A DNA stretch of 64,000 nt from contig NZ_FXTB01000008.1 in assembly GCF_900182605.1 (NCBI RefSeq), forward strand, positions 124,001 to 188,000, given 5' to 3'. Below are positions 1 to 64,000 of this stretch, one piece after another; position 1 is the first letter of the stretch, and every line of letters starts with the position of its first letter. The translations under genes and the position numbers were made by a program. Below the pieces are notes generated by a model. That model did not search any database, was not told the origin of the DNA, and saw nothing but the letters and a program-made list of their open reading frames with translations. The DNA is from Saccharicrinis carchari. GTDB lineage: Bacteria; Bacteroidota; Bacteroidia; Bacteroidales; Marinilabiliaceae.

Positions 1-2117
1 TCGGCACTTACATTAATGGCTTCCACATTAAAGCTCTTGCCATTTTCGAGATGAATGGAGGCATGCTCGAAGGAGGGGGCGCCTATAATGTAGTTCAGAT
101 CGCCGGGACACACGGGGTAAAAACCCAAGGACGAATAGATGTACCATGCCGACATCTGTCCGCAATCGTCGTTATTTGGCATTCCGTCGTTTTCGGCAAA
201 GTACATGGTGTTGGAGATCTCCCTCACTTTTTCCTGTGTCTTCCATGGTTTACCCGCATAATTATACAGATAAGCTATTTGATGGCCCGGCTCATCACCA
301 TGACCGTAGTGACCTATAAATCCTGATATGTCCACGTGTTGCTCACCTTCCATATTCATCGGCTCGGCAAACAGATCATCCAGGTTATCGGCAAAAGCAT
401 CTTTACCTCCCATTAAATCGATAACTACATTGGTAGCATGAGGGTAAAAATAGGCATAAGCCCAAATATTGCCCGAAACGTAATGAGGCATCAAATCATC
501 CCAGCTGGTCAGCGAGATATTATCTAACCACTTTCCATTGCGATCCTTGGGCCAGAAAAGTTTTTTATCGGGATGATAATGGTTTACAAAGTTCCTGGAG
601 CGCTGATAAAACATATTGGCATCAATGGCCTTACCCAACTTTTCGGCTACCTTGGCTATACACCAATCGTAATATGAATATTCCAGCGTTTTGGCCACTG
701 ATTTAGCAATATCGGCAGGCACATAGCCATACTCAATATATTCGTTTAGTCCACTTTCGCCGTCACTACTGGAGTTTTTAGGGAAAAACGCAATGGCTCG
801 CATGGCTTCGTAGGCCTTTTCCGTATCAATGCCGGGAATATCTTTTAAAATGGCATCGGCAATAACCGATACGGCAGGGTAGCCAATCATACAGGTGTTA
901 TCGAAACCGCAAAGCTCCCACATGGGCAACTGCCCGCCATTTTCATGTCGGCTAACCAGCGACTTCACAAAATCAACGGTGCGCTTGGTATCTATCATGG
1001 TGAGCAATGGATGCACCGCACGATGGGTATCCCAAAGGGAGAAGGTGCTGTAGTTTGTAAAATCCTGTGCATTGAATTTTTTACCATTGGCCACATACCC
1101 TCCGTCCACGTCCATCGAAATATTGGGATGTATCATGGCATGGTACAGACCGGTGTAAAATATCTTTTTCTGATCTTCGGAACCGCCTTTCACTTCAATT
1201 TTGGCGAGTTCTTTTTGCCAGGCCGCCTTTGTTTTTTCCCATACCCCATCAAAGGTTTTTTCCGAACCTTCCGTTGCCAGATTTTTACGAGCGCCCTGGA
1301 GGCTTACGGCAGAAAAAGCCAATCTCATCTCAATCACCTCGCCTTCAGCAGTCTGGAATGATGCAAATGCTTTGGCATCCGCACCTTTGGCTTCCTTTGC
1401 GTCCGCTATCACCTTATCATGCAATCCAACTCCGGCCTTTTTAAAAGGTTTGGAAAAGGAAGCTGTAAAATAAATATACCTGTTTCCACCCCATCCGGCA
1501 CTGTAACAGTAACCTTCTATAGTGCTGTTATCCTTTACAGTAACTTTTGTTTCCATGGTTTTACCAAATATTTTATTGGTAGGATCAATAATTACGTTAG
1601 ACTGCTCAGCGGCCGGAAAAGTATATCTGTGAAATCCTACTCTGCGAGAGGTAGTGAGCTCGGCATCAATACCATAATCCTGCAATTTAACACGGTAATA
1701 CCCCGGACTGGCCTCCTCATCGTCGTGACTTATCCGGGAACGGTAGCCTTCATCGGGATTATCTTTAGATCCGGAGTTCAGCTTAATTTCGCCCACTGTA
1801 GGCATCACCAAAATATCGCCCAGGTCGGACCATCCGGTACCGCTGAGATGGGTATGACTAAAGCCCTTGATGTTGTCGTCGCTGTAATGATAGCCCGAGC
1901 ACCAGTTCCATCCTTGGGTGTCGCCATCGGGGCTTAGCTGAACCATCCCAAAAGGATAGGTGGCACCCGGAAAGGTATGCACAATACCGTCGGTACCGAT
2001 AAAAGGATCGACATATTGCGTGTAATCAACGTCCTCCGTTTTAATTTCGGAAGTACATGCCGCCAACAAGGCGAGCATAAGCAGCGGAAAAATAATTGAT
2101 AATTGTTTCGTGTTCAT
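1..2117 (-). CDS. GH92 alpha-mannosidase, lipoprotein (3' end cut by window)
   Basis: Exo-acting, calcium-dependent alpha-mannosidase of glycoside hydrolase family 92, predicted to trim alpha-linked mannose from N-glycans at the cell surface or in the periplasm. The minus frame stays open from the ATG at 2117 to the window edge, about 705 codons, so perhaps the last 50 or so residues are missing. The first residues form a lipoprotein signal ending in LLAAC. Next comes the family start motif VDPFIGTDG, then PGATYPFG. Near the window edge lie GHGDEPGHQ and NDDCGQMSAWY, the GH92 substrate-binding and catalytic-base region, followed by the usual C-terminal beta segment LENGKSFNVEA. It sits first of a run of N-glycan-active genes on the same strand. 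Family assignment is firm; which alpha-mannose linkage it prefers cannot be read. Confidence 0.93.
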   Translation of the reverse strand, partial: MNTKQLSIIFPLLMLALLAACTSEIKTEDVDYTQYVDPFIGTDGIVHTFPGATYPFGMVQLSPDGDTQGWNWCSGYHYSDDNIKGFSHTHLSGTGWSDLGDILVMPTVGEIKLNSGSKDNPDEGYRSRISHDDEEASPGYYRVKLQDYGIDAELTTSRRVGFHRYTFPAAEQSNVIIDPTNKIFGKTMETKVTVKDNSTIEGYCYSAGWGGNRYIYFTASFSKPFKKAGVGLHDKVIADAKEAKGADAKAFASFQTAEGEVIEMRLAFSAVSLQGARKNLATEGSEKTFDGVWEKTKAAWQKELAKIEVKGGSEDQKKIFYTGLYHAMIHPNISMDVDGGYVANGKKFNAQDFTNYSTFSLWDTHRAVHPLLTMIDTKRTVDFVKSLVSRHENGGQLPMWELCGFDNTCMIGYPAVSVIADAILKDIPGIDTEKAYEAMRAIAFFPKNSSSDGESGLNEYIEYGYVPADIAKSVAKTLEYSYYDWCIAKVAEKLGKAIDANMFYQRSRNFVNHYHPDKKLFWPKDRNGKWLDNISLTSWDDLMPHYVSGNIWAYAYFYPHATNVVIDLMGGKDAFADNLDDLFAEPMNMEGEQHVDISGFIGHYGHGDEPGHQIAYLYNYAGKPWKTQEKVREISNTMYFAENDGMPNNDDCGQMSAWYIYSSLGFYPVCPGDLNYIIGAPSFEHASIHLENGKSFNVEAINVSA

Positions 2118-2631
2118 ATATGTTATTTTATTTTTATTTCTAAACTTTTGCCTAATCCAGTTATTTTTTATCATACGTGTTGTTTTAATGGTCTTTCTCA
2201 TAAGAGTTTCAGATATAATTCAGTGCCCTACTCCAAGTTACAGCTCAAATTTTTCGGTATCTGTATAATTTGTTCTTCACCGTAAGTAATTTTAACCACA
2301 ATGTACACAAAGGGAGCGCAATGCTCCCAATGCTTCTCCGTGTCTGTTGTGCATTCATTGTGGTTATTTTTTAAATATCATAACGCGCTAAACCAAAACT
2401 TAAAAAAATTAAGACTACCTATATCCTGTCTCCCGAAAAGTGTTCCAAAAAATTGCCGCATACAAGCATCGAATGACAGACAATGAATGTATAAATATAT
2501 CGGTATATCCTTTCGCTTATTGACAGTTGGTCAATCTTTAAAATTACCCAATTAGATACGCACTGCATAATAATATGACAAATTTAGTGCTGTAAAATTG
2601 ATTTATATTTTTGGAAAATTCAGCTTATGTA
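2118..2631. other. 514-nt gap with a nested inverted repeat
   Basis: No gene is supported here. At 2294-2365 an outer inverted repeat (AACCACAATG at about 2294-2303 with CATTGTGGTT at 2356-2365) encloses a small hairpin, GGAGC/GCTCC, at 2312-2328. It could be the terminator of the CutC transcript or a leader structure ahead of the mannosidase. There is no clear T-run, so its role is open. The rest is A/T-rich. Confidence 0.4.
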
Positions 2632-3273
2632 TCACTCAAGTTCCCCTACAATCCTGCGCCCATGGTATTCTTTGGCCTTAATCAGTATATTCAGCTCCTC
2701 CATATTGCTGTTTAACACTTTGCCCGCCACCACAATTTGCAATCTGTTGTCGGCCACCTTTAGCATCTGGCGCAAGGTTTCCTGCCCTTCCATTGCCGTT
2801 GCCTCCCCCCCGGAGGTAAGGATAGCGTCCACACCGGGAATATTGCAAAGCTGCTCTACCGCCTCCAAGATATCCTCCACCTCATCAATTGCTTTGTGGA
2901 AACATACATTTAAAGGTTTGGCCAGTTGGGTGAGGCGTTTGGTTGTTTCTATGTCGATGCGATTGTCGGGTGTTAAAAAACCAAACACAACGCCATGCAC
3001 ACCAGCCTCTTTAAAGGCGTCAATAGATTTTTCCATTTCTTTTATTTCAGCCTCATTGTAAACAAAATTGCCCTTTCGTGCACGTACCATCACCTTGGTG
3101 GGTATGTTTACATTGGCCAACACTTTGTTTACCAAATCAATCGAAGGGGTTAAGCCTCCATGCTCCAAAGCCGAGCAAAGTTCAAGTCTGTTCGCGCCTC
3201 TTTGCTCCGCCAACACACATTCCGCGTAGGTTTCTACGCAAGCTTCTTTATAAATATCCTGTGGTTTATTCAT
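2632..3273 (-). CDS. cutC: CutC family protein
   Basis: TIM-barrel protein of the CutC family. The family is named for copper homeostasis in E. coli, but its biochemical activity is not settled. The 213 residues carry the family's hallmark stretches: EACVETYAEC near the start, GANRLELCSALEHGGLTPS at about 25-43, then MVRARKGNF, VFGFLTPD, NVCFHKAID and ILTSGGEATAMEG. The length is a little shorter than the E. coli protein of about 248. It lies 24 bases downstream of the glycosylasparaginase gene on the same strand, so the two are likely co-transcribed. The location inside a glycan-degradation locus suggests a role other than copper handling, but this is inference. Confidence 0.88.
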   Translation of the reverse strand: MNKPQDIYKEACVETYAECVLAEQRGANRLELCSALEHGGLTPSIDLVNKVLANVNIPTKVMVRARKGNFVYNEAEIKEMEKSIDAFKEAGVHGVVFGFLTPDNRIDIETTKRLTQLAKPLNVCFHKAIDEVEDILEAVEQLCNIPGVDAILTSGGEATAMEGQETLRQMLKVADNRLQIVVAGKVLNSNMEELNILIKAKEYHGRRIVGELE

Positions 3274-3297
3274 GACATTTCTATTTAATTTCTGGAC

Positions 3298-4302
3298 CTA
3301 TTTTACTGCACTATCCGAATCTATAGCACGATTATTCCCTTTATCGAACACGGCATAGCTAAATCCTTTGTGGATGCAGTAGCCACCACATTCGCCTTGT
3401 TTGTTAAGGGCGATGAAGCCTACCTGCAAATCTTTGTAATCCGGGTTTTTGCTTATCACCCTCTCCACGGCCAGCTCGCAGGCTTTTTGCGGATTGTGGC
3501 CTTGCCTCATCAGCTCCACCACCAGATGCGTTCCGGCTACTTTAATCACGGCCTCGCCCAATCCTGTAGCCGTAGCTGCCCCCACCTCGTTATCCACAAA
3601 CAGCCCGGCGCCAATGATGGGAGAATCCCCTACCCTGCCCCGTATCTTATAGGCTGCACCGCTTGTAGTGCAAGCACCCGACAGGTTACCATGGCTGTCC
3701 AGGGCCAACATACCGATGGTATCATGGTTCTCGATGTTGATGACGGGTTTGTATTCCGATTTCTTCAACCACTCCCTCCATTCCTGCTCCGACTTTTCTG
3801 TTAACAGGTTTTCTTTTTCAAAGCCATTTTCGAGAGCAAACTGCAGGGCACCTTCCCCGGCTAACATTGCGTGGGGTGTTTTTTCCATCACCATGCGTGC
3901 CACGGATATAGGGTGTTTGATGTGCTCGAGAAAGGCCACCGAACCACAATTGCTGTGTTGATCCATGATGCAGGCATCAAGGGATACCTTTCCTTCCCGG
4001 TCGGGCCGTCCGCCATAACCCACGCTCCTATCGTCGGGGTCCGCTTCGGGGATTTTAACGCCCGCCTCCACGGCATCGAGGGCACTCCCATTTTTAGCAA
4101 GCACCTCCCAGGCTGCCTGGTTGGCAGCCAAATTCCGCCAGGTGGAGATGACAACGGGTTTGTTGACTGTTTTATTAACCGCTGAGTCTGGCGTTGCCTT
4201 TTCGCTTTCCCTACTCCTGTTTATGGCAGAGAGCGAAAAGGAACCCCCCAACAAAAAGGTTCCCAGGGCGGTGTTTTTTAAGAATTTGCGTCGGCTTTTC
4301 AT
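3298..4302 (-). CDS. N4-(beta-N-acetylglucosaminyl)-L-asparaginase (glycosylasparaginase)
   Basis: Ntn-hydrolase that cleaves the GlcNAc-Asn bond left after the rest of an N-glycan and its peptide have been removed. The frame is open further upstream, but the start at 4302 is preferred because it opens directly on a twin-arginine-like signal (MKSRRKFLKN followed by a hydrophobic stretch). The motif NHDTIGMLALD at about residues 192-202 supplies the autocatalytic cleavage site and nucleophilic threonine (Thr195 from this start). RGRVGDSPIIGAG and ATATGLGE further on are the substrate-binding motifs of the Elizabethkingia-type enzyme. The product should be a precursor that self-processes into two chains. 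Neighbours (beta-mannosidase, PNGase-like protein) fit the same pathway. Confidence 0.93.
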   Translation of the reverse strand: MKSRRKFLKNTALGTFLLGGSFSLSAINRSRESEKATPDSAVNKTVNKPVVISTWRNLAANQAAWEVLAKNGSALDAVEAGVKIPEADPDDRSVGYGGRPDREGKVSLDACIMDQHSNCGSVAFLEHIKHPISVARMVMEKTPHAMLAGEGALQFALENGFEKENLLTEKSEQEWREWLKKSEYKPVINIENHDTIGMLALDSHGNLSGACTTSGAAYKIRGRVGDSPIIGAGLFVDNEVGAATATGLGEAVIKVAGTHLVVELMRQGHNPQKACELAVERVISKNPDYKDLQVGFIALNKQGECGGYCIHKGFSYAVFDKGNNRAIDSDSAVK

Positions 4303-4448
4303 ATACTCTAATAAATAAGTTTGACTTATCAATCCCCATCCCCACACCTGCGGTGCGGTACTTCCTCCCGCAATCCTGCGGTACAGGCTCTTTTTCCCAA
4401 ATAAAAAGGGGAAGAACCGTCAGAGTGAGAAACACTTCTTTAGAATCA

Positions 4449-7031
4449 TCAATACGTATCCCTTATAGTCCGTATAGTAAGCTTGCTTTCAAATTCCTTG
4501 ACGGAGGCGTCCGGTGTAAAGGTTATGGTTTTTGTTTCGCCTGGCATCAGATCGAAGTAATTGTCGGAAAAGAAACCGGTACCCTCCTCATAGGCCACAA
4601 ACACATTTTTGGCCAGCACATCCGTAGTCAGCTCAAGGGTGTACATGTCATCGCCCGCGGCTATGGACACCTTGACATCCGGTGTGGGCAGGTTGAGCCG
4701 TTTAACCGGTTCAAAATAATACTTATTTTCCGATAGAACTTTACCCGCTTCGCTTAAGGATGTCTGCAATAACACCTCCTTCGTATTTAAATTTTTCAGG
4801 AAAGTTTTCAGCTCTTGCTTAAAGGCACAGTCGCTGCTATTGGCTGCTACCCGAATAGGCAGGTCTTTAGTCCATAGCACCTTCCCGTTAAAGTCGCTTA
4901 TTTTCAAGTTCAAGTTGGCCTCAAAGTCGCTCAGTCTATCTGAAATCACATGCACTTCCAGGGTATCGTTCATCACGCGGGGAGCCACCAATTCCTGAGC
5001 AAAGGCCTTTTTGCTAAAATATTGCATGGCTTTCCAGTTTTGGTAATAATCGGTGCTGGACCAGGAAGCCACCGGCCAGCAGTCGTTCAATTGCCAATAC
5101 AGGCTGCCCATGTTAAACGGCATGGCAATGCGGTGACCTTCCATTCCCTGCTTCATTCCTTCGGCCTGCAACACCTGGCCTACGTAAATAAAGCTCTCAA
5201 AATCTTTTGGTTTACGATAATCGCGCAGCATATACAACTCAATGGTTTCGTTCCCGATGGAAGAACGCTGATGCGATTTCATCACGTCCGAAAAGATATC
5301 ATAATCCTCGGGCTCGGCATAACGTCGGATGGTGCGCATCTCGGGAAAAGACTGAAAGCCATACTCGCTCATAAAACGCGATATTTTGGTATGGTAATTT
5401 TCAAAAGGCTCCTTGCCCCACCAAACGCCCCAATAATGGTCGTCGCCATTTATCAGGTCGGGTCCGATGGTATCGCCCGATTGCGGACTCGATGCCCAGT
5501 AAAAACGTTGCGGATCATATTCTGAAACAGCCTTTGGCAACACGTCCAGAAATATGTCCTTATAGGCTTTCCATTGTGCTTTGGCTCCCTCAGGGTCTTC
5601 TTTTTCTACTTCCCTTTTCCAACCCCAACGCAACCATGCAATCAGCACTTCGTTGTTGCCGCACCACAATGCCACCGATGGATGGTTTCGGAGCCGCTTA
5701 ATATTGTACTCGGCTTCGTGACGCACGCTTTCCAGGAATTCGGGGTGACCGGGGTACATGTTACAGGCAAACATAAAATCCTGCCAAACCAACATACCGT
5801 GCTTGTCGCACAAATCGTAAAAAATTTCCTTTTCGTAGATACCTCCTCCCCAAACACGCAGCATATTGTGGTTGCTTTCCTTGGCGGTGAGGATCATTTT
5901 TTCATATTTTTCCGGGGTCGCCCTATCTAAAAAAGCATCCAAAGGTATGGTATTGGCTCCTTTCATAAAAACGGGATGTCCGTTCAGCTCCACATATAAC
6001 GAAGTCCCGTGCTCATCTTTCTCGCGTACCACTTCTATCGTCCGCAATCCGGTTTTGTGCATTACCTCATCATAAGCGTTATTCGTAACGAGCTTTCCTG
6101 CCACATCATACAGATGCGCCTCGCCCAACCCGTTGCTCCACCAAAGCTCTGGATTGACTATTTCAAAATCTACGGCATAAGTTTTTATTCCTTTTTGCAA
6201 TTGCACCTGCCTGGCAGCAACCTGATTTCCATCCACATTTATTTGTAAATCGGCCTTGCCTTCTGCTTCTGCTTCCACCTCAAATTCGGCGGTCAGGGTG
6301 GCTTTATCTGTAGCAATATTATTTTGTACGATACGTAAATCATTAATCCGTGCCGCATCCCATGCGTTAAGGTAAATAGGCAACCATATGCCGCTTGTTA
6401 CTAAACGCGGGCCCCAGTCCCAGCCAAAATGGCTTTGTGCTTTACGGATATGCGGGCTCACCCATTTGTTGCCCGGCACCTGGCCTATTTCTGCCAGATC
6501 GTTGGGCGATGAATGCACTACATGCGGATAATTGTCGTATTTCTCCAATCCGACTTTTATGGGCGAATGAAAATATATTTTCAATTCATTATCGCCGGGA
6601 TTCAAGTATTGCTTTACATCCACGGTCCAGCCCCTGAACATATTGTCGGCCACTAGAATCTTTTCTCCGTTCAGATAAACGTCGGCATGGGTATCGAGGC
6701 CTTTAAAATCGAGCTCTATGCGATCCTTGCCCAACCATTCCTCCGTAATATTTACCTTGGTTTGATACACCCAGTCTTTTTTATCCACCCATTGCACATC
6801 GTGCTCGTTTAGGCGATAAAAGGGATCTTCAATCTTTCCGTTGGCCATCAGATCGGTATGCACACAACCCGGCACCGAGGCGTTCATCCACTCTTCGGCA
6901 TCGGCCTGGGCAAATTTCCAATTGTCTTTTATTTCCATCGTATGTACCAATGGTTTATCCGTGCTAGTGCTGCACGATATAAGTGCCGTAATAAAGCCGG
7001 CAAGCATTAAAGGTGTTAGCTTTTTCATCAT
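4449..7031 (-). CDS. GH2 beta-mannosidase, lipoprotein
   Basis: Beta-mannosidase of glycoside hydrolase family 2. It would remove the single beta-linked mannose of the N-glycan core after alpha-mannosidases have acted. The open frame begins at 7064, but the start at 7031 (or the next ATG, 7028) leads straight into a lipoprotein signal ending LISC. Visible in order are the sugar-binding domain with FRGWTVDV, a core with GWDWGPRL, a catalytic barrel with MLRVWGGGIYE, the acid/base in LWCGNNEV (Glu472 counted from the 7064 ATG) and the nucleophile in FMSEYGFQSFPE (Glu567), then a C-terminal beta domain. Length of about 860 residues matches Bacteroides beta-mannosidases. The catalytic pair is intact. 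Confidence 0.95.
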   Translation of the reverse strand: MMKKLTPLMLAGFITALISCSTSTDKPLVHTMEIKDNWKFAQADAEEWMNASVPGCVHTDLMANGKIEDPFYRLNEHDVQWVDKKDWVYQTKVNITEEWLGKDRIELDFKGLDTHADVYLNGEKILVADNMFRGWTVDVKQYLNPGDNELKIYFHSPIKVGLEKYDNYPHVVHSSPNDLAEIGQVPGNKWVSPHIRKAQSHFGWDWGPRLVTSGIWLPIYLNAWDAARINDLRIVQNNIATDKATLTAEFEVEAEAEGKADLQINVDGNQVAARQVQLQKGIKTYAVDFEIVNPELWWSNGLGEAHLYDVAGKLVTNNAYDEVMHKTGLRTIEVVREKDEHGTSLYVELNGHPVFMKGANTIPLDAFLDRATPEKYEKMILTAKESNHNMLRVWGGGIYEKEIFYDLCDKHGMLVWQDFMFACNMYPGHPEFLESVRHEAEYNIKRLRNHPSVALWCGNNEVLIAWLRWGWKREVEKEDPEGAKAQWKAYKDIFLDVLPKAVSEYDPQRFYWASSPQSGDTIGPDLINGDDHYWGVWWGKEPFENYHTKISRFMSEYGFQSFPEMRTIRRYAEPEDYDIFSDVMKSHQRSSIGNETIELYMLRDYRKPKDFESFIYVGQVLQAEGMKQGMEGHRIAMPFNMGSLYWQLNDCWPVASWSSTDYYQNWKAMQYFSKKAFAQELVAPRVMNDTLEVHVISDRLSDFEANLNLKISDFNGKVLWTKDLPIRVAANSSDCAFKQELKTFLKNLNTKEVLLQTSLSEAGKVLSENKYYFEPVKRLNLPTPDVKVSIAAGDDMYTLELTTDVLAKNVFVAYEEGTGFFSDNYFDLMPGETKTITFTPDASVKEFESKLTIRTIRDTY

Positions 7032-7122
7032 AAGTATTATTTTAATTATCTTTGCCAAATTCATAAATTAGCAGCTTACTCACTGCCTCTTATAAGCGTA
7101 ATGTTACTTCGCAATTTACAAT

Positions 7123-8625
7123 TTAATCCATCATCAAAGGGGTTTCGCCCTCATTTTTCTGGGCACTTCCCGGTGTGCTGCGGCCGTCGCTGATATATTT
7201 CTTCATGAGAGCCGTAAGATTTTCTACAATTTGTTGATTTTGCTGTGTCAAATTATTGGTTTCACCGATATCTTCCACTAAATTATACAACTGTATCGGT
7301 GGCAGGTTTTCTTGCCTGGCCACCTCAGGCGTAGGTGGGCTCCACCCTCCGGAACCGGGACAGAACTCCAGTTTCCATTTTCCCTGCCGGATGGAAAATG
7401 AACCGTTAACCGAATGATGCACCGTTGCTTCGCGTATGGGGTGAGCGATTTTTTCTCCCATCAACACAGGTAACATATTGTAACTGTCCTCCCCTGCATT
7501 GTCGGGCAGATCAACTCCCACAATGGCGGCACAAGTGGCCATGAGATCGGTAAGGCAGATAATTTCGTCGGTCTCCGATCCAGCTGTAATCTTCGCTGGC
7601 CAACGGGCAATAAAAGGCACGCGATGCCCGCCTTCGAATATATCGGCTTTATGCCCCCTGAATATATAACTCGGATCGTGTCCGAACTCCGCCAGCTCAT
7701 TATAATCGGCCAGGGGCGAACACCCATTGTCGCTGGTTACAATGATTAAGGTATTGTCCTTTATCCCATTTTGGTCCAGTGCTGCCATCACCTGCCCCAC
7801 CACATCGTCAACCATCAATACAAAGTCGCCATAGGTATTGGTGCCACTTTTACCCCTAAATTCGTTAGTCGGCAATATGGGCGTATGCGGTGCGGGCAGC
7901 GGAAAATAAAGAAAAAATGGTTCTGCCTGCTTCGATTGTGTATTGATAAATCCCACAGCTTTATCTGTCAAGCGGGGCAATACTTCAATATGTTTAAAAT
8001 CGTCGCCTATAGGGCCTTTCCGCCAAAAGCCTTTGCCCGATGTAGCCTCAACCGTATCAATGTTTACAGTTGTTACCCTGTCGTTTTCGATGTAAAGGTA
8101 AGGGGGAATATCGAGCGAGGCGGTTATGCCATAAAAATAATCGAAGCCGTTCGCATTAGGTCCGTTTTTAATGGGACGGGTCAACAGGGTGCGCCCTTCC
8201 TCATCTTTTTCCCAATCTAATCCCAAATGCCACTTCCCGATACATGCCGTTCGGTATCTCTTTTTCTTTAAGAGGGAAGCCACGGTCATTCGTTCGGGCG
8301 CTATCAAATGCTCATCATAACTCCACAGCACACCATCTTTCAGCCTCGTCCTCCAGGCATATCGCCCGGTTAAAACACCATAACGGGTAGGCGTACACAC
8401 GGCGGAGTTGCTGTGTGCATCGGTAAAAATCATTCCCTGATCCGCGAGTCTGTCCATATGGGTGGTGTGTATTTGGGAGTTCTCGTTAAAGCACGACACA
8501 TCGCCATAACCCATATCATCGGCCAGGATATAAACGATATTTGGATGACCGTTGATTTTGCTCGCGCCACCCGAACAAGCACTTAATAGGGGGATAGAGA
8601 AGAAGAGTATGAACAGTGTTTTCAT
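7123..8625 (-). CDS. Type I sulfatase (FGly-dependent), lipoprotein
   Basis: Arylsulfatase-superfamily hydrolase that removes a sulfate ester, presumably from a sulfated sugar on a glycan. The first 17 residues are a lipoprotein signal (lipobox LSAC). NIVYILADDMGYGDVS supplies the metal-binding Asp pair. SAVCTPTRYGVLTGR (Cys77) is the C-x-P-x-R signature, where the Cys is converted to formylglycine. GKWHLGLDW and VTSDNGCSPL are further active-site motifs. The 500-residue length is usual. A cognate maturase (anSME) is not in the window and must be elsewhere. Its place between beta-mannosidase and PNGase-like genes suggests sulfated N-glycans (for instance GlcNAc- or Gal-sulfate), but the subfamily cannot be assigned by eye. 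Confidence 0.93.
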   Translation of the reverse strand: MKTLFILFFSIPLLSACSGGASKINGHPNIVYILADDMGYGDVSCFNENSQIHTTHMDRLADQGMIFTDAHSNSAVCTPTRYGVLTGRYAWRTRLKDGVLWSYDEHLIAPERMTVASLLKKKRYRTACIGKWHLGLDWEKDEEGRTLLTRPIKNGPNANGFDYFYGITASLDIPPYLYIENDRVTTVNIDTVEATSGKGFWRKGPIGDDFKHIEVLPRLTDKAVGFINTQSKQAEPFFLYFPLPAPHTPILPTNEFRGKSGTNTYGDFVLMVDDVVGQVMAALDQNGIKDNTLIIVTSDNGCSPLADYNELAEFGHDPSYIFRGHKADIFEGGHRVPFIARWPAKITAGSETDEIICLTDLMATCAAIVGVDLPDNAGEDSYNMLPVLMGEKIAHPIREATVHHSVNGSFSIRQGKWKLEFCPGSGGWSPPTPEVARQENLPPIQLYNLVEDIGETNNLTQQNQQIVENLTALMKKYISDGRSTPGSAQKNEGETPLMMD

Positions 8626-8751
8626 GGGTTTTAGTTTTAAAGTTCCCGCCTAAATATATTTCAGGCGGCGGGATGTCGTTTCACTCCATTTGGGTTGATT
8701 AAACGGATTAATTGATTATAGAACTATAACCGACCAATTACTAACTGCCGA

Positions 8752-9204
8752 CTATTTTACAATACACTCCATATAAACCATATACCAATCAACGGGACGC
8801 GGATTGTTCAATACGGGATCGCCTTTGAGCCAGTTCCAACGCAGCAGCCCTATTTTTATGGCTTTGCGCATATCGCTGCCCGGCTTGCTTTTGTTCCAGG
8901 CTTTTTCGAGGGCAAGAAAAGCGATTACCTGCCTATCGAATTCTTCCTGTACTTGCACCGTTGACATAGATGCAGTACGCAAGGCAAACTCGCGCATGGC
9001 ATTATACGTTTGGGGATATTTTCGTTTGATAAACCGCCCGTTCTTATCAATTTTTAAGTCTTTAATTTCCTGCTTTACTTGCACCATTGGATTGTTCGCG
9101 GCGAATACTGTACCTGTACTGGTTAGGTACATTATCGCTATGGCTACAAGTATGAGGTATCGTTTATAAAAGTATCGGGAAAGATGTATAATGTTGTTTT
9201 TCAT
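8752..9204 (-). CDS. Small secreted protein of unknown function
   Basis: Not recognised. From the ATG at 9204 it is 150 residues: a basic N-terminus, one long hydrophobic segment ending VFAANN (signal peptide or anchor), then a soluble, charged, probably alpha-helical domain with several aromatic residues near the C-terminus (WNWLKGD, PRPVDWYMVY). The frame runs open upstream to 9303. That extension lies wholly within a repeated leader element also found ahead of the gene at 48728, so the internal start is preferred. It shares strand and neighbourhood with the glycan genes but has its own leader and is probably transcribed separately. Confidence 0.6.
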   Translation of the reverse strand: MKNNIIHLSRYFYKRYLILVAIAIMYLTSTGTVFAANNPMVQVKQEIKDLKIDKNGRFIKRKYPQTYNAMREFALRTASMSTVQVQEEFDRQVIAFLALEKAWNKSKPGSDMRKAIKIGLLRWNWLKGDPVLNNPRPVDWYMVYMECIVK

Positions 9205-9358
9205 CTCATTATAAATATTTATTCTTATTGGTATTCGATGGAACTCGCCGATAATGTTTTCCCTCCCGCTTGTGCGGGACAGGTTTCCGCTACAGCGGAA
9301 CAAGTAATGTGAAAGGCTACTCTCATAGCACGCCCCGACCCTTCGGGGGCTCGTTTCA
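9205..9358 (-). repeat. Duplicated leader element, copy 1
   Basis: Sequence that directly precedes the ATG at 9204 and is repeated ahead of the ATG at 48728. In the 65 or so bases next to the start codon I count two differences between the copies. Further out they share CACATTACTTG and a GC-rich stem that begins GAGCCCCCGAA, and differ by insertion or loss of small palindromes (one reads TTCCGCTGTAGCGGAA here). Both copies stop at the gene start. It may be a transcribed 5' leader, or a mobile repeat that carried a promoter. Confidence 0.7.
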
Positions 9359-9534
9359 TTTAATCATTCTCCTGGTTATTCCAATCAACTACAAACTAAC
9401 GTTCTCATAAAAATTAGTATCAAGACAAGAGATTTTGAGGTTATAAAACAACAGGTGGTGGATTAACACCATGTTAGCCAACCAACAAACTAATAATCAG
9501 TCGCTTCAAACAAAAAACCTAAAGCCAAGCGAGT

Positions 9535-9574
9535 AAAACCACAAGCTCCAATTCTATCCGGGGGCTTGTGGTTT
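9535..9574 (-). terminator. Hairpin, likely terminator of the PNGase-like gene
   Basis: An 11-bp perfect stem (AAACCACAAGC at about 9536-9546 with GCTTGTGGTTT at 9563-9573) lies about 40 bases past the stop of the minus-strand PNGase-like gene. Read on the minus strand, the 3' arm runs into TTTT and then mixed sequence. The rest of 9359-9614 shows no gene. Confidence 0.55.
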
Positions 9575-9614
9575 CAATATACTCATCTGAAAGATTTTAG
9601 TTAAGGTTGATATT

Positions 9615-11267
9615 CTACTTCACCCTAAAACGGAACCTTTCAAATTCAGCAAAATCGTAGTTCAGTTCTTTTATCAGGTTAAAATCGGTATCGTACAATG
9701 CCACGCGGCCATTTCGGCCGATGTTATCCGGATTGGAGTTTCTGTTCCACCAATGGCGAATCAGTCCGTCCTCGGCTTTGTCTTTTACTTTAAGCTCGTA
9801 ACATCCGGGGGGTAGTTGTTCAAAGTGCTCCTGATAAATCTGCTCGTCTTCCAACATCGCGCGCTCATAAAAAATTTCGCCGGCGGCATTGGTCAGCGTA
9901 TAGGATGTTTCGTGCGCCCTGCCTTTATCGTTGGCTTCTAAGGTAAGATAAAAAGAGGATGGCATCACCGGCGGCAGTTTTACCACCGAGGTCATGATGT
10001 TGTTGGCGGCATTGTCGTCGGCCATGCTGTTGGGCTCACTTATCTGCACCACAAAATGGGGGTTCTTTTCGGCCTCTTCCCACGGGATATTGGGCAGGGT
10101 CAGGGTTTCCTTGTCTAAGAATTCCAAGTGACCGCTCCAGGTATGTTGGTATTTTGTGCCACCCTCAATTCCGTAAGTTATCAACAGACTGCGCAAGGTG
10201 TTTGTACCGGTATTTTGTATAACGATTACAGGATCCGTACAAATAGGATTAATCCGGCTGTATTCGTCTTTTGAGCTGGGCGCGATAATATCGCTGACTG
10301 CCGCATCATTTTTAAAGTTTGGCGCCCCATAGGTAAACAATTGATGACTGTGAATGTAGTAACCTCCTTTTTCGCCATTGTCCTTGTACATCTCGATGGC
10401 GTAATCCAGGTCAAGACTATCACCGGGCTCCACAAAACGGGTCAACTCAAAATCGTAGGTATCCACAGGTGTACCGGGGCACCATCCGGCACGGTCGAAC
10501 TGCCAGGTGCCTCCCTGCGGATAAATGGGGTTGTCGCCACAGTTTTTCCATATATTCCATCGAAACAGCACTTTACCATTACCAAAATAAGTATGCGTTT
10601 TGCTGTCCCACTCGCAGCAGTTGCGTGGCCCAAAATGACCGTGTCCCGAAATCCGAGCCCTGAGCATGTAGCCTGAAGCATCCGGATCCATCAACAACCC
10701 TACCGGCTTCAGTTCTTTTTCGTCGGCCAGGTCTTCGTACGTATAATGCCCCCAGGGGTAAATATTTTGTATTGAAATAACATCGCGCACCGGTTCCCCT
10801 TTGATAAAATTAAACTTCAAGTCGATTAATTGGGCGGTGTTACCGGTTGATAAATGCACCTCGCCTTTTAGCAGCGGGGCATAATCGGTAACATCGTACA
10901 CAAAGGTAAAGCCTTCGGGTCCTAAATCGAGCCGTTTGCCATAGGGCGTCACAAAGTTTTCCAGCTCAAAAATTTCTTCCGTAGTATCGTTAAGCGGAAC
11001 ATACAGATGGGTATGGGTAGAATAATCCCATTCGCCGCAAGGATATTTGTCGAGCGTAGTTTTTTCGTCGCATTTAATGGTGCGTATCATTTCTATCTTG
11101 GCATACCTCTCATCGTTATCCGGGAATTGAAAAACCCCTCTGCGTTTGGTTATGTCATCGAAAGTAAATGTTTGCACTACGATGGTATCGTTTTTTTGTT
11201 GCTGCCCCAGTATATTGAGCGCTGAGCAAAACAAGAGAATCGTTGTTAGGAAAATAGTTGTTTTCAT
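9615..11267 (-). CDS. PNGase F-like peptide:N-glycosidase, secreted
   Basis: Protein related to peptide-N4-(N-acetyl-beta-glucosaminyl)asparagine amidase F, which releases intact N-glycans from glycoproteins by turning the Asn into Asp. A signal peptide of about 21 residues (ending LNILGQQ) is followed by the two eight-stranded domains. The motif CGEWDYSTHTHLYV near residue 77 matches the PNGase F segment that carries catalytic Asp60 (here Asp81). RNCCEWDSKTHTY matches the segment with Glu206 (here Glu219). FDRAGWCPG is also conserved. The PNGase F residue Glu118 seems not to be kept: the aligned stretch reads LSTGNT. At 550 residues it is longer than PNGase F (about 314 mature), with an extra C-terminal beta-rich domain. 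It is central to the N-glycan locus. Confidence 0.85.
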   Translation of the reverse strand: MKTTIFLTTILLFCSALNILGQQQKNDTIVVQTFTFDDITKRRGVFQFPDNDERYAKIEMIRTIKCDEKTTLDKYPCGEWDYSTHTHLYVPLNDTTEEIFELENFVTPYGKRLDLGPEGFTFVYDVTDYAPLLKGEVHLSTGNTAQLIDLKFNFIKGEPVRDVISIQNIYPWGHYTYEDLADEKELKPVGLLMDPDASGYMLRARISGHGHFGPRNCCEWDSKTHTYFGNGKVLFRWNIWKNCGDNPIYPQGGTWQFDRAGWCPGTPVDTYDFELTRFVEPGDSLDLDYAIEMYKDNGEKGGYYIHSHQLFTYGAPNFKNDAAVSDIIAPSSKDEYSRINPICTDPVIVIQNTGTNTLRSLLITYGIEGGTKYQHTWSGHLEFLDKETLTLPNIPWEEAEKNPHFVVQISEPNSMADDNAANNIMTSVVKLPPVMPSSFYLTLEANDKGRAHETSYTLTNAAGEIFYERAMLEDEQIYQEHFEQLPPGCYELKVKDKAEDGLIRHWWNRNSNPDNIGRNGRVALYDTDFNLIKELNYDFAEFERFRFRVK

Positions 11268-11279
11268 ATTTTTGAGATA

Positions 11280-11395
11280 AAAAATTAGAGGTTAGAGATT
11301 AGAAATTAGAAATTAAGAGATTAGAAATTAAGAGATTAGACCTGCCTATCCGGCAGGCAGGGATTAGGGATGCAACTCGATGAGTTCCATCCCGG
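11280..11395. repeat. Short A/T tandem repeat and two hairpins between glycan genes
   Basis: Between the GH29 stop (11410) and the PNGase-like start there is an imperfect tandem repeat of about 13 bases built on AGATTAGAAATTA (about 11286-11339). Then comes a GC palindrome (CCTGCC...GGCAGG, 11341-11360) and a two-part hairpin at 11367-11393 (GGGATG / AACTC with GAGTT / CATCCC). The last resembles a lone copy of the AACTCC..GGAGTT palindromes in the RAYT array nearby. It could also end the fucosidase transcript. Confidence 0.5.
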
Positions 11396-11409
11396 ATGAT
11401 ATATTCGTA

Positions 11410-12756
11410 TTAATTACTTTCGATGGCCTGGCCTTCTTCGCGATAGAGGTCAACGGGACCATCCAACAGAACGGCTATTACCGTCACTTGCTCGTCCAGC
11501 ACCTTTTCGGGTACGTCGATATATAGCAAGCCGGGCACGGCGCTCCAGTATTGTTTACCCATTACATTGCTGGCCAGCTTGGTTCCGTTGCCTACCACCC
11601 ATATCCGGTTTACCTTATTTTTCAGTCCTTTGATTACCAAGGGTCCGTTAGGCTTATTATCGACAAAAAGATATAGCATCGTTTTATCCTTTGACAAAGC
11701 CGTGGGGCCATAAAAATGACCATGCGGGATACCTGCTATCGTACCATAGATGGCTTCCTGATGTTTGTTGGTCCACCTGCCCAGCTCCTTGAGAATATTT
11801 ACCTGTTCATGGGGGATGGTACCATCGGCCTTGGGCCCCACATCCAGCAAGAGATTACCGCCCATGCTGATACAATCTACAAAAATACGGATTATTTGGT
11901 TGGGGGTCTTGTAATTGTGGTCGTTGTGCTGAAAGCCCCAGGAATCGTTCATGGTCATACACAGCTCCCAGTAATTGCTTTGGGGCTTTGTTACGGGGAG
12001 TCCCTGTTCGGGTGTGGCATAATCGCCATAACCCTGCAAGCGCGAATTCAGTATCACATCGGAATTCCATCCGATAAGGGCATTGCGCAGCTCTCTGGAT
12101 TTCCATTGTTCGGCGCTCTGCTCCCAGTCGCCATCGAACCAATACAAATCGGGCTTAATGCGTTTTGAGAGTTCCTCCAACTGTCCGAAGTTGAATTTTA
12201 CAAAACGCTCCCATCGCTCCGGATCGTCGGAATAACGCTTTTCCTTCCTCAAAAAATTGGGGTAATCGGGATGCGACCAATCGAGCAAGGAGTAATACAT
12301 GCCCACTTTTAATCCCTTTTTGCGCATTGCCTTCGCAAACGGGGTCACCAAGTCGCGTGCTGCGGGTGTTTTTTCCACCACGTTCAAATCGCTCAGTTTG
12401 GTATCCCATAGCGCCACGCCATCGTGATGCTTTGAGGTGAGCACGGCATAACGGGCACCGCTCTCCTTAAACAGATCGGCCCAATACGTGGGATCGTAAT
12501 TCTTTGCGGTAAAGCCGTTGAGCTGTTTCATGTAATCGGGATAAGAAATGTAGCCGTTAAAAAACGACCAGGATTCATCGATACCATCTACGGCATAGAT
12601 ACCCCAATGCACAAATATACCGAGCTTGGCATCTTTAAACCATTGCATCCGCTCCGCTTTGGCTTCGGGGGTTTCCGTTTCTGTAGGCTGTGCTCCCATG
12701 TTCATCGCAAAGGCGATTGTCAGGAGGATGGGGATAAGTAAATTTTTTGTTTTCAT
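11410..12756 (-). CDS. GH29 alpha-L-fucosidase, secreted
   Basis: Retaining alpha-L-fucosidase of family GH29, expected to remove core or antennary fucose from N-glycans. A signal peptide of about 22 residues precedes MQWFKDAKLGIFVHWGIYA, the family's N-terminal signature. SKHHDGVALWDT and GMYYSLLDWSHPDY follow. The nucleophile is Asp208 in LYWFDGDWE. The 448-residue length and the lack of a clear C-terminal carbohydrate-binding module suggest a short form. It lies upstream of the PNGase-like gene on the same strand and is separated from the GH20 genes by the RAYT array. A second GH29 gene at 55269 is longer and distinct. Confidence 0.94.
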   Translation of the reverse strand: MKTKNLLIPILLTIAFAMNMGAQPTETETPEAKAERMQWFKDAKLGIFVHWGIYAVDGIDESWSFFNGYISYPDYMKQLNGFTAKNYDPTYWADLFKESGARYAVLTSKHHDGVALWDTKLSDLNVVEKTPAARDLVTPFAKAMRKKGLKVGMYYSLLDWSHPDYPNFLRKEKRYSDDPERWERFVKFNFGQLEELSKRIKPDLYWFDGDWEQSAEQWKSRELRNALIGWNSDVILNSRLQGYGDYATPEQGLPVTKPQSNYWELCMTMNDSWGFQHNDHNYKTPNQIIRIFVDCISMGGNLLLDVGPKADGTIPHEQVNILKELGRWTNKHQEAIYGTIAGIPHGHFYGPTALSKDKTMLYLFVDNKPNGPLVIKGLKNKVNRIWVVGNGTKLASNVMGKQYWSAVPGLLYIDVPEKVLDEQVTVIAVLLDGPVDLYREEGQAIESN

Positions 12757-13091
12757 ATATGTTGGATTATTGATTATTCATTTATTCAGTTTTTGTTACA
12801 CGCAATTGGGCAACTCCTCCGGAGTTGAGATCGTACTGGTTTTGCTACCCCCGGTTACGTAAACTCCACCGGGGGTTATGCAATGGCAACTCCTTCGGAG
12901 TGGAATTTACAAGCTGCATTCCTTACGTATCGGTAACGAGACAGCTCCATAAAGTTGTAACCATACTACCCTCAATGCCCCCGGTTACGTAAACTTCAAC
13001 AGGCGCTATACAAATTTAACTCCGGCCGAGTTAAGTTCATAATGCATTCTGCCTAAAGTTACGCAAGTTTGGGTGGGTTATAGTTCAGACC

Positions 13092-13237
13092 AAAACTCCG
13101 CAGGAGTTCGCTGTGCATAACCCCCGGAATAATCCGGGGGTTGGCAGATCTCAATCCCGAAAACTCCGTAGGAGTTTCCCTTTGCGGGATCGATACTGGA
13201 GCTTCCCCATCTTTTAAAACAGATACTTTTCATTCCA
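13092..13237. repeat. End block of the array, copy 1 (includes RAYT 3' end)
   Basis: A 146-nt block with three strong palindromes: AACTCCGCAGGAGTT, CCCCCGG..CCGGGGG and AAACTCCGTAGGAGTTT. It runs into the last eight codons (stop included) of the transposase gene. The second copy, 14615-14760, has the same length and differs at six positions by my count. Confidence 0.85.
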
Positions 13238-13660
13238 ATCAATATCATTTTCAACCAATATTGTTTTCAATTCATCTTCAAAATGAATTGTTTTGTGATG
13301 TTCTTTTTGATTTTTTATGTAATTAACTATCATATCTTTATCTCGAATGCAATAGGTTAACGAACAAGAACCTTCTGCCCAATGGTCGAAGGACTGGAAA
13401 TTATCCGAGCTTTTCATCCATCGGTTTGAGGCTGTTTTAATTTCCTTGATATAATCGGACAGGCATACCGAGGGATGAAGATCAGACAGAATATGAATAT
13501 GGTTTTCCGTTCCATTAATCTGGTAAAGAATCCCTTTCCTTTTCTTTATAATACCCCAAATATATCTGTACAACTCTTGGTGGTGCGCCGTGGGCAAGGT
13601 GTTTTTCCTCTTATAAGTACAAAAAACAATATGATAAAATATTTGTCTAAAACTGTTCAT
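13214..13660 (-). CDS. REP-associated tyrosine transposase (RAYT, Y1/HUH type)
   Basis: Single-strand DNA transposase of the IS200-like Y1 superfamily, in the branch associated with REP palindromes. The 148 residues hold the HUH metal-binding motif HIH at 54-56 (in ENHIHILSDLHP) and the catalytic tyrosine at 114 within VNYIKNQKEHH, a Y-x-x-x-Q arrangement typical of the RAYT group. The palindrome AACTCCTATAGGAGTT (13675-13690) lies 15 bases ahead of the start codon. Matching palindromes flank the gene on both sides, the expected substrate layout. The gene is intact. The last codons and stop are repeated at 14737-14760, a trace of a second copy. Confidence 0.9.
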   Translation of the reverse strand: MNSFRQIFYHIVFCTYKRKNTLPTAHHQELYRYIWGIIKKRKGILYQINGTENHIHILSDLHPSVCLSDYIKEIKTASNRWMKSSDNFQSFDHWAEGSCSLTYCIRDKDMIVNYIKNQKEHHKTIHFEDELKTILVENDIDWNEKYLF

Positions 13661-13674
13661 ATTCTTGTTTTTTT

Positions 13675-13690
13675 AACTCCTATAGGAGTT
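13675..13690. repeat. REP-like palindrome ahead of the RAYT start
   Basis: Perfect 16-base palindrome AACTCCTATAGGAGTT, 15 bases upstream of the transposase ATG. It belongs to the same family as AACTCCTACGGAGTT at 13745 and others in the array. It is a likely binding or cleavage site for the transposase and may also influence its expression. Confidence 0.6.
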
Positions 13691-14614
13691 AGGTTTTTAT
13701 TCGCTTAGTGTCATCGGCTAAACACCACTTTGACCAAAAAAGGGCAACTCCTACGGAGTTGAAATCGTACTGGTTTTGCTACCCCCGGTTACGTAAACTC
13801 CACCGGGGGTTATGCAATGGCAACTCCTTCGGAGTGGAATTTACAGGCTGCATTCCTTACGTATCGGTAACGAGACAGCTCCATAAAGTTGTCACCATAC
13901 TACCCTCAATGCCCCCGGTTGCATAAACTTAACTTGAGGTTATGCAAAGATAACTCCTCCAGCATTGAGCTTACAAGCTACACAAACTCAACTGCGACGG
14001 CAAAGAGACAACGCCTTCGGAGTTGAGTTCATCCTGCTTCTAACACCCCCGGCTACGTAAACTCCACCGGGGGTTATGCAATGGCAACTCCTTCGGAGTG
14101 GAATTTACAAGCTGCATTCCTTAGGTATCGGCAAAGAGACAGCTCCATAAAGTTGTCACCATACTACCCTCAATGCCCCCGGTTGCATAAACCTAACTTG
14201 AGGTTATGCAAAGATAACTCCTCCAGCATTGAGCTTACATGCTGCACAAACTCTACTGCGGCGGCAAAGAGACAACGCCTTCGGAGTTGAGTTCATCCTG
14301 CTTCTAACACCCCCGGCTACGTAAACTTCACCGGAGGTTATGCAATGGCAACTCCTTCGGAGTGGAATTTACAAGCTGCATTCCTTAGGTATCGGCAAAG
14401 AGACAGTTCCCACAAAGTTGTCACCAGACTACCCTTAATGCCCCCGGCTGCATAAACTTAACTTGAGGTTATGCAAAGATAACTCCTCCAGCATTGAGCT
14501 TACATGCTGCACAAACTCTACTGCGGCGGCAAAGAGACAGCTCCCATAAAGTTAACACCATACTACCCTCAATGCCCCCGATTGCATAAACTTAACTTGA
14601 GGTTATGCAAAGAT

Positions 14615-14760
14615 AAAACTCCGCAGGAGTTCGCTGTGCATAACCCCCGGATTAATCCGGGGGTGGGCAGAACCCAATCCCGAAAACTCCGTAGGAGTTT
14701 CCCTTTGCGGGATCGATACTGAAGTTTCCCCATCTTTTAAAACAGATACTTTTCATTCCA
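14615..14760. repeat. End block of the array, copy 2 (carries a RAYT 3' remnant)
   Basis: Second copy of the 146-nt block, in the same orientation. It ends with the last seven sense codons and stop of the transposase frame and then diverges, so it marks either a deleted second transposase gene or a copied end of the element. Confidence 0.8.
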
Positions 14761-14828
14761 GCACAATTTCATATTTTGATTACATCATTTTTAGCTGATA
14801 ACTTTTAATCACCACTGTCCGAAAAAAA

Positions 14829-16799
14829 TCATTTGATCTTCACTTCTTTGATAATCATCCACCCTTTGTGGTCATCGGTAATTTTTAAGCGAACCGCTTT
14901 TATTACCAAACCATCCAGTTGAGCGGTGGCCATGCCGTCTTTAAAATCGGCCACTTTTTTAAAGTTCTTTCCATCTTCCGAAATTTCCAGGATGCCGTGT
15001 TCCAGAAAATCCTTGGAATCTCCGGTGATGACTTCTATTTCGTTTACCTTGACCAATTCGCCCAGGGTTATCAAAAGGTATTCGTCTTTTATCGGGGGAC
15101 GGTTGGTCCAAAAATAGGTATTGGTGCGCCCGTCGAAAACATACTCGGCATAATAGGGTTCATAAATGCCCAGGGTGGTTTCGATAAAGGCATGGCGCAC
15201 CAGGGCAGGTTTTTCTTTGCCGGGATTAAATTCTTCGGCATCAATTTCGTCTTCGTGATAATAGTTGATGCCCCACTTATCCAAGAGGGGATAATGATTT
15301 TGCAGGCGCGAAAGAAAGTCGTCCCAATTGTGATTTTCGGGATTCAGCCATACCACTTCGGCCAAAGCCAGTATCCGGGGAAAGATACGCTCCTCGATGG
15401 TTGCCGGGGTAGCCACCCGCTCCGTCCATAAACAGGCCTGTGCACCTTTAATTAACTGCGCCTCCTGCGCACTCGCATCGGGCGGTATGGGGTTCCAATT
15501 GTACACCTTTTTTGTGCTGTTACCCGAGTATCCCCAATCGAAATAACATCCGTGCTGCGGGCACATGATGACATTAAGCCCCGATTCAAGTGCTTTCTGC
15601 GCCTGGGGAACACCCGTGTCGCGCCATACCATTACCACATCGTTGGACGAGGCAGCTCCCCGGTCGTTTATCTCGTCCCAGCCTATCATCCTTTTGTTGT
15701 GACTGGCAATAACTTCGGAGGCAAAGCGGGTATAATGATCCTGAAGCTCCTCTTCGTCCTTGAGGCCTTCTTCCTTTATTTTGGCCTGACAATGCGCACA
15801 CTCTTTCCAGATATCCTTTCCCACTTCGTCGCCACCGAGGTGGATATAGGGAGATGGGAACAAAGCAGCCACCTCAGCTACCACATCCTCCGTAAACTGG
15901 TAGGTCTTGGGGTTGCCGGCACACAACATCACCTCGTACCAACGCTTAACGGTGCCCGAGGGCTGCTCCATGGGATAAACCTCGAACTCGCCACCACGGC
16001 ACGACAGTTCGGGGTATGCCGCCAAAACAGCACGGCTGTGTCCGGGAAGGTCTATCTCGGGTACGATCATAATATTTTTGTCGGCTGCATATTTGATAAG
16101 GGCCCGCATTTGATCCTGCGTGTAAAAATTACCCGACATTTCAGGTAAGTCTTTGTAATGCGTTCCTACGGTGGTCAGTTTCGGATACTTTTTAATTTCC
16201 AGTCGCCAGCCCTGATCGTCGGTCAGGTGGAGGTGCAGGCGATTCATTTTCATACGGGCCATCTGATCGATCACCGTTTCCAGCTCCGCAATTGTCCAGA
16301 AATGACGGCTGCAATCCAGCATAAAACCACGCCACCCAAAACGGGGCGAGTCTTCTATTTTGTAGGCGGGTATTTTATTTTCATCATTGGCAGCCAACTG
16401 TTTAAGCGTTTGGATACCATAAAAAATACCCTTGGTGTTGGATGCCGATAGTTTTATCGTTTTAGGGTTAACGTTTAGGGTATAACCTTCATCGCCCAAT
16501 TTTTCGAGTGTTTTATCGAGTGTAAGTAGGATAACATTATCATCTTGCCTTTTAAGCTTTTCGATTTGCAATGCCAACTTGCCCTCGCCAGAAATATCGG
16601 AGAGCATAATGGCCAAGGGTAATAATTCCTTTTGCTTGCCCTTATAAACAATTTTAGTTTCGAAGTTTATGCTGAAGGCACCTTCTTGTTTGATGATGCT
16701 TTGCGGCTTGGGTATTAAAGCCAAACCATTGTCTTGTGCAGAAGTACCTGCCCAGATAACGAGCACAAGGAATACGGTGAATAAAAATTTGATGTTCAT
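14829..16799 (-). CDS. GH20 beta-N-acetylhexosaminidase with C-terminal discoidin-like domain
   Basis: Exo-beta-N-acetylhexosaminidase that removes terminal GlcNAc or GalNAc by substrate-assisted catalysis. It has a signal peptide of about 21 residues (ending GTSAQ), then the GH20b accessory domain (LIPKPQSI, EGYTLNV, GIFYGIQTL) and the barrel with LHLHLTDDQGWRLEIKKYP and EIDLPGHS. The catalytic Asp324-Glu325 lie in YIHLGGDEVG. The last 130 or so residues (DGRTNTYFWTNRPP onward) look like an F5/8-type carbohydrate-binding domain. It is the first of three neighbouring GH20 genes whose sequences differ enough to suggest different substrates or linkages. Confidence 0.94.
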   Translation of the reverse strand: MNIKFLFTVFLVLVIWAGTSAQDNGLALIPKPQSIIKQEGAFSINFETKIVYKGKQKELLPLAIMLSDISGEGKLALQIEKLKRQDDNVILLTLDKTLEKLGDEGYTLNVNPKTIKLSASNTKGIFYGIQTLKQLAANDENKIPAYKIEDSPRFGWRGFMLDCSRHFWTIAELETVIDQMARMKMNRLHLHLTDDQGWRLEIKKYPKLTTVGTHYKDLPEMSGNFYTQDQMRALIKYAADKNIMIVPEIDLPGHSRAVLAAYPELSCRGGEFEVYPMEQPSGTVKRWYEVMLCAGNPKTYQFTEDVVAEVAALFPSPYIHLGGDEVGKDIWKECAHCQAKIKEEGLKDEEELQDHYTRFASEVIASHNKRMIGWDEINDRGAASSNDVVMVWRDTGVPQAQKALESGLNVIMCPQHGCYFDWGYSGNSTKKVYNWNPIPPDASAQEAQLIKGAQACLWTERVATPATIEERIFPRILALAEVVWLNPENHNWDDFLSRLQNHYPLLDKWGINYYHEDEIDAEEFNPGKEKPALVRHAFIETTLGIYEPYYAEYVFDGRTNTYFWTNRPPIKDEYLLITLGELVKVNEIEVITGDSKDFLEHGILEISEDGKNFKKVADFKDGMATAQLDGLVIKAVRLKITDDHKGWMIIKEVKIK

Positions 16800-17383
16800 T
16801 ATTTTTTGGTTGATCGATTAGTTATTGTTTTGATATAATGCTTAAATATCGTCTATTATTTGAATGAATGCTGTCTTCTAAATTTTAAGTTGCATATTTT
16901 TCTTCCTTTAAGGTAATTCCAAAGCTCACATTCTGCTGGAGTAGAGTTGTTTCTCAAATATTTTCTTTTCTTTATATGCTCTGGTCTGTTACTGTCCATA
17001 GTTGTCGTATTTTACAGGACTAAATTTACAAATAAACGTATTTAACCACCTCCCTTCTACTATGTAGATGTACTCCTCCTTTTAAAGGAGGAGAGCTGAT
17101 TTACAGCTTGGTAATCATTTTGTGCAAAGTTTACTGTTCATCGATATAAAACAATATGACTGAACGCTACGAACACATAATCGGAACCTTAACCTCTTAG
17201 CTTGACGGCTATGGCCTAATGCCGGACAGCTTTTGCATGGCGTCCTTTCCCCGGTTACCCGCCTGCCGGAGGGCAGGAAACCCGGGGCTATTCATTTTTT
17301 ACCCCTCCAGGGTAATTCACAACACAAATAGAGCTGTATATGTCTATCCTTATATCTAGCCCTTGGCTTTCAGCCTCCCTCCT
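16800..17383. other. 584-nt gap with GC palindromes
   Basis: No gene seen. A near-perfect palindrome at 17073-17093 has arms CTCCTCCTTT and AAAGGAGGAG. A nested hairpin at 17249-17287 has outer CCCCGG/CCGGGG and inner CCTGCC/GGCAGG arms. The second lies about 100 bases past the stop of the next minus-strand GH20 gene and could end its transcript. The CCTGCC..GGCAGG core also occurs at 11341. The A/T-rich stretch near 16800-16900 probably holds the promoter of the GH20 gene at 14829-16799, but I see no clear consensus match. Confidence 0.4.
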
Positions 17384-19594
17384 TTACTTGGCCTTGATAA
17401 ACACGGCGCCGTGACTGTCGTTGCCCAGGTCGCCGCGCACACGGGCTTTAATGGTAAAGGCGGCTCCGGTTTCGTACTCGTCGATATCGAATTTGTAAAC
17501 GTTGTTTTGCGAAGCACTGCCCGTAAATCCGGAGTGTACGTCCTCGGCTATTTTATTGCCATTTTTAAACACCTCAACCGATTCTATGTCCAAACGATAT
17601 GCGCCCCCTGTAAATATGAAAGTGATCTCATAGGCTGCATTTTTATTTATCTTACCCGTTGCGTTCATTTCAAAAGAGCCAAAGGTAATACCCCGGATGT
17701 CCTTGGGTGTCCACTCGGCCAACAGCTCTCCGTATTTCTCGAAACCTTCGTATTTTTTGGGGAAATATAAAGGTAACGAAAACTGACGACGGTTGACCAC
17801 CGTGATGGCCTGAAAATCGTGGATATTTTCTACATGTAAAGGCTTTGTGTAAACCGTGCTGTGTACATTGGCCGGCACACCATCTATCGCATAACGCAAG
17901 TGCGCGCCCTCTACCCTATTTTCGAGTGTAATTTCAAAGCCACCATTTTTCTCCTCTTTGGAAATTAATTTAGGCTGTGGTATGCGATAACCATATCCGG
18001 CCTGGTCGTAGCGTTGGTAATGGGTACGCATATTATCTTCAAACTCCTCCCAACTTCGCAGTTCTTGAGGCGTCCAGCCTACCTCGGCCAGTGCCGCCAT
18101 GCGCGGGAAGGTCAGGTAATCCATATATTTTTCGGCCCTGTTTTCGTTGATGGCATTGATGCGCGGTAACTTGGGGCCATGGATAAACTGGTCGGACCAC
18201 AAACAGCCGTTTACACCGAGCACCTGATCCCTGAATCGTGGTTCAAGGCCGGCAATCATAGGATCCCACTCATAGGCTTGTTTCAGGGAGATCGGGGGCA
18301 ACCAGGTAGCGGCCTGTACCTCGCCCGGGATCGCACTTTCGGGGAAGTCGAAATAGGTATGCCCCGTTAAAGCCATCACCACATCGTGGCCAGCCGCAGT
18401 CCCGGCCATGGCCTTACTTTTATCGTGCCATATCATACCCACGGCCTTGTCGGTCAAACCCTCTTCGATGATTTCGTCCCAGCCCACCACGATTTTTCCG
18501 TGTCCGGCCAGCATTTTCTGAATACGCTTATTCATATATACCCTCAATTCTTTTTCAGTTTCCAAGCCAAGCTCTTGCTTGCGTTTTTGACAGTGTTCAC
18601 AAACTTTCCAGCGGTCGTAAACAGCCTCATCACCTCCGATATGTACATATTTCGAAGGAAATAAAGTGACGGCTTCGTCAAATACGTCCTGCAAAAATTC
18701 ATAGGTAGATTCTTTGCCCGCACAATAGAGATCGCGACTAATAAAATGCTGGGTTGGCACCTCGTGTTGTTTTCCGGTGCATGACAAATGCGGATAGGCC
18801 GCTATTGCGGAGAGTACGTGTGCGGGCAACTCAATTTCTGGTATCACCTCCACGTTGCGGGCCGAGGCATAGGCCACAATATCTCTGATATCCTCCTGGG
18901 TGTAGTATCCCCCGATACGATCCTTTCCTTCGCCACGCCATGCGCCAACGGAGGTAAGCTTCGGGTATTTTTTAATTTCCAAACGCCATCCCGCATCATC
19001 GATTAAATGAAAATGAAGCACGTTGAGTTTATACATGGCCATCATATCGATAAAACGGAGCACATAATCTTTCTCGAAAAAATAACGGCTCACGTCGAGC
19101 ATCATACCGCGCCATGGATAAGAGGGTGCATCGGATATTTCGACGCCCGGCACATTCCAGGTTACGTTTTTTTGGCGCTGTTTGTTAAATATCTCTACGG
19201 GCAATAATTGCAATAGCGTTTGAACCCCATAAAAAGCTCCTGCCCCATCTACGGCTGTGATAACGATATTTTTACCAGTAACGCTCAACTTATAGCCCTC
19301 GGATTTTATATCCCCCGTTTTATCGAGCTTTAAGAAAATGACATTGCTTTTAACTTTACCCGCCTCGCTCACCTGCAAATCCCATCCCGCTGCAGGCGAA
19401 AGCGCACTCAGGAGCAGTTCAGCCTGCTGTTTTAATCCCGGCGAGTACAGGATGCTTGTACCGCGGGCTAGGTTAAACATCTGTCCGTTTTCCGTCATTT
19501 TTACAGGACGGGGAATTACATCTATCGACTTTGCATCCACGGGCAGTAGAACGATGGATAGCAACAAGACACAAAATAAAGTTCGTTTTTTCAT
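17384..19594 (-). CDS. GH20 beta-N-acetylhexosaminidase, secreted
   Basis: Second GH20 enzyme, 736 residues. A signal peptide (ending LPVDAKS) precedes the accessory domain (VIPRPVKM, GAFYGVQTLLQLLP) and the catalytic barrel (LHFHLIDDAGWRLEIKKYP, EIELPAH), with the catalytic pair Asp322-Glu323 in YVHIGGDEAVYDRW. LRDQVLG-type and GCLWSD motifs follow, as in classic Bacteroides hexosaminidases. A C-terminal beta-sandwich (about 600-736) is probably carbohydrate-binding. It reads toward the first GH20 gene across a 584-base gap, so co-transcription is possible but not evident. Confidence 0.94.
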   Translation of the reverse strand: MKKRTLFCVLLLSIVLLPVDAKSIDVIPRPVKMTENGQMFNLARGTSILYSPGLKQQAELLLSALSPAAGWDLQVSEAGKVKSNVIFLKLDKTGDIKSEGYKLSVTGKNIVITAVDGAGAFYGVQTLLQLLPVEIFNKQRQKNVTWNVPGVEISDAPSYPWRGMMLDVSRYFFEKDYVLRFIDMMAMYKLNVLHFHLIDDAGWRLEIKKYPKLTSVGAWRGEGKDRIGGYYTQEDIRDIVAYASARNVEVIPEIELPAHVLSAIAAYPHLSCTGKQHEVPTQHFISRDLYCAGKESTYEFLQDVFDEAVTLFPSKYVHIGGDEAVYDRWKVCEHCQKRKQELGLETEKELRVYMNKRIQKMLAGHGKIVVGWDEIIEEGLTDKAVGMIWHDKSKAMAGTAAGHDVVMALTGHTYFDFPESAIPGEVQAATWLPPISLKQAYEWDPMIAGLEPRFRDQVLGVNGCLWSDQFIHGPKLPRINAINENRAEKYMDYLTFPRMAALAEVGWTPQELRSWEEFEDNMRTHYQRYDQAGYGYRIPQPKLISKEEKNGGFEITLENRVEGAHLRYAIDGVPANVHSTVYTKPLHVENIHDFQAITVVNRRQFSLPLYFPKKYEGFEKYGELLAEWTPKDIRGITFGSFEMNATGKINKNAAYEITFIFTGGAYRLDIESVEVFKNGNKIAEDVHSGFTGSASQNNVYKFDIDEYETGAAFTIKARVRGDLGNDSHGAVFIKAK

Positions 19595-19755
19595 TATGTT
19601 TTATATTTTAACAATTAGGCATTGTTGTTTTCTATTGAATAATCTTACAATTAATATTTTGGTTACCCGTCTGCTGTCGGACAGGGAACGGATTTGCATG
19701 GTGGAATTAGAATACACGGGATGAATCCCGTGCCTAGTTATAAAACACCAATCGT

Positions 19756-22137
19756 TTAATTTCCATTCTTTACCTTTAATTGGCGCAAGGTTCCCTTGAA
19801 ACCATCTTGGGCATCCCCGATGGTTCGTAGGGGGAACACAAGCGTTTGCTGAATGTATATTTTATTGATGTCGCCTTTTTCTGTCACGCCTTCTTTCGTT
19901 TTTCCCTGCAAGCGTTCTACTTCGTTTCCGTCAATCAACAACGAGGTGCCTTTATGATCGCCGTACACAGCCAGGCTTACCGGCGTGTTGGCATCAATAA
20001 GGTGGTCGAAGGAATAATAATAACCGTCGCGTTTAAAACCCAACTGTATTTTACCATCTTTGGGTGATGCCACTACTTGGGCATTAGCCGATGAAAACAG
20101 GACGGCCTCGGGTGAAATATCTTTATCAAAAGTAATGTCGAAAGTTACCTGATAGGGATAGCCGATCTCCTCGATGGGCGTGGCCAGGGTGCTGTTGTCT
20201 TTAAAGCGATAGCCTTTATTCTTTTTCCATTTGGCTTTTGGGGAGGTGTTGAGGTCATATCCATTGGGTGAAAAATCTTTTTTTGCCGATGTCTCAAAAT
20301 TATAATGCAGCACTACATCGCCTTGCGATTTTACCTTGGCCATTACATTAACGTACGGGGCCTCGATAAGCTTACCGGCCATTTCCTGAAATTCTGGAAG
20401 TTGGAGATTATCGGTTTTGCCCGCCCACATTTTTTGCGCCAGCACCTGCAGCGCCGGGAAAGCGCGGTGGTGCACATCCTTTTCGCTGATACCATTACCC
20501 ACATGATCGTTCCACACGGCAAACATACCGCCGCTGATGCTGGAATGCCCAAAGGGAAAAACATCGCCCCCGATAAGGTTGGGCTCCCATTGGTTGAACA
20601 GGAAATCGAGGTTAAGATAATCGTGATAATAACCAGCAGCCGGTACGATATACAGATGACGGTCGGTGGTAGAAATCAACTCATAGCCTTGATCTATCAT
20701 ATCGTTGGGATCGGCGTAACCGTTGTACCAGGCATTCATAATCACATTGTCCGAGGTAACCGGTGTTTCGCCCTGCGCATGAGTGAGCGCTCCCCAAAGG
20801 CGGGCACGCTTGCCGTAGCTTTGCACCAGTTTAAGATAGTGGTCGGTGAACTTGCGGAACTCCTCCGCCTTTTCCTTAGAATACTCATCGGTACCGATAT
20901 GCACGTCGGGGCCAATAAAAACAGGATTATCGCCCCCGAGATACTCATCAAAGAGGGCATCGAAAAAGGTATAAGTTTCTTTTTTGGTAATATCCAGATG
21001 ATCCATGCCGTACTCGCGGCTACCCAACGAAGGCTTGTAATGCGTAAAAGCCAGACTGTGTGCCGGGATGTCAATTTCGGGAATCAAATTTATGCCATAA
21101 CTCATCCCCATTTTCTGGAGGTCGGTAAACTCTTCTTTGGTATAAGAACCGTCCTTGGCCGTGAGTCCGGGATAGGTATCTGACGCTAACCTAAATGCAG
21201 AATAAGTTTTGTCCCAATCGTTATTAAAAAACTGCTTAAAGCCGTTGTCGTTGAGATGCACCTGAAACTCGTTCATCTTGTAATACGACATGATCCGAAT
21301 ATAATCTTGGAGGAACTCCATACGGAAAAACTTACGGGCGGCATCCAACATAAAACCGCGACGGGCATATTTCGGGTAGTCGCGCATGATGCCTTTGGGA
21401 ATCTGGTTGCCATATATATTTATCAATTGCAAAATGCTTCGCGTCCCCATAAAAGCACCCTCAGGCGTGTTGGCCTCCAATACAATATTCTGATCGATGG
21501 TAAGGCGGTAACCCTCATCGCCCAATGCTTTGTCGTTGCAATCCAAGCTAACATATATTGCCCCGGATTGCTGCTTGCCCTGATCAAGGGTATAACGCCA
21601 ATCGCCCAAATAGGTCATATCGTTGGCAAAGATGTCCATACCCTTTTTTAGCACTTGGTAGCTCTCGTTGTCTATAATTATGCGGCCGTTGTTTTTTAGG
21701 GTAAAGTATCCAATGTGGCCCAGCCATTCGCGCGGAGTGGGTATAATTTCGGGTCGATCGTTAACCGAATCCCCCACCTTAAACTCACCGGGTATGCTAA
21801 CCTTTTTGTTGGGAACGTCCGTTTTTTGTCCGCTGGCCTCGTCTATCAGTTGATAATAAACCAGCACATCGACATCCACGAGAGGCCTAAAAATATGGCC
21901 TTCCTTATCCACAACCTGCGGCCGGTCGGTGCCTTTCAATTCCAAACGATAACCGGCTGGAGCTGCAGGGGGTTGAATGGACTCATCGCCTTTGGCCACT
22001 GCTGGAATTTGCCCGATGCTTTGCACCATCTGTTCCAGGAATGATAACTCCTTACTTTTTTGAGCGGAAACAGATAGGGATAAACCGACAATACAAACAG
22101 ATAAAATTGAGAACTTGATTGTTTTTAATATGGCCAT
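19756..22137 (-). CDS. GH20-family enzyme, divergent, with LamG-like C-terminal domain
   Basis: Third GH20 protein, 793 residues, clearly different from its neighbours. A signal peptide (ending LSVSAQ) leads to an N-terminal beta domain of about 130 residues not seen in the others. Then come an accessory domain (EWLGHIGYF, GDEGYRLTI) and the barrel (FQVHLNDNGF, IPEIDIPAHSLAF). The catalytic pair is Asp417-Glu418, but within HIGTDEY in place of the usual H-x-G-G-D-E. The last 170 residues (HYNFETSAKKDFSPNGYDL onward) resemble a LamG/concanavalin-like fold. Such GH20 branches include lacto-N-biosidase-like and other unusual hexosaminidases, so substrate is uncertain. Confidence 0.85.
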   Translation of the reverse strand: MAILKTIKFSILSVCIVGLSLSVSAQKSKELSFLEQMVQSIGQIPAVAKGDESIQPPAAPAGYRLELKGTDRPQVVDKEGHIFRPLVDVDVLVYYQLIDEASGQKTDVPNKKVSIPGEFKVGDSVNDRPEIIPTPREWLGHIGYFTLKNNGRIIIDNESYQVLKKGMDIFANDMTYLGDWRYTLDQGKQQSGAIYVSLDCNDKALGDEGYRLTIDQNIVLEANTPEGAFMGTRSILQLINIYGNQIPKGIMRDYPKYARRGFMLDAARKFFRMEFLQDYIRIMSYYKMNEFQVHLNDNGFKQFFNNDWDKTYSAFRLASDTYPGLTAKDGSYTKEEFTDLQKMGMSYGINLIPEIDIPAHSLAFTHYKPSLGSREYGMDHLDITKKETYTFFDALFDEYLGGDNPVFIGPDVHIGTDEYSKEKAEEFRKFTDHYLKLVQSYGKRARLWGALTHAQGETPVTSDNVIMNAWYNGYADPNDMIDQGYELISTTDRHLYIVPAAGYYHDYLNLDFLFNQWEPNLIGGDVFPFGHSSISGGMFAVWNDHVGNGISEKDVHHRAFPALQVLAQKMWAGKTDNLQLPEFQEMAGKLIEAPYVNVMAKVKSQGDVVLHYNFETSAKKDFSPNGYDLNTSPKAKWKKNKGYRFKDNSTLATPIEEIGYPYQVTFDITFDKDISPEAVLFSSANAQVVASPKDGKIQLGFKRDGYYYSFDHLIDANTPVSLAVYGDHKGTSLLIDGNEVERLQGKTKEGVTEKGDINKIYIQQTLVFPLRTIGDAQDGFKGTLRQLKVKNGN

Positions 22138-22335
22138 TTCAATTGTTTTCTAAATATTTTATGCTAAAAGTACCCTTAATATTATAGGGGCGATGTTTGA
22201 ATTTGTACATATCAGCATTGATTATATACATAAACAGCAATTGCACTTAATAATGAGGTTTATAATTTCATTAGTGCAATCAGATTATATCTTAAATAAA
22301 AAATTTCGAACTTCATAAAATAAAAAATTCAAATA

Positions 22336-22407
22336 AACGGACTATAAGGAGGATTAATAAAAAAAGGAGAAACCGAATGGCACATAGTCCGTTCAATTTC
22401 TCCTTTT
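22336..22407 (-). terminator. Interleaved inverted repeats; minus-strand terminator-like hairpin
   Basis: Two perfect inverted repeats overlap: arms of 10 bases at 22336-22345 and 22384-22393 (AACGGACTAT/ATAGTCCGTT), and arms of 11 bases at 22362-22372 and 22397-22407 (AAAAGGAGAAA/TTTCTCCTTTT). On the minus strand the second pair runs into a T-rich tract, like an intrinsic terminator. The two hairpins cannot form together except as a pseudoknot. It lies after the MFS gene and about 200 bases ahead of the GH20 start. The rest of 22138-22713 shows no gene. Confidence 0.5.
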
Positions 22408-22713
22408 AAACTTTAATATTTAACCCCCTTATGGTTGCTGTTTTATAGCTGATAAAAATCCGGGCAGAAGCTTTTGTGAACCTATCTTGCTTGGTTTTTA
22501 AAGTACACTGCAATAACATGGCAAGCTTGCAACCATCTGCCGATGATGATAGCAGCTACATTTATCATTTTGGTAACTACTATTAAAATCGTATTCTAAC
22601 AACCTTTACCCTGCCAATTACAGAAACACATAAGGACTAAAACACCCGGATCATATTTGTAAGATTCGCGATAATTGCAGACTACTTTTAGTGCTTTTCA
22701 GCAACTTCATTAC

Positions 22714-24183
22714 TCAATCCTCAACCGTTGGAAAACGTGCAGGGGTGAGTAGGAGGATGAATAAGGTAATACAAGCTGTGGCCACCAAACCAATGTACAC
22801 ATTATGCGTGGCATCAAAAAAAACCTCCCGAAGGTAGTTACTAACTCCTGAAACCGAGCCATGCGATTGAAGCAGTTCTACCACCTCATTCACATCGGGT
22901 AATTGAGCCTGAAGTTGAGTCGGTGCATTCTCCAGTTTATCGGTAAGTGCCGCATTAAATATGGTAGCGAACAATGCGGCTCCAATACTTTGCCCAAAAT
23001 AGCGCGAAAACATGGTAGCTCCTGTAACCACGCCACGCTGCCCCCATGCCACCGTAGATTGTACCCCTACTATTAAAGGTGTAGATATTAAACCAAAGCC
23101 TGCACCCATTATCAATTGAAAAGCCACCAAGGCCCACACGGGGCCCGGGAATTTCATAAATAAGAATCCGGAAGCACCTATTATAACGATAATAATACCA
23201 CAGAGGGCGGTGTTCCGAAAGCCTATACGCAGGTATAGTTTCCCTGATAAAGAGGACGAAAGCGGCCAGGTAATACTCATGCTGGCCAATATAAAGCCTG
23301 CTGCAATGGCACCCACCCCGGTTACGGATTGGGCAAACACCGGCAAATACATCTGCGGCCCCATGGTAATAACGGCCATACCTATGGTGGCTAAATTGGC
23401 ACCCAGGAGAACACGCCTTCTCCACACCCATGCAGGCAATATGGGCTCAGCCGATTTGCGTTCGATGCGTACCGTTATAAAAACCATTAGTGCACCAACA
23501 GCTATTACACCTAAGGTATTAAATGAAAACCAGGGCCATGCCTGACCACTTTGCAACAAACCGAACATAATAACTGCGCCCGTAAGCAGCATAGCTACTG
23601 CACCAGCCCAATCAATATTGGGTTGTTTTTTAGGTTTGTTTTCGTGAAGAAACTTACTGATTAAAATAATAGAAGCAATTCCAAAGGGTATGTTAACAAA
23701 AAATATCCATCGCCACGAGGCGTACTGTGCAAAGGCGCCTCCCAGTGCAGGCCCCATAATGGCCGATATGCCCCATACACTCGACAACCAGCCCTGAATT
23801 TTAGCACGCTCACGAATAGAGTAAATATCTCCGGCAATGGTGTTTACCGTTGCCATTATAGCACCGGCTCCAATTGCCTGAAGTCCCCTGAAAAAAATTA
23901 AGGAATACATGTCCCATGCACCTCCACAAGCCGCAGAGCCAATCAAAAAAACTATTATGCCGGCAATTAAAATTGGTTTCCGTCCGTAAATATCGGCCAG
24001 TTTTCCATACACAGGAATAGTAATGGTTTGAATGAGCAAATAAATTGAGAACAACCAGCTGAACAAAGAAAACCCACCCAAATCGCCTACAATTTGCGGA
24101 ATAGCTGTCGCCACAATTGTTGTATCCATCGCTGCCAACATCATAGTCAGCATTAAGGCAATTAGTATCCAGGTTTTTCGCAT
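22714..24183 (-). CDS. MFS exporter, DHA2 (14-TM, EmrB/QacA) type
   Basis: Inner-membrane drug/proton antiporter of the DHA2 branch of the major facilitator superfamily. The 489 residues hold about 14 hydrophobic helices. Motif A (GKLADIYGRKPIL) lies between helices 2 and 3, the motif AMDTTIVATAIPQI in helix 1 is typical of this branch, and GPALGGAFAQYASWRWIFFVNIPFG is the motif C/D2 region. It stands alone, without an adjacent membrane-fusion protein or regulator, so the substrate cannot be inferred. It is separated from the glycan genes by 576 bases. Confidence 0.92.
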   Translation of the reverse strand: MRKTWILIALMLTMMLAAMDTTIVATAIPQIVGDLGGFSLFSWLFSIYLLIQTITIPVYGKLADIYGRKPILIAGIIVFLIGSAACGGAWDMYSLIFFRGLQAIGAGAIMATVNTIAGDIYSIRERAKIQGWLSSVWGISAIMGPALGGAFAQYASWRWIFFVNIPFGIASIILISKFLHENKPKKQPNIDWAGAVAMLLTGAVIMFGLLQSGQAWPWFSFNTLGVIAVGALMVFITVRIERKSAEPILPAWVWRRRVLLGANLATIGMAVITMGPQMYLPVFAQSVTGVGAIAAGFILASMSITWPLSSSLSGKLYLRIGFRNTALCGIIIVIIGASGFLFMKFPGPVWALVAFQLIMGAGFGLISTPLIVGVQSTVAWGQRGVVTGATMFSRYFGQSIGAALFATIFNAALTDKLENAPTQLQAQLPDVNEVVELLQSHGSVSGVSNYLREVFFDATHNVYIGLVATACITLFILLLTPARFPTVED

Positions 24184-24617
24184 TTATTATTAAGTTTGAT
24201 TTTAAGCTTTAATTTTCATCTAATTTGCAATAAGCTACTTTAGCCTAATTTATTGGCTCCGCAGGCTTTCACGTAAGCTTTAGCGCAGGTGCCTGTTCAT
24301 TGTTTAAAGTGTTATTTCTGCTTGCAACTGCGGCAGCATACGGTATTCAGAAATCAAAACGGCGACAGGCTGTCGATAATGAATTCTGTAAAAACTTTTA
24401 TCAAAAGTTTAACTTCTGCTACACGGGCATAACCTTTGGTTGGCCGCATAGGCTCACAGCCTTTAGCCAAAGCCTTACGTTTATGTCAAAGTATTCTCCA
24501 ACTGCTACAACCTTTGGCGAAGGACTTCATGTGGGAGCTGAGTATAATAGGAACCATAGGCAAATATTTAAACCCATAAATTATCGCCCCTTACCCATTT
24601 GACTCCAATAACTGATT
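24184..24617. other. 434-nt gap, no supported gene
   Basis: Lies between the MFS start and the stop of the AMP-ligase fusion. A 100-codon plus-strand frame at 24300-24602 has no recognisable domain and a composition unlike its neighbours. I take it as chance. No clear hairpin terminator was found. Confidence 0.4.
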
Positions 24618-27086
24618 TTACTTACCCGGAAGTGTTTGTTGCTGACTTATTTTGCTGTGCACCAAATTCGAGATCGTTTCGTAGGATTCCACGCCCGGCA
24701 TCACCGGCTCCAGAAATTCCACTATCACCGTTTTAAAAGGTCGGGGGAACCAACTGCCCTTGGGCAGGGCATCAAAGGCTCCATTTATCGATACCGGTAC
24801 GATAGGCACGTTAAGCTCACGACTTAATATGGCAAAGGTTTTTTTAAAATCGCCCAGGTTGCCTGTTTTAGTACGGGTACCTTCGGGAAAGATGATTAGA
24901 TTCTTCTTCTTTTTGAGTGCTTCGCCCAGCTTTTGAATGGACTCTTTTAAATCCTTGTTCAAATCCATAATAATAATATGGTTACGATTAGCCAAAAACT
25001 TAAGCCAGGCCTGACGTACATGTTTTTCTTTGGCATAGAAGTAGGTGTTTTTAATGGTCTTATTTTTTAAAAACGAAGCCACAAACAAACCGTCGAAATA
25101 ACTTTGGTGGTTGGGTGCAATGATACAAGGCTCATCCGGAATATTCTTTAATCCTTTACCTCTGAACCTAAAATAAAGCCTAAAAAACGTTTTGGATACC
25201 TTTACAAAAAAGCGCCCTGTAAACCATGTTTTGGGCAGCGATAAATTCACCTTCTCTTTTAAAATTTGTGCCCAATCAATTTTCTCGGCTTTCATTCTAC
25301 TTCTGTTATCCTGGATATACTCACTCAACGCCAGCACACTTTTGAACCTGATTAGTTCATCCGGGGCAATATCCACACCAAAACTCGATTTTAAAAAAAC
25401 CTGCAGGCTCACCTTATCTAAGGAGTCCAGGCCCAGATCCATTTCTAAATGATACTGGGGAAGTACTCTCTTTCCTTTTTCCTGTTCCAGATAGCTTACA
25501 ATAATATCAAACTCCCGGCTATCAACCTGCACTTGTGGCAGCTCCTCAATTTTTTCCACACTTTCCAGATCGGCCAATTTAAAACGTTGTATTTTCCCTA
25601 AGCGTGTGCGTGGCAGCTCTCCATCAAATACCGTAAAGTCAGTAACTTTTTTATACGAGGCGCAATGCTGGTTGTAATCGTCGAAAACTTTCCATTTTAT
25701 CTGCTGGTGCAATTCCATCGGATCGGAATATTGCGCCATTAAAGTATCAGAAGGCACCACAATAGCTTTAAACTGATCGCCGGATTGATATACGCCCACT
25801 TCATTTACAAAAGCAGCATAATGCTCCAACTTTTGTTCAATTTCTACGGGATTAATATTTTTACCATTCGAGAGAATCATAATCTCTTTTTTACGTCCGG
25901 TAATAATCAAATAATCGTCTTTATCAAAGTGTCCCAAATCACCGGTATAAAGCCAACCGTCCTTAAGCACTTCGGCAGTTTCGTTTGGACGGTTATAATA
26001 ACCTTGCATAATATTATCACCTTTGGCCACAATTTCGCCGTCGCGTATTTCCACTTTACATTGGGGTAACCTAAAACCTGGCGAGCCCACTTTAATATGT
26101 CCGGGTCGCGTAAAGGTAATCATGGGTGCCGCTTCGGTCATGCCATACCCTTCGAGCACATCGAAGCCCAGCGTTTTGTAATCGTTACCTACTGCAGTAT
26201 CCAGGGCGGCACCGCCCGAAACCATAAAACGAATATGCCCCCCAAATTTTCTGTGTACGGTTCCGAATACAAGTTTGGAGAAAGCTTTGGAATTAATTTT
26301 TTCGGCCAGGCTAAATAATGCACTTGCCACCTTGCTTTTGTTAATCTTATCCTTAATTCCCTTGCGTATAGCGCTAAACAAACGAGGCACGCCTATTAGC
26401 AGAGTCACCTTATTATCCTGCATCGTTTTTATAATATCCTCAGATGCCATGGAAGGCGACATAGCAACTGTAGCACCTGTAAACAGGGGCATAATCATTG
26501 TACCTAACAAGGGAAAAATATGATGCAAGGGCAATAGTAACAGAATGGTATCATTGGGTTGGTAAATCTCCACATCCACCGAAACGGCTTTAATATTCGA
26601 TAACAAGTTGGTAAATGATAACATAACCCCTTTGGGGCTTCCGGTAGTACCAGAAGTATAAATGATAACAGCCGTTTTTTGTTCGTCGGGTTCTATTACA
26701 GGGAAAGCATCAAATGCATCGCATGCTGCCTGCTCATAGTCATCAATCAATAGTACTTTGGGTTGATAATTTACCTGAGCCAAGGCCTGTTCCAAATCGT
26801 TATTTTTATCCTTGGAAACGAAGATAACCTCGGGTCGACAATCATTTAAAATATACGCCACCTCATTTACCGTGCTCATAAAATCTACGGGTACTACCAG
26901 CGCATCATTATTCCAAGCCGAATAAAAGCTATAAATCCAGCCTAGCCGGTTCTCCGAAAAAATGGCCACTTTGTCTACCGAAGTGTATAATGAGGAATAT
27001 AATTGAATCTTACTTCCTAAGTCCTTATATGGAACTGTTATATTGGCACTTACTATTGCCGGCTTTTCTTTTTTTTGTAAAAACAT
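24618..27086 (-). CDS. Fused AMP-dependent acyl ligase / acyl carrier / 1-acylglycerol-3-phosphate acyltransferase
   Basis: Three-part lipid enzyme. Numbering is from the upstream in-frame ATG at 27125; the ATG at 27086 (residue 14) is the likelier start. Residues to about 520 are an adenylate-forming acyl ligase (YTSGTTGSPKG at 156-166, GYGMTEAAP near 327-335, YTGDLGHF, a C-terminal Lys in RTRLGKIQ). About 535-610 is a carrier domain with the phosphopantetheine serine Ser568 in GLDSLDK. About 640-835 is a PlsC-type acyltransferase (NHQSYFD at 672-678, FPEGTR at 746-751). The likely job is to activate a fatty acid, hold it on the built-in carrier and place it on a lysophospholipid, like E. 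coli Aas but with a carrier domain inserted. It is transcribed divergently from the DJ-1 gene. Confidence 0.9.
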   Translation of the reverse strand: MFLQKKEKPAIVSANITVPYKDLGSKIQLYSSLYTSVDKVAIFSENRLGWIYSFYSAWNNDALVVPVDFMSTVNEVAYILNDCRPEVIFVSKDKNNDLEQALAQVNYQPKVLLIDDYEQAACDAFDAFPVIEPDEQKTAVIIYTSGTTGSPKGVMLSFTNLLSNIKAVSVDVEIYQPNDTILLLLPLHHIFPLLGTMIMPLFTGATVAMSPSMASEDIIKTMQDNKVTLLIGVPRLFSAIRKGIKDKINKSKVASALFSLAEKINSKAFSKLVFGTVHRKFGGHIRFMVSGGAALDTAVGNDYKTLGFDVLEGYGMTEAAPMITFTRPGHIKVGSPGFRLPQCKVEIRDGEIVAKGDNIMQGYYNRPNETAEVLKDGWLYTGDLGHFDKDDYLIITGRKKEIMILSNGKNINPVEIEQKLEHYAAFVNEVGVYQSGDQFKAIVVPSDTLMAQYSDPMELHQQIKWKVFDDYNQHCASYKKVTDFTVFDGELPRTRLGKIQRFKLADLESVEKIEELPQVQVDSREFDIIVSYLEQEKGKRVLPQYHLEMDLGLDSLDKVSLQVFLKSSFGVDIAPDELIRFKSVLALSEYIQDNRSRMKAEKIDWAQILKEKVNLSLPKTWFTGRFFVKVSKTFFRLYFRFRGKGLKNIPDEPCIIAPNHQSYFDGLFVASFLKNKTIKNTYFYAKEKHVRQAWLKFLANRNHIIIMDLNKDLKESIQKLGEALKKKKNLIIFPEGTRTKTGNLGDFKKTFAILSRELNVPIVPVSINGAFDALPKGSWFPRPFKTVIVEFLEPVMPGVESYETISNLVHSKISQQQTLPGK

Positions 27087-27182
27087 ACTAAATGTATACG
27101 TTATTGAACGGTCAAAGATATACAAATTCTATTTTCTATATTATAATCCTATCGGAAAACCAATTAACCCCAATTTAAACTC

Positions 27183-27202
27183 AAAACAAAAGCTTTTGTT
27201 TT
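27183..27202. promoter_or_regulatory. 20-base perfect palindrome in the divergent promoter region
   Basis: Centred on AAGCTT, with arms AAAACAAAAG and CTTTTGTTTT, between the divergent ligase-fusion and DJ-1 genes and about 20 bases ahead of the DJ-1 -33 box. It could be an operator, though an A/T-rich palindrome of this kind can arise by chance. Confidence 0.35.
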
Positions 27203-27220
27203 AAATACTTAGTCCAAATC

Positions 27221-27252
27221 TTTGAACCTTACATTTACAATTGGTATTTTTG
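27221..27252 (+). promoter_or_regulatory. Bacteroidota-type promoter for the DJ-1 gene
   Basis: TTTG at 27221-27224 and TATTTTTG at 27245-27252, separated by 20 bases. This fits the Bacteroidota primary sigma consensus (TTTG, 19-21 bases, TAnnTTTG). The expected transcript start is near 27258, some 30 bases ahead of the ATG. Confidence 0.75.
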
Positions 27253-27287
27253 AATAATTAGCGAAGAAAAACATTAAAACATATATT

Positions 27288-27836
27288 ATGAAACGAGTAT
27301 TTATTTTTTTAGCCGAAGGCTTTGAAGAAATTGAAGCCATTACACCCATTGATGTTTTGCGCAGAGCCCAAATTGATGTAACCACAGTATCTATTTCCGA
27401 TAAAAGAGAGGTGCACGGGGCACACAAAATACCTATAGTGGCAGATGTTGTGTTTGCCGATGCCGACTTTTCGGGTGCCGATTTACTGGTACTCCCCGGA
27501 GGCCTGCCTGGCAGTACGAATTTAAACGAGCATATAGCTTTAAAAGAATTACTGGTTGATTTTTCGAACAAAGGTAAACTGATTGGCGCCATTTGTGCCG
27601 CCCCACTTGTGCTCGGTGGCTTAGGGCTGCTTAAAGACAAAACCGCCACCTGTTATCCGGGAGTTGAAGGTAAACTAACGGGCGCCAAACACACCGGTGC
27701 TCCCCTGGAAGTGGACGGCAACATTGTTACTGCCAAGGGTATTGGTGCTGCCATGAAATTTGCCCTACAACTGGTTAGCATGCTTAAAAGTAAGGAAGAA
27801 GCCAATAGACTGGCCAAGGAAATGGTAGTGGAATAA
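27288..27836 (+). CDS. DJ-1/PfpI family protein
   Basis: Member of the DJ-1/ThiJ/PfpI superfamily, DJ-1 branch (YajL/PARK7-like). Members act as oxidative-stress chaperones and have been reported to act on glycated or glyoxal-modified substrates. The 182 residues show the conserved Glu near the start (EGFEEIEAITPIDVLRRA), LVLPGGLPGS at about 67-76, and the reactive Cys103 in GAICAAPLVL. A His-containing segment, TGAKHTGAPL, follows. Length is standard. It has its own promoter at 27221-27252 and a strong hairpin terminator after the stop, so it is likely a single-gene transcript. Confidence 0.92.
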   Translation: MKRVFIFLAEGFEEIEAITPIDVLRRAQIDVTTVSISDKREVHGAHKIPIVADVVFADADFSGADLLVLPGGLPGSTNLNEHIALKELLVDFSNKGKLIGAICAAPLVLGGLGLLKDKTATCYPGVEGKLTGAKHTGAPLEVDGNIVTAKGIGAAMKFALQLVSMLKSKEEANRLAKEMVVE

Positions 27837-27882
27837 AAAAAAACATTCTGCTCCGGCATCTACCGGAGCAGATTATTTTTTA
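27834..27882 (+). terminator. Intrinsic terminator, probably bidirectional
   Basis: A 10-bp perfect stem (TCTGCTCCGG at 27847-27856 and CCGGAGCAGA at 27863-27872, six-base loop) is flanked by a run of A on the left and a T-rich tract on the right. It can end both the DJ-1 transcript and the convergent DUF4251 transcript. Confidence 0.88.
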
Positions 27883-27925
27883 TTGAACAGAAACACTAAA
27901 GTTTTTATAAGTAGGCAGAAAAAAA

Positions 27926-28453
27926 TTAATCCTCATTTTTCCACTCTTCCACCTTACCATGATACGAAATTGGACTTCGGTTATTGCTACTGATATTTAA
28001 GGTGGCATTCTCTTTCCCCGTTATTTCCAAATAAAACTGATATTGATCATTGCTTTCTTTCATCTCAAAAGAAATCCTTATCCTGCGTTTGCGCTCATCT
28101 ACCTTAACCTTCTTATTTCGCATAAGGCCCTCGAAATGAAAACCTCCTCTTTCACCGGGGGTAACACTGTAAGCTCTTCCAAAATAAGGCATATGAACCA
28201 AGGCACTATCTCCCACAATCCTCAGATGATTGGGATTGTTGAATAGATCCATATTTTTAAATCCCATCGGAAAAGCCCTTTCGGCAACAAACTCAATAGG
28301 CTTGTCCCTAATCATCACCTTCAGTTGCTCAAAGGCTTGCGTTTTCTTCGTGCTCTTATCCGTTCTGCTTTTGGCTGCATTTTGACCCCATGCATTCGCT
28401 ATCACAAAGACCAATGCAAGCAGTAAAACTACTTTTATATTTTTAACCATCAC
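27926..28453 (-). CDS. DUF4251 family secreted protein
   Basis: Secreted protein of a family (DUF4251) common in Bacteroidota and without known function. A hydrophobic signal of about 24 residues (ending NAWGQNA) is followed by a beta-rich domain with the family features IEFVAERAFPMG and MPYFGRAYSVTPGERGGFHF near residues 110-130, and paired lysine-rich strands. Two ATGs lie at the start (28453 and 28450). It is convergent with the DJ-1 gene across the shared terminator and divergent from the small Cys-rich gene. Confidence 0.85.
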   Translation of the reverse strand: MMVKNIKVVLLLALVFVIANAWGQNAAKSRTDKSTKKTQAFEQLKVMIRDKPIEFVAERAFPMGFKNMDLFNNPNHLRIVGDSALVHMPYFGRAYSVTPGERGGFHFEGLMRNKKVKVDERKRRIRISFEMKESNDQYQFYLEITGKENATLNISSNNRSPISYHGKVEEWKNED

Positions 28454-28473
28454 CTTATAATAAATAGATTCGT

Positions 28474-28481
28474 TACTTTTG
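28474..28481 (+). promoter_or_regulatory. Candidate -7 box for the small Cys-rich gene
   Basis: TACTTTTG matches the Bacteroidota TAnnTTTG box, 34 bases ahead of the ATG. The matching -33 region is weak, so this is a moderate call. Confidence 0.45.
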
Positions 28482-28514
28482 CACCAATTATGATACCAAA
28501 AGATACAAAATCAT

Positions 28515-28712
28515 ATGACCATCCGTAAAGAAAAGAGCAATTTTTCGACTAAATGTTTTGTATGTGATAAGAAATTGGAACAGGCGAAATTAAAAAACAA
28601 AGTCACCAACCTACCTGTTTGTAATCAATGCAAAGACACAGAGGAGGAAAAGGCCAAGGAAAAAGAAGTCCTCGACTCATTGGCAGATGGCTTTGTATGC
28701 GGATGCATTTAA
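28515..28712 (+). CDS. Small Cys-rich (zinc-ribbon-like) protein
   Basis: A 65-residue protein not assigned to a named family. It holds CFVC (residues 14-17 region) and CNQC about 20 residues later, a spacing that suits a single zinc site, then a charged Glu/Lys stretch and a C-terminal Cys pair (FVCGCI). There is no signal peptide, so it should be cytoplasmic. It has a plausible promoter of its own and lies 90 bases ahead of the ABC-F gene on the same strand. Coding status is supported by composition and start context, but function is unknown. Confidence 0.6.
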   Translation: MTIRKEKSNFSTKCFVCDKKLEQAKLKNKVTNLPVCNQCKDTEEEKAKEKEVLDSLADGFVCGCI

Positions 28713-28802
28713 CAATTAACATTATACAGTAATCAGTCAACCTCCCTATAAAATAAGACATATTACCTACTGCTTGCTGAAAAATGAAATGAATACTGAA
28801 AA

Positions 28803-30668
28803 ATGAATTACCTTTCTGTAGAGAATCTGACCCATCATTGGGGCGACATACAATTATTCGACAACTTAACTTTTGGGGTATCGGAGGGACAAAAAATTGG
28901 CCTGATTGCCCGTAACGGAACCGGAAAAACTACCTTACTGAATATCCTTGCCGGTGTGCTGCCTAACGAAAGCGGACAGGTTACCTACCGCAAGGGTGTT
29001 TCGGTGGGATACCTGCAGCAGCTCCCTGTTTTAAATAATGACCATACCGTTATGGAAGAAATCTTCGCCTCGGACAATCCGCAGGTAATAGCCATAAAAG
29101 CCTACGAAAAAGCACTGAGTGAAGAAAACCACGATGAATTGGGCATACTAATTGAGGAGCTGGACAAGCTAAATGCCTGGGATTACGAATCACAGGTTAA
29201 ACTTATCCTGTCGCAGCTCAAAATAACCAACTTCAACCAGCAGATAGGCCAACTATCGGGCGGACAAAAAAAGAGGGTGGCCCTGGCCAACCTGCTTATC
29301 AACGAGCCGCAATTTTTAATACTGGACGAGCCCACCAACCACCTGGACCTGGAAATGATAGAGTGGTTAGAAGCCTATCTGGAACGATCCAGATGTACCC
29401 TGATGATGGTAACCCACGATCGCTACTTTTTAGATCGTGTATGCAACGAGATCATGGAACTGGCCGATCAAACAATTTATAACTACAAGGGGAACTATCA
29501 AAATTTTCTGGAAAAACGAGAAGAACGCATACAAACCCAAAACGCACAAGTAGATAAAGCCAAAAACCTGCTTAAGAAAGAACAGGAATGGATGAATCGT
29601 ATGCCACAGGCACGTGCTACCAAAGCCAAATATCGTATCGATGCCTTTTACGATTTAAAGAAAAAAGCCGACAGCGGCACGACTGAGCAGCATTTAGAGC
29701 TAAATATTCAATCGGCGCGTTTGGGTAAAAAAATTATTGAATGCCACCATGTAAACAAAGCTTTTGGCAATTTAAAAATACTAAATGATTTTAGCTACAA
29801 ATTTGCCCAAGGCGAAAAAGTAGGGATTATCGGTAAAAACGGAACCGGAAAAACTACTTTCCTAAATATAATAACGGGTGCGTTAGAGCCTGACAGTGGC
29901 CATCTGGAAAAAGGCGAAACGGTAGTAGTAGGACACTACCGTCAGAGCGGTATGGATATAGATCCTACAAAAAGAGTGCTGGATGTTATTTCGGATATAT
30001 CGGAGCACATAACATTGGGTTCGGGCAATACCATGAGCCCGGCACAATTTCTGCGTTATTTTCTGTTCCCCAACGAGATGCACCATGTGCTGGTTGAAAA
30101 AATTAGTGGCGGGGAAAAAAAACGGCTGTACCTAATGACTGTACTAATGAAAAACCCTAACTTTTTAATTCTGGATGAGCCAACCAACGATTTAGATATA
30201 TTTACTTTAAGTCTGTTGGAAGAATATCTTTTGAGTTTTAAGGGTTGCGTTATCATCGTATCGCACGACCGATATTTTATGGACAGAATAGTAGATCATC
30301 TTTTTGTATTTAAAGGAGAAGGGAAAATAAAAGACTTTCCGGGTAACTACTCTGCTTACCACGAATATAAATTAGGGCAGGAAAAAGAGCAAAAAAAATT
30401 AGAAAAAGTCCAAAAGGAACCCGTGAAACCTTTTCCTGTAAAAGAAAAAGTGCGCAAACTTACTTTTAAGGAGAAAAAGGAAATGGAAAAGCTGGAAAAA
30501 GAAATAGAACAACTAAATACTGAAAAAGAAACGCTGGAAAACGAGTTGAACTCAGGAAACTTAAATGCCGAGGCCCTTATCGAAAAAGCTAAACGCCTGA
30601 GCACCATCATTAAGTTGGTGGACGAAAATGAAATGCGCTGGCTAGAACTAAGCGAGATAGAAGGGTAA
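28803..30668 (+). CDS. ABC-F family ATP-binding protein (Uup-like)
   Basis: Soluble ABC-F ATPase with two ATP-binding cassettes and no membrane segments. Proteins of this class act on the ribosome. Walker A motifs are ARNGTGKTTLL (about 36-46) and GKNGTGKTTFL (about 343-353). ABC signatures are LSGGQKKR and SGGEKKR, and Walker B motifs are FLILDEPTNHLD and FLILDEPTNDLD. The linker of about 80 residues between cassettes is charged. The C-terminal 80 or so residues form a coiled coil (EKKEMEKLEKEIEQLNTEK), as in Uup. Length of 621 matches Uup. The second Walker B is followed by DLD in place of HLD. Confidence 0.95.
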   Translation: MNYLSVENLTHHWGDIQLFDNLTFGVSEGQKIGLIARNGTGKTTLLNILAGVLPNESGQVTYRKGVSVGYLQQLPVLNNDHTVMEEIFASDNPQVIAIKAYEKALSEENHDELGILIEELDKLNAWDYESQVKLILSQLKITNFNQQIGQLSGGQKKRVALANLLINEPQFLILDEPTNHLDLEMIEWLEAYLERSRCTLMMVTHDRYFLDRVCNEIMELADQTIYNYKGNYQNFLEKREERIQTQNAQVDKAKNLLKKEQEWMNRMPQARATKAKYRIDAFYDLKKKADSGTTEQHLELNIQSARLGKKIIECHHVNKAFGNLKILNDFSYKFAQGEKVGIIGKNGTGKTTFLNIITGALEPDSGHLEKGETVVVGHYRQSGMDIDPTKRVLDVISDISEHITLGSGNTMSPAQFLRYFLFPNEMHHVLVEKISGGEKKRLYLMTVLMKNPNFLILDEPTNDLDIFTLSLLEEYLLSFKGCVIIVSHDRYFMDRIVDHLFVFKGEGKIKDFPGNYSAYHEYKLGQEKEQKKLEKVQKEPVKPFPVKEKVRKLTFKEKKEMEKLEKEIEQLNTEKETLENELNSGNLNAEALIEKAKRLSTIIKLVDENEMRWLELSEIEG

Positions 30669-31067
30669 GGGATAATACGTCGGGATATTGTTGAGGTCGT
30701 ATTAGGGAAGATAGGTGATATGCGATTGGCGATATGCAATTTACTAAATATGATTTGCAGCTTGGCCTACCCCAAACCCCTAAAGGGGCTTCGATTTACA
30801 GCTTTGCAATGTCATTTAAAAGAATATGAATTCTCATATTTGAAGAGTGTCCAAGTCCCCTTTAGGGGATTTAGGGGTAAAACGGAAGAATTTACGGCTT
30901 GGGTATCTGGGAGAAATAATATTTAAATAGATATAGTCAACAATTTACCTACCTCTAAAACTTATCAATTATTACTAAACCAGCTTCATCACTTTCAAAA
31001 TAACAGCAGGAAAACAGAAAATTAACTATTTTTTACCCAAAAAATTTCCTTACAATTTTTTTTATAC
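30669..31067. repeat. Gap with an inverted-repeat pair of the CCCCTAAAGGGG type
   Basis: No gene. Arms at about 30771-30790 (CCCAAACCCCTAAAGGGG) and 30853-30877 (AAGTCCCCTTTAGGGGATTT and onward) form a long imperfect inverted repeat of about 105 bases. Repeats of this kind are, to my recollection, common between genes in Bacteroidota. It may fold into an RNA hairpin that ends the ABC-F transcript, or be a small non-autonomous element. Confidence 0.5.
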
Positions 31068-31075
31068 TACATTTG
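31068..31075 (+). promoter_or_regulatory. Candidate -7 box of the aromatic operon
   Basis: TACATTTG matches the Bacteroidota TAnnTTTG box and lies 20 bases ahead of the leader-peptide ATG. The -33 region is a poor match. It would place the transcript start near 31080. Confidence 0.55.
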
Positions 31076-31095
31076 CATGCATTAAACAAGATATA

Positions 31096-31173
31096 ATGAC
31101 CCACATTACTTTTTTTTATAGCTTTTATTTTTACTTTTTTGGATTCTGCAATCAAAAAGAGGTGGGTAAATAG
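31096..31173 (+). CDS. Phe/Tyr-rich leader peptide of the aromatic operon
   Basis: A 25-codon open frame, ATG 31096-31098 to TAG 31171-31173. Residues 6-17 read FFYSFYFYFFGF, so seven of the 25 residues are Phe and three are Tyr. It precedes an intrinsic terminator (31198-31230) and the operon that makes Phe and Tyr. Its last codons contain AGGTGGG (31160-31166), nearly the same as the 3' arm of the terminator stem and able to pair with the 5' arm. This is the layout of a ribosome-mediated attenuator: low charged tRNA-Phe/Tyr would stall the ribosome and let the antiterminator form. It is inferred from sequence only but is hard to explain otherwise. Confidence 0.85.
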   Translation: MTHITFFYSFYFYFFGFCNQKEVGK

Positions 31174-31208
31174 TATATAAATTTTAACAAAAAATTTAAA
31201 GTCCCGCC
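31160..31208 (+). promoter_or_regulatory. Predicted antiterminator pairing
   Basis: AGGTGGG at 31160-31166 can pair with CCCGCCT at 31203-31209 (six standard pairs and one G-U). This uses up the 5' arm of the terminator. The first strand lies inside the leader-peptide frame, where a ribosome at the stop codon would cover it. Confidence 0.65.
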
Positions 31209-31230
31209 TTACACAGGTGGGACTTTTTTT
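31198..31230 (+). terminator. Intrinsic terminator (attenuator) ahead of the prephenate dehydratase gene
   Basis: An 11-bp stem (AAAGTCCCGCC at 31198-31208 with GGTGGGACTTT at 31216-31226, one G-U pair), loop of seven bases, then a run of seven T. It lies 24 bases past the leader stop and 47 bases ahead of the first structural gene, so it must be read through for the operon to be expressed. Confidence 0.88.
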
Positions 31231-31277
31231 GTTTTAAGTATGGACTTAGAATCACGGACTGATATTATAATTACATT

Positions 31278-32183
31278 ATGAAACAAACTAAAAAGGCAGC
31301 AATACAAGGCGGAGGTGGTTCCAACCACGAAATTGCAGCCAAAGCCTACTTTAACACCGAGGATATAGAAATGGTGGAATGCAACACTTTTGAAGAGATT
31401 TTTTCGACCTTAAAGAAAGACAGTTCCGTGTACGGCATTATTGCCATCGAAAACACTTTAGTGGGTAGCATCCTGCAAAACTATACCCTGCTTAAAGATT
31501 CAGGCCTGGTAATTATTGGGGAGTACAAACTGCGGATTAAACATCAATTATTGGCTTTACCCGGTCAATCCATCGAGGACATTACCGAGGTTCACTCCCA
31601 CCCCATGGCGCTGGCTCAATGTGCCGAGTTCTTTAAACAATATCCACACATTAAAATGATATCGCGCGACGATACTGCCTTGAGCGGTAAATGGATCCGC
31701 GACAACCAACTGAAAGGCATGGCCGCCATAGCCCCCCAGCTGGCTGCCGAAAAATATGACCTGGAAATAATTGCCAAAGACATTGAGACCAACAAACGTA
31801 ATTTCACACGTTTTTTAATCATCTCCGACAAGGGAAAAATTGAAGTAGAAGAACTATTGGTTGCTAATAAAGTGAACAAATCATCCTTGGTTTTTTCTCT
31901 TCCGCACTCCGAGGGTAGTTTGTCAAAAGTTTTATCGGTACTGGCCTTCTACAACATCAACCTCTCAAAAATACAATCCCTGCCCATTGTTGGCCACGAA
32001 TGGGAGTATATGTTTTATATCGATTTGGTATTCGACGATTACAACCGCTATCTGCAATCCCTGGATGCCATACGCCCCTTAACCAAAAACCTGAAGAATC
32101 TGGGCGAATATCACGTTTGTAAAAGATCCTTTGATACGGTGAGCAACGACAACAGGTCACTTTCTGAACAAAAAACATTTTAA
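31278..32183 (+). CDS. pheA: Prephenate dehydratase
   Basis: Converts prephenate to phenylpyruvate in Phe biosynthesis. The 301 residues hold the dehydratase domain (IQGGGGSNHEIAAKAYF, GIIAIENTLVGSI, VHSHPMALAQC, and the catalytic TRF in NFTRFLII), then a C-terminal ACT regulatory domain (GSLSKVLSVLAFYNINLSKI), so feedback inhibition by Phe is likely. There is no fused chorismate mutase, which is supplied by the DAHP synthase fusion two genes on. It is the first gene after the leader-peptide attenuator. Its stop is two bases ahead of the aminotransferase start. Confidence 0.94.
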   Translation: MKQTKKAAIQGGGGSNHEIAAKAYFNTEDIEMVECNTFEEIFSTLKKDSSVYGIIAIENTLVGSILQNYTLLKDSGLVIIGEYKLRIKHQLLALPGQSIEDITEVHSHPMALAQCAEFFKQYPHIKMISRDDTALSGKWIRDNQLKGMAAIAPQLAAEKYDLEIIAKDIETNKRNFTRFLIISDKGKIEVEELLVANKVNKSSLVFSLPHSEGSLSKVLSVLAFYNINLSKIQSLPIVGHEWEYMFYIDLVFDDYNRYLQSLDAIRPLTKNLKNLGEYHVCKRSFDTVSNDNRSLSEQKTF

Positions 32184-32185
32184 TC

Positions 32186-33343
32186 ATGCAAATTCATCCG
32201 GCCAATCGCATTAGCGAAGTAAAAGAATACTATTTCTCGAAAAAACTGAGGGAAATAGATCAGATGCGCCAACAGGGTATCGACATTATCAACCTGGGCA
32301 TTGGGAACCCCGACAGACCTCCACATCCGGAAGTATTAAAAGAACTCTACAATTCTTCATCGGAGCTTGGAAACCATGGTTATCAGAGCTACATCGGTGT
32401 ACCCGAACTACGCAACGCTTTTGCCCAATGGTACAAAGCGCACTTTAAGGTTACATTAAATCCTGCCAGTGAAATTTTGCCATTAATAGGATCCAAAGAA
32501 GGTATTATGCATATTTCGATGGCTTTTTTAAATCCGGGCGATGAGGTTTTAGTTCCCAACCCGGGCTATCCCACCTATGCCTCGGTATCGAATTTGGTAG
32601 AGGCTAAAATGATTAGCTACGATTTGGAAGAAGAGCAGGACTGGCAGCCCGACTTTGACAAGCTGGAAGCTATGGATTTGAGTAAGGTGAAGCTGATGTG
32701 GGTAAATTACCCCAACATGCCCACAGGAGCCAATGCCACGCCGGAACTCTTGGAGAAACTGGTGCGCTTTGGCAAAAAACACAACATCCTTATTTGTAAT
32801 GATAACCCCTATAGTTTTATATTAAACGATAATCCACTAAGCATTTTTCGCGTTGAGGGAGCCAAAGAAACCTGCATCGAGTTAAACTCCCTAAGCAAAT
32901 CGCACAATATGGCGGGCTGGCGTGTAGGCATGGTAGCCGCAGCACCCGAACTTATCCAGTACATAATCCGCGTAAAAAGCAACGTAGACAGTGGTATGTT
33001 TAAACCCTTACAATTAGCCGCCGCTAAAGCATTGAGTTTAGATAAAGACTGGTACACAGAGGTGAACCGGGCATATAAGGAACGCCGAGAGCTGGCCTGG
33101 AAAATAATGGATATGTTGGGATGCAGCTACAGTAAAAACCAATCGGGTATGTTTATCTGGGCAAAAATACCCGACAGTGCTGAGTCGCCCGAACAACTTA
33201 CAGATGCAGTATTGAAAAATGCACGCGTTTTTATTACACCGGGCAGCATATTCGGCAAAGGGGGCAATCGGCATATTCGCATCTCGCTTTGCTCCACTAC
33301 AGCGGTACTAAACGAATCCATACAAAGAATAAGCAATAGCTAG
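32186..33343 (+). CDS. PLP-dependent class I/II aminotransferase (probably aromatic)
   Basis: Fold-type I aminotransferase, 385 residues. The position between prephenate dehydratase and DAHP synthase points to transamination of phenylpyruvate and 4-hydroxyphenylpyruvate, or of prephenate. Visible motifs are NLGIGNPDRPPHP, the substrate loop GYQSYIGVPELR, YPNMPTGA, the PLP-binding lysine in SLSKSHNMAGWRVGM (near residue 236), and the C-terminal carboxylate-binding Arg in HIRISLC. Sequence style is close to LL-diaminopimelate-type aminotransferases, so substrate is from context. It is coupled to the upstream gene by a two-base gap. Confidence 0.88.
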   Translation: MQIHPANRISEVKEYYFSKKLREIDQMRQQGIDIINLGIGNPDRPPHPEVLKELYNSSSELGNHGYQSYIGVPELRNAFAQWYKAHFKVTLNPASEILPLIGSKEGIMHISMAFLNPGDEVLVPNPGYPTYASVSNLVEAKMISYDLEEEQDWQPDFDKLEAMDLSKVKLMWVNYPNMPTGANATPELLEKLVRFGKKHNILICNDNPYSFILNDNPLSIFRVEGAKETCIELNSLSKSHNMAGWRVGMVAAAPELIQYIIRVKSNVDSGMFKPLQLAAAKALSLDKDWYTEVNRAYKERRELAWKIMDMLGCSYSKNQSGMFIWAKIPDSAESPEQLTDAVLKNARVFITPGSIFGKGGNRHIRISLCSTTAVLNESIQRISNS

Positions 33344-33412
33344 ATACTGTTTTTTTGTACCAATACACAATTAAACACTTTTTAATCCGCACAAATAAAA
33401 ACATATATAACG

Positions 33413-34510
33413 ATGACAAAGAATGCTAAAATGATACAATTAGACCTTGAGAAAATCAGCCTTCCGGGATTAGACCTGGAACGCCCCTGGATGATTGCCG
33501 GCCCGTGCAGCGCCGAAACAGAAGAGCAGGTTTTAGAAACTGCCACCCAATTGTCCGAAGCGGGATATAAAATATTTAGAGCCGGTATTTGGAAACCCCG
33601 TACACGTCCGGGTGCTTTTGAAGGTGTAGGTACCTTAGGCCTACCCTGGCTAAAAAGAGTAAAAGAAGAAACCGGTATGTTTGTGGGTACCGAAGTGGCC
33701 AATGCAAACCATGTTTTTGAAGCGATCAAAGCGGGTATCGACATTCTTTGGATTGGTGCCAGAACCACGGCTAATCCGTTTGCTGTTCAGGAAATTGCCG
33801 ATGCACTTAAGGGTGTTGACCTTCCTGTTTTGGTAAAAAACCCGGTTAATCCAGATTTAGAATTATGGATTGGCGCACTGGAAAGAGTTAACCAGGCAGG
33901 TATCAAAAAGCTGGCAGCCATTCACCGCGGTTTCTCCACCTACGACAAAAGCAAGTATCGTAACCATCCGCAATGGCAAATTCCTATCGAGCTCAAACGA
34001 CGTATTCCTAATTTGCCCATCATCTGCGACCCTTCGCACATAGGTGGTAAGAGCGAATTGATTTACGAAATTTCACAAGAAGCCATGGATCTTAATTTCG
34101 ATGGTTTGTTGGTAGAGTCGCACCGCTGCCCCGCAAAAGCATGGAGTGATGCCAGCCAACAGGTAACCCCCACCGAGCTTAAGGAAATTACCGATAAAAT
34201 AGTGCTTCGTGCCCCTCAAATTGGACAAAAACCCAGGGTTACGCTGGATCAACTACGCCGTGAAATAGATAAGCTGGACGATTCCGTTCTGGAGGTGCTT
34301 CAGAAAAGAATGGAGATATCCGAAGCCATCGGTATCTATAAAAAAGAAAACAATATCACCATTTTACAAACCCGACGCTACGATGAAATTATGAACGACC
34401 GGAAGGAGCGTGGTGCAAAACTTGGTTTGTCGGAGGAGTTCCTGACTGCCCTGTTTGAAGACATACACCAGGAATCCGTAGCCCGCCAGAATAAGATAAT
34501 GAATAAATAG
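33413..34510 (+). CDS. Bifunctional DAHP synthase (type I-beta)-chorismate mutase
   Basis: First step of the shikimate pathway joined to the branch-point step to prephenate. Residues about 20-270 form the KDO8P-synthase-like DAHP synthase barrel (MIAGPCSAET, RAGIWKPRTRPGAFEG, IGARTTANPFAVQE, CDPSHIGGKSEL, ESHRCP). Residues about 275-365 are an AroQ-type chorismate mutase (LDQLRREIDKLDDSVLEVLQKRMEI, IGIYKKENNI). This order, with the mutase at the C-terminus, is known from Prevotella and Porphyromonas, where prephenate controls the synthase through the mutase domain. A 69-base gap separates it from the aminotransferase, and it shares the operon strand. Confidence 0.94.
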   Translation: MTKNAKMIQLDLEKISLPGLDLERPWMIAGPCSAETEEQVLETATQLSEAGYKIFRAGIWKPRTRPGAFEGVGTLGLPWLKRVKEETGMFVGTEVANANHVFEAIKAGIDILWIGARTTANPFAVQEIADALKGVDLPVLVKNPVNPDLELWIGALERVNQAGIKKLAAIHRGFSTYDKSKYRNHPQWQIPIELKRRIPNLPIICDPSHIGGKSELIYEISQEAMDLNFDGLLVESHRCPAKAWSDASQQVTPTELKEITDKIVLRAPQIGQKPRVTLDQLRREIDKLDDSVLEVLQKRMEISEAIGIYKKENNITILQTRRYDEIMNDRKERGAKLGLSEEFLTALFEDIHQESVARQNKIMNK

Positions 34511-34528
34511 CAATTATCAAGATGTGAG

Positions 34529-34585
34529 CATCAGGTAGTAAGATTATAAAAAGCTGGTACTTTCTTTATCTTGATACCTGATGCT
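34529..34585 (+). promoter_or_regulatory. Inverted repeat between DAHP synthase and prephenate dehydrogenase genes
   Basis: AGCATCAGGTA and TACCTGATGCT face each other about 35 bases apart. It is an 11-base perfect repeat in a 135-base spacer and may act as an RNA processing or partial termination site that lowers expression of the last gene. Confidence 0.4.
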
Positions 34586-34645
34586 ATTTACTTTGTACTT
34601 TGTACTTGATACTCTGTATTTAATTCTTGTTACCATAAATAAACT

Positions 34646-35422
34646 ATGAAAATATGCATACTGGGTGCCGGTAAAATGGGCACATGGCTAACCGATGCGC
34701 TCTGCCTGAGCCATGATGTTGCTATTTACGATCCAAATTTTGAAAAACTGAAATATATTTTCAATACGCAAAGATTAACCCAGCTGGAAGAAATAAGACA
34801 GTTTGAGCCGGAGCTATTGATTAATGCCGTTACGCTAAAATATACCATTGCTGCGTTTGAAGAGGTGATGCCTTATCTGCCCAAAAGTTGTATCATTTCG
34901 GATATCTCGTCGGTAAAAACGGGCTTTCAGGAGTATTACGACAAAACCGGTATGCGCTATGTTTCTACCCATCCAATGTTTGGCCCTACTTTTGGTAACC
35001 TAAAGGCATTGCGCGAGCACCATGCCATTATCATTTCTCAGGGCGACCATTTAGGCAAGGCTTTTTTTAAAGACTTTTTTGGTAACCTGGGACTTAACAT
35101 CCATGAGTACACCTTTATTCAACATGACGAAACCATTGCCTATTCTTTGTCCGTTCCTTTTTCATCCACGCTTGTTTTTGCGGCCTGTATGAAAAAGCAG
35201 GATGCTCCCGGAACTACTTTCCATAAACACCTGGATATTGCCAAAGGACTGCTTAGTGAAGACGATTATCTGTTATCCGAAATTTTATTTAATCCCTTTA
35301 CCGCCGGACAAGTAGAGAAGATAAGGCTGAAGCTGAAAGACTTGTTGAATATTATCGAAAATAAGGATTCGGATAAGATGAAAACATTTTTGGCCGAGGT
35401 GAGAGGAAATATTCAGGAATAA
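34646..35422 (+). CDS. tyrA: Prephenate dehydrogenase
   Basis: Oxidative decarboxylation of prephenate to 4-hydroxyphenylpyruvate, the Tyr branch. The 258 residues begin with a Rossmann motif ICILGAGKMGTWLTDAL. SDISSVKTGFQEYY, THPMFGPTFGNL (the catalytic His region) and IQHDETIAYSLSVPF follow, in the usual order for TyrA. There is no mutase or ACT domain, so it is the short single-function form. Last gene of the aromatic operon, which thus makes both Phe and Tyr and explains why both residues fill the leader peptide. Confidence 0.92.
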   Translation: MKICILGAGKMGTWLTDALCLSHDVAIYDPNFEKLKYIFNTQRLTQLEEIRQFEPELLINAVTLKYTIAAFEEVMPYLPKSCIISDISSVKTGFQEYYDKTGMRYVSTHPMFGPTFGNLKALREHHAIIISQGDHLGKAFFKDFFGNLGLNIHEYTFIQHDETIAYSLSVPFSSTLVFAACMKKQDAPGTTFHKHLDIAKGLLSEDDYLLSEILFNPFTAGQVEKIRLKLKDLLNIIENKDSDKMKTFLAEVRGNIQE

Positions 35423-35556
35423 AGAATATGATGACCAATTGGACTAAACAGCTCACCCTTTTAGGAATGCGAGAATAGCATAAAGGGAAATATGGAAGGT
35501 ATAAAACGCCTGGCGTAAAAAAGTATATAAAATAAAAAACTCAGCGTTTGAAAGCA

Positions 35557-35578
35557 CTGCCGGTTAATTAACCGGCAG
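35557..35578. terminator. 22-base perfect palindrome after the aromatic operon
   Basis: CTGCCGGTTAA followed by its own reverse complement, about 135 bases after the prephenate dehydrogenase stop and 165 bases before the stop of the convergent KamA-like gene. A two-way terminator is likely, although no long T-run follows. The rest of 35423-35743 is A/T-rich with no gene. Confidence 0.5.
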
Positions 35579-35743
35579 CTGTCTATAATTAATAGCATTT
35601 TTATTGCAAGCTTTTAATTTTTCACAATCTTAACTCGCTTAATAACAAGCGAGTTAACTCACAAAACAATGACTGCGAATAAGGAGCATGCGAATCTTAC
35701 ACCCTATGTTGTGCCGCCCCAAATTTAAATACATGTATTTGTC

Positions 35744-37021
35744 CTACTCAAAAAAGAACTTGGACTTACCATCTATAGGTTTTAAATCATTTAACCAAAT
35801 CGCATCAGGATTATATTTAGCAAAAAATGGTTGCCCTACCCAATTAGGGTTTCTTCCTTGAGTAAACATCAAGTTAAAAATCTTTTCATTGTTGATTTCG
35901 TTGACACCCAATACCTGAACTTTGCCGGGATTAGCCGACATAATTGGCCCTCTTACTGTTCTTGCCAGACCACTCACCTTACTATAAGCTTCTCGGTATA
36001 CCTTCCAGGCATCCTCTAAGGTAACCGCAAAATATTTTTGCGCACCGGTATCGCGTGCCACAAACATATAATAAGGAATACAACCCAGATTCACTTGTCG
36101 TTTCCACATTTCTGCCCATTCATCCGCACTATTATTTATATGATTCATTATTGGGGATTGCGTTCGAATAACTGCCCCTGTGTTCCGTATTCGCTTTATG
36201 GCTGTTTCAAGCACTTTGGTTTTTAATTCGTTTGAATGATTAAAATGAGCCATAAAGGCAAGCTGAACACCACTATTTACCACCTTTTCAAATAGCCTGA
36301 GCAAATCATCGCTATCCTTATCACTTACAAACCTATAAGGCCAATAGCTTAATGCTTTTGTACCAATTCTAATAGTTTGCAAGTTGGGTAAATCTGCATT
36401 TAAAAGGGGATCAATATATTCTTGAAGTTTTTTTGCAGACATCACCAAAGGATCGCCGCCAGTAAAAAGAACGTCCGTTACTTCGGGATGTTGTTGTAAG
36501 TACTCCACCAGCAAACTGGTTTCTTGAGCAGCAAATTTTAAATCATCTATCCCAACAAACTGTGGCCACCTGAAACAAAAAGTACAATACGCATGGCATG
36601 TTTGACTACTCCTGGGAAAAAACAGGATTGTTTCATTGTACTGGTGCTGCATCCCTGATAACTTGACCTCACCTAAAACAGGAATGTTTTCCATCTGTCC
36701 GGAAGAGTTTGGATTTAAATCATACCTTATATTATCAACTATTGATTTAAGCTCCGGTGCCGATAAATTATTTTTTAATGCTTTTTCTATTTCTTGAAAA
36801 TGCTTGTGTGAAAGCATTTCTTTTTGTGGAAATGTTAAATGGTAAATAGGGTCATTGGATAAATTACCCCAATCTATCAACTCATTTACAACATAATTAT
36901 TAGCTTTAAAAGGAAGTACGTTTCCAACGACTCGAATCGCCTCAATTTCGGCTGGTGATAATGACGATTGAACTTGTGAAAGTGTTAAATAGTTTTTAAG
37001 TGTATACGCTTGATATCTCAT
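35744..37021 (-). CDS. KamA-like radical SAM enzyme (lysine 2,3-aminomutase superfamily)
   Basis: Radical SAM, PLP-linked aminomutase-type protein of 425 residues. The iron-sulfur cysteines are C142, C146 and C149 in CHAYCTFC, the standard C-x3-C-x2-C. VLFTGGDPLVM is the SAM-binding GGE/GGD-like motif. After the last Cys this protein reads FRWPQFVG where classic lysine 2,3-aminomutases have T-R-R-R-F, so the carboxylate-binding arginine is moved or lost and the substrate may differ. The Asp region is kept as FVARDTG. A TATATTTG-like -7 box is read at 37168-37175 on this strand, about 150 bases upstream. It is a single gene with no partner in view. Confidence 0.85.
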   Translation of the reverse strand: MRYQAYTLKNYLTLSQVQSSLSPAEIEAIRVVGNVLPFKANNYVVNELIDWGNLSNDPIYHLTFPQKEMLSHKHFQEIEKALKNNLSAPELKSIVDNIRYDLNPNSSGQMENIPVLGEVKLSGMQHQYNETILFFPRSSQTCHAYCTFCFRWPQFVGIDDLKFAAQETSLLVEYLQQHPEVTDVLFTGGDPLVMSAKKLQEYIDPLLNADLPNLQTIRIGTKALSYWPYRFVSDKDSDDLLRLFEKVVNSGVQLAFMAHFNHSNELKTKVLETAIKRIRNTGAVIRTQSPIMNHINNSADEWAEMWKRQVNLGCIPYYMFVARDTGAQKYFAVTLEDAWKVYREAYSKVSGLARTVRGPIMSANPGKVQVLGVNEINNEKIFNLMFTQGRNPNWVGQPFFAKYNPDAIWLNDLKPIDGKSKFFFE

Positions 37022-37711
37022 TTTTTAATGACCTCAAAATATTAATTTAGATTTAACCTAAGTGCTTCAAAAATTATCTGAATATTGTTGCATTTAACCT
37101 AAGGCATTGTAGTATAATTACACCTTCTTCTGTTAACCTCACCTATAGATAATCCCGTCCCACTTTTCAAATATAGAAAATAAACTTAAATGTTCTAATC
37201 CTCATCTACAAGCACCCCAACTTTTTATTTATTTTCAATGATACGCTCCATAAGCTACCCGGATGACAATTTAGCTGACCGGCCGGTTGAGGAAACCCTG
37301 AAGGATCAGGTTGTGTTTGAGAGTACCTTCAACAAAACCGCTCCCGCCCAAGGGAATGTGGATGACTAATATATGGGGTTCCATCGGATCATTAAAAAAC
37401 AAAAAATAGACCGATGATAGCGGAATTAGGTAATTTAAATTTTAGACTCATCCTGAGAACAGGATAAACATTTTGAACCAAACAATACGCAAACATGAAA
37501 AGATTTTAAAGGATACATTTTCCTAAACTCCCAAAGTGCATTACACCAACAAAAGTACAACCTTAAGCACTTCGTTTGGAATACTCCGCCGTTCTATTTT
37601 ATCTGCTTGGGAGCGCTCTATGGGTTTATCCCCGGGTTTGCTTATCGGGAAGTAATAGGACTAACTATCGGATAATGGACGGATGCCCAAGCCACAATTT
37701 AAAACAAGCTG
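37022..37711. other. 690-nt gap with a possible gene remnant
   Basis: Holds a likely minus-strand -7 box (37168-37175) for the KamA-like gene and, at 37238-37369 on the plus strand, a 43-codon open frame with protein-like composition (ADRPVEETLKDQVVFEST) but no recognisable family. This could be the remains of a gene. A small hairpin (ATCCTG/CAGGAT) is at about 37449-37465. Nothing else is supported. Confidence 0.35.
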
Positions 37712-39769
37712 TTAAATTAATCCTTTCTGATCCAATGTTTTTTTCAGTTGATGATGGCTATCCCAAAAACGATCTTCAATTTTCTGCACAACCTGCTTAA
37801 ACTCCGGATGATTTCTAAGCCCGTTATAAACCGGATCCATTTCCAAGAATAATATGATCCAGTACTGATAATTGCTTTGTGTTGCAAATTTTTTGAGCTG
37901 TTCTATAGCCATCTCATTTTTTCCTTCGTAAGCGTACTTCACTGCTGTGCTGGCACTTTTGTATATCGACTGGTCCTTTTCGCAATATTTGGTATAGTCA
38001 GTAATAAAATCAGAAGCCTTTTCATCAAAACCCATCTTCTTGTAAACCATGGCAATTTTAGCATCTTCCTGAGGATATATATTCAAACCATATTCTTCTC
38101 TGGCATTTACAAACTTTTCATAATAATAAAAGGCACTATCATATTTTTCCTGATAATAATAAAATTTTGCCACTTCCTGTAAAATATCTAAACGGGTGGT
38201 ATCCTTGTGCAATTCCTTTATCAATAGCTTTTTAGTGTGCTCTAAATCGCCATCTCTGGCATACATGATAAATACTTTTAAGTAAGGCGAGTAATTATTT
38301 TCAGGATTGTAGCTAAGCGACTTGTTGATATAGGTCATTGACTCATTTACAAAGCCGTTTTGGATGAGTGCGTTACTAAGGTGCAGGTAAATGAAGCTTT
38401 GGGTGCTGGAGTCATTGGCTGCAATATCGAGCTGAATACCTTTTAAAGCATATTCCAGGTATTTTCCGGTATTAGGAACAACGCGCGCATATATATCGCC
38501 AAGCATTTGCACCACCGCCGATGAGTTAGGGTTGTACTCCAGGGCCTTTTCGAGGTGTGGCAAGGCCAATTTATACTCCTCAATTTGCAAGTAATAAAGT
38601 GCCTTGGCCATGAGACTTTCAGCCGATTTGGAATCGTAAAGCAATGCCTTGTCTGCAAAGCTGTTAATTTGTTCGGTATAGTTTTTTTGTTTCTGGTACA
38701 TATCCAGAAAAAAATAGGCTATGGCAACATTCGAATAAGCCAGGGCAAACTGCTTATCATTTTCTATCGCCTTTTCAAATAAAGGAATCGCCTTTTCCAA
38801 ACCTTCCTTGGTTTCCTCATTCATATGCTCAAGTGCCCGGAGATAATAATCGTAAGCTACTAAATTTTCAGTAGGTATTTTTTCAATTTGTTTTAATTCG
38901 GCAGGTGTTACTATTGCTTTAATGGCATCCGCAATTTTCCGGGCCACTTCATTCTGCAAGTCAAATACATCCACCACTTTTTGATTATATTGCTTAACCC
39001 AAATGGGCTTATCCGTTGAAGCTTCAACCAATTGGATATTGAGTAACACCTGATTTCCAACACGCTGACCACTGCCCTCCACCAGATAATTTACATTCAG
39101 CTCTTCGGCTATCTCCGGAATGCTCTTGTTGGAATGCCTGTACTTCTCTACCGAAGTTCTGCTAACCACCCGTAAATCTTCTATTTTCTGAAGATTATTT
39201 AAGGTAGATTCCATCAGCCCATTCACAAAATACAGGTTTGAAGAATCACTGCTTTCATTTTTGAAGGGCAATACCGCTATCGATTTTTCAATTTCTACTG
39301 CGATAGCTGTATGTTTTTTACTAAAAATTAAGATGGATATAATCAGTAGTATCAGAAATACAAGCGCAGTAAGTTGTACTTGGTACTTCTTAAAAAAATG
39401 AGTTTGTCCACTTTCTTTTTCTTCGTCCAAGGTTCCCTTTCCGAGCTCTCCGGGTGGGTGACCATAATACTCGCGGAAACATTTTATAAAATAGGAGGTA
39501 CTCCCAAAGCCAACTTGAAAAGAAATCTCAGAAACATTTAAAGAAGTCTGTTTGAGCAACTGCATACTCTTTTTTAAACGTACCTGCCGTATAAATTGGC
39601 TTGCCGAGAGCTGGGTGTTCTTTTTTATTTTCCGAAGCAAGTTAGAACGGCTCATATTCATAATTTCGGCCAGTTCAGAAACGCCGAACTGTTCGTTAGA
39701 AAGGTTCTCCAGAATAATGGATTCTAACTGATCTGTAAAATCTTTTTCGCTATTTGCTGTGTTTGACAT
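37712..39769 (-). CDS. Membrane-anchored AraC-type regulator with TolB-like and TPR domains
   Basis: Unusual one-component regulator of 685 residues. Residues 8-108 are an AraC-type double helix-turn-helix (FGVSELAEIMNMSRSNLLRKIKK, VSEISFQVGFGSTSYFIKCFREYYG). A single membrane helix follows at about 132-150, then a TolB-N-like domain (about 160-290, KSIAVLPFKNES, VNYLVEGSGQRVG). The rest, to about 670, is tetratricopeptide repeats. The DNA-binding part would be cytoplasmic and the TolB/TPR part periplasmic, so a periplasmic signal or partner could act through the membrane. It is divergent from the ankyrin lipoprotein gene 237 bases away, a possible target. Related proteins occur in Bacteroidota. 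Confidence 0.85.
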   Translation of the reverse strand: MSNTANSEKDFTDQLESIILENLSNEQFGVSELAEIMNMSRSNLLRKIKKNTQLSASQFIRQVRLKKSMQLLKQTSLNVSEISFQVGFGSTSYFIKCFREYYGHPPGELGKGTLDEEKESGQTHFFKKYQVQLTALVFLILLIISILIFSKKHTAIAVEIEKSIAVLPFKNESSDSSNLYFVNGLMESTLNNLQKIEDLRVVSRTSVEKYRHSNKSIPEIAEELNVNYLVEGSGQRVGNQVLLNIQLVEASTDKPIWVKQYNQKVVDVFDLQNEVARKIADAIKAIVTPAELKQIEKIPTENLVAYDYYLRALEHMNEETKEGLEKAIPLFEKAIENDKQFALAYSNVAIAYFFLDMYQKQKNYTEQINSFADKALLYDSKSAESLMAKALYYLQIEEYKLALPHLEKALEYNPNSSAVVQMLGDIYARVVPNTGKYLEYALKGIQLDIAANDSSTQSFIYLHLSNALIQNGFVNESMTYINKSLSYNPENNYSPYLKVFIMYARDGDLEHTKKLLIKELHKDTTRLDILQEVAKFYYYQEKYDSAFYYYEKFVNAREEYGLNIYPQEDAKIAMVYKKMGFDEKASDFITDYTKYCEKDQSIYKSASTAVKYAYEGKNEMAIEQLKKFATQSNYQYWIILFLEMDPVYNGLRNHPEFKQVVQKIEDRFWDSHHQLKKTLDQKGLI

Positions 39770-40006
39770 ACGGTTTTTTCCTACCCTCCAAAATTAGTTA
39801 AATTTATGCACATACATCCAATAGGTGTATCTATACATTGGTGGAATAAGTCCATTTTGCACCATAATTTACATCCCTGCATCATAATTTTTATCGTTTT
39901 TTCAAACTTAATATTTTTTGCCGCATAGCTGTTGCATACTGCCTTGTGTTTCGCCCCACCTTTGTATCAACAGAAATTTAAAAATTAAATCTTAAAAATT
40001 ACAATC

Positions 40007-40600
40007 ATGAAAACATTAAAAATTAATTCAAAGCAAAACTTGTTCATTCTTTCATTCCTTATCCTTTTATTCGCCAATGCTTGTACACATACGGGCAATA
40101 AGTCAAAATCCGCGGCAAGCACCCATACCGAAACAACTGTTGCTACACCAAAAACGGATATCTATACGGCCGTATTATCCGACCTTATTGATGTGGTTAA
40201 ACAGCACATTGCAGCACAAACGGACATTAACGAAAAGGAAGCCATGAGTGGTTCTACCCCTTTGATTACCGCAGCCACATTTGGAAAAAAAGAAATAGCC
40301 AAAGTGTTGATAGATGCCGGTGCTGATTTATCTATCCAAAACAATGATGGAGCTACAGCTTTGCATACGGCCGCTTTCTTTTGTCATGTAGAAATTGTAC
40401 AGATGCTTATTGATGCCAAAGCAGATAAAACAATTAAAAACAACTTTGGTGCAACACCCAGAGAATCTGTAATGGGCCCTTTTGCCGAGATAAAACCGGT
40501 ATATGTAATGCTCCAACAACAATTGGCGCCGATGGGGCTGCAAATTGATTTGAATGAAATAGAAAAGACGCGCCCTGTTATTGCCATGATGCTGCAGTAA
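40007..40600 (+). CDS. Ankyrin-repeat lipoprotein
   Basis: Lipoprotein of 197 residues. The first 25 are a signal ending FANACTHTG (lipobox N-A-C). After a Ser/Thr-rich spacer come about four ankyrin repeats (GSTPLITAATFGKKEIAKVL, GATALHTAAFFCHVEIVQM and a third and fourth less regular). No enzyme motif is seen, so it is a binding protein on the outer or inner membrane surface facing the periplasm. It is divergent from the AraC-TPR gene. A hairpin at 40640-40665 follows the stop. Confidence 0.85.
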   Translation: MKTLKINSKQNLFILSFLILLFANACTHTGNKSKSAASTHTETTVATPKTDIYTAVLSDLIDVVKQHIAAQTDINEKEAMSGSTPLITAATFGKKEIAKVLIDAGADLSIQNNDGATALHTAAFFCHVEIVQMLIDAKADKTIKNNFGATPRESVMGPFAEIKPVYVMLQQQLAPMGLQIDLNEIEKTRPVIAMMLQ

Positions 40601-40639
40601 AGAACCAACCACGGATCTATTACATTTTATACTTTAGAA

Positions 40640-40665
40640 GTACCCCGGTATAAATCCCGGGGTAC
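40640..40665. terminator. Hairpin after the ankyrin gene
   Basis: Nine-base arms GTACCCCGG and CCGGGGTAC, eight-base loop, 40 bases past the stop. There is no T-run, so it may be a REP-like palindrome or a weak terminator. Confidence 0.5.
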
Positions 40666-40802
40666 CAGTTAAGGAAGTTTTAAATAAAACAACTTTCTAC
40701 TCGCTATAAAACTGATATAATTCAATCATGTTTTTAAAAGCACAATATGATACCTCCCATAAGTTATCTCACCATATACATAGTCCAATAAAATTATTCA
40801 AA

Positions 40803-41897
40803 ATGAAAACAGAAAGAAGACACGATATCGATTGGCTACGCGTAATAGCCATTGGCTTATTATTGATTTATCATATAGCCATCATTTTTCAACCGTGGGC
40901 CATGTTTATTGGCTTTATAAGAAGTGAAGAAAGCATAGACAATCTATGGAAACCAATGACTATGCTAAACGTATGGCGGATTCCATTCTTATTTTACGTT
41001 TCGGGCATGGGCTTATATTTTTCCATGAAAAAACGAAACCTCTGGCAATTGCTTTTCGAACGCACAAAGCGAATCCTCTTACCTTTGATCTTCGGGATTG
41101 TGGCCATTGCCCCTCTCCACATTATTATCTTTCAGAAATACTATAACCTGCCCTTAAGCTATTACCCTCATGCGGGTCATTTATGGTTTCTTGGAAATAT
41201 TTTTATATATGTACTGTTGCTGTCTCCACTTTTCCTTTATTTTATGAAAAAACAAGAAGGAAAATTCAGGAAAGGACTTTCCACCTTTATGAGCAATCCA
41301 TTAGGCCCCTTGGCCATATCCATCGTATTTGTATTGGAAGTAATTATTGTTAAACCACAGATATTTACAATGTACGCGGAAACACTACATGGTTTTTTCC
41401 TTGGCTTGCTGGCCTTCTTTCTTGGCTTTATTGTTGTTTACAGTGGAAAAAAGTTTTGGCAAACGGTTTCGAAATGGAAATGGCTGTATATAGGCTTAGC
41501 TACTGTATTATTTATCCTTCGATTACTCGTATTCGAAACAAATTCCCCGGGCTATCTGATAGTCATTGAATCAAATTGTTGGATATTTGGTGTTTTCGGC
41601 TTCGGTTACCGATACCTAAACAAGCCTAGTGCTGCGCTAAGCTACTTAAGTCAAGCCGCTTATCCGGTATATATTATTCATATGTTTGCCCTGTATGCCG
41701 GCGCTATAGTCATCTTGCCGCTGAAGATATCTCCTATTATGAAATTCGTGCTTATAACAACCTTCACCTTTACCGTTTGTTATATAATTTATGATCTTAT
41801 CATTAAAAGGATTGGTTTCTTAAGACCTTTGTTTGGATTGAAATGGAAATTTAATAAAGTAGCGCCCCGGCAAATAAGTATTCAAAAAACAAAATAA
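40803..41897 (+). CDS. Acyltransferase 3 family membrane protein
   Basis: Integral membrane protein of the acyltransferase-3 family (OpgC/OafA-like), which transfers acyl or succinyl groups to exported glycans or lipids. The frame opens at 40728, but the ATG at 40803 begins the family start RRHDIDWLRVIAIGLLLIYH, with the conserved Asp/Arg and the His of helix 1. About ten hydrophobic helices follow. FFYVSGMGLYF and PHAGHLWFLGNIFIY (family His and Trp) are seen. From that start it has 364 residues. Nine bases separate it from the next gene, so they form an operon with the two that follow. Confidence 0.85.
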   Translation: MKTERRHDIDWLRVIAIGLLLIYHIAIIFQPWAMFIGFIRSEESIDNLWKPMTMLNVWRIPFLFYVSGMGLYFSMKKRNLWQLLFERTKRILLPLIFGIVAIAPLHIIIFQKYYNLPLSYYPHAGHLWFLGNIFIYVLLLSPLFLYFMKKQEGKFRKGLSTFMSNPLGPLAISIVFVLEVIIVKPQIFTMYAETLHGFFLGLLAFFLGFIVVYSGKKFWQTVSKWKWLYIGLATVLFILRLLVFETNSPGYLIVIESNCWIFGVFGFGYRYLNKPSAALSYLSQAAYPVYIIHMFALYAGAIVILPLKISPIMKFVLITTFTFTVCYIIYDLIIKRIGFLRPLFGLKWKFNKVAPRQISIQKTK

Positions 41898-41905
41898 ATA
41901 AAATC

Positions 41906-42631
41906 ATGACAGTTTTAGTAGTAGGTGCAAGTGGTGCAACAGGAAGACATTTAGTTGAACAACTTCTTATTAAAAAGCATAAAGTTAAAGCAATTGTACG
42001 AGCTCCGGAAAAGTTGCCGGAACTATGGCGAAATAATGACCACCTTCAAATCATCACTGCAAGCATCTCTGCCGTAAGCGAAAAGAAATTGAGCGAATAC
42101 AGTAGGGATTGCCAGGCCGTTGTATCGTGTCTTGGTCATAATTTAAGCTGGAAAGGTATCTATGGGCAGCCCAGGAAATTGGTTACGGATGCTACGCGCA
42201 GACTATGTGATGCCATAAAGGTGAATAAACCAGAGCAAGCCGTACGATTTATTTTGATGAATACTACAGGTAACCGCAATCGCGACTTAAATGAACCGAT
42301 ATCCTTTGCACAAAAATGTGTTATTGCTCTTCTTCGTTTACTTTTACCGCCACATGTAGATAACGAAAAAGCAGCAGATTATTTACGAATTAAAATCGGA
42401 CAGCACAATAAATATATCGAATGGACTGCCGTTAGACCAGATGGACTAAGCAACGACAATGAAGTTAGCGATTACGAAATACACCCCTCACCTATTAGAA
42501 GCGCCATTTTTAATGCCGGTAAAACAAGCCGCATTAATGTAGGGCACTTTATGGCTACTTTAATTAGTGATAATAATTTGTGGCAGAAGTGGAAAGGGAA
42601 AATGCCTGTAATCTACAATAAACCGTCTTAA
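41906..42631 (+). CDS. NAD(P)-binding protein, NmrA/atypical SDR type
   Basis: Rossmann-fold protein of 241 residues. VLVVGASGATGRHLVEQLL at the start is the GxxGxxG cofactor motif of atypical short-chain dehydrogenases (NAD(P)H-binding, NmrA-like). VVSCLGH and FILMNTTGNRN occupy the beta4 and beta5 strands, and WTAVRPDGL is the usual RP-x-G segment. No Tyr-x3-Lys catalytic pair is seen, consistent with the atypical class. It is tightly packed between the acyltransferase and the beta-lactamase-fold gene, but a common pathway is not evident. Confidence 0.85.
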   Translation: MTVLVVGASGATGRHLVEQLLIKKHKVKAIVRAPEKLPELWRNNDHLQIITASISAVSEKKLSEYSRDCQAVVSCLGHNLSWKGIYGQPRKLVTDATRRLCDAIKVNKPEQAVRFILMNTTGNRNRDLNEPISFAQKCVIALLRLLLPPHVDNEKAADYLRIKIGQHNKYIEWTAVRPDGLSNDNEVSDYEIHPSPIRSAIFNAGKTSRINVGHFMATLISDNNLWQKWKGKMPVIYNKPS

Positions 42632-42645
42632 TAAAACATGACGCT

Positions 42646-43701
42646 ATGATCAAAAGAAAAATAAAACTACCTGCCCCGTCCTTACGGAGGATACTCAGAA
42701 TAGCATTTATTATTGCAAGCATTGGCTCCTTATACTTCGTGCCATGGATATTAGTTAAGGCCTGGATATTGCCATTACCCGATACCATTCAAGAACAGCT
42801 GGATGAAGCAATTGGCCATGGTTTTGATGGAATGATAGTTTATGTGGATCAAGCAGGTAAAGCACCGGAGTTTTATGCCGCCGGTTGGCACGACCGTAAA
42901 AACCATATACCAGCTTACCCGCAGGCCTTATTCAAGATTGCCAGCATTACCAAGCTATATGTGGCTGTGGCTACGGTAAAATTAGTTAAAGCAGGAGATT
43001 TATCCCTGGATAAAACACTCGCCGAATACTTTCCGGAACTTGCCGGAAGAATTGAAAATTCAGATGAAATAACCCTGAAAATGATGTTGCAACATCGCAG
43101 TGGCATCCCCAATTTTGTTGATCATCCTGACTATTGGAGCAAACCACCAAAAAACAAACAGGAAACACTGGATTACGCACTGGACTTACCGGGTGATTTT
43201 GAACCGGGTGAAGGCTATGGCTATTCAAATACAAATTACATGCTGATCTCGGACCTCATTGATAAAACCCTGGGATATCCCCATCAACAATATATCAAGG
43301 CCGAAATCCTGAAACCGCTAGGGCTAAAAAACACTTATGGTTCGCTTCATGAAGTAAATATAGATGATGTAATGAGCGGCTATTACGTTGGCATAGAAGA
43401 CGATATGAAGACTGAATTTACCGGCTTAATGATAGCTACAGCGGAGGATGTGGGCATATTCCTGCGCGCATTAAATGATGGTACAGTATTTAATAAGGGT
43501 GAACAGGAGATCTACTCCTCTGTTTACGTGTACGAACATACAGGCCTGCTCGTTGGCTACCAGAGTATTGCAAAATACCACAAAGACATAGATGCAGTTG
43601 TTGTTCAATTTAACAATACAACTAACTTTAATGGATATGACTGGAATTTAGCAGAAATTGTATATAATCGTATTGTAAAGATAGTGAAAAGAAAAAAATG
43701 A
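42646..43701 (+). CDS. Serine hydrolase, class C beta-lactamase fold
   Basis: Beta-lactamase/DD-peptidase superfamily hydrolase, 351 residues, membrane-anchored or exported by a single N-terminal helix (about 18-42). The nucleophile motif S-x-x-K is SITK at residues 100-103 in KIASITKLYVA. The second motif, Y-x-N, is YSNTNY. A third His/Lys-Thr-Gly-type motif is weak (EHTGLLVG). Members include esterases and D-aminopeptidases, so antibiotic resistance should not be assumed. It is the third gene of a short operon with 14 bases to the gene before. Confidence 0.85.
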   Translation: MIKRKIKLPAPSLRRILRIAFIIASIGSLYFVPWILVKAWILPLPDTIQEQLDEAIGHGFDGMIVYVDQAGKAPEFYAAGWHDRKNHIPAYPQALFKIASITKLYVAVATVKLVKAGDLSLDKTLAEYFPELAGRIENSDEITLKMMLQHRSGIPNFVDHPDYWSKPPKNKQETLDYALDLPGDFEPGEGYGYSNTNYMLISDLIDKTLGYPHQQYIKAEILKPLGLKNTYGSLHEVNIDDVMSGYYVGIEDDMKTEFTGLMIATAEDVGIFLRALNDGTVFNKGEQEIYSSVYVYEHTGLLVGYQSIAKYHKDIDAVVVQFNNTTNFNGYDWNLAEIVYNRIVKIVKRKK

Positions 43702-43780
43702 AAGCCTGAGCATAAACAAGGGCGATAAAACAAGGGCGATAAAACATCGAAAACATGTCAAACATTTAACCTGGTTTCTT

Positions 43781-44608
43781 ATGATGCGATACCATTCTAT
43801 CGAGAACGATCCGGAATACATCAATCTCCAAACCGAACTGATAAAACTGCAATATGATATTATTGAAAAAAAGGAACGTTTGCTCATCATATTCGAAGGT
43901 CGCGACAGTGCCGGAAAAGGCGGTGCCATCATGCGTTTTATCCGCTTCCTGAACCCAAGATTTTATAGGGTAGTTGCATTAACAAAACCTACCGATATTG
44001 AAAGACGGCAATGGTATTTTCAGCGTTATATTGAAAATCTACCCAATCCGGGCGAGATCGTTTTTTTCGATCGCAGCTGGTACAACCGCGCCGTAGTTGA
44101 ACCCGTTATGGGTTTTTGTACGCCGGAACAATACAAATTATTCCTTAAACAAGTGGTATCGCTCGAAAACATGCTGGTGGAAGATGGCCTCAAAATCGTG
44201 AAACTCTGGTTTTCCATTGACCCCGAAGAGCAAAAACGGCGTCTCGAAGAACGGAAAATAAATCCCCTGATCCAATGGAAGCTGAGCACCGTTGACATGC
44301 AGGCTCAACTAAAGTGGGACGATTACACCTATTATAAAAACAAAATGTTTAAACATACCGGCACCCCGGAATCCCCTTGGGTATCTGTTAAAGGCAACAA
44401 TAAGGATTATGCCCGAAAGGAAGCCATGCGGTATGTTCTAAATTCCATGTCGTACGCAAAAAAAGATAAGATTAGCACAAAAGACTTTATTACTTTGGTT
44501 GGCCAAGAATCAAACAACTATATTAACATAACATATTATGAACAAGGAATTAAGATTACTGATTATTGCAGTAGTAACAGGCTTTATAGCGGCATGCACA
44601 ACCCATAA
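43781..44608 (+). CDS. Polyphosphate kinase 2 family protein
   Basis: PPK2-type kinase, which uses polyphosphate to phosphorylate nucleotides (or the reverse). In 275 residues it shows Walker A GRDSAGKGG at 40-48, the lid KPTDIERRQWYFQRY near 69-83, and the Walker B-like FFDRSWYNR with Asp97-Arg98. It is a one-domain protein; the exact nucleotide preference is unclear. Its last 71 bases overlap the start of the GH20 gene in another frame. The final 20 or so residues read unlike the family, so the natural stop may have been lost by a small deletion or frameshift near the junction. Confidence 0.9.
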   Translation: MMRYHSIENDPEYINLQTELIKLQYDIIEKKERLLIIFEGRDSAGKGGAIMRFIRFLNPRFYRVVALTKPTDIERRQWYFQRYIENLPNPGEIVFFDRSWYNRAVVEPVMGFCTPEQYKLFLKQVVSLENMLVEDGLKIVKLWFSIDPEEQKRRLEERKINPLIQWKLSTVDMQAQLKWDDYTYYKNKMFKHTGTPESPWVSVKGNNKDYARKEAMRYVLNSMSYAKKDKISTKDFITLVGQESNNYINITYYEQGIKITDYCSSNRLYSGMHNP

Positions 44609-46124
44609 ATGCCCGGAGCAGCCAATAGAGATTATCCCATACCCCAATAAATTGATAACGGGTGATGGCTGTGTGGATTTATCGCGTGGATTTTCGGTTA
44701 TTGGAGAAACAGCTCATTCGGAATACCTTGCTGCCGAATTAGGCAAACAAGGAATTTCTCCTGGCAAAGGGGGTAAAATTATATTTTCATCTGCCGAGCA
44801 GCCAAACAATCTGGGCGACGAAGGATACCGTCTGGTAGCCAAGAAAAAAACAATTACAATTTCGGCCAATGGCGACAATGGCTATTTCTATGGTATCCAA
44901 ACCTTATTACAAATGGTGAAGGGTACAAGTGTTGCAGCCGCAGAAATTGAAGATATTCCTGCATTTGGATGGCGTGCTTATATGCTCGACGAAGCCCGAT
45001 ATTTCCATGGCCAAGCCTTCGTTAAACAAATACTTGACGAGATGGCAAGGCTCAAAATGAATACCTTGCACTGGCACCTTACCGATGATGCGGGATGGCG
45101 GATTGAAATAAAAAAATACCCTAAATTAACCGAAATCGGTTCCGTAAGAAAAGATACAGAAACAGGAACCTGGGGAAGTGGCGAGACTGCCGGCGAAGCG
45201 CATAGCGGATTTTATACACAAGAACAAATAAAAGATATTGTTGCTTATGCCGCCGAAAGACATATAACGGTGGTTCCTGAATTTGAAATGCCCGGACATG
45301 CCAGCTCGGCCATTGCAGCATACAGCTGGTTAGGAACTGCCGGAAAAAAGATTGACGTACCCGTTACTTTTGGCCGTCATTACGATAATTATGATGTTAC
45401 CAAACCAGAAGTTATTGAATTTATAAAAGATGTGTTGACAGAGCTATTTGCCTTATTTCCTTCTGAAGTAATTCATATTGGTGGCGATGAAGTGGGCTAC
45501 AAAGTTTGGGAAGAATCAAAACATGTACAAAAATACATGAAAGAAAATGGAATCAATACACCGGCAGATTTACAGATTGCCTTTACCAATAAAATTTCAA
45601 AATTCATCGAAAGTAAGGGAAGAAGAATGATGGGTTGGAATGAAATTATGGGTAAGAATATTCATAAAGATTTTGCAGAAAAAAAACAAGATAAAGAAGC
45701 CGAAACAGAATTGGCCAAGAATGTAGTGGTGCATTTCTGGAAAGGCGACATTGAACTGATTACCGAAGCTGCCCAAAAAGGCTACAGCATTGTTAATTCC
45801 TTGCACTCAAACACATATTTAGATTATAGCTACAAAAACATTGACTTGAAAAAAGCATACGGATTTAATCCGATCCCTGATAATTTGGATGAAAAATACC
45901 ATAAAAACATCTTTGGTTTAGGCTGTCAGATGTGGAGTGAGTGGACTCCCACAAACAAGGATGTTGAATACCAGACCTTCCCCCGGATAGCGGCTTACGC
46001 TGAAACAGGCTGGACAAGCAAAGACAATAAAGATTATAACAGGTTCCGGAAATCGATGGATAATATCACCCGCATTTGGGATAAGCTAAACATTAATTAC
46101 GGCCCATTGGATATAAAGGAATAG
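44538..46124 (+). CDS. GH20 beta-N-acetylhexosaminidase, lipoprotein
   Basis: Fourth GH20 protein in the window, 528 residues, on the other strand and 22 kb from the cluster. A lipoprotein signal (lipobox IAAC at residue 20) leads to the accessory domain (GDEGYRLV, YFYGIQTLLQM) and the barrel (LHWHLTDDAGWRIEIKKYP, EFEMPGHAS), with catalytic Asp317-Glu318 in VIHIGGDEVG. It has no C-terminal binding domain, so it is a compact, surface-lipoprotein form. The start overlaps the PPK2 frame by 71 bases. The ATG at 44538 is preferred because it opens on an ideal signal. Confidence 0.94.
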   Translation: MNKELRLLIIAVVTGFIAACTTHKCPEQPIEIIPYPNKLITGDGCVDLSRGFSVIGETAHSEYLAAELGKQGISPGKGGKIIFSSAEQPNNLGDEGYRLVAKKKTITISANGDNGYFYGIQTLLQMVKGTSVAAAEIEDIPAFGWRAYMLDEARYFHGQAFVKQILDEMARLKMNTLHWHLTDDAGWRIEIKKYPKLTEIGSVRKDTETGTWGSGETAGEAHSGFYTQEQIKDIVAYAAERHITVVPEFEMPGHASSAIAAYSWLGTAGKKIDVPVTFGRHYDNYDVTKPEVIEFIKDVLTELFALFPSEVIHIGGDEVGYKVWEESKHVQKYMKENGINTPADLQIAFTNKISKFIESKGRRMMGWNEIMGKNIHKDFAEKKQDKEAETELAKNVVVHFWKGDIELITEAAQKGYSIVNSLHSNTYLDYSYKNIDLKKAYGFNPIPDNLDEKYHKNIFGLGCQMWSEWTPTNKDVEYQTFPRIAAYAETGWTSKDNKDYNRFRKSMDNITRIWDKLNINYGPLDIKE

Positions 46125-46218
46125 GACAGATTGCCCTTGGAGAAATCAGTTTGGAACATTAGTGCAATGTGCCCGATTAGAGCCGATGCCTTATGTCCTA
46201 TAAAAGTAATACTGCCGG

Positions 46219-46244
46219 TAGGGCCGGTCAAAAGGCGGGCCCTA
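46219..46244. terminator. Hairpin between GH20 and the LytTR gene
   Basis: TAGGGCC and GGCCCTA separated by 12 bases. It lies in the 259-base gap between convergent genes and may end either transcript. No T-run follows. Confidence 0.4.
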
Positions 46245-46383
46245 TAGGTAAGTGAACCAACTGATACTGTAACCCTTTATACTTTAATAGATAAGAACAC
46301 ACAATTAACATTGGTAAAAGCTTAATTTACAAAGATTAATGGAAAATCACCTAACCTACCTAACCCCAATCAAATGTGCCCGG

Positions 46384-47106
46384 TTACTTGTTACCCCTTC
46401 CGGTAATCTCTAAAAGCCCTTCCCTGAAGTTTCGGCCTACGGGTATTTTAACATTGCCCATCCGCAACTGGTGGGCCTCAATAACATTGATGTGCCGTAT
46501 GGCCACAACATACGATTTGTGTACCCTTATAAAGTCCTTCGGATCCAGTATTTCGAATATGTCCTTCATGTTTTGTCGCGACAGAATTTTTTTATCCACG
46601 GTATGGAATAAAAGATAGTTCCCATCCTTTTCCAGGTATAATATGTCCTCAACGTTTATCTTGTATAGCTGTGGGCCGCTTTTAATATAAATGGTTTTAT
46701 TGTTTTGGGCCTCGGTGGGGGTTTTCTTTTTCAGTTCATTTTCGGCATCAATTATTTTTTGAGCTTTGATAACGGCTTTTAAAAAACGTTGAAAGTCTAT
46801 CGGCTTGAGCAAATAATCAACCGCATCGTAATCATAACTGTTTAACGCAAACTGGGGATAGGCCGTGGTAAATATAATCTTAGGTTTTGCGTTTAAAATG
46901 TCCAAAAATTCCAGCCCGCTTAACTTAGGCATATTAATGTCTAAAAGAATAAGGTTAACGGGGCTGTGCTGAATAAATTCGATGGCTTTCACCGGATCCC
47001 TAAAAGTCGCCTCCACCTCAATAATTTCCATATCGTCGCAATAGCGTTTTAAAACCTCAATTGCCTTTGGCTCATCGTCAATAATTACTGTTTTAATTTT
47101 AGCCAT
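46384..47106 (-). CDS. LytTR-family response regulator
   Basis: Response regulator of 240 residues. The receiver domain (1-120) has the acidic pair IIDDEP, the phosphoacceptor Asp56 in LILLDINMPKLSG, and the Lys of YLLKPID near 105. The C-terminal half is a LytTR DNA-binding domain (YLEKDGNYLLFHT, ILSRQNMKDIFEIL, FIRVHKSYVV). It overlaps the sensor-kinase gene by eight bases, so the two are translated together. Bacteroidota LytTR pairs of this kind often control exported or surface functions, but no target can be named here. Confidence 0.94.
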   Translation of the reverse strand: MAKIKTVIIDDEPKAIEVLKRYCDDMEIIEVEATFRDPVKAIEFIQHSPVNLILLDINMPKLSGLEFLDILNAKPKIIFTTAYPQFALNSYDYDAVDYLLKPIDFQRFLKAVIKAQKIIDAENELKKKTPTEAQNNKTIYIKSGPQLYKINVEDILYLEKDGNYLLFHTVDKKILSRQNMKDIFEILDPKDFIRVHKSYVVAIRHINVIEAHQLRMGNVKIPVGRNFREGLLEITGRGNK

Positions 47107-48169
47107 TTGTAGTAATTCTTAATTCAGCGGTAAAGTAACCATCTGTTTCATATATTTTCAGATGGTGTTTGCCGGGATAAATCAAATGTAGCCTCCGTGT
47201 AACGTTTTCAAGCCCTATACCGGCATTTTTATCCGAAATGCTATGCTGCTTAAAGGCCTTGTTCCTAATTTTAAAATAAATGCCATCGTGCAAAACTTTC
47301 AGCGTAATGTGTATCACGGAGCTTTCGTTTAAGCTGAATCCATGTTTAAAGGCATTCTCGACAAAGGGCAATAGAATCATCGGGGCAATACTGCATGCTC
47401 CAAACTCCCCTTTCTTTTCAAAATTAACCATCAACTCATCTTCTTCATCCAACCGTAATTGCTGAATCGCGATAAAGCTCTCGATATAATCCACCTCATT
47501 TTGCAGTAGCACAAATTCTGCATTGCTTTCGTACAGCATATACCGCATCAAATTCGACAACTCCTGAATACCCGCTGACAATTCGCTAATTTGATGCTTT
47601 TGGGCAATGGAGTACAAATTATTTAAGGTGTTGAACAAGAAATGGGGATTGATTTGAGATTTTAAAAAGCTCAATTCGGAACTGATATTTTCCTTGGCTA
47701 TCTCATTTTTAAGCTTTTCGCTTTTGTACCACTCAATGGTAAAAGCATAGGCAAATGACAGCGCGATGTAAAAAACAAACAGCCCCATGTGCACCCCCAT
47801 CGAAGGAAAATATAAGGTCCCATTTTTAATTTGTGGGTAATTCAAATATTTATTGAGCAGGATGTCGGATAAAACAAGCAGAAGAGTAAGTCCCCATATT
47901 TTAATGATATAGGGCACCAGCTTTTTATTAATGAAGTAAGTTTTTAAAAACACAAAAATATTGGAATAAAAAACAACTGCACTCAATACTACAGTGACTA
48001 TGGTGGCTCTGATAAAATTATGCTTATACGTAACAACCACCTCCTCTGCCCCATCGGCCCTCTCGGCATAAACCTCTACGCTAGCTACTCCAAACACTTT
48101 GGAGATAACATATAACCCCAGTATCCAGAATAAAATATGACCCGATATGATTAAAACTTTCTTGTACAT
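47099..48169 (-). CDS. LytS/YehU-type sensor histidine kinase
   Basis: Membrane sensor kinase of 356 residues, partner of the LytTR regulator. Four hydrophobic helices fill about residues 5-145. Then comes the His_kinase domain with the phosphoacceptor His176 in SQINPHFLFNTLNNLYSIA, N-box-like PMILLPFVENAFKHG, and G-box NAGIGLENVTRRL. There is no separate periplasmic sensing domain, so the signal is likely sensed in or near the membrane. Confidence 0.93.
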   Translation of the reverse strand: MYKKVLIISGHILFWILGLYVISKVFGVASVEVYAERADGAEEVVVTYKHNFIRATIVTVVLSAVVFYSNIFVFLKTYFINKKLVPYIIKIWGLTLLLVLSDILLNKYLNYPQIKNGTLYFPSMGVHMGLFVFYIALSFAYAFTIEWYKSEKLKNEIAKENISSELSFLKSQINPHFLFNTLNNLYSIAQKHQISELSAGIQELSNLMRYMLYESNAEFVLLQNEVDYIESFIAIQQLRLDEEDELMVNFEKKGEFGACSIAPMILLPFVENAFKHGFSLNESSVIHITLKVLHDGIYFKIRNKAFKQHSISDKNAGIGLENVTRRLHLIYPGKHHLKIYETDGYFTAELRITTNG

Positions 48170-48570
48170 ACCTCTAAATTAGGGACTTTCCTTTGGTATC
48201 TTGTCATTTTTTGATAGAATATCAGAGGAAAGAATATTCTCAAATGTAATTATTCAAAGTCAATATTATTGTTTGTTGGTACGAACAACCGAAATATGAC
48301 ATTAAACGTAAAGCCTCGGGTATTCGATTCCGGATTTCATTTTTCTGCATTCTAAATACATATTGGTCTCATACGTTTCATTTCTTTTTAATCAATATAC
48401 TTTATCGTTAACATTGCTTACGCAGGAGGATGATTGCTTGGAGCGTTCTCCCGAATCGAGTTCAGGACAGCTCCGCCTGCGACAGGCAGCCACACGACCA
48501 TTGAATTGACCAAAAGGAAATCATAAGCACCTTTAATGTTAGAGATTGGAAAAAAAAAAAAATAATCACA
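48170..48570. other. 400-nt gap upstream of the second leader element
   Basis: Contains no supported gene. A minus-strand open frame at 48462-48662 falls in palindromic sequence and is taken as chance. GC palindromes near 48450-48490 include TCAGGACAGCTCC and CCTGCGACAGGC, akin to the small palindromes found in the duplicated leader element. Confidence 0.4.
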
Positions 48571-48727
48571 TGACACGAGCCCCCGAATGGTCGGGGCGGG
48601 CTCCCGATGAAAGATCGGGACAGGTTATGAGAGTATCCTCTCACATTACTTGTCTCGCACAAGCGGAAGGGAAAACATTATTGGCGAGTTCCATCGAATA
48701 CCAATAAGAACAAATATTTATAATGAG
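48571..48727 (+). repeat. Duplicated leader element, copy 2
   Basis: Second copy of the leader found at 9205-9358, directly ahead of the ATG at 48728. The GC stem GAGCCC..GGGCTC is followed by a small palindrome (TCCCGATGAAAGATCGGGA) not present in copy 1, then CACATTACTTG and the conserved 65-base segment. The frame through the conserved part is open and in phase with the gene in both copies, but the signal peptides start at the ATGs after it. Confidence 0.7.
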
Positions 48728-50494
48728 ATGAAAAAAGTAAAAATAATTGGGTGTGCACTTTTGATAGCTGTTACCTTACACGCACAACAAGCGATGGAGA
48801 ACATTGGAAAAAAAGTAGATGACTATTTATCCGGGGCAGAGCTTTATGGTTTTTCGGGTGCTATAATAGTTGCAAAAGACGGTCAAATCCTGCTAAATAA
48901 GGGTTATGGATATGCCCACAGGACAACAAAAACAGTGAACACCCCGAGTTCTGTTTTTTCAACCGGTTCTGTAACAAAACAGTTTACGGCCGCCGCTGTC
49001 ATGAAACTCGAAATGATGGGCAAACTGAACACTGAAGATAAGTTACCCAAGTATTTCGACAACGTACCCGATGACAAAAAAAACATCACCATCCATCATC
49101 TGCTCACCCACACTGCTGGGCTGCCACCGGCTGTCGGTAACGATTTCGACCCTATTACCAAAGGTGAATTTATTGAAAAAGTTATGGCCGCAGAAACCAG
49201 GTTCCCGCCGGGCGATGACTTCGCATATTCTAATGTAGGCTACAGCCTATTGGCCCTCATCATCGAGAAGCAAAGCAAACTGCGATACGAAGCGTTTTTA
49301 CGGAAATATCTTTTTGGCCCTGCCGGGATGCAACATACGGGGTACGGCTTGCCCAATTGGGACGACACCGCATTCGCCCATATTTACAATGGTGATAATG
49401 ACAATGGCTCAACACGTAGATTCACCAAGCCTACCTGGCATTTGATGGGCAATGGCGGTATTTTGTCAACAACCGGGGATATGTATAAATGGGTTGAAGC
49501 CTTAAAAAACAATACGGTGTTAAACGAGGAAGCTACGAGGAAAATGTTCGTGCCGTTTAAAAATAATTACGCCTACGGTTGGGACGCTATCGACGGCGGT
49601 AACCTGAGGCAACACGACGGCGGCAGCACATTGGGCAACAGCGCCGAGCTAAGGTGGTTTGTAGAGGAAGACTTGCTTACAATGCTTTTTACCAATGCCA
49701 CCATCAACGGTAATTTAGGCTTTTCGGTTGTCAGGGACGACATTGAAGCCTTGACTTTTGGCATCGAAATTCCTTTACCACCCAAAATACATCCGGTGGC
49801 AAGGGATCTTGAACCTTACATCGGGACCTATCAGTTTCCATCCGGCCAAACGTTTAGCATATCGGGCGACGCGCACAGTATATATTTGGAGGTTGACAAC
49901 CAGGAGCTGTACGACCTGCTGCTCGACCCGGATAACTACAAGCCAGGAGGGGTAAATATAGTGCCAAACAAAAAAATTGAAAAAGCTTTTGAAAGAGCTT
50001 TAAGTGATGGCGATTTCCAGGGCTTTGAATTCATAGGGGCCTCGGCAACATTGCAAAAAGAGATTAGCACAGAAATAGAAATGGAAGGGATGACCAAGCC
50101 CAACTACAAATTGATAAAAACCGTACCTTCGCAACATGGCGACAATAGGTATATAACCCAGGTAGCGTTGAGCGATGATAAAAACTTTGAGGGCGAAAGT
50201 ATGATTCTAAGCATTGTTACGGAAAATTTTAAATTTGCAGGCTTGGGGATTGACTTTGGTTCTGTAAGCCCTTTAAAACTGCAATTATATCCCATTGCGG
50301 AAAATAAATTTCAAGCATATAGTTTACAATCTAAAATGGGAGCCCGCATAGAAATAGTGGGCAAATCTGACAATAATTATGACTTTACCGTTGGAAACAC
50401 CACGGTTTCGTACATCAAAAAAAAAAGGGATAAAATAAACTCTTCCTCAGTTACCCCGCCAACGGAAATCATCCACTCCGAATTTCAAAAATAA
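48728..50494 (+). CDS. Secreted serine hydrolase, class C beta-lactamase fold, with C-terminal domain
   Basis: From the ATG at 48728 it is 588 residues. A short signal (ending TLHAQQ) leads to a beta-lactamase-type domain with S-x-x-K as SVTK in STGSVTKQFTAA, and YSNVGYS as the Y-x-N motif. LTHTAGLPP is a further family motif. The third motif is HDGGSTLG. The last 230 or so residues form a beta-rich domain without a name I recognise. It could be a peptidase or esterase acting on cell-wall peptides or D-amino acids. The frame is open to 48650, but that part belongs to the repeated leader. Confidence 0.88.
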   Translation: MKKVKIIGCALLIAVTLHAQQAMENIGKKVDDYLSGAELYGFSGAIIVAKDGQILLNKGYGYAHRTTKTVNTPSSVFSTGSVTKQFTAAAVMKLEMMGKLNTEDKLPKYFDNVPDDKKNITIHHLLTHTAGLPPAVGNDFDPITKGEFIEKVMAAETRFPPGDDFAYSNVGYSLLALIIEKQSKLRYEAFLRKYLFGPAGMQHTGYGLPNWDDTAFAHIYNGDNDNGSTRRFTKPTWHLMGNGGILSTTGDMYKWVEALKNNTVLNEEATRKMFVPFKNNYAYGWDAIDGGNLRQHDGGSTLGNSAELRWFVEEDLLTMLFTNATINGNLGFSVVRDDIEALTFGIEIPLPPKIHPVARDLEPYIGTYQFPSGQTFSISGDAHSIYLEVDNQELYDLLLDPDNYKPGGVNIVPNKKIEKAFERALSDGDFQGFEFIGASATLQKEISTEIEMEGMTKPNYKLIKTVPSQHGDNRYITQVALSDDKNFEGESMILSIVTENFKFAGLGIDFGSVSPLKLQLYPIAENKFQAYSLQSKMGARIEIVGKSDNNYDFTVGNTTVSYIKKKRDKINSSSVTPPTEIIHSEFQK

Positions 50495-50628
50495 AAACCG
50501 ACCTAAATCGAGATATGATTAGAGAATATATCCTTGATTAGAGCTGTTAGGCATGAAAGTAGCCGTTATCGATAATGGTTGGAGTGAACTAAAATTTGTT
50601 TACCGGACGAAGGACAGAAAATAAAATG

Positions 50629-50725
50629 TGGGTTGTACCGGATTGGAACCAGTAACCCCTACCCTTTTGAGATAATACTCGCAGTCTGTCGGCCGGCAAA
50701 TGTGAACCAACTGAGTTGTCAACCC
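50629..50725 (-). pseudogene. Decayed tRNA-Val copy
   Basis: On the minus strand it matches the tRNA-Val at 51609-51683 at both ends (GGGTTG start, AACTCAGTTGGTT, then GGGTAGGGGTTACTGGTT and GGTACAACCC). The D stem is broken, the anticodon arm is replaced by a longer unrelated stretch of about 20 extra bases, and the T-loop GTTCGAAT has become GTTCCAAT. It cannot fold as a working tRNA. The remainder of 50495-50998 shows no gene, apart from a fair promoter for OsmC near 50928-50960. Confidence 0.75.
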
Positions 50726-50998
50726 TTTTCATTCGGTTTACAAAAACAGTAAATTATCACATAACAAACGATATTTTTTAACCTTCACACCAATACAAGT
50801 GAACGCTGAATATATGCCCACTTATTTGGCATGACAAATACATATTCTTTTAAATATTCCTTTATAGGTAAGAAACAAAGTCAGGTAGTTTATCCTACCT
50901 AACTAGCAGCCTATTTCGACACTCTATTATTTTGAAGCGTTAAAATAAACTCTATATTTACACCGTAACAAAAAAACAAAGCTTAAACAATAATAACT

Positions 50999-51451
50999 AT
51001 GTCTGATTTAACATTTAAAATTGAAGGAGCGGCCCAAAGCCCGACAAAATTTATCGCCAATGCAAGGCAATTCAAACTTACACTTGACGAACCACCCGAA
51101 CTTGGAGGTGAGGATGCAGGCGCCAATCCTGTTGAATACCTTTTGGCCGGTTATGCCGGATGCCTAAACGTGGTAGCTCATCTTACGGCTCGCGAATTGG
51201 GTATAAAACTCGAAAAGCTAAAAATTGAGATACAGGGCAATCTGAACCCAGCCCGTTTCTTAGGAGAATCCAATGAAGAAAGAACCGGTTTTAAAAATAT
51301 CGATGTGCAGTTTTCGCCTGTCACCGATGCGGCACCGGAATTAATAGAAGAATGGATTTCGGCAATCAAAAACCGTTGTCCGGTAAACGATAACCTGGCA
51401 AACCCAACTCCTTTATCTTTTAATATTGTACAGGAAGGGGTGCTTGTGTAA
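50999..51451 (+). CDS. OsmC family protein
   Basis: Small thiol-dependent peroxidase-fold protein of the OsmC/YhfA type, 150 residues, which reduces organic hydroperoxides in better-known members. The two reactive cysteines are present: Cys55 in LLAGYAGCLNV and Cys127 in IKNRCPVNDNL. A conserved Glu lies in NPVEYLL. No signal peptide is seen, so it is cytoplasmic. It is a single gene. A long inverted repeat after the stop (CCCGGCATTT at 51462-51471 and AAATGCCGGG at about 51552-51561) may end its transcript. Confidence 0.9.
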   Translation: MSDLTFKIEGAAQSPTKFIANARQFKLTLDEPPELGGEDAGANPVEYLLAGYAGCLNVVAHLTARELGIKLEKLKIEIQGNLNPARFLGESNEERTGFKNIDVQFSPVTDAAPELIEEWISAIKNRCPVNDNLANPTPLSFNIVQEGVLV

Positions 51452-51608
51452 GATACTAGATCCCGGCATTTATTTTACTTGGCTAAGCCCATTGATAATT
51501 TAATAGTGGCAATTGAATGAATGGCTGGCAGGAAAAAAGCTTGGCTAAAAAAAATGCCGGGGCTATTTGAAGTAAAAGCAACCAAAAAAATTATTAAATC
51601 AAAAAAAG

Positions 51609-51683
51609 TGGGTTGTACTGGATTCGAACCAGTGACCCCTACCCTGTCAAGGTAATGCTCTAAACCAACTGAGCTAACAACCC
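51609..51683 (-). tRNA. tRNA-Val (anticodon GAC)
   Basis: On the minus strand: 7-bp acceptor (GGGTTGT with ACAACCC), D arm GCTC..GAGC, anticodon arm TTACC-TTGACAG-GGTAG with anticodon GAC, T arm ACTGG-TTCGAAT-CCAGT, and discriminator A. Length is 75 bases; the CCA is not encoded. T-rich sequence follows on the same strand. Confidence 0.95.
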
Positions 51684-51949
51684 TTTTTTTTGACCCGAAA
51701 AAGTATAATAATCAAGCAAGTAGAATAAAACTTAGCATCATGTATTTCCAGGAATTAGTATTTTATGATAATGTATTCAAGTATTTCATCAATTCAGCTA
51801 AATGGGCAATCACTTCAACGACCATACTTTAATCACAATTAACAAAACCCTTACCCCGCATATCATGAGCCGTTAGCTTATGCCCAACTTAACACCAGAT
51901 TCTACCATGCAAATAAACCACTGCCGCTATAACCATATCAGGCACCGGC

Positions 51950-52858
51950 TTAGCTTTTTAAAATATGGGTTGTTAAGTTTTTAATACTGGACTCAATACC
52001 CTCAAAAGGCCTGCCATTGCCCTGGCTGTCGTCTTCCACAAAAATATATTGGGTGCCCGCCACATCGCGCGCTTCCATAATCCGCTTAAAATCGATTACA
52101 CCTTCCCCCACGCTGCACATGTCGGTACCTTTTGTTTCGTGCATGGAATCCTCTTGGTTACGCATGTCCTTAATGTGCAACAACTGGAACCTACCTGGAT
52201 ATTTTTCAAATATTTCTACCGGGTCGTGCCCTGCTTTGTGTGCCCAAAAAACATCCAGTTCCATGGTTACTAAATCAGGATCCAGCCTGGGCATAAACAA
52301 ATCATAATAAGGGACAATACCATCCATGGGCTCAAACTCAAAGTCATGGTTATGGTACCCAAACTGAATACCTACATCCTTCATAATTCCGCCTACTTTG
52401 TTCCATTCCTCTATTAAACGTTTATAGGTCTCAACATTACGGTCGGATTGGTTTACCCAGGGCTGAACACAATATTTCACATCCATCCGGGCATGAGCCT
52501 CGGCCATCCTTTTAGCATTATCGAGTGTAATACCTTTTGCCTCCACCTGCGTATGGCTACTAATGGTTTCCATGCCCAAATCAGACACCATCTTTTTAAA
52601 CTCAGCCGGTGCCAAACCATAAAACTTTCCATCCGCGTAATTGGCCAGTTCAAGATATTTATAACCAAGATCCGAGACTTTTTTTAATGAACCTTGCAAA
52701 TCGGCTTTTATAGCATCGCGGATGGTATAAAGTTGCAGGCCAACACCATAACTCTTACGATCTATTGTTGAGCTTGCGCAGGCCGATAATGGCCCAAGTA
52801 ATAACATGCTGGCAGAACCTGCTGCTGTAATCTTTAAAAATTCTCTTCTTGTTTTCAT
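51950..52858 (-). CDS. Sugar phosphate isomerase/epimerase-like TIM-barrel protein, Tat/lipoprotein signal
   Basis: Xylose-isomerase-like TIM barrel of 302 residues from the ATG at 52858. This start opens on a twin-arginine signal (MKTRREFLKITAAGSAS) that also ends in a lipobox-like LSAC. VGLQLYTIRDAI, YLELANYADGKF, QFGYHNHDFEF (metal-ligand region), VTMELDVFWAHKAG and LLHIKDM are typical of secreted Bacteroidota members, which are often found with glycan-use genes. The exact substrate is unknown. The frame is open upstream to 52954 without signal character, so the longer form is unlikely. Confidence 0.9.
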   Translation of the reverse strand: MKTRREFLKITAAGSASMLLLGPLSACASSTIDRKSYGVGLQLYTIRDAIKADLQGSLKKVSDLGYKYLELANYADGKFYGLAPAEFKKMVSDLGMETISSHTQVEAKGITLDNAKRMAEAHARMDVKYCVQPWVNQSDRNVETYKRLIEEWNKVGGIMKDVGIQFGYHNHDFEFEPMDGIVPYYDLFMPRLDPDLVTMELDVFWAHKAGHDPVEIFEKYPGRFQLLHIKDMRNQEDSMHETKGTDMCSVGEGVIDFKRIMEARDVAGTQYIFVEDDSQGNGRPFEGIESSIKNLTTHILKS

Positions 52859-53001
52859 GGCAAATCTAATTTGAAAACAATAATACAAAACATTATCGAC
52901 AAAAAAGTCATTCTCATCCGTGTAGTTTTTTTTACATTTTTCTAAAAGACACATTGCAAATGTTAGAAAATAAACACCAGCTTTGTTAAAACAATATACA
53001 C

Positions 53002-53277
53002 TTAGCCTACAAGAAACTACAGGCTAATAAACGCAACACCGAAGTTTTATTAATTTATGCCGAAACGCAAAACGAAAAAGACAAGATGCCTTAGCAGTAT
53101 GCTTACAATTGTTTAAATTTGATTCGGGAAAGAGCAGGTCTGGAAAATTTACAATCGCTAACAAAGGAAGAGTTTCGTGAGGCAGTATGGAAAGAACGGT
53201 ATTTTGAATTAGCCTTTAAAAAAAAGAATTGGTTCGACATGGCACGAGCCGTGAGAAGATACCCCATACGAGGATAA
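53002..53277 (+). pseudogene. SusD/RagB C-terminal fragment (remnant)
   Basis: Ninety-one codons in one frame, ending at TAA 53275-53277, with a TAG at 53092-53094. They read as the C-terminal half of a SusD-type outer-membrane glycan-binding lipoprotein: EVLLIYAET, LNLIRERAGLENL, LTKEEFREAVWKERYFELAF and NWFDMARAV. There is no N-terminal part, no SusC gene beside it and no full C-terminus. It is the trace of a lost polysaccharide-utilization locus next to fucosidase and MlrC-type genes. Confidence 0.85.
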
Positions 53278-53436
53278 TTATTATTGCGGCGAGTTCCAAT
53301 TGACAATTGAAAGAATAATTGAAACATATAAAAATATTGAATACTTTTGATGCGATATTCATTAAAGGCATTTAATATTGATTGCCTGATGCATCAATAC
53401 AAAATTTCAATAAACACATTAATAATACCTAACGTT

Positions 53437-55014
53437 ATGAAAAAAATAACTCACGGGATAGCATCCCTTATTGTTGCTTCAATTTTATTTTTCGCTTGTA
53501 CAAGCAAGCAAAAATCAGATAAAGAACTACCTCGTATCGCAATTGCCGGACTGTTAATTGAATCAAGTACATTTTCACCGGCCGTAACGCACGAAGATGC
53601 TTTTCGTACATTTACCGGAGACAGTATTTTTAATTTATATTCTTTTTTCTCGCCCGACTCGCTCATTATAAACGAAGCTATTTGGCTACCTACATTGCGG
53701 GCCAGTGCCACACCAGGTGGAATCGTTACGCGCGAAGCCTATGAATCCTTAGTACAAAAAACACTAAACCGACTTGAGGACGCACTTCCTTTAGATGGTC
53801 TCTTTTTCGACATACATGGCGCTATGAGTGTGCAGGGTTTAGACGATCCCGAAGGGGACTTTATAGTACGTATAAGAGAGGTAATAGGAACAGATGTTGT
53901 AATCTCTACTTGTATGGACTTGCACGGAAGTGTTACACCTCGATTGGCACAGAATACTGATTTAATAACATGCTTCCGCCTGGCACCCCACGAAGATGCC
54001 CTTGAGTCAAGAAGAAGAGCGGTGACCAACCTACTCTCAAGGCTTAAAAGTGGCAAGGGCAAACCTGCTTACAAAGCATGGGTTCCCGTTCCTATTCTTT
54101 TACCCGGCGAAAAAACAAGCACACGGGTAGAGCCGGGAAGAAGTTTGTACGCTGCTATACCATCGGTACTGGACAACAACAATGTGATTGACGCATCCAT
54201 CTGGATGTCATACCCTTGGGCCGATGAACCACGTAATCACGGCGTGATTGTAACTTATGGCGATGACAAAGAAGCAGTAGGCAAAGCTGCGGAAAAGTTA
54301 GCTGAGCATTATTGGAGTGTGAGGCACGATTTTGAATTTGTTGCGCCCACAACCACCTGGGAGGAAGCTTTGCAGAAAGCGATAGCAAGCAATAAGAAAC
54401 CTTTTATCATTAGTGACATGGGGGACAATCCTACTGCAGGAGGCGCTGGTGATGTAACCTGGACACTTACACGGATATTGGAAAACCCTGAGTTTAAGAA
54501 AAGCAATGGAAAATCAATTATTTACGCATCCATACCTGGAGAGGCTTTTGTAAACCGAGCCGTTGAATTAGGTGTAGGTGGACAGATAGACGCAACTGCA
54601 GGAGCCGAAGTAGATAACCGATATGCGCCTCCTGTTCGTATAAAGGGAACTATAACCGCAATTGAGCACAAAGAGGGAAGGGATCAAGTGGAAGTAGTAG
54701 TTAAAAGTGGCAATGCTTCTGTTATCGTAACTAAGAAACGTACCGCATATCATTACGAAAAAGCTTTTACACGCTTAGGACTTAATCCGCGGGAAACTGA
54801 TATTGTAGTAGTTAAAATCGGATATTTGGTTCCCGAATTATATAACATGCGTGCCGATTGGATAATGGCTTTAACACCAGGCGGGGTAGATCAGGATTTA
54901 ATGCGATTAGATTACAAACGCATCAACCGGCCAATGTTTCCGTTGGATAAAGATATGCCTGACCCCGATTTAAGTGCACAATTTATTCCCTTATCAAATA
55001 ATATTAAAAGATAA
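53437..55014 (+). CDS. M81-family (MlrC-like) metallopeptidase, lipoprotein
   Basis: Zinc-dependent protein related to MlrC of the microcystin pathway (M81), 525 residues from the ATG at 53437. That start opens on a lipoprotein signal (ending LFFACTS), while the frame upstream to 53347 lacks signal character. IAGLLIESSTFSP, DGLFFDIHGAMSV, STCMDLHGSVTP, and the C-terminal GDNPTAGGAGDVTWTL and GGQIDATAGAEVDNRY are family signatures with likely zinc ligands (Asp-x-His and DLH). In this phylum such proteins are found far from microcystin genes, so the true substrate is probably another peptide or amide. It is a single gene following the SusD remnant. Confidence 0.88.
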   Translation: MKKITHGIASLIVASILFFACTSKQKSDKELPRIAIAGLLIESSTFSPAVTHEDAFRTFTGDSIFNLYSFFSPDSLIINEAIWLPTLRASATPGGIVTREAYESLVQKTLNRLEDALPLDGLFFDIHGAMSVQGLDDPEGDFIVRIREVIGTDVVISTCMDLHGSVTPRLAQNTDLITCFRLAPHEDALESRRRAVTNLLSRLKSGKGKPAYKAWVPVPILLPGEKTSTRVEPGRSLYAAIPSVLDNNNVIDASIWMSYPWADEPRNHGVIVTYGDDKEAVGKAAEKLAEHYWSVRHDFEFVAPTTTWEEALQKAIASNKKPFIISDMGDNPTAGGAGDVTWTLTRILENPEFKKSNGKSIIYASIPGEAFVNRAVELGVGGQIDATAGAEVDNRYAPPVRIKGTITAIEHKEGRDQVEVVVKSGNASVIVTKKRTAYHYEKAFTRLGLNPRETDIVVVKIGYLVPELYNMRADWIMALTPGGVDQDLMRLDYKRINRPMFPLDKDMPDPDLSAQFIPLSNNIKR

Positions 55015-55020
55015 ACAAGA

Positions 55021-55214
55021 GAGGGACTGTCTCAAAAGTCAAAAATATTTTGACGTAACTTACAAATTGCAAGTACCATGTAAATGGCTCTTCCCTTTGT
55101 TCCTGAGAACAAGGGAAAGTACGCCGACAGAGGCGGTGGGATGGGAATAGCAAGGTGACCTCACCTACAATCTGTAAGTTTAAATGTTAAATAAAACACT
55201 TTTGAGACAACCTC
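55021..55214. mobile_element. MITE-like element or IS remnant
   Basis: About 195 bases bounded by imperfect inverted ends: GACTGTCTCAAAAGT near the left edge and ACTTTTGAGACAACCTC at the right (12 bases TGTCTCAAAAGT/ACTTTTGAGACA perfect). A second inner inverted pair (AACTTACAAATTG and CAATCTGTAAGTT) is nested inside. There is no open frame of note. Such ends are common for insertion sequences in this phylum. Confidence 0.65.
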
Positions 55215-55268
55215 ATACGCTTGTATTCTATTTCGATATGCTTTTTTAAACCAAATGTGTAATTTATT

Positions 55269-57098
55269 ATGAGCCATAGGAAACCTTTTTTCAAATTTGT
55301 TATTTTATTTTTTTATATCGCTTTTGCTTGTAAAGCAGGAGCCCAGGAAAACACCAATCCAAGAGCCGAGTGGTTTACCGATTCCAGATTCGGCATGTTT
55401 ATCCATTGGGGTATCTACAGTGGCATCGAAGGCATTTGGAAAGGCGAAAAGATACGGCACGACAACGATTATGCAGAATGGATATATTACCGAAATCGTA
55501 TTGACAAGCAGGAATATGTTAAAATACTGGATCGCTTTAAATGGAACGATATAAATCCTGAAGAGTGGGTTATTTTGGCAAAAAAAGCCGGGATGAAGTA
55601 CGTCACCTTTACGGCAAAGCACCATGATGGTTTTGCATTATGGGATAGTAAAGTAGGCAATTATGACCTGGGAGACCACAGCAAGCCCAAAAGAGATATC
55701 GTAAAAGAACTGGCCGAAGCTTGCGCAAAACACGACATGAAACTAGGTTTATATTACTCGCACTGGGTAGATTGGGAACACCCTCACGGTTGGGATCACT
55801 CCAGGGAAATATACGGACTCTCCGAAGATAAATACGATGAATACTGGCAAGACAAAGTTATCCCACAGATGCGCGAGCTCCTGACCAATTATGGCGAGAT
55901 AAGCCTGATATGGTTTGATATGTGGATTCATCACTCAGAAGCCGTGGTAACAAAAAAACAGCTTTTACAACTTAAAAGCCTTATCCGCGAACTACAGCCC
56001 GGGTGCTTAATAAATTCTCGCTTAGGCCTTTCCATCGAAGAAGACAGCGACATAGACTACAAAACGCTACTAGACAACCAATTAGGCGAAAGTAAAGAAA
56101 ATTTTCCATGGCAAACCCCGGCAACAGTAGCACATTCCTGGGGCTTTCATGCTATGGAAAACCAATGGAAATCAACAAGCACTTTGCTAAATAACCTCAT
56201 AGGAAATGTTAGTCTTAACGGGAATATGATGCTTAATATAGGCCCCCGCGCCAACGGAGAAGTACCACACGAAATTGCCCAACGCCTTAATGAAATGGGC
56301 CAATGGCTTTTGGTTAACGGAAATTCGATATATGGTGCGCAAGCTTTCGATCTGGATAAAAACATGCATGATTGGGGCAATATTACCTGTAAGAAATTGA
56401 ACGATGGTAAAACGCTTGTTTTTCTCCATGTAAATAATTGGCCGCTCAACAAGCAACTACCGGTTAGCGGCATAAAAACCAAGCCTTCAAAAGTTTATCT
56501 TTTGGCCGACAAGCAAAAAACGGCATTAGATTTTAGTTTTAACACGGTGCTAACCAATATAAATCTACCTGAAAAACAACCTGACAATTACATTTCTACC
56601 GTAGTTTTAGCGTACGACACTTATCCCATTACGGATGCCAATCTGGTTGCAAAATCTACTTATGGAGGTTATAGTCTTACACCAAAAAATTTGTCCATAC
56701 CCATTCATGATTCTCTTATCGTAGATGCACAACGTTATGGTACCATCCCAAGCTATGTAGAGATAAATGAGCGTACCGGCTTAAAATGGCGCATTTATGT
56801 GGAAAGACCTATGTCCTTTCATGCTGATGTTTCCTACAACTCCCAAAGTAAACAAAACAAAGGCACAATAAGCATCCATGCGGCCAACGACAAAATAAGC
56901 GAAAAAATCAGACCGACCGGGAGAGTCGTAGGCGAACCAAATTCCGATTGGCATATTGACAGCTTTAATTCTCACCGGATTGGCCGTATAGATTTTCCCG
57001 CATCGGGATATTATGATATTAATATAAACATTGCGCCCACCAATGGACAATCCATCGATTTCCAATGGTTATGGTTAGATGAAATAAAAACAGATTAA
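55269..57098 (+). CDS. GH29 alpha-L-fucosidase, secreted
   Basis: Second GH29 enzyme, 609 residues. A signal peptide of about 25 residues (ending KAGAQE) precedes RAEWFTDSRFGMFIHWGIYS, TAKHHDGFALWD, LGLYYSHWVDWEHP and the nucleophile Asp217 in LIWFDMWI. A C-terminal beta-sandwich (about 400-609) is much larger than in the gene at 11410. The gap and MITE-like element to the left separate it from MlrC. It could act on free or surface fucosylated sugars that the nearby SusD remnant once helped take up. Confidence 0.93.
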   Translation: MSHRKPFFKFVILFFYIAFACKAGAQENTNPRAEWFTDSRFGMFIHWGIYSGIEGIWKGEKIRHDNDYAEWIYYRNRIDKQEYVKILDRFKWNDINPEEWVILAKKAGMKYVTFTAKHHDGFALWDSKVGNYDLGDHSKPKRDIVKELAEACAKHDMKLGLYYSHWVDWEHPHGWDHSREIYGLSEDKYDEYWQDKVIPQMRELLTNYGEISLIWFDMWIHHSEAVVTKKQLLQLKSLIRELQPGCLINSRLGLSIEEDSDIDYKTLLDNQLGESKENFPWQTPATVAHSWGFHAMENQWKSTSTLLNNLIGNVSLNGNMMLNIGPRANGEVPHEIAQRLNEMGQWLLVNGNSIYGAQAFDLDKNMHDWGNITCKKLNDGKTLVFLHVNNWPLNKQLPVSGIKTKPSKVYLLADKQKTALDFSFNTVLTNINLPEKQPDNYISTVVLAYDTYPITDANLVAKSTYGGYSLTPKNLSIPIHDSLIVDAQRYGTIPSYVEINERTGLKWRIYVERPMSFHADVSYNSQSKQNKGTISIHAANDKISEKIRPTGRVVGEPNSDWHIDSFNSHRIGRIDFPASGYYDININIAPTNGQSIDFQWLWLDEIKTD

Positions 57099-57839
57099 TA
57101 TTAGCGAACCGGACTACATTAGAAGCATCTCCATTGAACCATTAAACTCCTTATTTTACCTGTTATAATAAAACCATAGCGCTGCCTGTTCCTTTTCGTA
57201 ACAACAGGCTGTGCTATGGCAAAATATAAATAAGGGTTCATGTTCATAAATGCTTATTACAATCCTACGAATGATTTAGTAACCATTGGTGCTTTTAAGC
57301 ACCACGCAGTGGGCAAGCTCCTAAAAATGCTACAATTGGGCGCTGCGGAACTTTCCCAAGTACATGCATGCCGGATATGGAGCCGCAAAGTCCTTATTTT
57401 GGATGGAGTATAATACCTGCGTCGTATCAATTATTTCCTTCATTCCTACAAGTGGATGGGCAGTTGATGTAATGCATAAAAACACGCTGTATTTATTGAT
57501 TTGATGTTGCTTTTGCAATAGTAGTATTTTCCTCCTCCATGGGTACGAAAAAAAAGTCGTTGGCAACTTTAACTTTACTGAGGCGCTGTTTTAGCAGGTC
57601 GTCGTTTTTATCTGTCAACCCACGCTCAAACCCTCTGACAACTTCATCGACAAAGTGAGTGGATAATTCGGGCAAATTTTCCTTAAATTTAGCCACAGGT
57701 CGAAAAACCCAATTCACGGGCACAATCTCTTCCCTTATTTCAGGCGATTAAAAAGAGCACCTATAAAAATACAGAATCATCCCGTACTAACATATGCTAT
57801 ATATACTGCTTATCAGGCACATGTAAAGGTTGTGCTTAC
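57099..57839. other. 741-nt gap with a hairpin and doubtful small frames
   Basis: A strong two-part hairpin at 57174-57219 (CCATAGC/GCTATGG outside, GCCTGTT/AACAGGC inside) follows the fucosidase and is a likely terminator. On the plus strand, 57240-57413 has a 57-codon open frame without a family. A 76-codon minus frame at 57493-57723 is listed separately. The region may be decayed. Confidence 0.4.
57493..57723 (-). CDS. Hypothetical 76-residue frame, possibly a fragment
   Basis: Not recognised. The composition is protein-like: helical, charged, with the segment LPELSTHFVDEVVRGFERG and KQRLSKVKV. It lies just downstream of the conflict operon on the same strand, 116 bases after the hydrolase stop. 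No signal or motif is evident. It could be a truncated gene or chance. Confidence 0.3.
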   Translation of the reverse strand: MPVNWVFRPVAKFKENLPELSTHFVDEVVRGFERGLTDKNDDLLKQRLSKVKVANDFFFVPMEEENTTIAKATSNQ

Positions 57840-58817
57840 CTATTGGAAATCTGTGATGGCTTCCATCATCTCCATGAATTTTGGATTGGCCATTTCAAGA
57901 ACAACCGTATTGCCGGCAGAATCTTCTTTTACTTCGATATTATTTTTAAGAACAACACTGGCATGGGATACATCATCGCTCTTAGGGATGATGTATAATA
58001 TAAATCGATCCGCCGGCGTTTTTGCTTGTAGAGCCCAGATTCCATTTATATCGGCAGTAGTATCACATTCGGAATGGGCTGCGAAAACCCTTACCGGAAA
58101 AGGATTATTGGCATCATATTCATCCATCAGATCGTCTGTTTCTTTTATCAACCGTGCCAGTTCCTGCGCACCATCCATATCTATACAGGCATATCGGTAA
58201 GGATTTAGACCTACCAAGGGTTTCTTTTCGTTAAACTTATCCAGCACATCTGCTGCATATGTCCGTAGGATTCTCTCCTTCAGCTCACCAAACAAGCCCA
58301 TTGGTCCTCCGGCTAAATCCAGCGCTGCGGAAAACAAATACAATTGACCATTAATTTTAGGATTTATACAGGCCATGTAAAAACTCAGTGTTCCCCCTGT
58401 TGATAAACCTCCAATAGAAATATTTTTTGCTGATGCGGCCGCGGTGTTAATGGCAAACCGTACGTTTGCCTTCCACTCCTTTAATTCAACACCTTCCATA
58501 CCCATAGGCTTTTTTAGGCCATGAAAATGGAGCAGTGGCAAGTATACATTGTAGCCCAGCTTATAAAAATGATCGGCAATGGCTGTCATAAAGTACGGGG
58601 AATCGCTTAATCCGTGAATCAGGACAATGGCCTTATCCGTTGAGTTGTGCTCCATAATCCTTGGAAAACAGCCCGCACGTATTAATTCGGGTGAGAAATA
58701 ATCAAATTTCTTATAGTAGCCAAACCATTGGTTTGAGCCGTTATTGATGCCGTTCTGACTCATATTGTTACGCATTAAATTGTTTAAACCTACCTGTAAG
58801 ACTGTATCGTTCTCCAT
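57840..58817 (-). CDS. Alpha/beta hydrolase of the TIR/SLATT operon
   Basis: Alpha/beta hydrolase of 325 residues, fifth and last gene of the predicted conflict operon. VLIHGLSDSPYFM carries the oxyanion-type HG motif. The nucleophile is the Ser of SIGGLSTGGTLSFY (G-x-S-x-G). An Asp in HSECDTTAD and a His in SDDVSHASVV complete the probable triad. No signal peptide is present, so it acts in the cytoplasm. In immune operons, hydrolases of this fold can be lipid- or ester-cleaving effectors, or can remove a signal molecule, and the sequence does not decide. Nine bases separate it from the unknown gene ahead. Confidence 0.85.
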   Translation of the reverse strand: MENDTVLQVGLNNLMRNNMSQNGINNGSNQWFGYYKKFDYFSPELIRAGCFPRIMEHNSTDKAIVLIHGLSDSPYFMTAIADHFYKLGYNVYLPLLHFHGLKKPMGMEGVELKEWKANVRFAINTAAASAKNISIGGLSTGGTLSFYMACINPKINGQLYLFSAALDLAGGPMGLFGELKERILRTYAADVLDKFNEKKPLVGLNPYRYACIDMDGAQELARLIKETDDLMDEYDANNPFPVRVFAAHSECDTTADINGIWALQAKTPADRFILYIIPKSDDVSHASVVLKNNIEVKEDSAGNTVVLEMANPKFMEMMEAITDFQ

Positions 58818-58826
58818 TACTCCGGA

Positions 58827-59768
58827 TTATAAAACAATACCAGAGAACCAATCTTTCCAATTTCGCCGGGTATAGGAGATATAGGCTAATTCTTTTCTTT
58901 GTTCTTTATCTTGTTGAGATAAACTTAATCCACGTTTAGATAAAACGAAGTATTTACTTTTTTCCATTATGTCGCAGTTACCCATGGATTTACCCAATGA
59001 GATTAAGAATTCTGTCTCCCGTAACCCCACAACCAATCCTGAATCTTTAAGCCATTGCATATATGTTTTTAAACGAGGGAGTAATATATCCGTGATTTTT
59101 TCTGTAAGACTACTATTACTTTCGTCATTTAACGTAATATCTCTGTGCCAGTTAAATAAACTGGTGCGTTTTTGAATAGTTGTGTTATCTTTTAAAAACG
59201 CGATAATAGCATCCATATGGGGCATTCCGGGTGCAACACATGGAAGAGGCAATAAAAGGCTAAGCACAGTATCCCACCCGGGAGTGAGAACGCTTGTTAT
59301 ATTTTCCCGGTAGAGCTTGGTAACTGCATCTATTTTTTGCTCTTCTATCAACTTGGTAGTATCCCGGGTTTTCTTGTCAATGTCCTGTAGCCACTTGGAT
59401 ACATTGCTATCATTTAGCGGAGGTACAAGTGTACATATTTGAAACAAAGCCGAACCGTATTTTTCAGCTTTATCTTGTCCCCAATTCTTGAATACGTCAC
59501 CACCTTCTTTAAACGTATTAATTAATTCAGATGAGTCCGGCACGAGAAGCACCTCGGCGGGCGTAACAATTAATCCGGCATCTTTTAATTTTTCAAGTAT
59601 ATCCTGTGGAATAAATTCTTGCGCTTTGTAACCTACATAGCCCGGGGCTAACTCCGGAGGCCGCAAGTAAGCCTCTACAACGGGATACACAATTTTATCG
59701 AAATAAAATAAATCTGTTATATCCATCATCCCTGGCCCGTGGACAAGAATTCGTTCTGAGGTATTCAT
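58827..59768 (-). CDS. Unknown protein of the TIR/SLATT operon
   Basis: No family recognised. It has 313 residues, soluble, mostly alpha-helical, with no signal or membrane segment. N-terminal ITDLFYFDKIVYPVV suggests a beta-strand then helix opening. KWLQDIDKKTRDTTKLIEEQK looks like coiled coil, and the C-terminus is basic and aromatic (YTRRNWKDWFSG). Its ATG overlaps the stop of the TIR-WD40 gene by four bases (ATGA), a strong sign of coupled translation and shared function. It may be a sensor or adaptor for the system. Confidence 0.75.
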   Translation of the reverse strand: MNTSERILVHGPGMMDITDLFYFDKIVYPVVEAYLRPPELAPGYVGYKAQEFIPQDILEKLKDAGLIVTPAEVLLVPDSSELINTFKEGGDVFKNWGQDKAEKYGSALFQICTLVPPLNDSNVSKWLQDIDKKTRDTTKLIEEQKIDAVTKLYRENITSVLTPGWDTVLSLLLPLPCVAPGMPHMDAIIAFLKDNTTIQKRTSLFNWHRDITLNDESNSSLTEKITDILLPRLKTYMQWLKDSGLVVGLRETEFLISLGKSMGNCDIMEKSKYFVLSKRGLSLSQQDKEQRKELAYISYTRRNWKDWFSGIVL

Positions 59769-62248
59769 TTGTTATTTTTTGAATGATGGTTTTTAGGAGG
59801 TTCCGACATTTTTAAGGAAGGTTTATACACCTCGCCCGGTAAGTATTTTTTCCATTCCCCTTCGGTTAAAATCCTGCTAAGGCGGGATGCGCTAGCTTGA
59901 ATCAGGTCGCTAGGGTGCCATAGCCAAATACGAGCCGTTAAATCCCAGCTTGAAGTAGCTATATATCTGCCATCCGGGCTAAAGTCGGCATCTGTTATGT
60001 TGGGATTATCATGGGTAAGACGTGAAACCTCTTCACCAGTGCTGAGTTCCCAAATTCGTGCTGTATCGTGATCGCTAACGGTCAGTATGTACAGACTATC
60101 CGGACTAAAGACCATGCTAAATATCTTTCGATCGTGTTGAAGCAAGGCTACCTCTTCCTCATTGTCATGGGTAAGAATCTGCACTCCACTTTTATGCCTA
60201 ACAGCAATCAATTTTCCATTTGGGCTTATAACCCGGTTTTTAGACTTTTTTCTATGTTCAACAACAAGATCCTTTGCATAAGTGGCACCATCTATTTCGT
60301 TTTCATCAACGGATACCTTTTCAACGAGTTGTTCGGTCGTCCAGTCAATTAGTGCATAACTGCGCTTAAACTGATCCTGTCGGGCTTCTGTAGCTATCAG
60401 GTGATTATTATCCGGACTAAAAGCAACGCCAAGTACAGCAACCTGATGACGTAGTAGTCGTGCTTCACGTAAATGTTGAGTTTCCCATAGCGTAAATGTG
60501 TTTTTATTGCTAAAAGTAAACACATACCGGCTATCACCGCAAAATTGCACCACTTCAAAAGGTTCCGGGTGAACAAGCCGGGCTTCCTGTTTTCCGTTGC
60601 CAACATTCCAAACGTAAACTACATTCGCTTTATCTTTTGTTAATAGATAGTCCCCTTTGGGGCTGAATTCCAGCTCCCCTACTTCCGCATTATGCCTAAG
60701 GTTATGAACTACTGATAATTCGGGCAGCTTCCAAATCCGGGCAAAATGTTCAGGCGAAGCAATGGCCACATATTTATGGTCATTACTAAAAGTCAGCTTG
60801 GCAGCATTGGTGGCCAAATTAATAGATTCTTGCTTAAAAACATCCCATAGCACGGCAGTGTAGCTCATCGCGCTGCTTATGCCCAGGAACCTGCCGTCGG
60901 GGCTGTACTCAACATGGTTACCATTGTTTCCGAAACGTCCGATGACTTTTTGTTTGCGCCAATCCCAGCATTGTGTTTCGCTCATAACCGGCTGGGCAAC
61001 GAGTATTTCGCCGTTTGGGTCAAATGCCATGGAAACAATTATTTGCGCATGATCCTCATTTCTTAACTCAACTGGTTCTGCATCTGCATTAATATCCCAC
61101 ACAGCAAGGTTAATGCCGAGGGAGGCCGCAAGGTATCTGCCATTTCGGCTAAAACAAATTGTACGAATAGGGGATACGGCAAAGCTGGTCTTCAATGTCC
61201 AAACATCATTATTACTTAAATTCTTAAGATGAAGGCAGCCATTCTCACCACCCACAGCCAACCATCTCCCGTCATGGCTGAACTTAAGGCAGCTAACTGC
61301 CCCCCACAAAGCAGGATCCTTTTTTACTTTTCCGTCCCGAAGGTCCCATTGGTACAAATGCCCCTTTATATCAGCAAAAGCCAGCGTAAAATATTTTTGA
61401 CTAACAGAGATAGCTTTACGCTCAACATCATATTTGGCCTTGTAGTTCACCAGGGGTTTTGCCATAATTGACAAGCCCTGCCTAATGGCCTGGTCGGCCT
61501 CGAGGGATCTAAGATTAATTTTTTGGAAGCGAGCCATGGATTCCACAGCCAGCAGCAATCCCCGATCGCTTAATGCAGGTGAATCATGCTGTATGATCAG
61601 TTGACCCTGGGCGGCTAATTGCCGGGCTATTGATTTGGTATAAAGTTTCTCCCACTTTTCGGCTTCTTTCAGATGGTAGGCTTCGCTCTCATGAATGTAC
61701 TTTATTTGTAGCTCAGAAGGACCGGGATTCATACCAGCCCCTTTTTCTACCCAGGCGCGGGCAGCCTCCAACTCGGGCCGAGCCAGAAAAATATCCTTTC
61801 CTGCTTTCCATTTTTGAGCTCCGCGAAGATATTCGGTTCCCTGCTTGTACCATTTTTGCTCGTTACGGATGGTTGATGCAATTACGTCGAATTTTTTATT
61901 GTTATCGAGGGAATCCATTCGCAACCATTGGCGTTCGGACAACGCAGTATTTAATTTTTGATTTTGACGTAATGTTTTAAACAAAATAGGAATAATACGT
62001 TTGTTGTTCTTTACGGCCCAGTTAATTTCCAGGTCGCAAAACGCTGAATCAACCGAATGGGGACTTATTATAAAGATAAAATTATCAGAATCAATAATCG
62101 CGTCCCGGAGTTCGTTGCGCCATATCTCCGCAGGGGGTAAATCTTTTTGGTCGAGCCAGCAGCTTAGTTCCTTTGTTCCGAGGTATGCCATAAGTTGGTT
62201 TACAAACTGACGGTCGTTCCGCGAATAGGATATAAACGCATCATACAT
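59765..62248 (-). CDS. TIR-WD40 protein of the TIR/SLATT operon
   Basis: Large intracellular protein of 827 residues. Residues 1-125 are a TIR domain (MYDAFISYSRNDRQFVNQL, CWLDQKDLPPAEIW) with the likely NAD-cleaving Glu74 in FCDLEINWA. About 130-260 is a helical linker with SDRGLLLAVESMARF, a segment like those between NTPase and beta-propeller parts of STAND proteins, but no P-loop NTPase is present. From about 270 to 800 are some twelve or more WD40 repeats (FSHDGRWLAVGGENG, FSPDGRYIATSSWD), enough for two propellers. The propellers probably sense a target and the TIR acts as the enzyme. The stop overlaps the next start by four bases. Confidence 0.92.
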   Translation of the reverse strand: MYDAFISYSRNDRQFVNQLMAYLGTKELSCWLDQKDLPPAEIWRNELRDAIIDSDNFIFIISPHSVDSAFCDLEINWAVKNNKRIIPILFKTLRQNQKLNTALSERQWLRMDSLDNNKKFDVIASTIRNEQKWYKQGTEYLRGAQKWKAGKDIFLARPELEAARAWVEKGAGMNPGPSELQIKYIHESEAYHLKEAEKWEKLYTKSIARQLAAQGQLIIQHDSPALSDRGLLLAVESMARFQKINLRSLEADQAIRQGLSIMAKPLVNYKAKYDVERKAISVSQKYFTLAFADIKGHLYQWDLRDGKVKKDPALWGAVSCLKFSHDGRWLAVGGENGCLHLKNLSNNDVWTLKTSFAVSPIRTICFSRNGRYLAASLGINLAVWDINADAEPVELRNEDHAQIIVSMAFDPNGEILVAQPVMSETQCWDWRKQKVIGRFGNNGNHVEYSPDGRFLGISSAMSYTAVLWDVFKQESINLATNAAKLTFSNDHKYVAIASPEHFARIWKLPELSVVHNLRHNAEVGELEFSPKGDYLLTKDKANVVYVWNVGNGKQEARLVHPEPFEVVQFCGDSRYVFTFSNKNTFTLWETQHLREARLLRHQVAVLGVAFSPDNNHLIATEARQDQFKRSYALIDWTTEQLVEKVSVDENEIDGATYAKDLVVEHRKKSKNRVISPNGKLIAVRHKSGVQILTHDNEEEVALLQHDRKIFSMVFSPDSLYILTVSDHDTARIWELSTGEEVSRLTHDNPNITDADFSPDGRYIATSSWDLTARIWLWHPSDLIQASASRLSRILTEGEWKKYLPGEVYKPSLKMSEPPKNHHSKNNK

Positions 62249-62281
62249 GGGGCGATTTTTAAAGTGGAATTTAATATACTG

Positions 62282-63085
62282 TTACCCGGGAAAATACTCC
62301 TTTAATGCTATTAACGGCTTCATTTCAGTGTTAAACAACGCCCCCTTTACATAAGGAAAGGAGAAAACAAGGCCGGTTTTATAAATATGATTCTTAAGAT
62401 AATCTATGTATTCAGGAAACATGGTAGTTATTTGCAAAGATGGCATAATATCGTTTGGCGAATCGGAATTTAATGCCTCAATTAGGCGGCCGTTATTACC
62501 ATCAATCACTATATACATCTGCTTATCCGGTAAGGATGCTATAAATTCTTTTTGTACCCACACCGATTGTATCGATTCTTCCGTAACATCTGCCAGAAAA
62601 CCGGTGCAATTTTTCCTACCCTGGTTCACAGCCATAAAAATATCATCACCGGGCACTATATCTAATTCCGACATCCAAATATTAATCCCTTGACAGTATA
62701 GATAATCTCTCATATACAAGGCTCTATCTCTGTTTTTATGGCTATGAGATAAGAATAAGCGCGGATAATTTTCGAGATAAGCCGGAAAGTTTTTATCGGG
62801 TTCATCCAGACGCGTATAATCATAAAGCTTTTCTATATCCGGAATATTATTAACATGTGCCCATATCATATCCAGGTTTCGTTTACTTGGATAATGGGAA
62901 TAACGTATTTTTAGATTTTGCTTATCAACATTTGAGCAGTATTCGAGTAATATTTGTCTTAAATAGCTTTCCTGAACATTGAACTTTTTTGCCAGGACAC
63001 CTACTGATTTCCATGGTTTATCCGGATTCAGGCTGGCCAGGTCATTGACAACTTTTTTCAGTATGTTTTCTTCAACAGGATTCAT
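62282..63085 (-). CDS. TIR-domain protein with N-terminal helical (winged-helix-like) domain
   Basis: Protein of 267 residues. About 1-95 is helical and basic (KSVGVLAKKFNVQESYLRQILLE), reading like a winged-helix or helix-turn-helix. About 105-240 is a TIR-2-type domain (PRLFLSHSHKNRDRALYMRDYL, NIWMSELDIVPGDDIF) with the expected catalytic Glu180 in VWVQKEF. It lies 41 bases after the SLATT gene and 33 bases ahead of TIR-WD40, so a second, structurally different TIR is part of the same operon. One may make a signal and the other act as effector, or the two may form a mixed filament. Confidence 0.88.
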   Translation of the reverse strand: MNPVEENILKKVVNDLASLNPDKPWKSVGVLAKKFNVQESYLRQILLEYCSNVDKQNLKIRYSHYPSKRNLDMIWAHVNNIPDIEKLYDYTRLDEPDKNFPAYLENYPRLFLSHSHKNRDRALYMRDYLYCQGINIWMSELDIVPGDDIFMAVNQGRKNCTGFLADVTEESIQSVWVQKEFIASLPDKQMYIVIDGNNGRLIEALNSDSPNDIMPSLQITTMFPEYIDYLKNHIYKTGLVFSFPYVKGALFNTEMKPLIALKEYFPG

Positions 63086-63126
63086 TGCGACAATTGTATA
63101 GCGCTCATTTAAAATATTATAATAAT

Positions 63127-63966
63127 TTACCCATCGTCTTCGCTATCTTTTTTCCGTCTGGATTCCGCCCACTGTCCGATTTCAGCTTTTAGAATGCGCT
63201 CGCAATTATCTAACAATAGGGTAAAGGCCTGTTTGCTATCTACATAAATTCCGGAGCAGGTTTTAAACTGAGCCAAAATGGATTCTAAATCGTGGTAGGT
63301 ACTTCTATAGCGTATCCAGTTCTCCTGAAACTTGTATAAAGCAAGCAATCCGGCTACTATAGCAGATGTACCACCAAGTATGGCGACCAGCCATTTCAAT
63401 GGATCAGTATCATCGCTAATAAATCCGCTAAAAACAGGAACTAGTGCGGCAGAAAGAATAGCAATAGCCTGAAAAACATAAAAGCGATTACGATTTTTGT
63501 TTGCTTTATTCTTGAAATCATCAATCCGAGGCTGTATGCGATTGTTGATGTAAGATTCCTGTTCCCGGGTAAGCGTCGTTGTGGGGTTTATTTCTTCGTA
63601 CATACGCTCAAACACCTGTTTTTGAATGGCATATCCATCCCCCCCTTCTTCTCTATCAAAAATAAGGTAATCTCCCGCTTTATAATCGGTAGAACCCTCC
63701 AGGGTTTTTATTGATCCATCTTCGGTGGCCACTTCGGCCCATATTTCTCCAATCTTATTGTAAACTCCCGGGCTTACGCGTTGATAATTGTCAATGAAGT
63801 ATTTTTTATCTACCGTATAAGTGTCTCCACTGTTGTTGATAAGCCAATCGCCCGGTTTGCATTTTTGTTTACCGCCCCACTTTTCATATTCAATCCTCTC
63901 GAAGTTTAAATCTAATTGAACAGCCGTTACAAAATATTTTGGACGCTTTTTATATAACTTTCTCAT
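63127..63966 (-). CDS. PGDYG-SLATT membrane protein of the TIR operon
   Basis: Protein of 279 residues, first gene of the operon as seen. The N-terminal 130 residues hold two related segments with the motifs CKPGDWLINNSGDTYTVDKKYF (about 36-57) and YKAGDYLIFDREEGGDGYAI, each ending in a F-x-x-x-Y-x-x-(V/I) turn, which match PGDYG-type domains. The C-terminal half has two membrane helices (about 162-182 and 190-213) flanked by helices, with YRSTYHDLESILAQF after the second. This is the layout of SLATT (DUF4231-like) proteins, predicted pore-forming effectors of nucleotide-signal immune systems. Start and 34 bases upstream are at the window edge. Confidence 0.8.
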   Translation of the reverse strand: MRKLYKKRPKYFVTAVQLDLNFERIEYEKWGGKQKCKPGDWLINNSGDTYTVDKKYFIDNYQRVSPGVYNKIGEIWAEVATEDGSIKTLEGSTDYKAGDYLIFDREEGGDGYAIQKQVFERMYEEINPTTTLTREQESYINNRIQPRIDDFKNKANKNRNRFYVFQAIAILSAALVPVFSGFISDDTDPLKWLVAILGGTSAIVAGLLALYKFQENWIRYRSTYHDLESILAQFKTCSGIYVDSKQAFTLLLDNCERILKAEIGQWAESRRKKDSEDDG

Positions 63967-64000
63967 TTTAAAGATGCTATTAACTTATAAATGTCAAAGG

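Follow-up and report, generated by a model that had tools for sequence, protein, structure and literature searches.

Genes and leader features at the locus

In the 64,000-nucleotide stretch of Saccharicrinis carchari DNA analyzed here (the window), four genes on the forward strand follow the leader region at positions 31068 to 31277. The first gene past this region is pheA, encoding prephenate dehydratase (31278-32183; PF00800, 4.1e-55, with an ACT match below the cutoff). It is followed by genes encoding a class I/II aminotransferase (32186-33343; PF00155), a DAHP synthase fused to chorismate mutase (33413-34510; PF00793 and PF01817), and a tyrA-like prephenate dehydrogenase (34646-35422; PF02153). 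Together, these four genes cover the branch leading to Phe and Tyr as well as entry into the common pathway, and the domain matches bear out the initial annotation, which had placed Phe/Tyr biosynthesis genes here. Gene order and spacing suggest that pheA through the tyrA-like gene are read as one transcript. Upstream of the leader, an inverted pair of CCCCTAAAGGGG is found at 30777-30788 on the forward strand and 30857-30868 on the reverse strand. This sequence has nine copies in the genome, some of them also close inverted pairs, compared with none for a reversed control, and looks like a small repeat element.

The leader region, which is A+T-rich, carries a single Phe/Tyr leader module on the forward strand. 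A putative -7 promoter box, TACATTTG (31068-31075), lies 20 bases 5′ of an ATG. It matches TAnnTTTG, which we take to be the -7 consensus of the Bacteroidota type, and transcription is predicted to start a few bases 3′ of it. The ATG opens a 25-codon frame (31096-31173) encoding MTHITFFYSFYFYFFGFCNQKEVGK and ending in a stop codon at 31171-31173. As the initial annotation had read it, the frame contains seven Phe and three Tyr codons; these control codons fall at 31111-31146. Between the stop codon and the stem of a terminator hairpin there are 24 bases, the same count as obtained before. The 5′ arm of the hairpin (region 3, 31198-31209) and its 3′ arm (region 4, 31215-31226) form 12 pairs, 6 of them G-C, rather than the 11 first described, and the T-run noted earlier is present at 31224-31230. 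The predicted energy of this terminator is -18.3 kcal/mol, and none of 200 shuffled sequences did as well.

A competing structure had also been noticed in the initial annotation, and we recovered it. The segment AGGTGGG at 31160-31166, near the end of the frame, recurs at 31215-31221 within the terminator's 3′ arm and can pair with CCCGCCT at 31203-31209. Addition of the pair 31159-31210 gives a predicted antiterminator helix of eight pairs, in which 31159-31166 is the 5′ arm (region 2) and part of region 3, 31203-31210, doubles as the 3′ arm. The core of region 2 (31160) begins 16 nt past the position at which the last Phe codon starts. The antiterminator, folded together with an inner A-T hairpin, is predicted at -13.4 kcal/mol (1 of 200 shuffles as good), and the fold of the whole leader, 31082-31234, has a z score of -4.4 (0 of 200). 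Within 31159-31234, the terminator is the more stable state, at -18.8 kcal/mol versus -11 to -12 kcal/mol, and the antiterminator would therefore have to win by forming first.

No cis-regulatory Rfam family, the T-box included, reached its gathering score in the window, nor was a T-box among the 21 matches with E values of up to 5 at 30950-31300. The best of these 21 weak matches, most of them from unrelated families, was RF01859 (Phe_leader); at 28.2 bits against a gathering score of 55, membership in this family was rejected. RF01859 describes the gammaproteobacterial pheA leader, in which a Phe-rich frame and a choice between antiterminator and terminator precede pheA. All three of these elements are found in the window. 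Unlike RF01859, the window mixes Tyr codons into the frame, and DAHP synthase/chorismate mutase and prephenate dehydrogenase genes follow. The pheA leader of Escherichia coli is Phe-only.

Distribution of the leader and its promoter box

The initial annotation had proposed comparing the leader among related genomes. We searched for pheA in the family, order, class, and phylum of the window and found matches in 65 of 71, 108 of 247, 58 of 197, and 128 of 148 genomes, respectively, with 95 of the last lying outside the class. Contigs of named genomes were also searched, contributing the best 80 of 585 confirmed stretches. Matches were mostly picked best first. We examined 62 of the 66 places found in the family, 70 of the 109 from the order (two already in the set), and 50 of the 58 from the class (three already in the set), as well as 23 of the 95 outside-class genomes. 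From the resulting 298 loci we removed 7 with too short an upstream sequence and 20 whose upstream 230 bases were the same as those of another locus. The final set comprised 271 distinct pheA upstream regions. These loci are related by descent, so the counts that follow are not independent.

An ATG frame with at least 7 Phe/Tyr codons per 12 was present in 220 of the 271 regions, far beyond the genus of the window. Among controls, the same threshold was reached by 29 of 5,420 dinucleotide shuffles, by a single one of the 271 reverse strands, and by none of 110 stretches taken from his, ilv, and trp loci (both strands). With at least 6 Phe/Tyr codons, the count rose to 226 of 271, compared with 159 of 5,420 shuffles, 15 of 271 reverse strands, and 3 of 110 control stretches. 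By set, this lower threshold was reached in 60/60 regions of the family, 61/66 of the order, 30/45 of the class, 63/67 of the named contigs (best matches), and 9/10 further in-class loci from the phylum search. Named carriers include Bacteroides fragilis, B. finegoldii, B. xylanisolvens, Phocaeicola vulgatus, Segatella, and two Prevotella. Upstream sequences identical to those of family members were found in an uncultured Carboxylicivirga, a Marinilabiliaceae metagenome-assembled genome (MAG), a Bacteroidales MAG, Natronoflexus, and Alkalitalea, the last two of which belong to the Bacteroidales family of the window.

The composition of the leaders is mixed throughout. Among the 220, all have at least three Phe codons, 218 have at least two Tyr codons, and 48 also contain Trp, while the order of Phe and Tyr and the tail of the leader vary widely. 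Shorter frames in which Trp is mixed with Tyr and Phe, such as MKLTQTYFWFYPTLSTGG, were seen in family f128 (L138, L139, and L144), and leaders of this Trp-holding type may sense all three aromatic amino acids. The remaining 51 regions fell below 7 Phe/Tyr codons, 45 of them below 6; 6 of these 45 have a Phe/Tyr frame with a GTG start (L100, L125, L198, L287, L288, and L342). In-class loci where we found no such frame 5′ of pheA comprise seven of f124 (L143, L146, L147, and L150 to L153), two of g252 (L160 and L168), and single loci such as L084, L089, L122, and L295. In g252, the frame directly 5′ of pheA resembles the end of aroA, and pheA may therefore be part of a longer operon there.

Outside the class, 3 of the 23 loci examined reached at least 6 Phe/Tyr codons, namely, all three of the best matches and none of the 20 weaker ones. 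The three carriers (L179, L192, and L193) have a Phe/Tyr leader with a terminator, and their pheA genes (E values of 1e-66 to 1e-74) match far better than those of most outside-class genomes and are unusually close to those of Bacteroidia. Relatives in two of their families (L206 and L208) lack the leader. In two of the three carriers, the best pairing is short, at 4 to 5 bases; no -7 box was found within 70 bases. Our guess is that pheA and the attenuator were transferred together from Bacteroidia.

The promoter box is similarly widespread. In 176 of 220 loci, TAnnTTTG occurs no more than 70 nt 5′ of the ATG that opens the leader, compared with 4% of shuffles; in 128 of those 176, the distance is 25 to 40 nt. 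A TTG lies 17 to 23 nt 5′ of the box in 136 of 170 loci; the window, unlike most of its relatives, has no TTG in the 30 bases 5′ of its box. These observations bear on an alternative explanation, in which the hairpin simply terminates transcription arriving from upstream, the pheA promoter lies downstream of it, and the Phe/Tyr frame is a by-product of T-rich DNA. The A+T-rich surroundings, the missing TTG, and a weak promoter-like match at 31241-31268 would fit such an arrangement. The previous gene, however, ends at 30668, 530 bases away, and the Phe/Tyr runs occur far above their frequency in shuffles and on the reverse strand. The presence of the -7 box ahead of 176 of 220 leaders argues against a transcription start downstream of the terminator, and region 2 tracks the terminator arm from locus to locus, as described below. 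We therefore regard a plain terminator as very unlikely.

Pairing and spacing of the proposed attenuator arms

A terminator follows the leader in 175 of 226 loci by a strict rule, and a tolerant rule allowing mismatches and longer loops recovered one in 45 of the other 51. In the 175 loci, we compared the pairing of each region 2 with its own region 3 to pairing with arms from elsewhere. The native pairing beat the mean foreign arm in 162 loci and the mean shuffled arm in 167, and a median of 10% of foreign arms paired as well as the native one. The paired cores of regions 2 and 4 have 89% of their letters in common. The 141 loci with a good antiterminator contain 79 distinct region 3 strings, some of which differ only in length.

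We assessed covariation in an alignment of 32 family loci that we selected from 50; the 18 omitted were a single near copy and lineages whose layout differs. In the terminator, 92.4% of cells are paired and four pairs are changed on both sides, a number reached by 12 of 500 shuffles; the count of further pair types is not above that in shuffles (491 of 500 reach it). In the antiterminator, 92.2% of cells are paired and two pairs are doubly changed (392 of 500 shuffles reach two), and its covariation score exceeds that of all 500 shuffles. As judged from these comparisons, the arms of both stems, for which the initial annotation had suggested looking for compensatory changes, do change together in a compensating way, with the antiterminator less clear within the family alignment.

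The position of region 2 is tied to the control codons. A pairing filter retained 141 of the 175 loci. In these, the median distance from the first base of the last Phe/Tyr codon to the start of region 2 is 15 nt, with an interquartile range of 3 and a standard deviation of 2.7, whereas the distance of region 2 to the stop codon has a standard deviation of 11.2. When the filter was removed and the whole leader was searchable, 148 of 175 loci placed region 2 at 11 to 19 nt, compared with 33% for shuffled arms. Region 2 lies inside the frame in 84 of the 141 loci, spans the stop codon in 13, and falls at or beyond it in the other 44, and its starts are divided among the three codon phases as 48, 46, and 47. 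The lack of a codon phase and the 44 cases at or after the stop codon indicate that region 2 is kept as RNA. The front edge of a stalled ribosome lies approximately 12 to 15 nt ahead. The fixed reach of region 2 from the control codons would thus be what a stalled ribosome requires.

In the trp and phe leaders, a 1:2 helix serves as a pause or protector structure, and the window contains a candidate. Region 1 (ACCCAC, 31099-31104) could form six pairs with GTGGGT at 31162-31167; some family members share this possibility, and sister genera have GCTCAC/GTGGGC at the equivalent place, but it is not clearly conserved. In the family alignment, 56.8% of the cells of this helix are paired versus 57.5% in shuffles, a count that suffers because the start is displaced in some rows. 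Counted per sequence at 9 or more, the helix was found in 35 of 40 family loci, compared with 39% of shuffles and 80% of swapped leaders, and in 23 of 101 loci outside the family, compared with 14% and 19%, respectively. Neither the alignment nor the per-sequence counts support a 1:2 pause helix as a general feature.

We also considered an attenuator that senses a ligand or a protein (a T-box, a riboswitch, or the target of an RNA-binding protein) through the same terminator, with the frame being incidental. The layout of terminator and antiterminator is in itself common to such systems. Yet in 101 loci outside the family, the sequence that leads up to region 2 shows little structure (mean z score of -0.45, with 18 of 101 below -1.5), and the window holds no cis-regulatory Rfam family at gathering score. 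The codon run and the spacing that separates it from region 2 would also go unexplained, and we consider such a sensor extremely improbable.

Together, the leader frame, the terminator, the antiterminator, and their spacing across loci agree with the design first proposed for 31068-31277, and we assign a probability of roughly 0.93 to its being a ribosome-mediated transcription attenuator of the Phe/Tyr operon. In such an attenuator, transcription would begin just 5′ of the leader frame, with a ribosome trailing the polymerase. With ample charged tRNA-Phe and tRNA-Tyr, the ribosome would reach the stop codon at 31171-31173 and cover region 2, so that regions 3 and 4 would form the terminator and RNA synthesis would stop before pheA. 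If either charged tRNA became scarce, the ribosome would stall in the Phe/Tyr run with its front edge just short of region 2, which would then be free to pair with region 3, preventing the terminator and allowing transcription of the operon. That the ribosome would leave or cover region 2 in this manner we infer from the spacing, and the codon content suggests that charging of both tRNAs would be sensed. The operon is thus probably read only when Phe or Tyr runs short.

Tandem leaders, other operons, and significance

In 16 loci, two Phe/Tyr leaders stand in series 5′ of pheA (L069, L071, L075 to L078, L088, L093, L114, L118, L124, L127, L130, L140, L149, and L346). These were picked from 31 listed; in the other 15, the extra frame is without a terminator. 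A terminator was found past the first leader in 15 of the 16 tandem loci and past the second in 13. Of the 28 modules with a terminator, 26 have region 2 at 10 to 19 nt past the last control codon, where the search was begun, the exceptions being the first module of L127 (8 nt) and the second of L346 (4 nt). The -7 box is present ahead of the first leader in 11 of 16 loci and ahead of the second in none. Two short frames and two attenuators per leader are likewise seen in Salmonella mgtCBR, as described in PMC3641672; the mgtCBR attenuators respond to ATP and proline, whereas both modules here are of the Phe/Tyr type.

We also surveyed His, Ilv, and Trp leaders 5′ of hisG, ilvD, and trpE in 21 genomes of the family of the window (L219 to L270 and L271 to L272), which gave the following raw counts. 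An upstream frame with at least four His codons was found at 14 of 16 hisG loci, with a terminator in 13, and a Leu/Ile/Val run was found at 15 of 16 ilvD loci, with a terminator in 12. Upstream of trpE, 19 of 20 loci carry Trp as pairs, triplets, or Trp-His-Trp, and a terminator was found in 19. The genome of the window itself has Phe/Tyr, Trp, and Ilv leaders with terminators. Its hisG is preceded by a frame with four His codons, for which the scan found no terminator, and no Leu/Ile/Val-type leader precedes its second ilvD copy. At the 13 of 16 hisG loci with a terminator, region 2 lies a median of 17 nt from the control codons. A tighter distance rule for His was rejected, as the spread to the control codons (standard deviation of 4.2) is no narrower than that to the stop codon (4.3). 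For Ilv and Trp, the arm search often chose segments inside the codon run, and the spacing is not usable. From these sequences, attenuation looks like the general rule for amino acid operons in this family.

These leaders also help to distinguish sensing of tRNA charging from arrest of a nascent chain, in which the leader peptide would respond to free Phe or Tyr in the ribosome. An arrest peptide would fit the hydrophobic character and strong conservation of the Phe/Tyr-rich segment. It would not account for the wide variation in Phe/Tyr order and tail or for a region 2 without codon phase, and the His, Ilv, and Trp relatives use their cognate codons, as tRNA sensing predicts. Nascent-chain arrest is accordingly a most improbable reading of the leader.

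Leader-peptide attenuation is best known from Proteobacteria. Our search of the literature, which included few subscription journals, turned up no description of how the Phe/Tyr leader is built, of the 15-nt spacing, of its occurrence across the class, or of the tandem arrangements, and no bench-proven leader-peptide attenuator in Bacteroidota. The initial annotation, which was not aware of a worked-out example in this phylum, needs one correction, in that earlier clues exist. A 2021 study of Flavobacterium psychrophilum (PMC9723704) measured 5′ transcribed regions and reported strong clues for leader-peptide attenuation before amino acid operons. It lists a 5′ element upstream of pheA that is present in other Flavobacteriaceae genera and an element upstream of hisG. 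The phylum, the gene, and the mechanism proposed for amino acid operons are the same as here; unlike our analysis of the window, the text available to us gives no leader sequence or arms, and the pheA element is not explicitly presented there as a leader-peptide case. To that extent, the finding is anticipated for Flavobacteriaceae and is not wholly new.

Other reports touch on the subject. Long 5′ untranslated regions in Bacteroides thetaiotaomicron hold short frames reminiscent of leader peptides (PMC7366714). PMC2965389 states that, until the hisS case from Firmicutes that it presents, no such case had been demonstrated beyond Proteobacteria and Actinobacteria, and PMC8305728, in what it offers on the his genes of the phylum, mentions attenuation for E. 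coli and Salmonella enterica only. A comparative study of attenuation by Lopatovskaya et al. (2010) is cited in PMC4833913.

In one combined proposal, which we judge somewhat more probable than its negation, Bacteroidia would control their Phe/Tyr operons by a pared-down form of ribosome-mediated attenuation that, at least in the family of the window, would extend to the His, Ilv, and Trp operons. In this form, the frame would lie near the promoter, mostly with no conserved pause helix, and the antiterminator arm would lie approximately 15 nt past the last control codon, a position that would read out the front edge of the stalled ribosome. Several lineages would place two Phe/Tyr modules behind one promoter box, giving two gates for the same signal. 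If true, this would imply close coupling of transcription and translation from the first codons in Bacteroidota. Because attenuation needs a ribosome close behind the polymerase in the first hundred bases, such coupling would be testable with a simple reporter, and the 15-nt rule would offer an independent, sequence-only measure of ribosome reach. The comparative support within Bacteroidales, which extends to records from Bacteroides, Phocaeicola, Parabacteroides, and Prevotella, suggests that attenuation, which no Rfam family reports in the window, is a main control of amino acid synthesis in these abundant bacteria.
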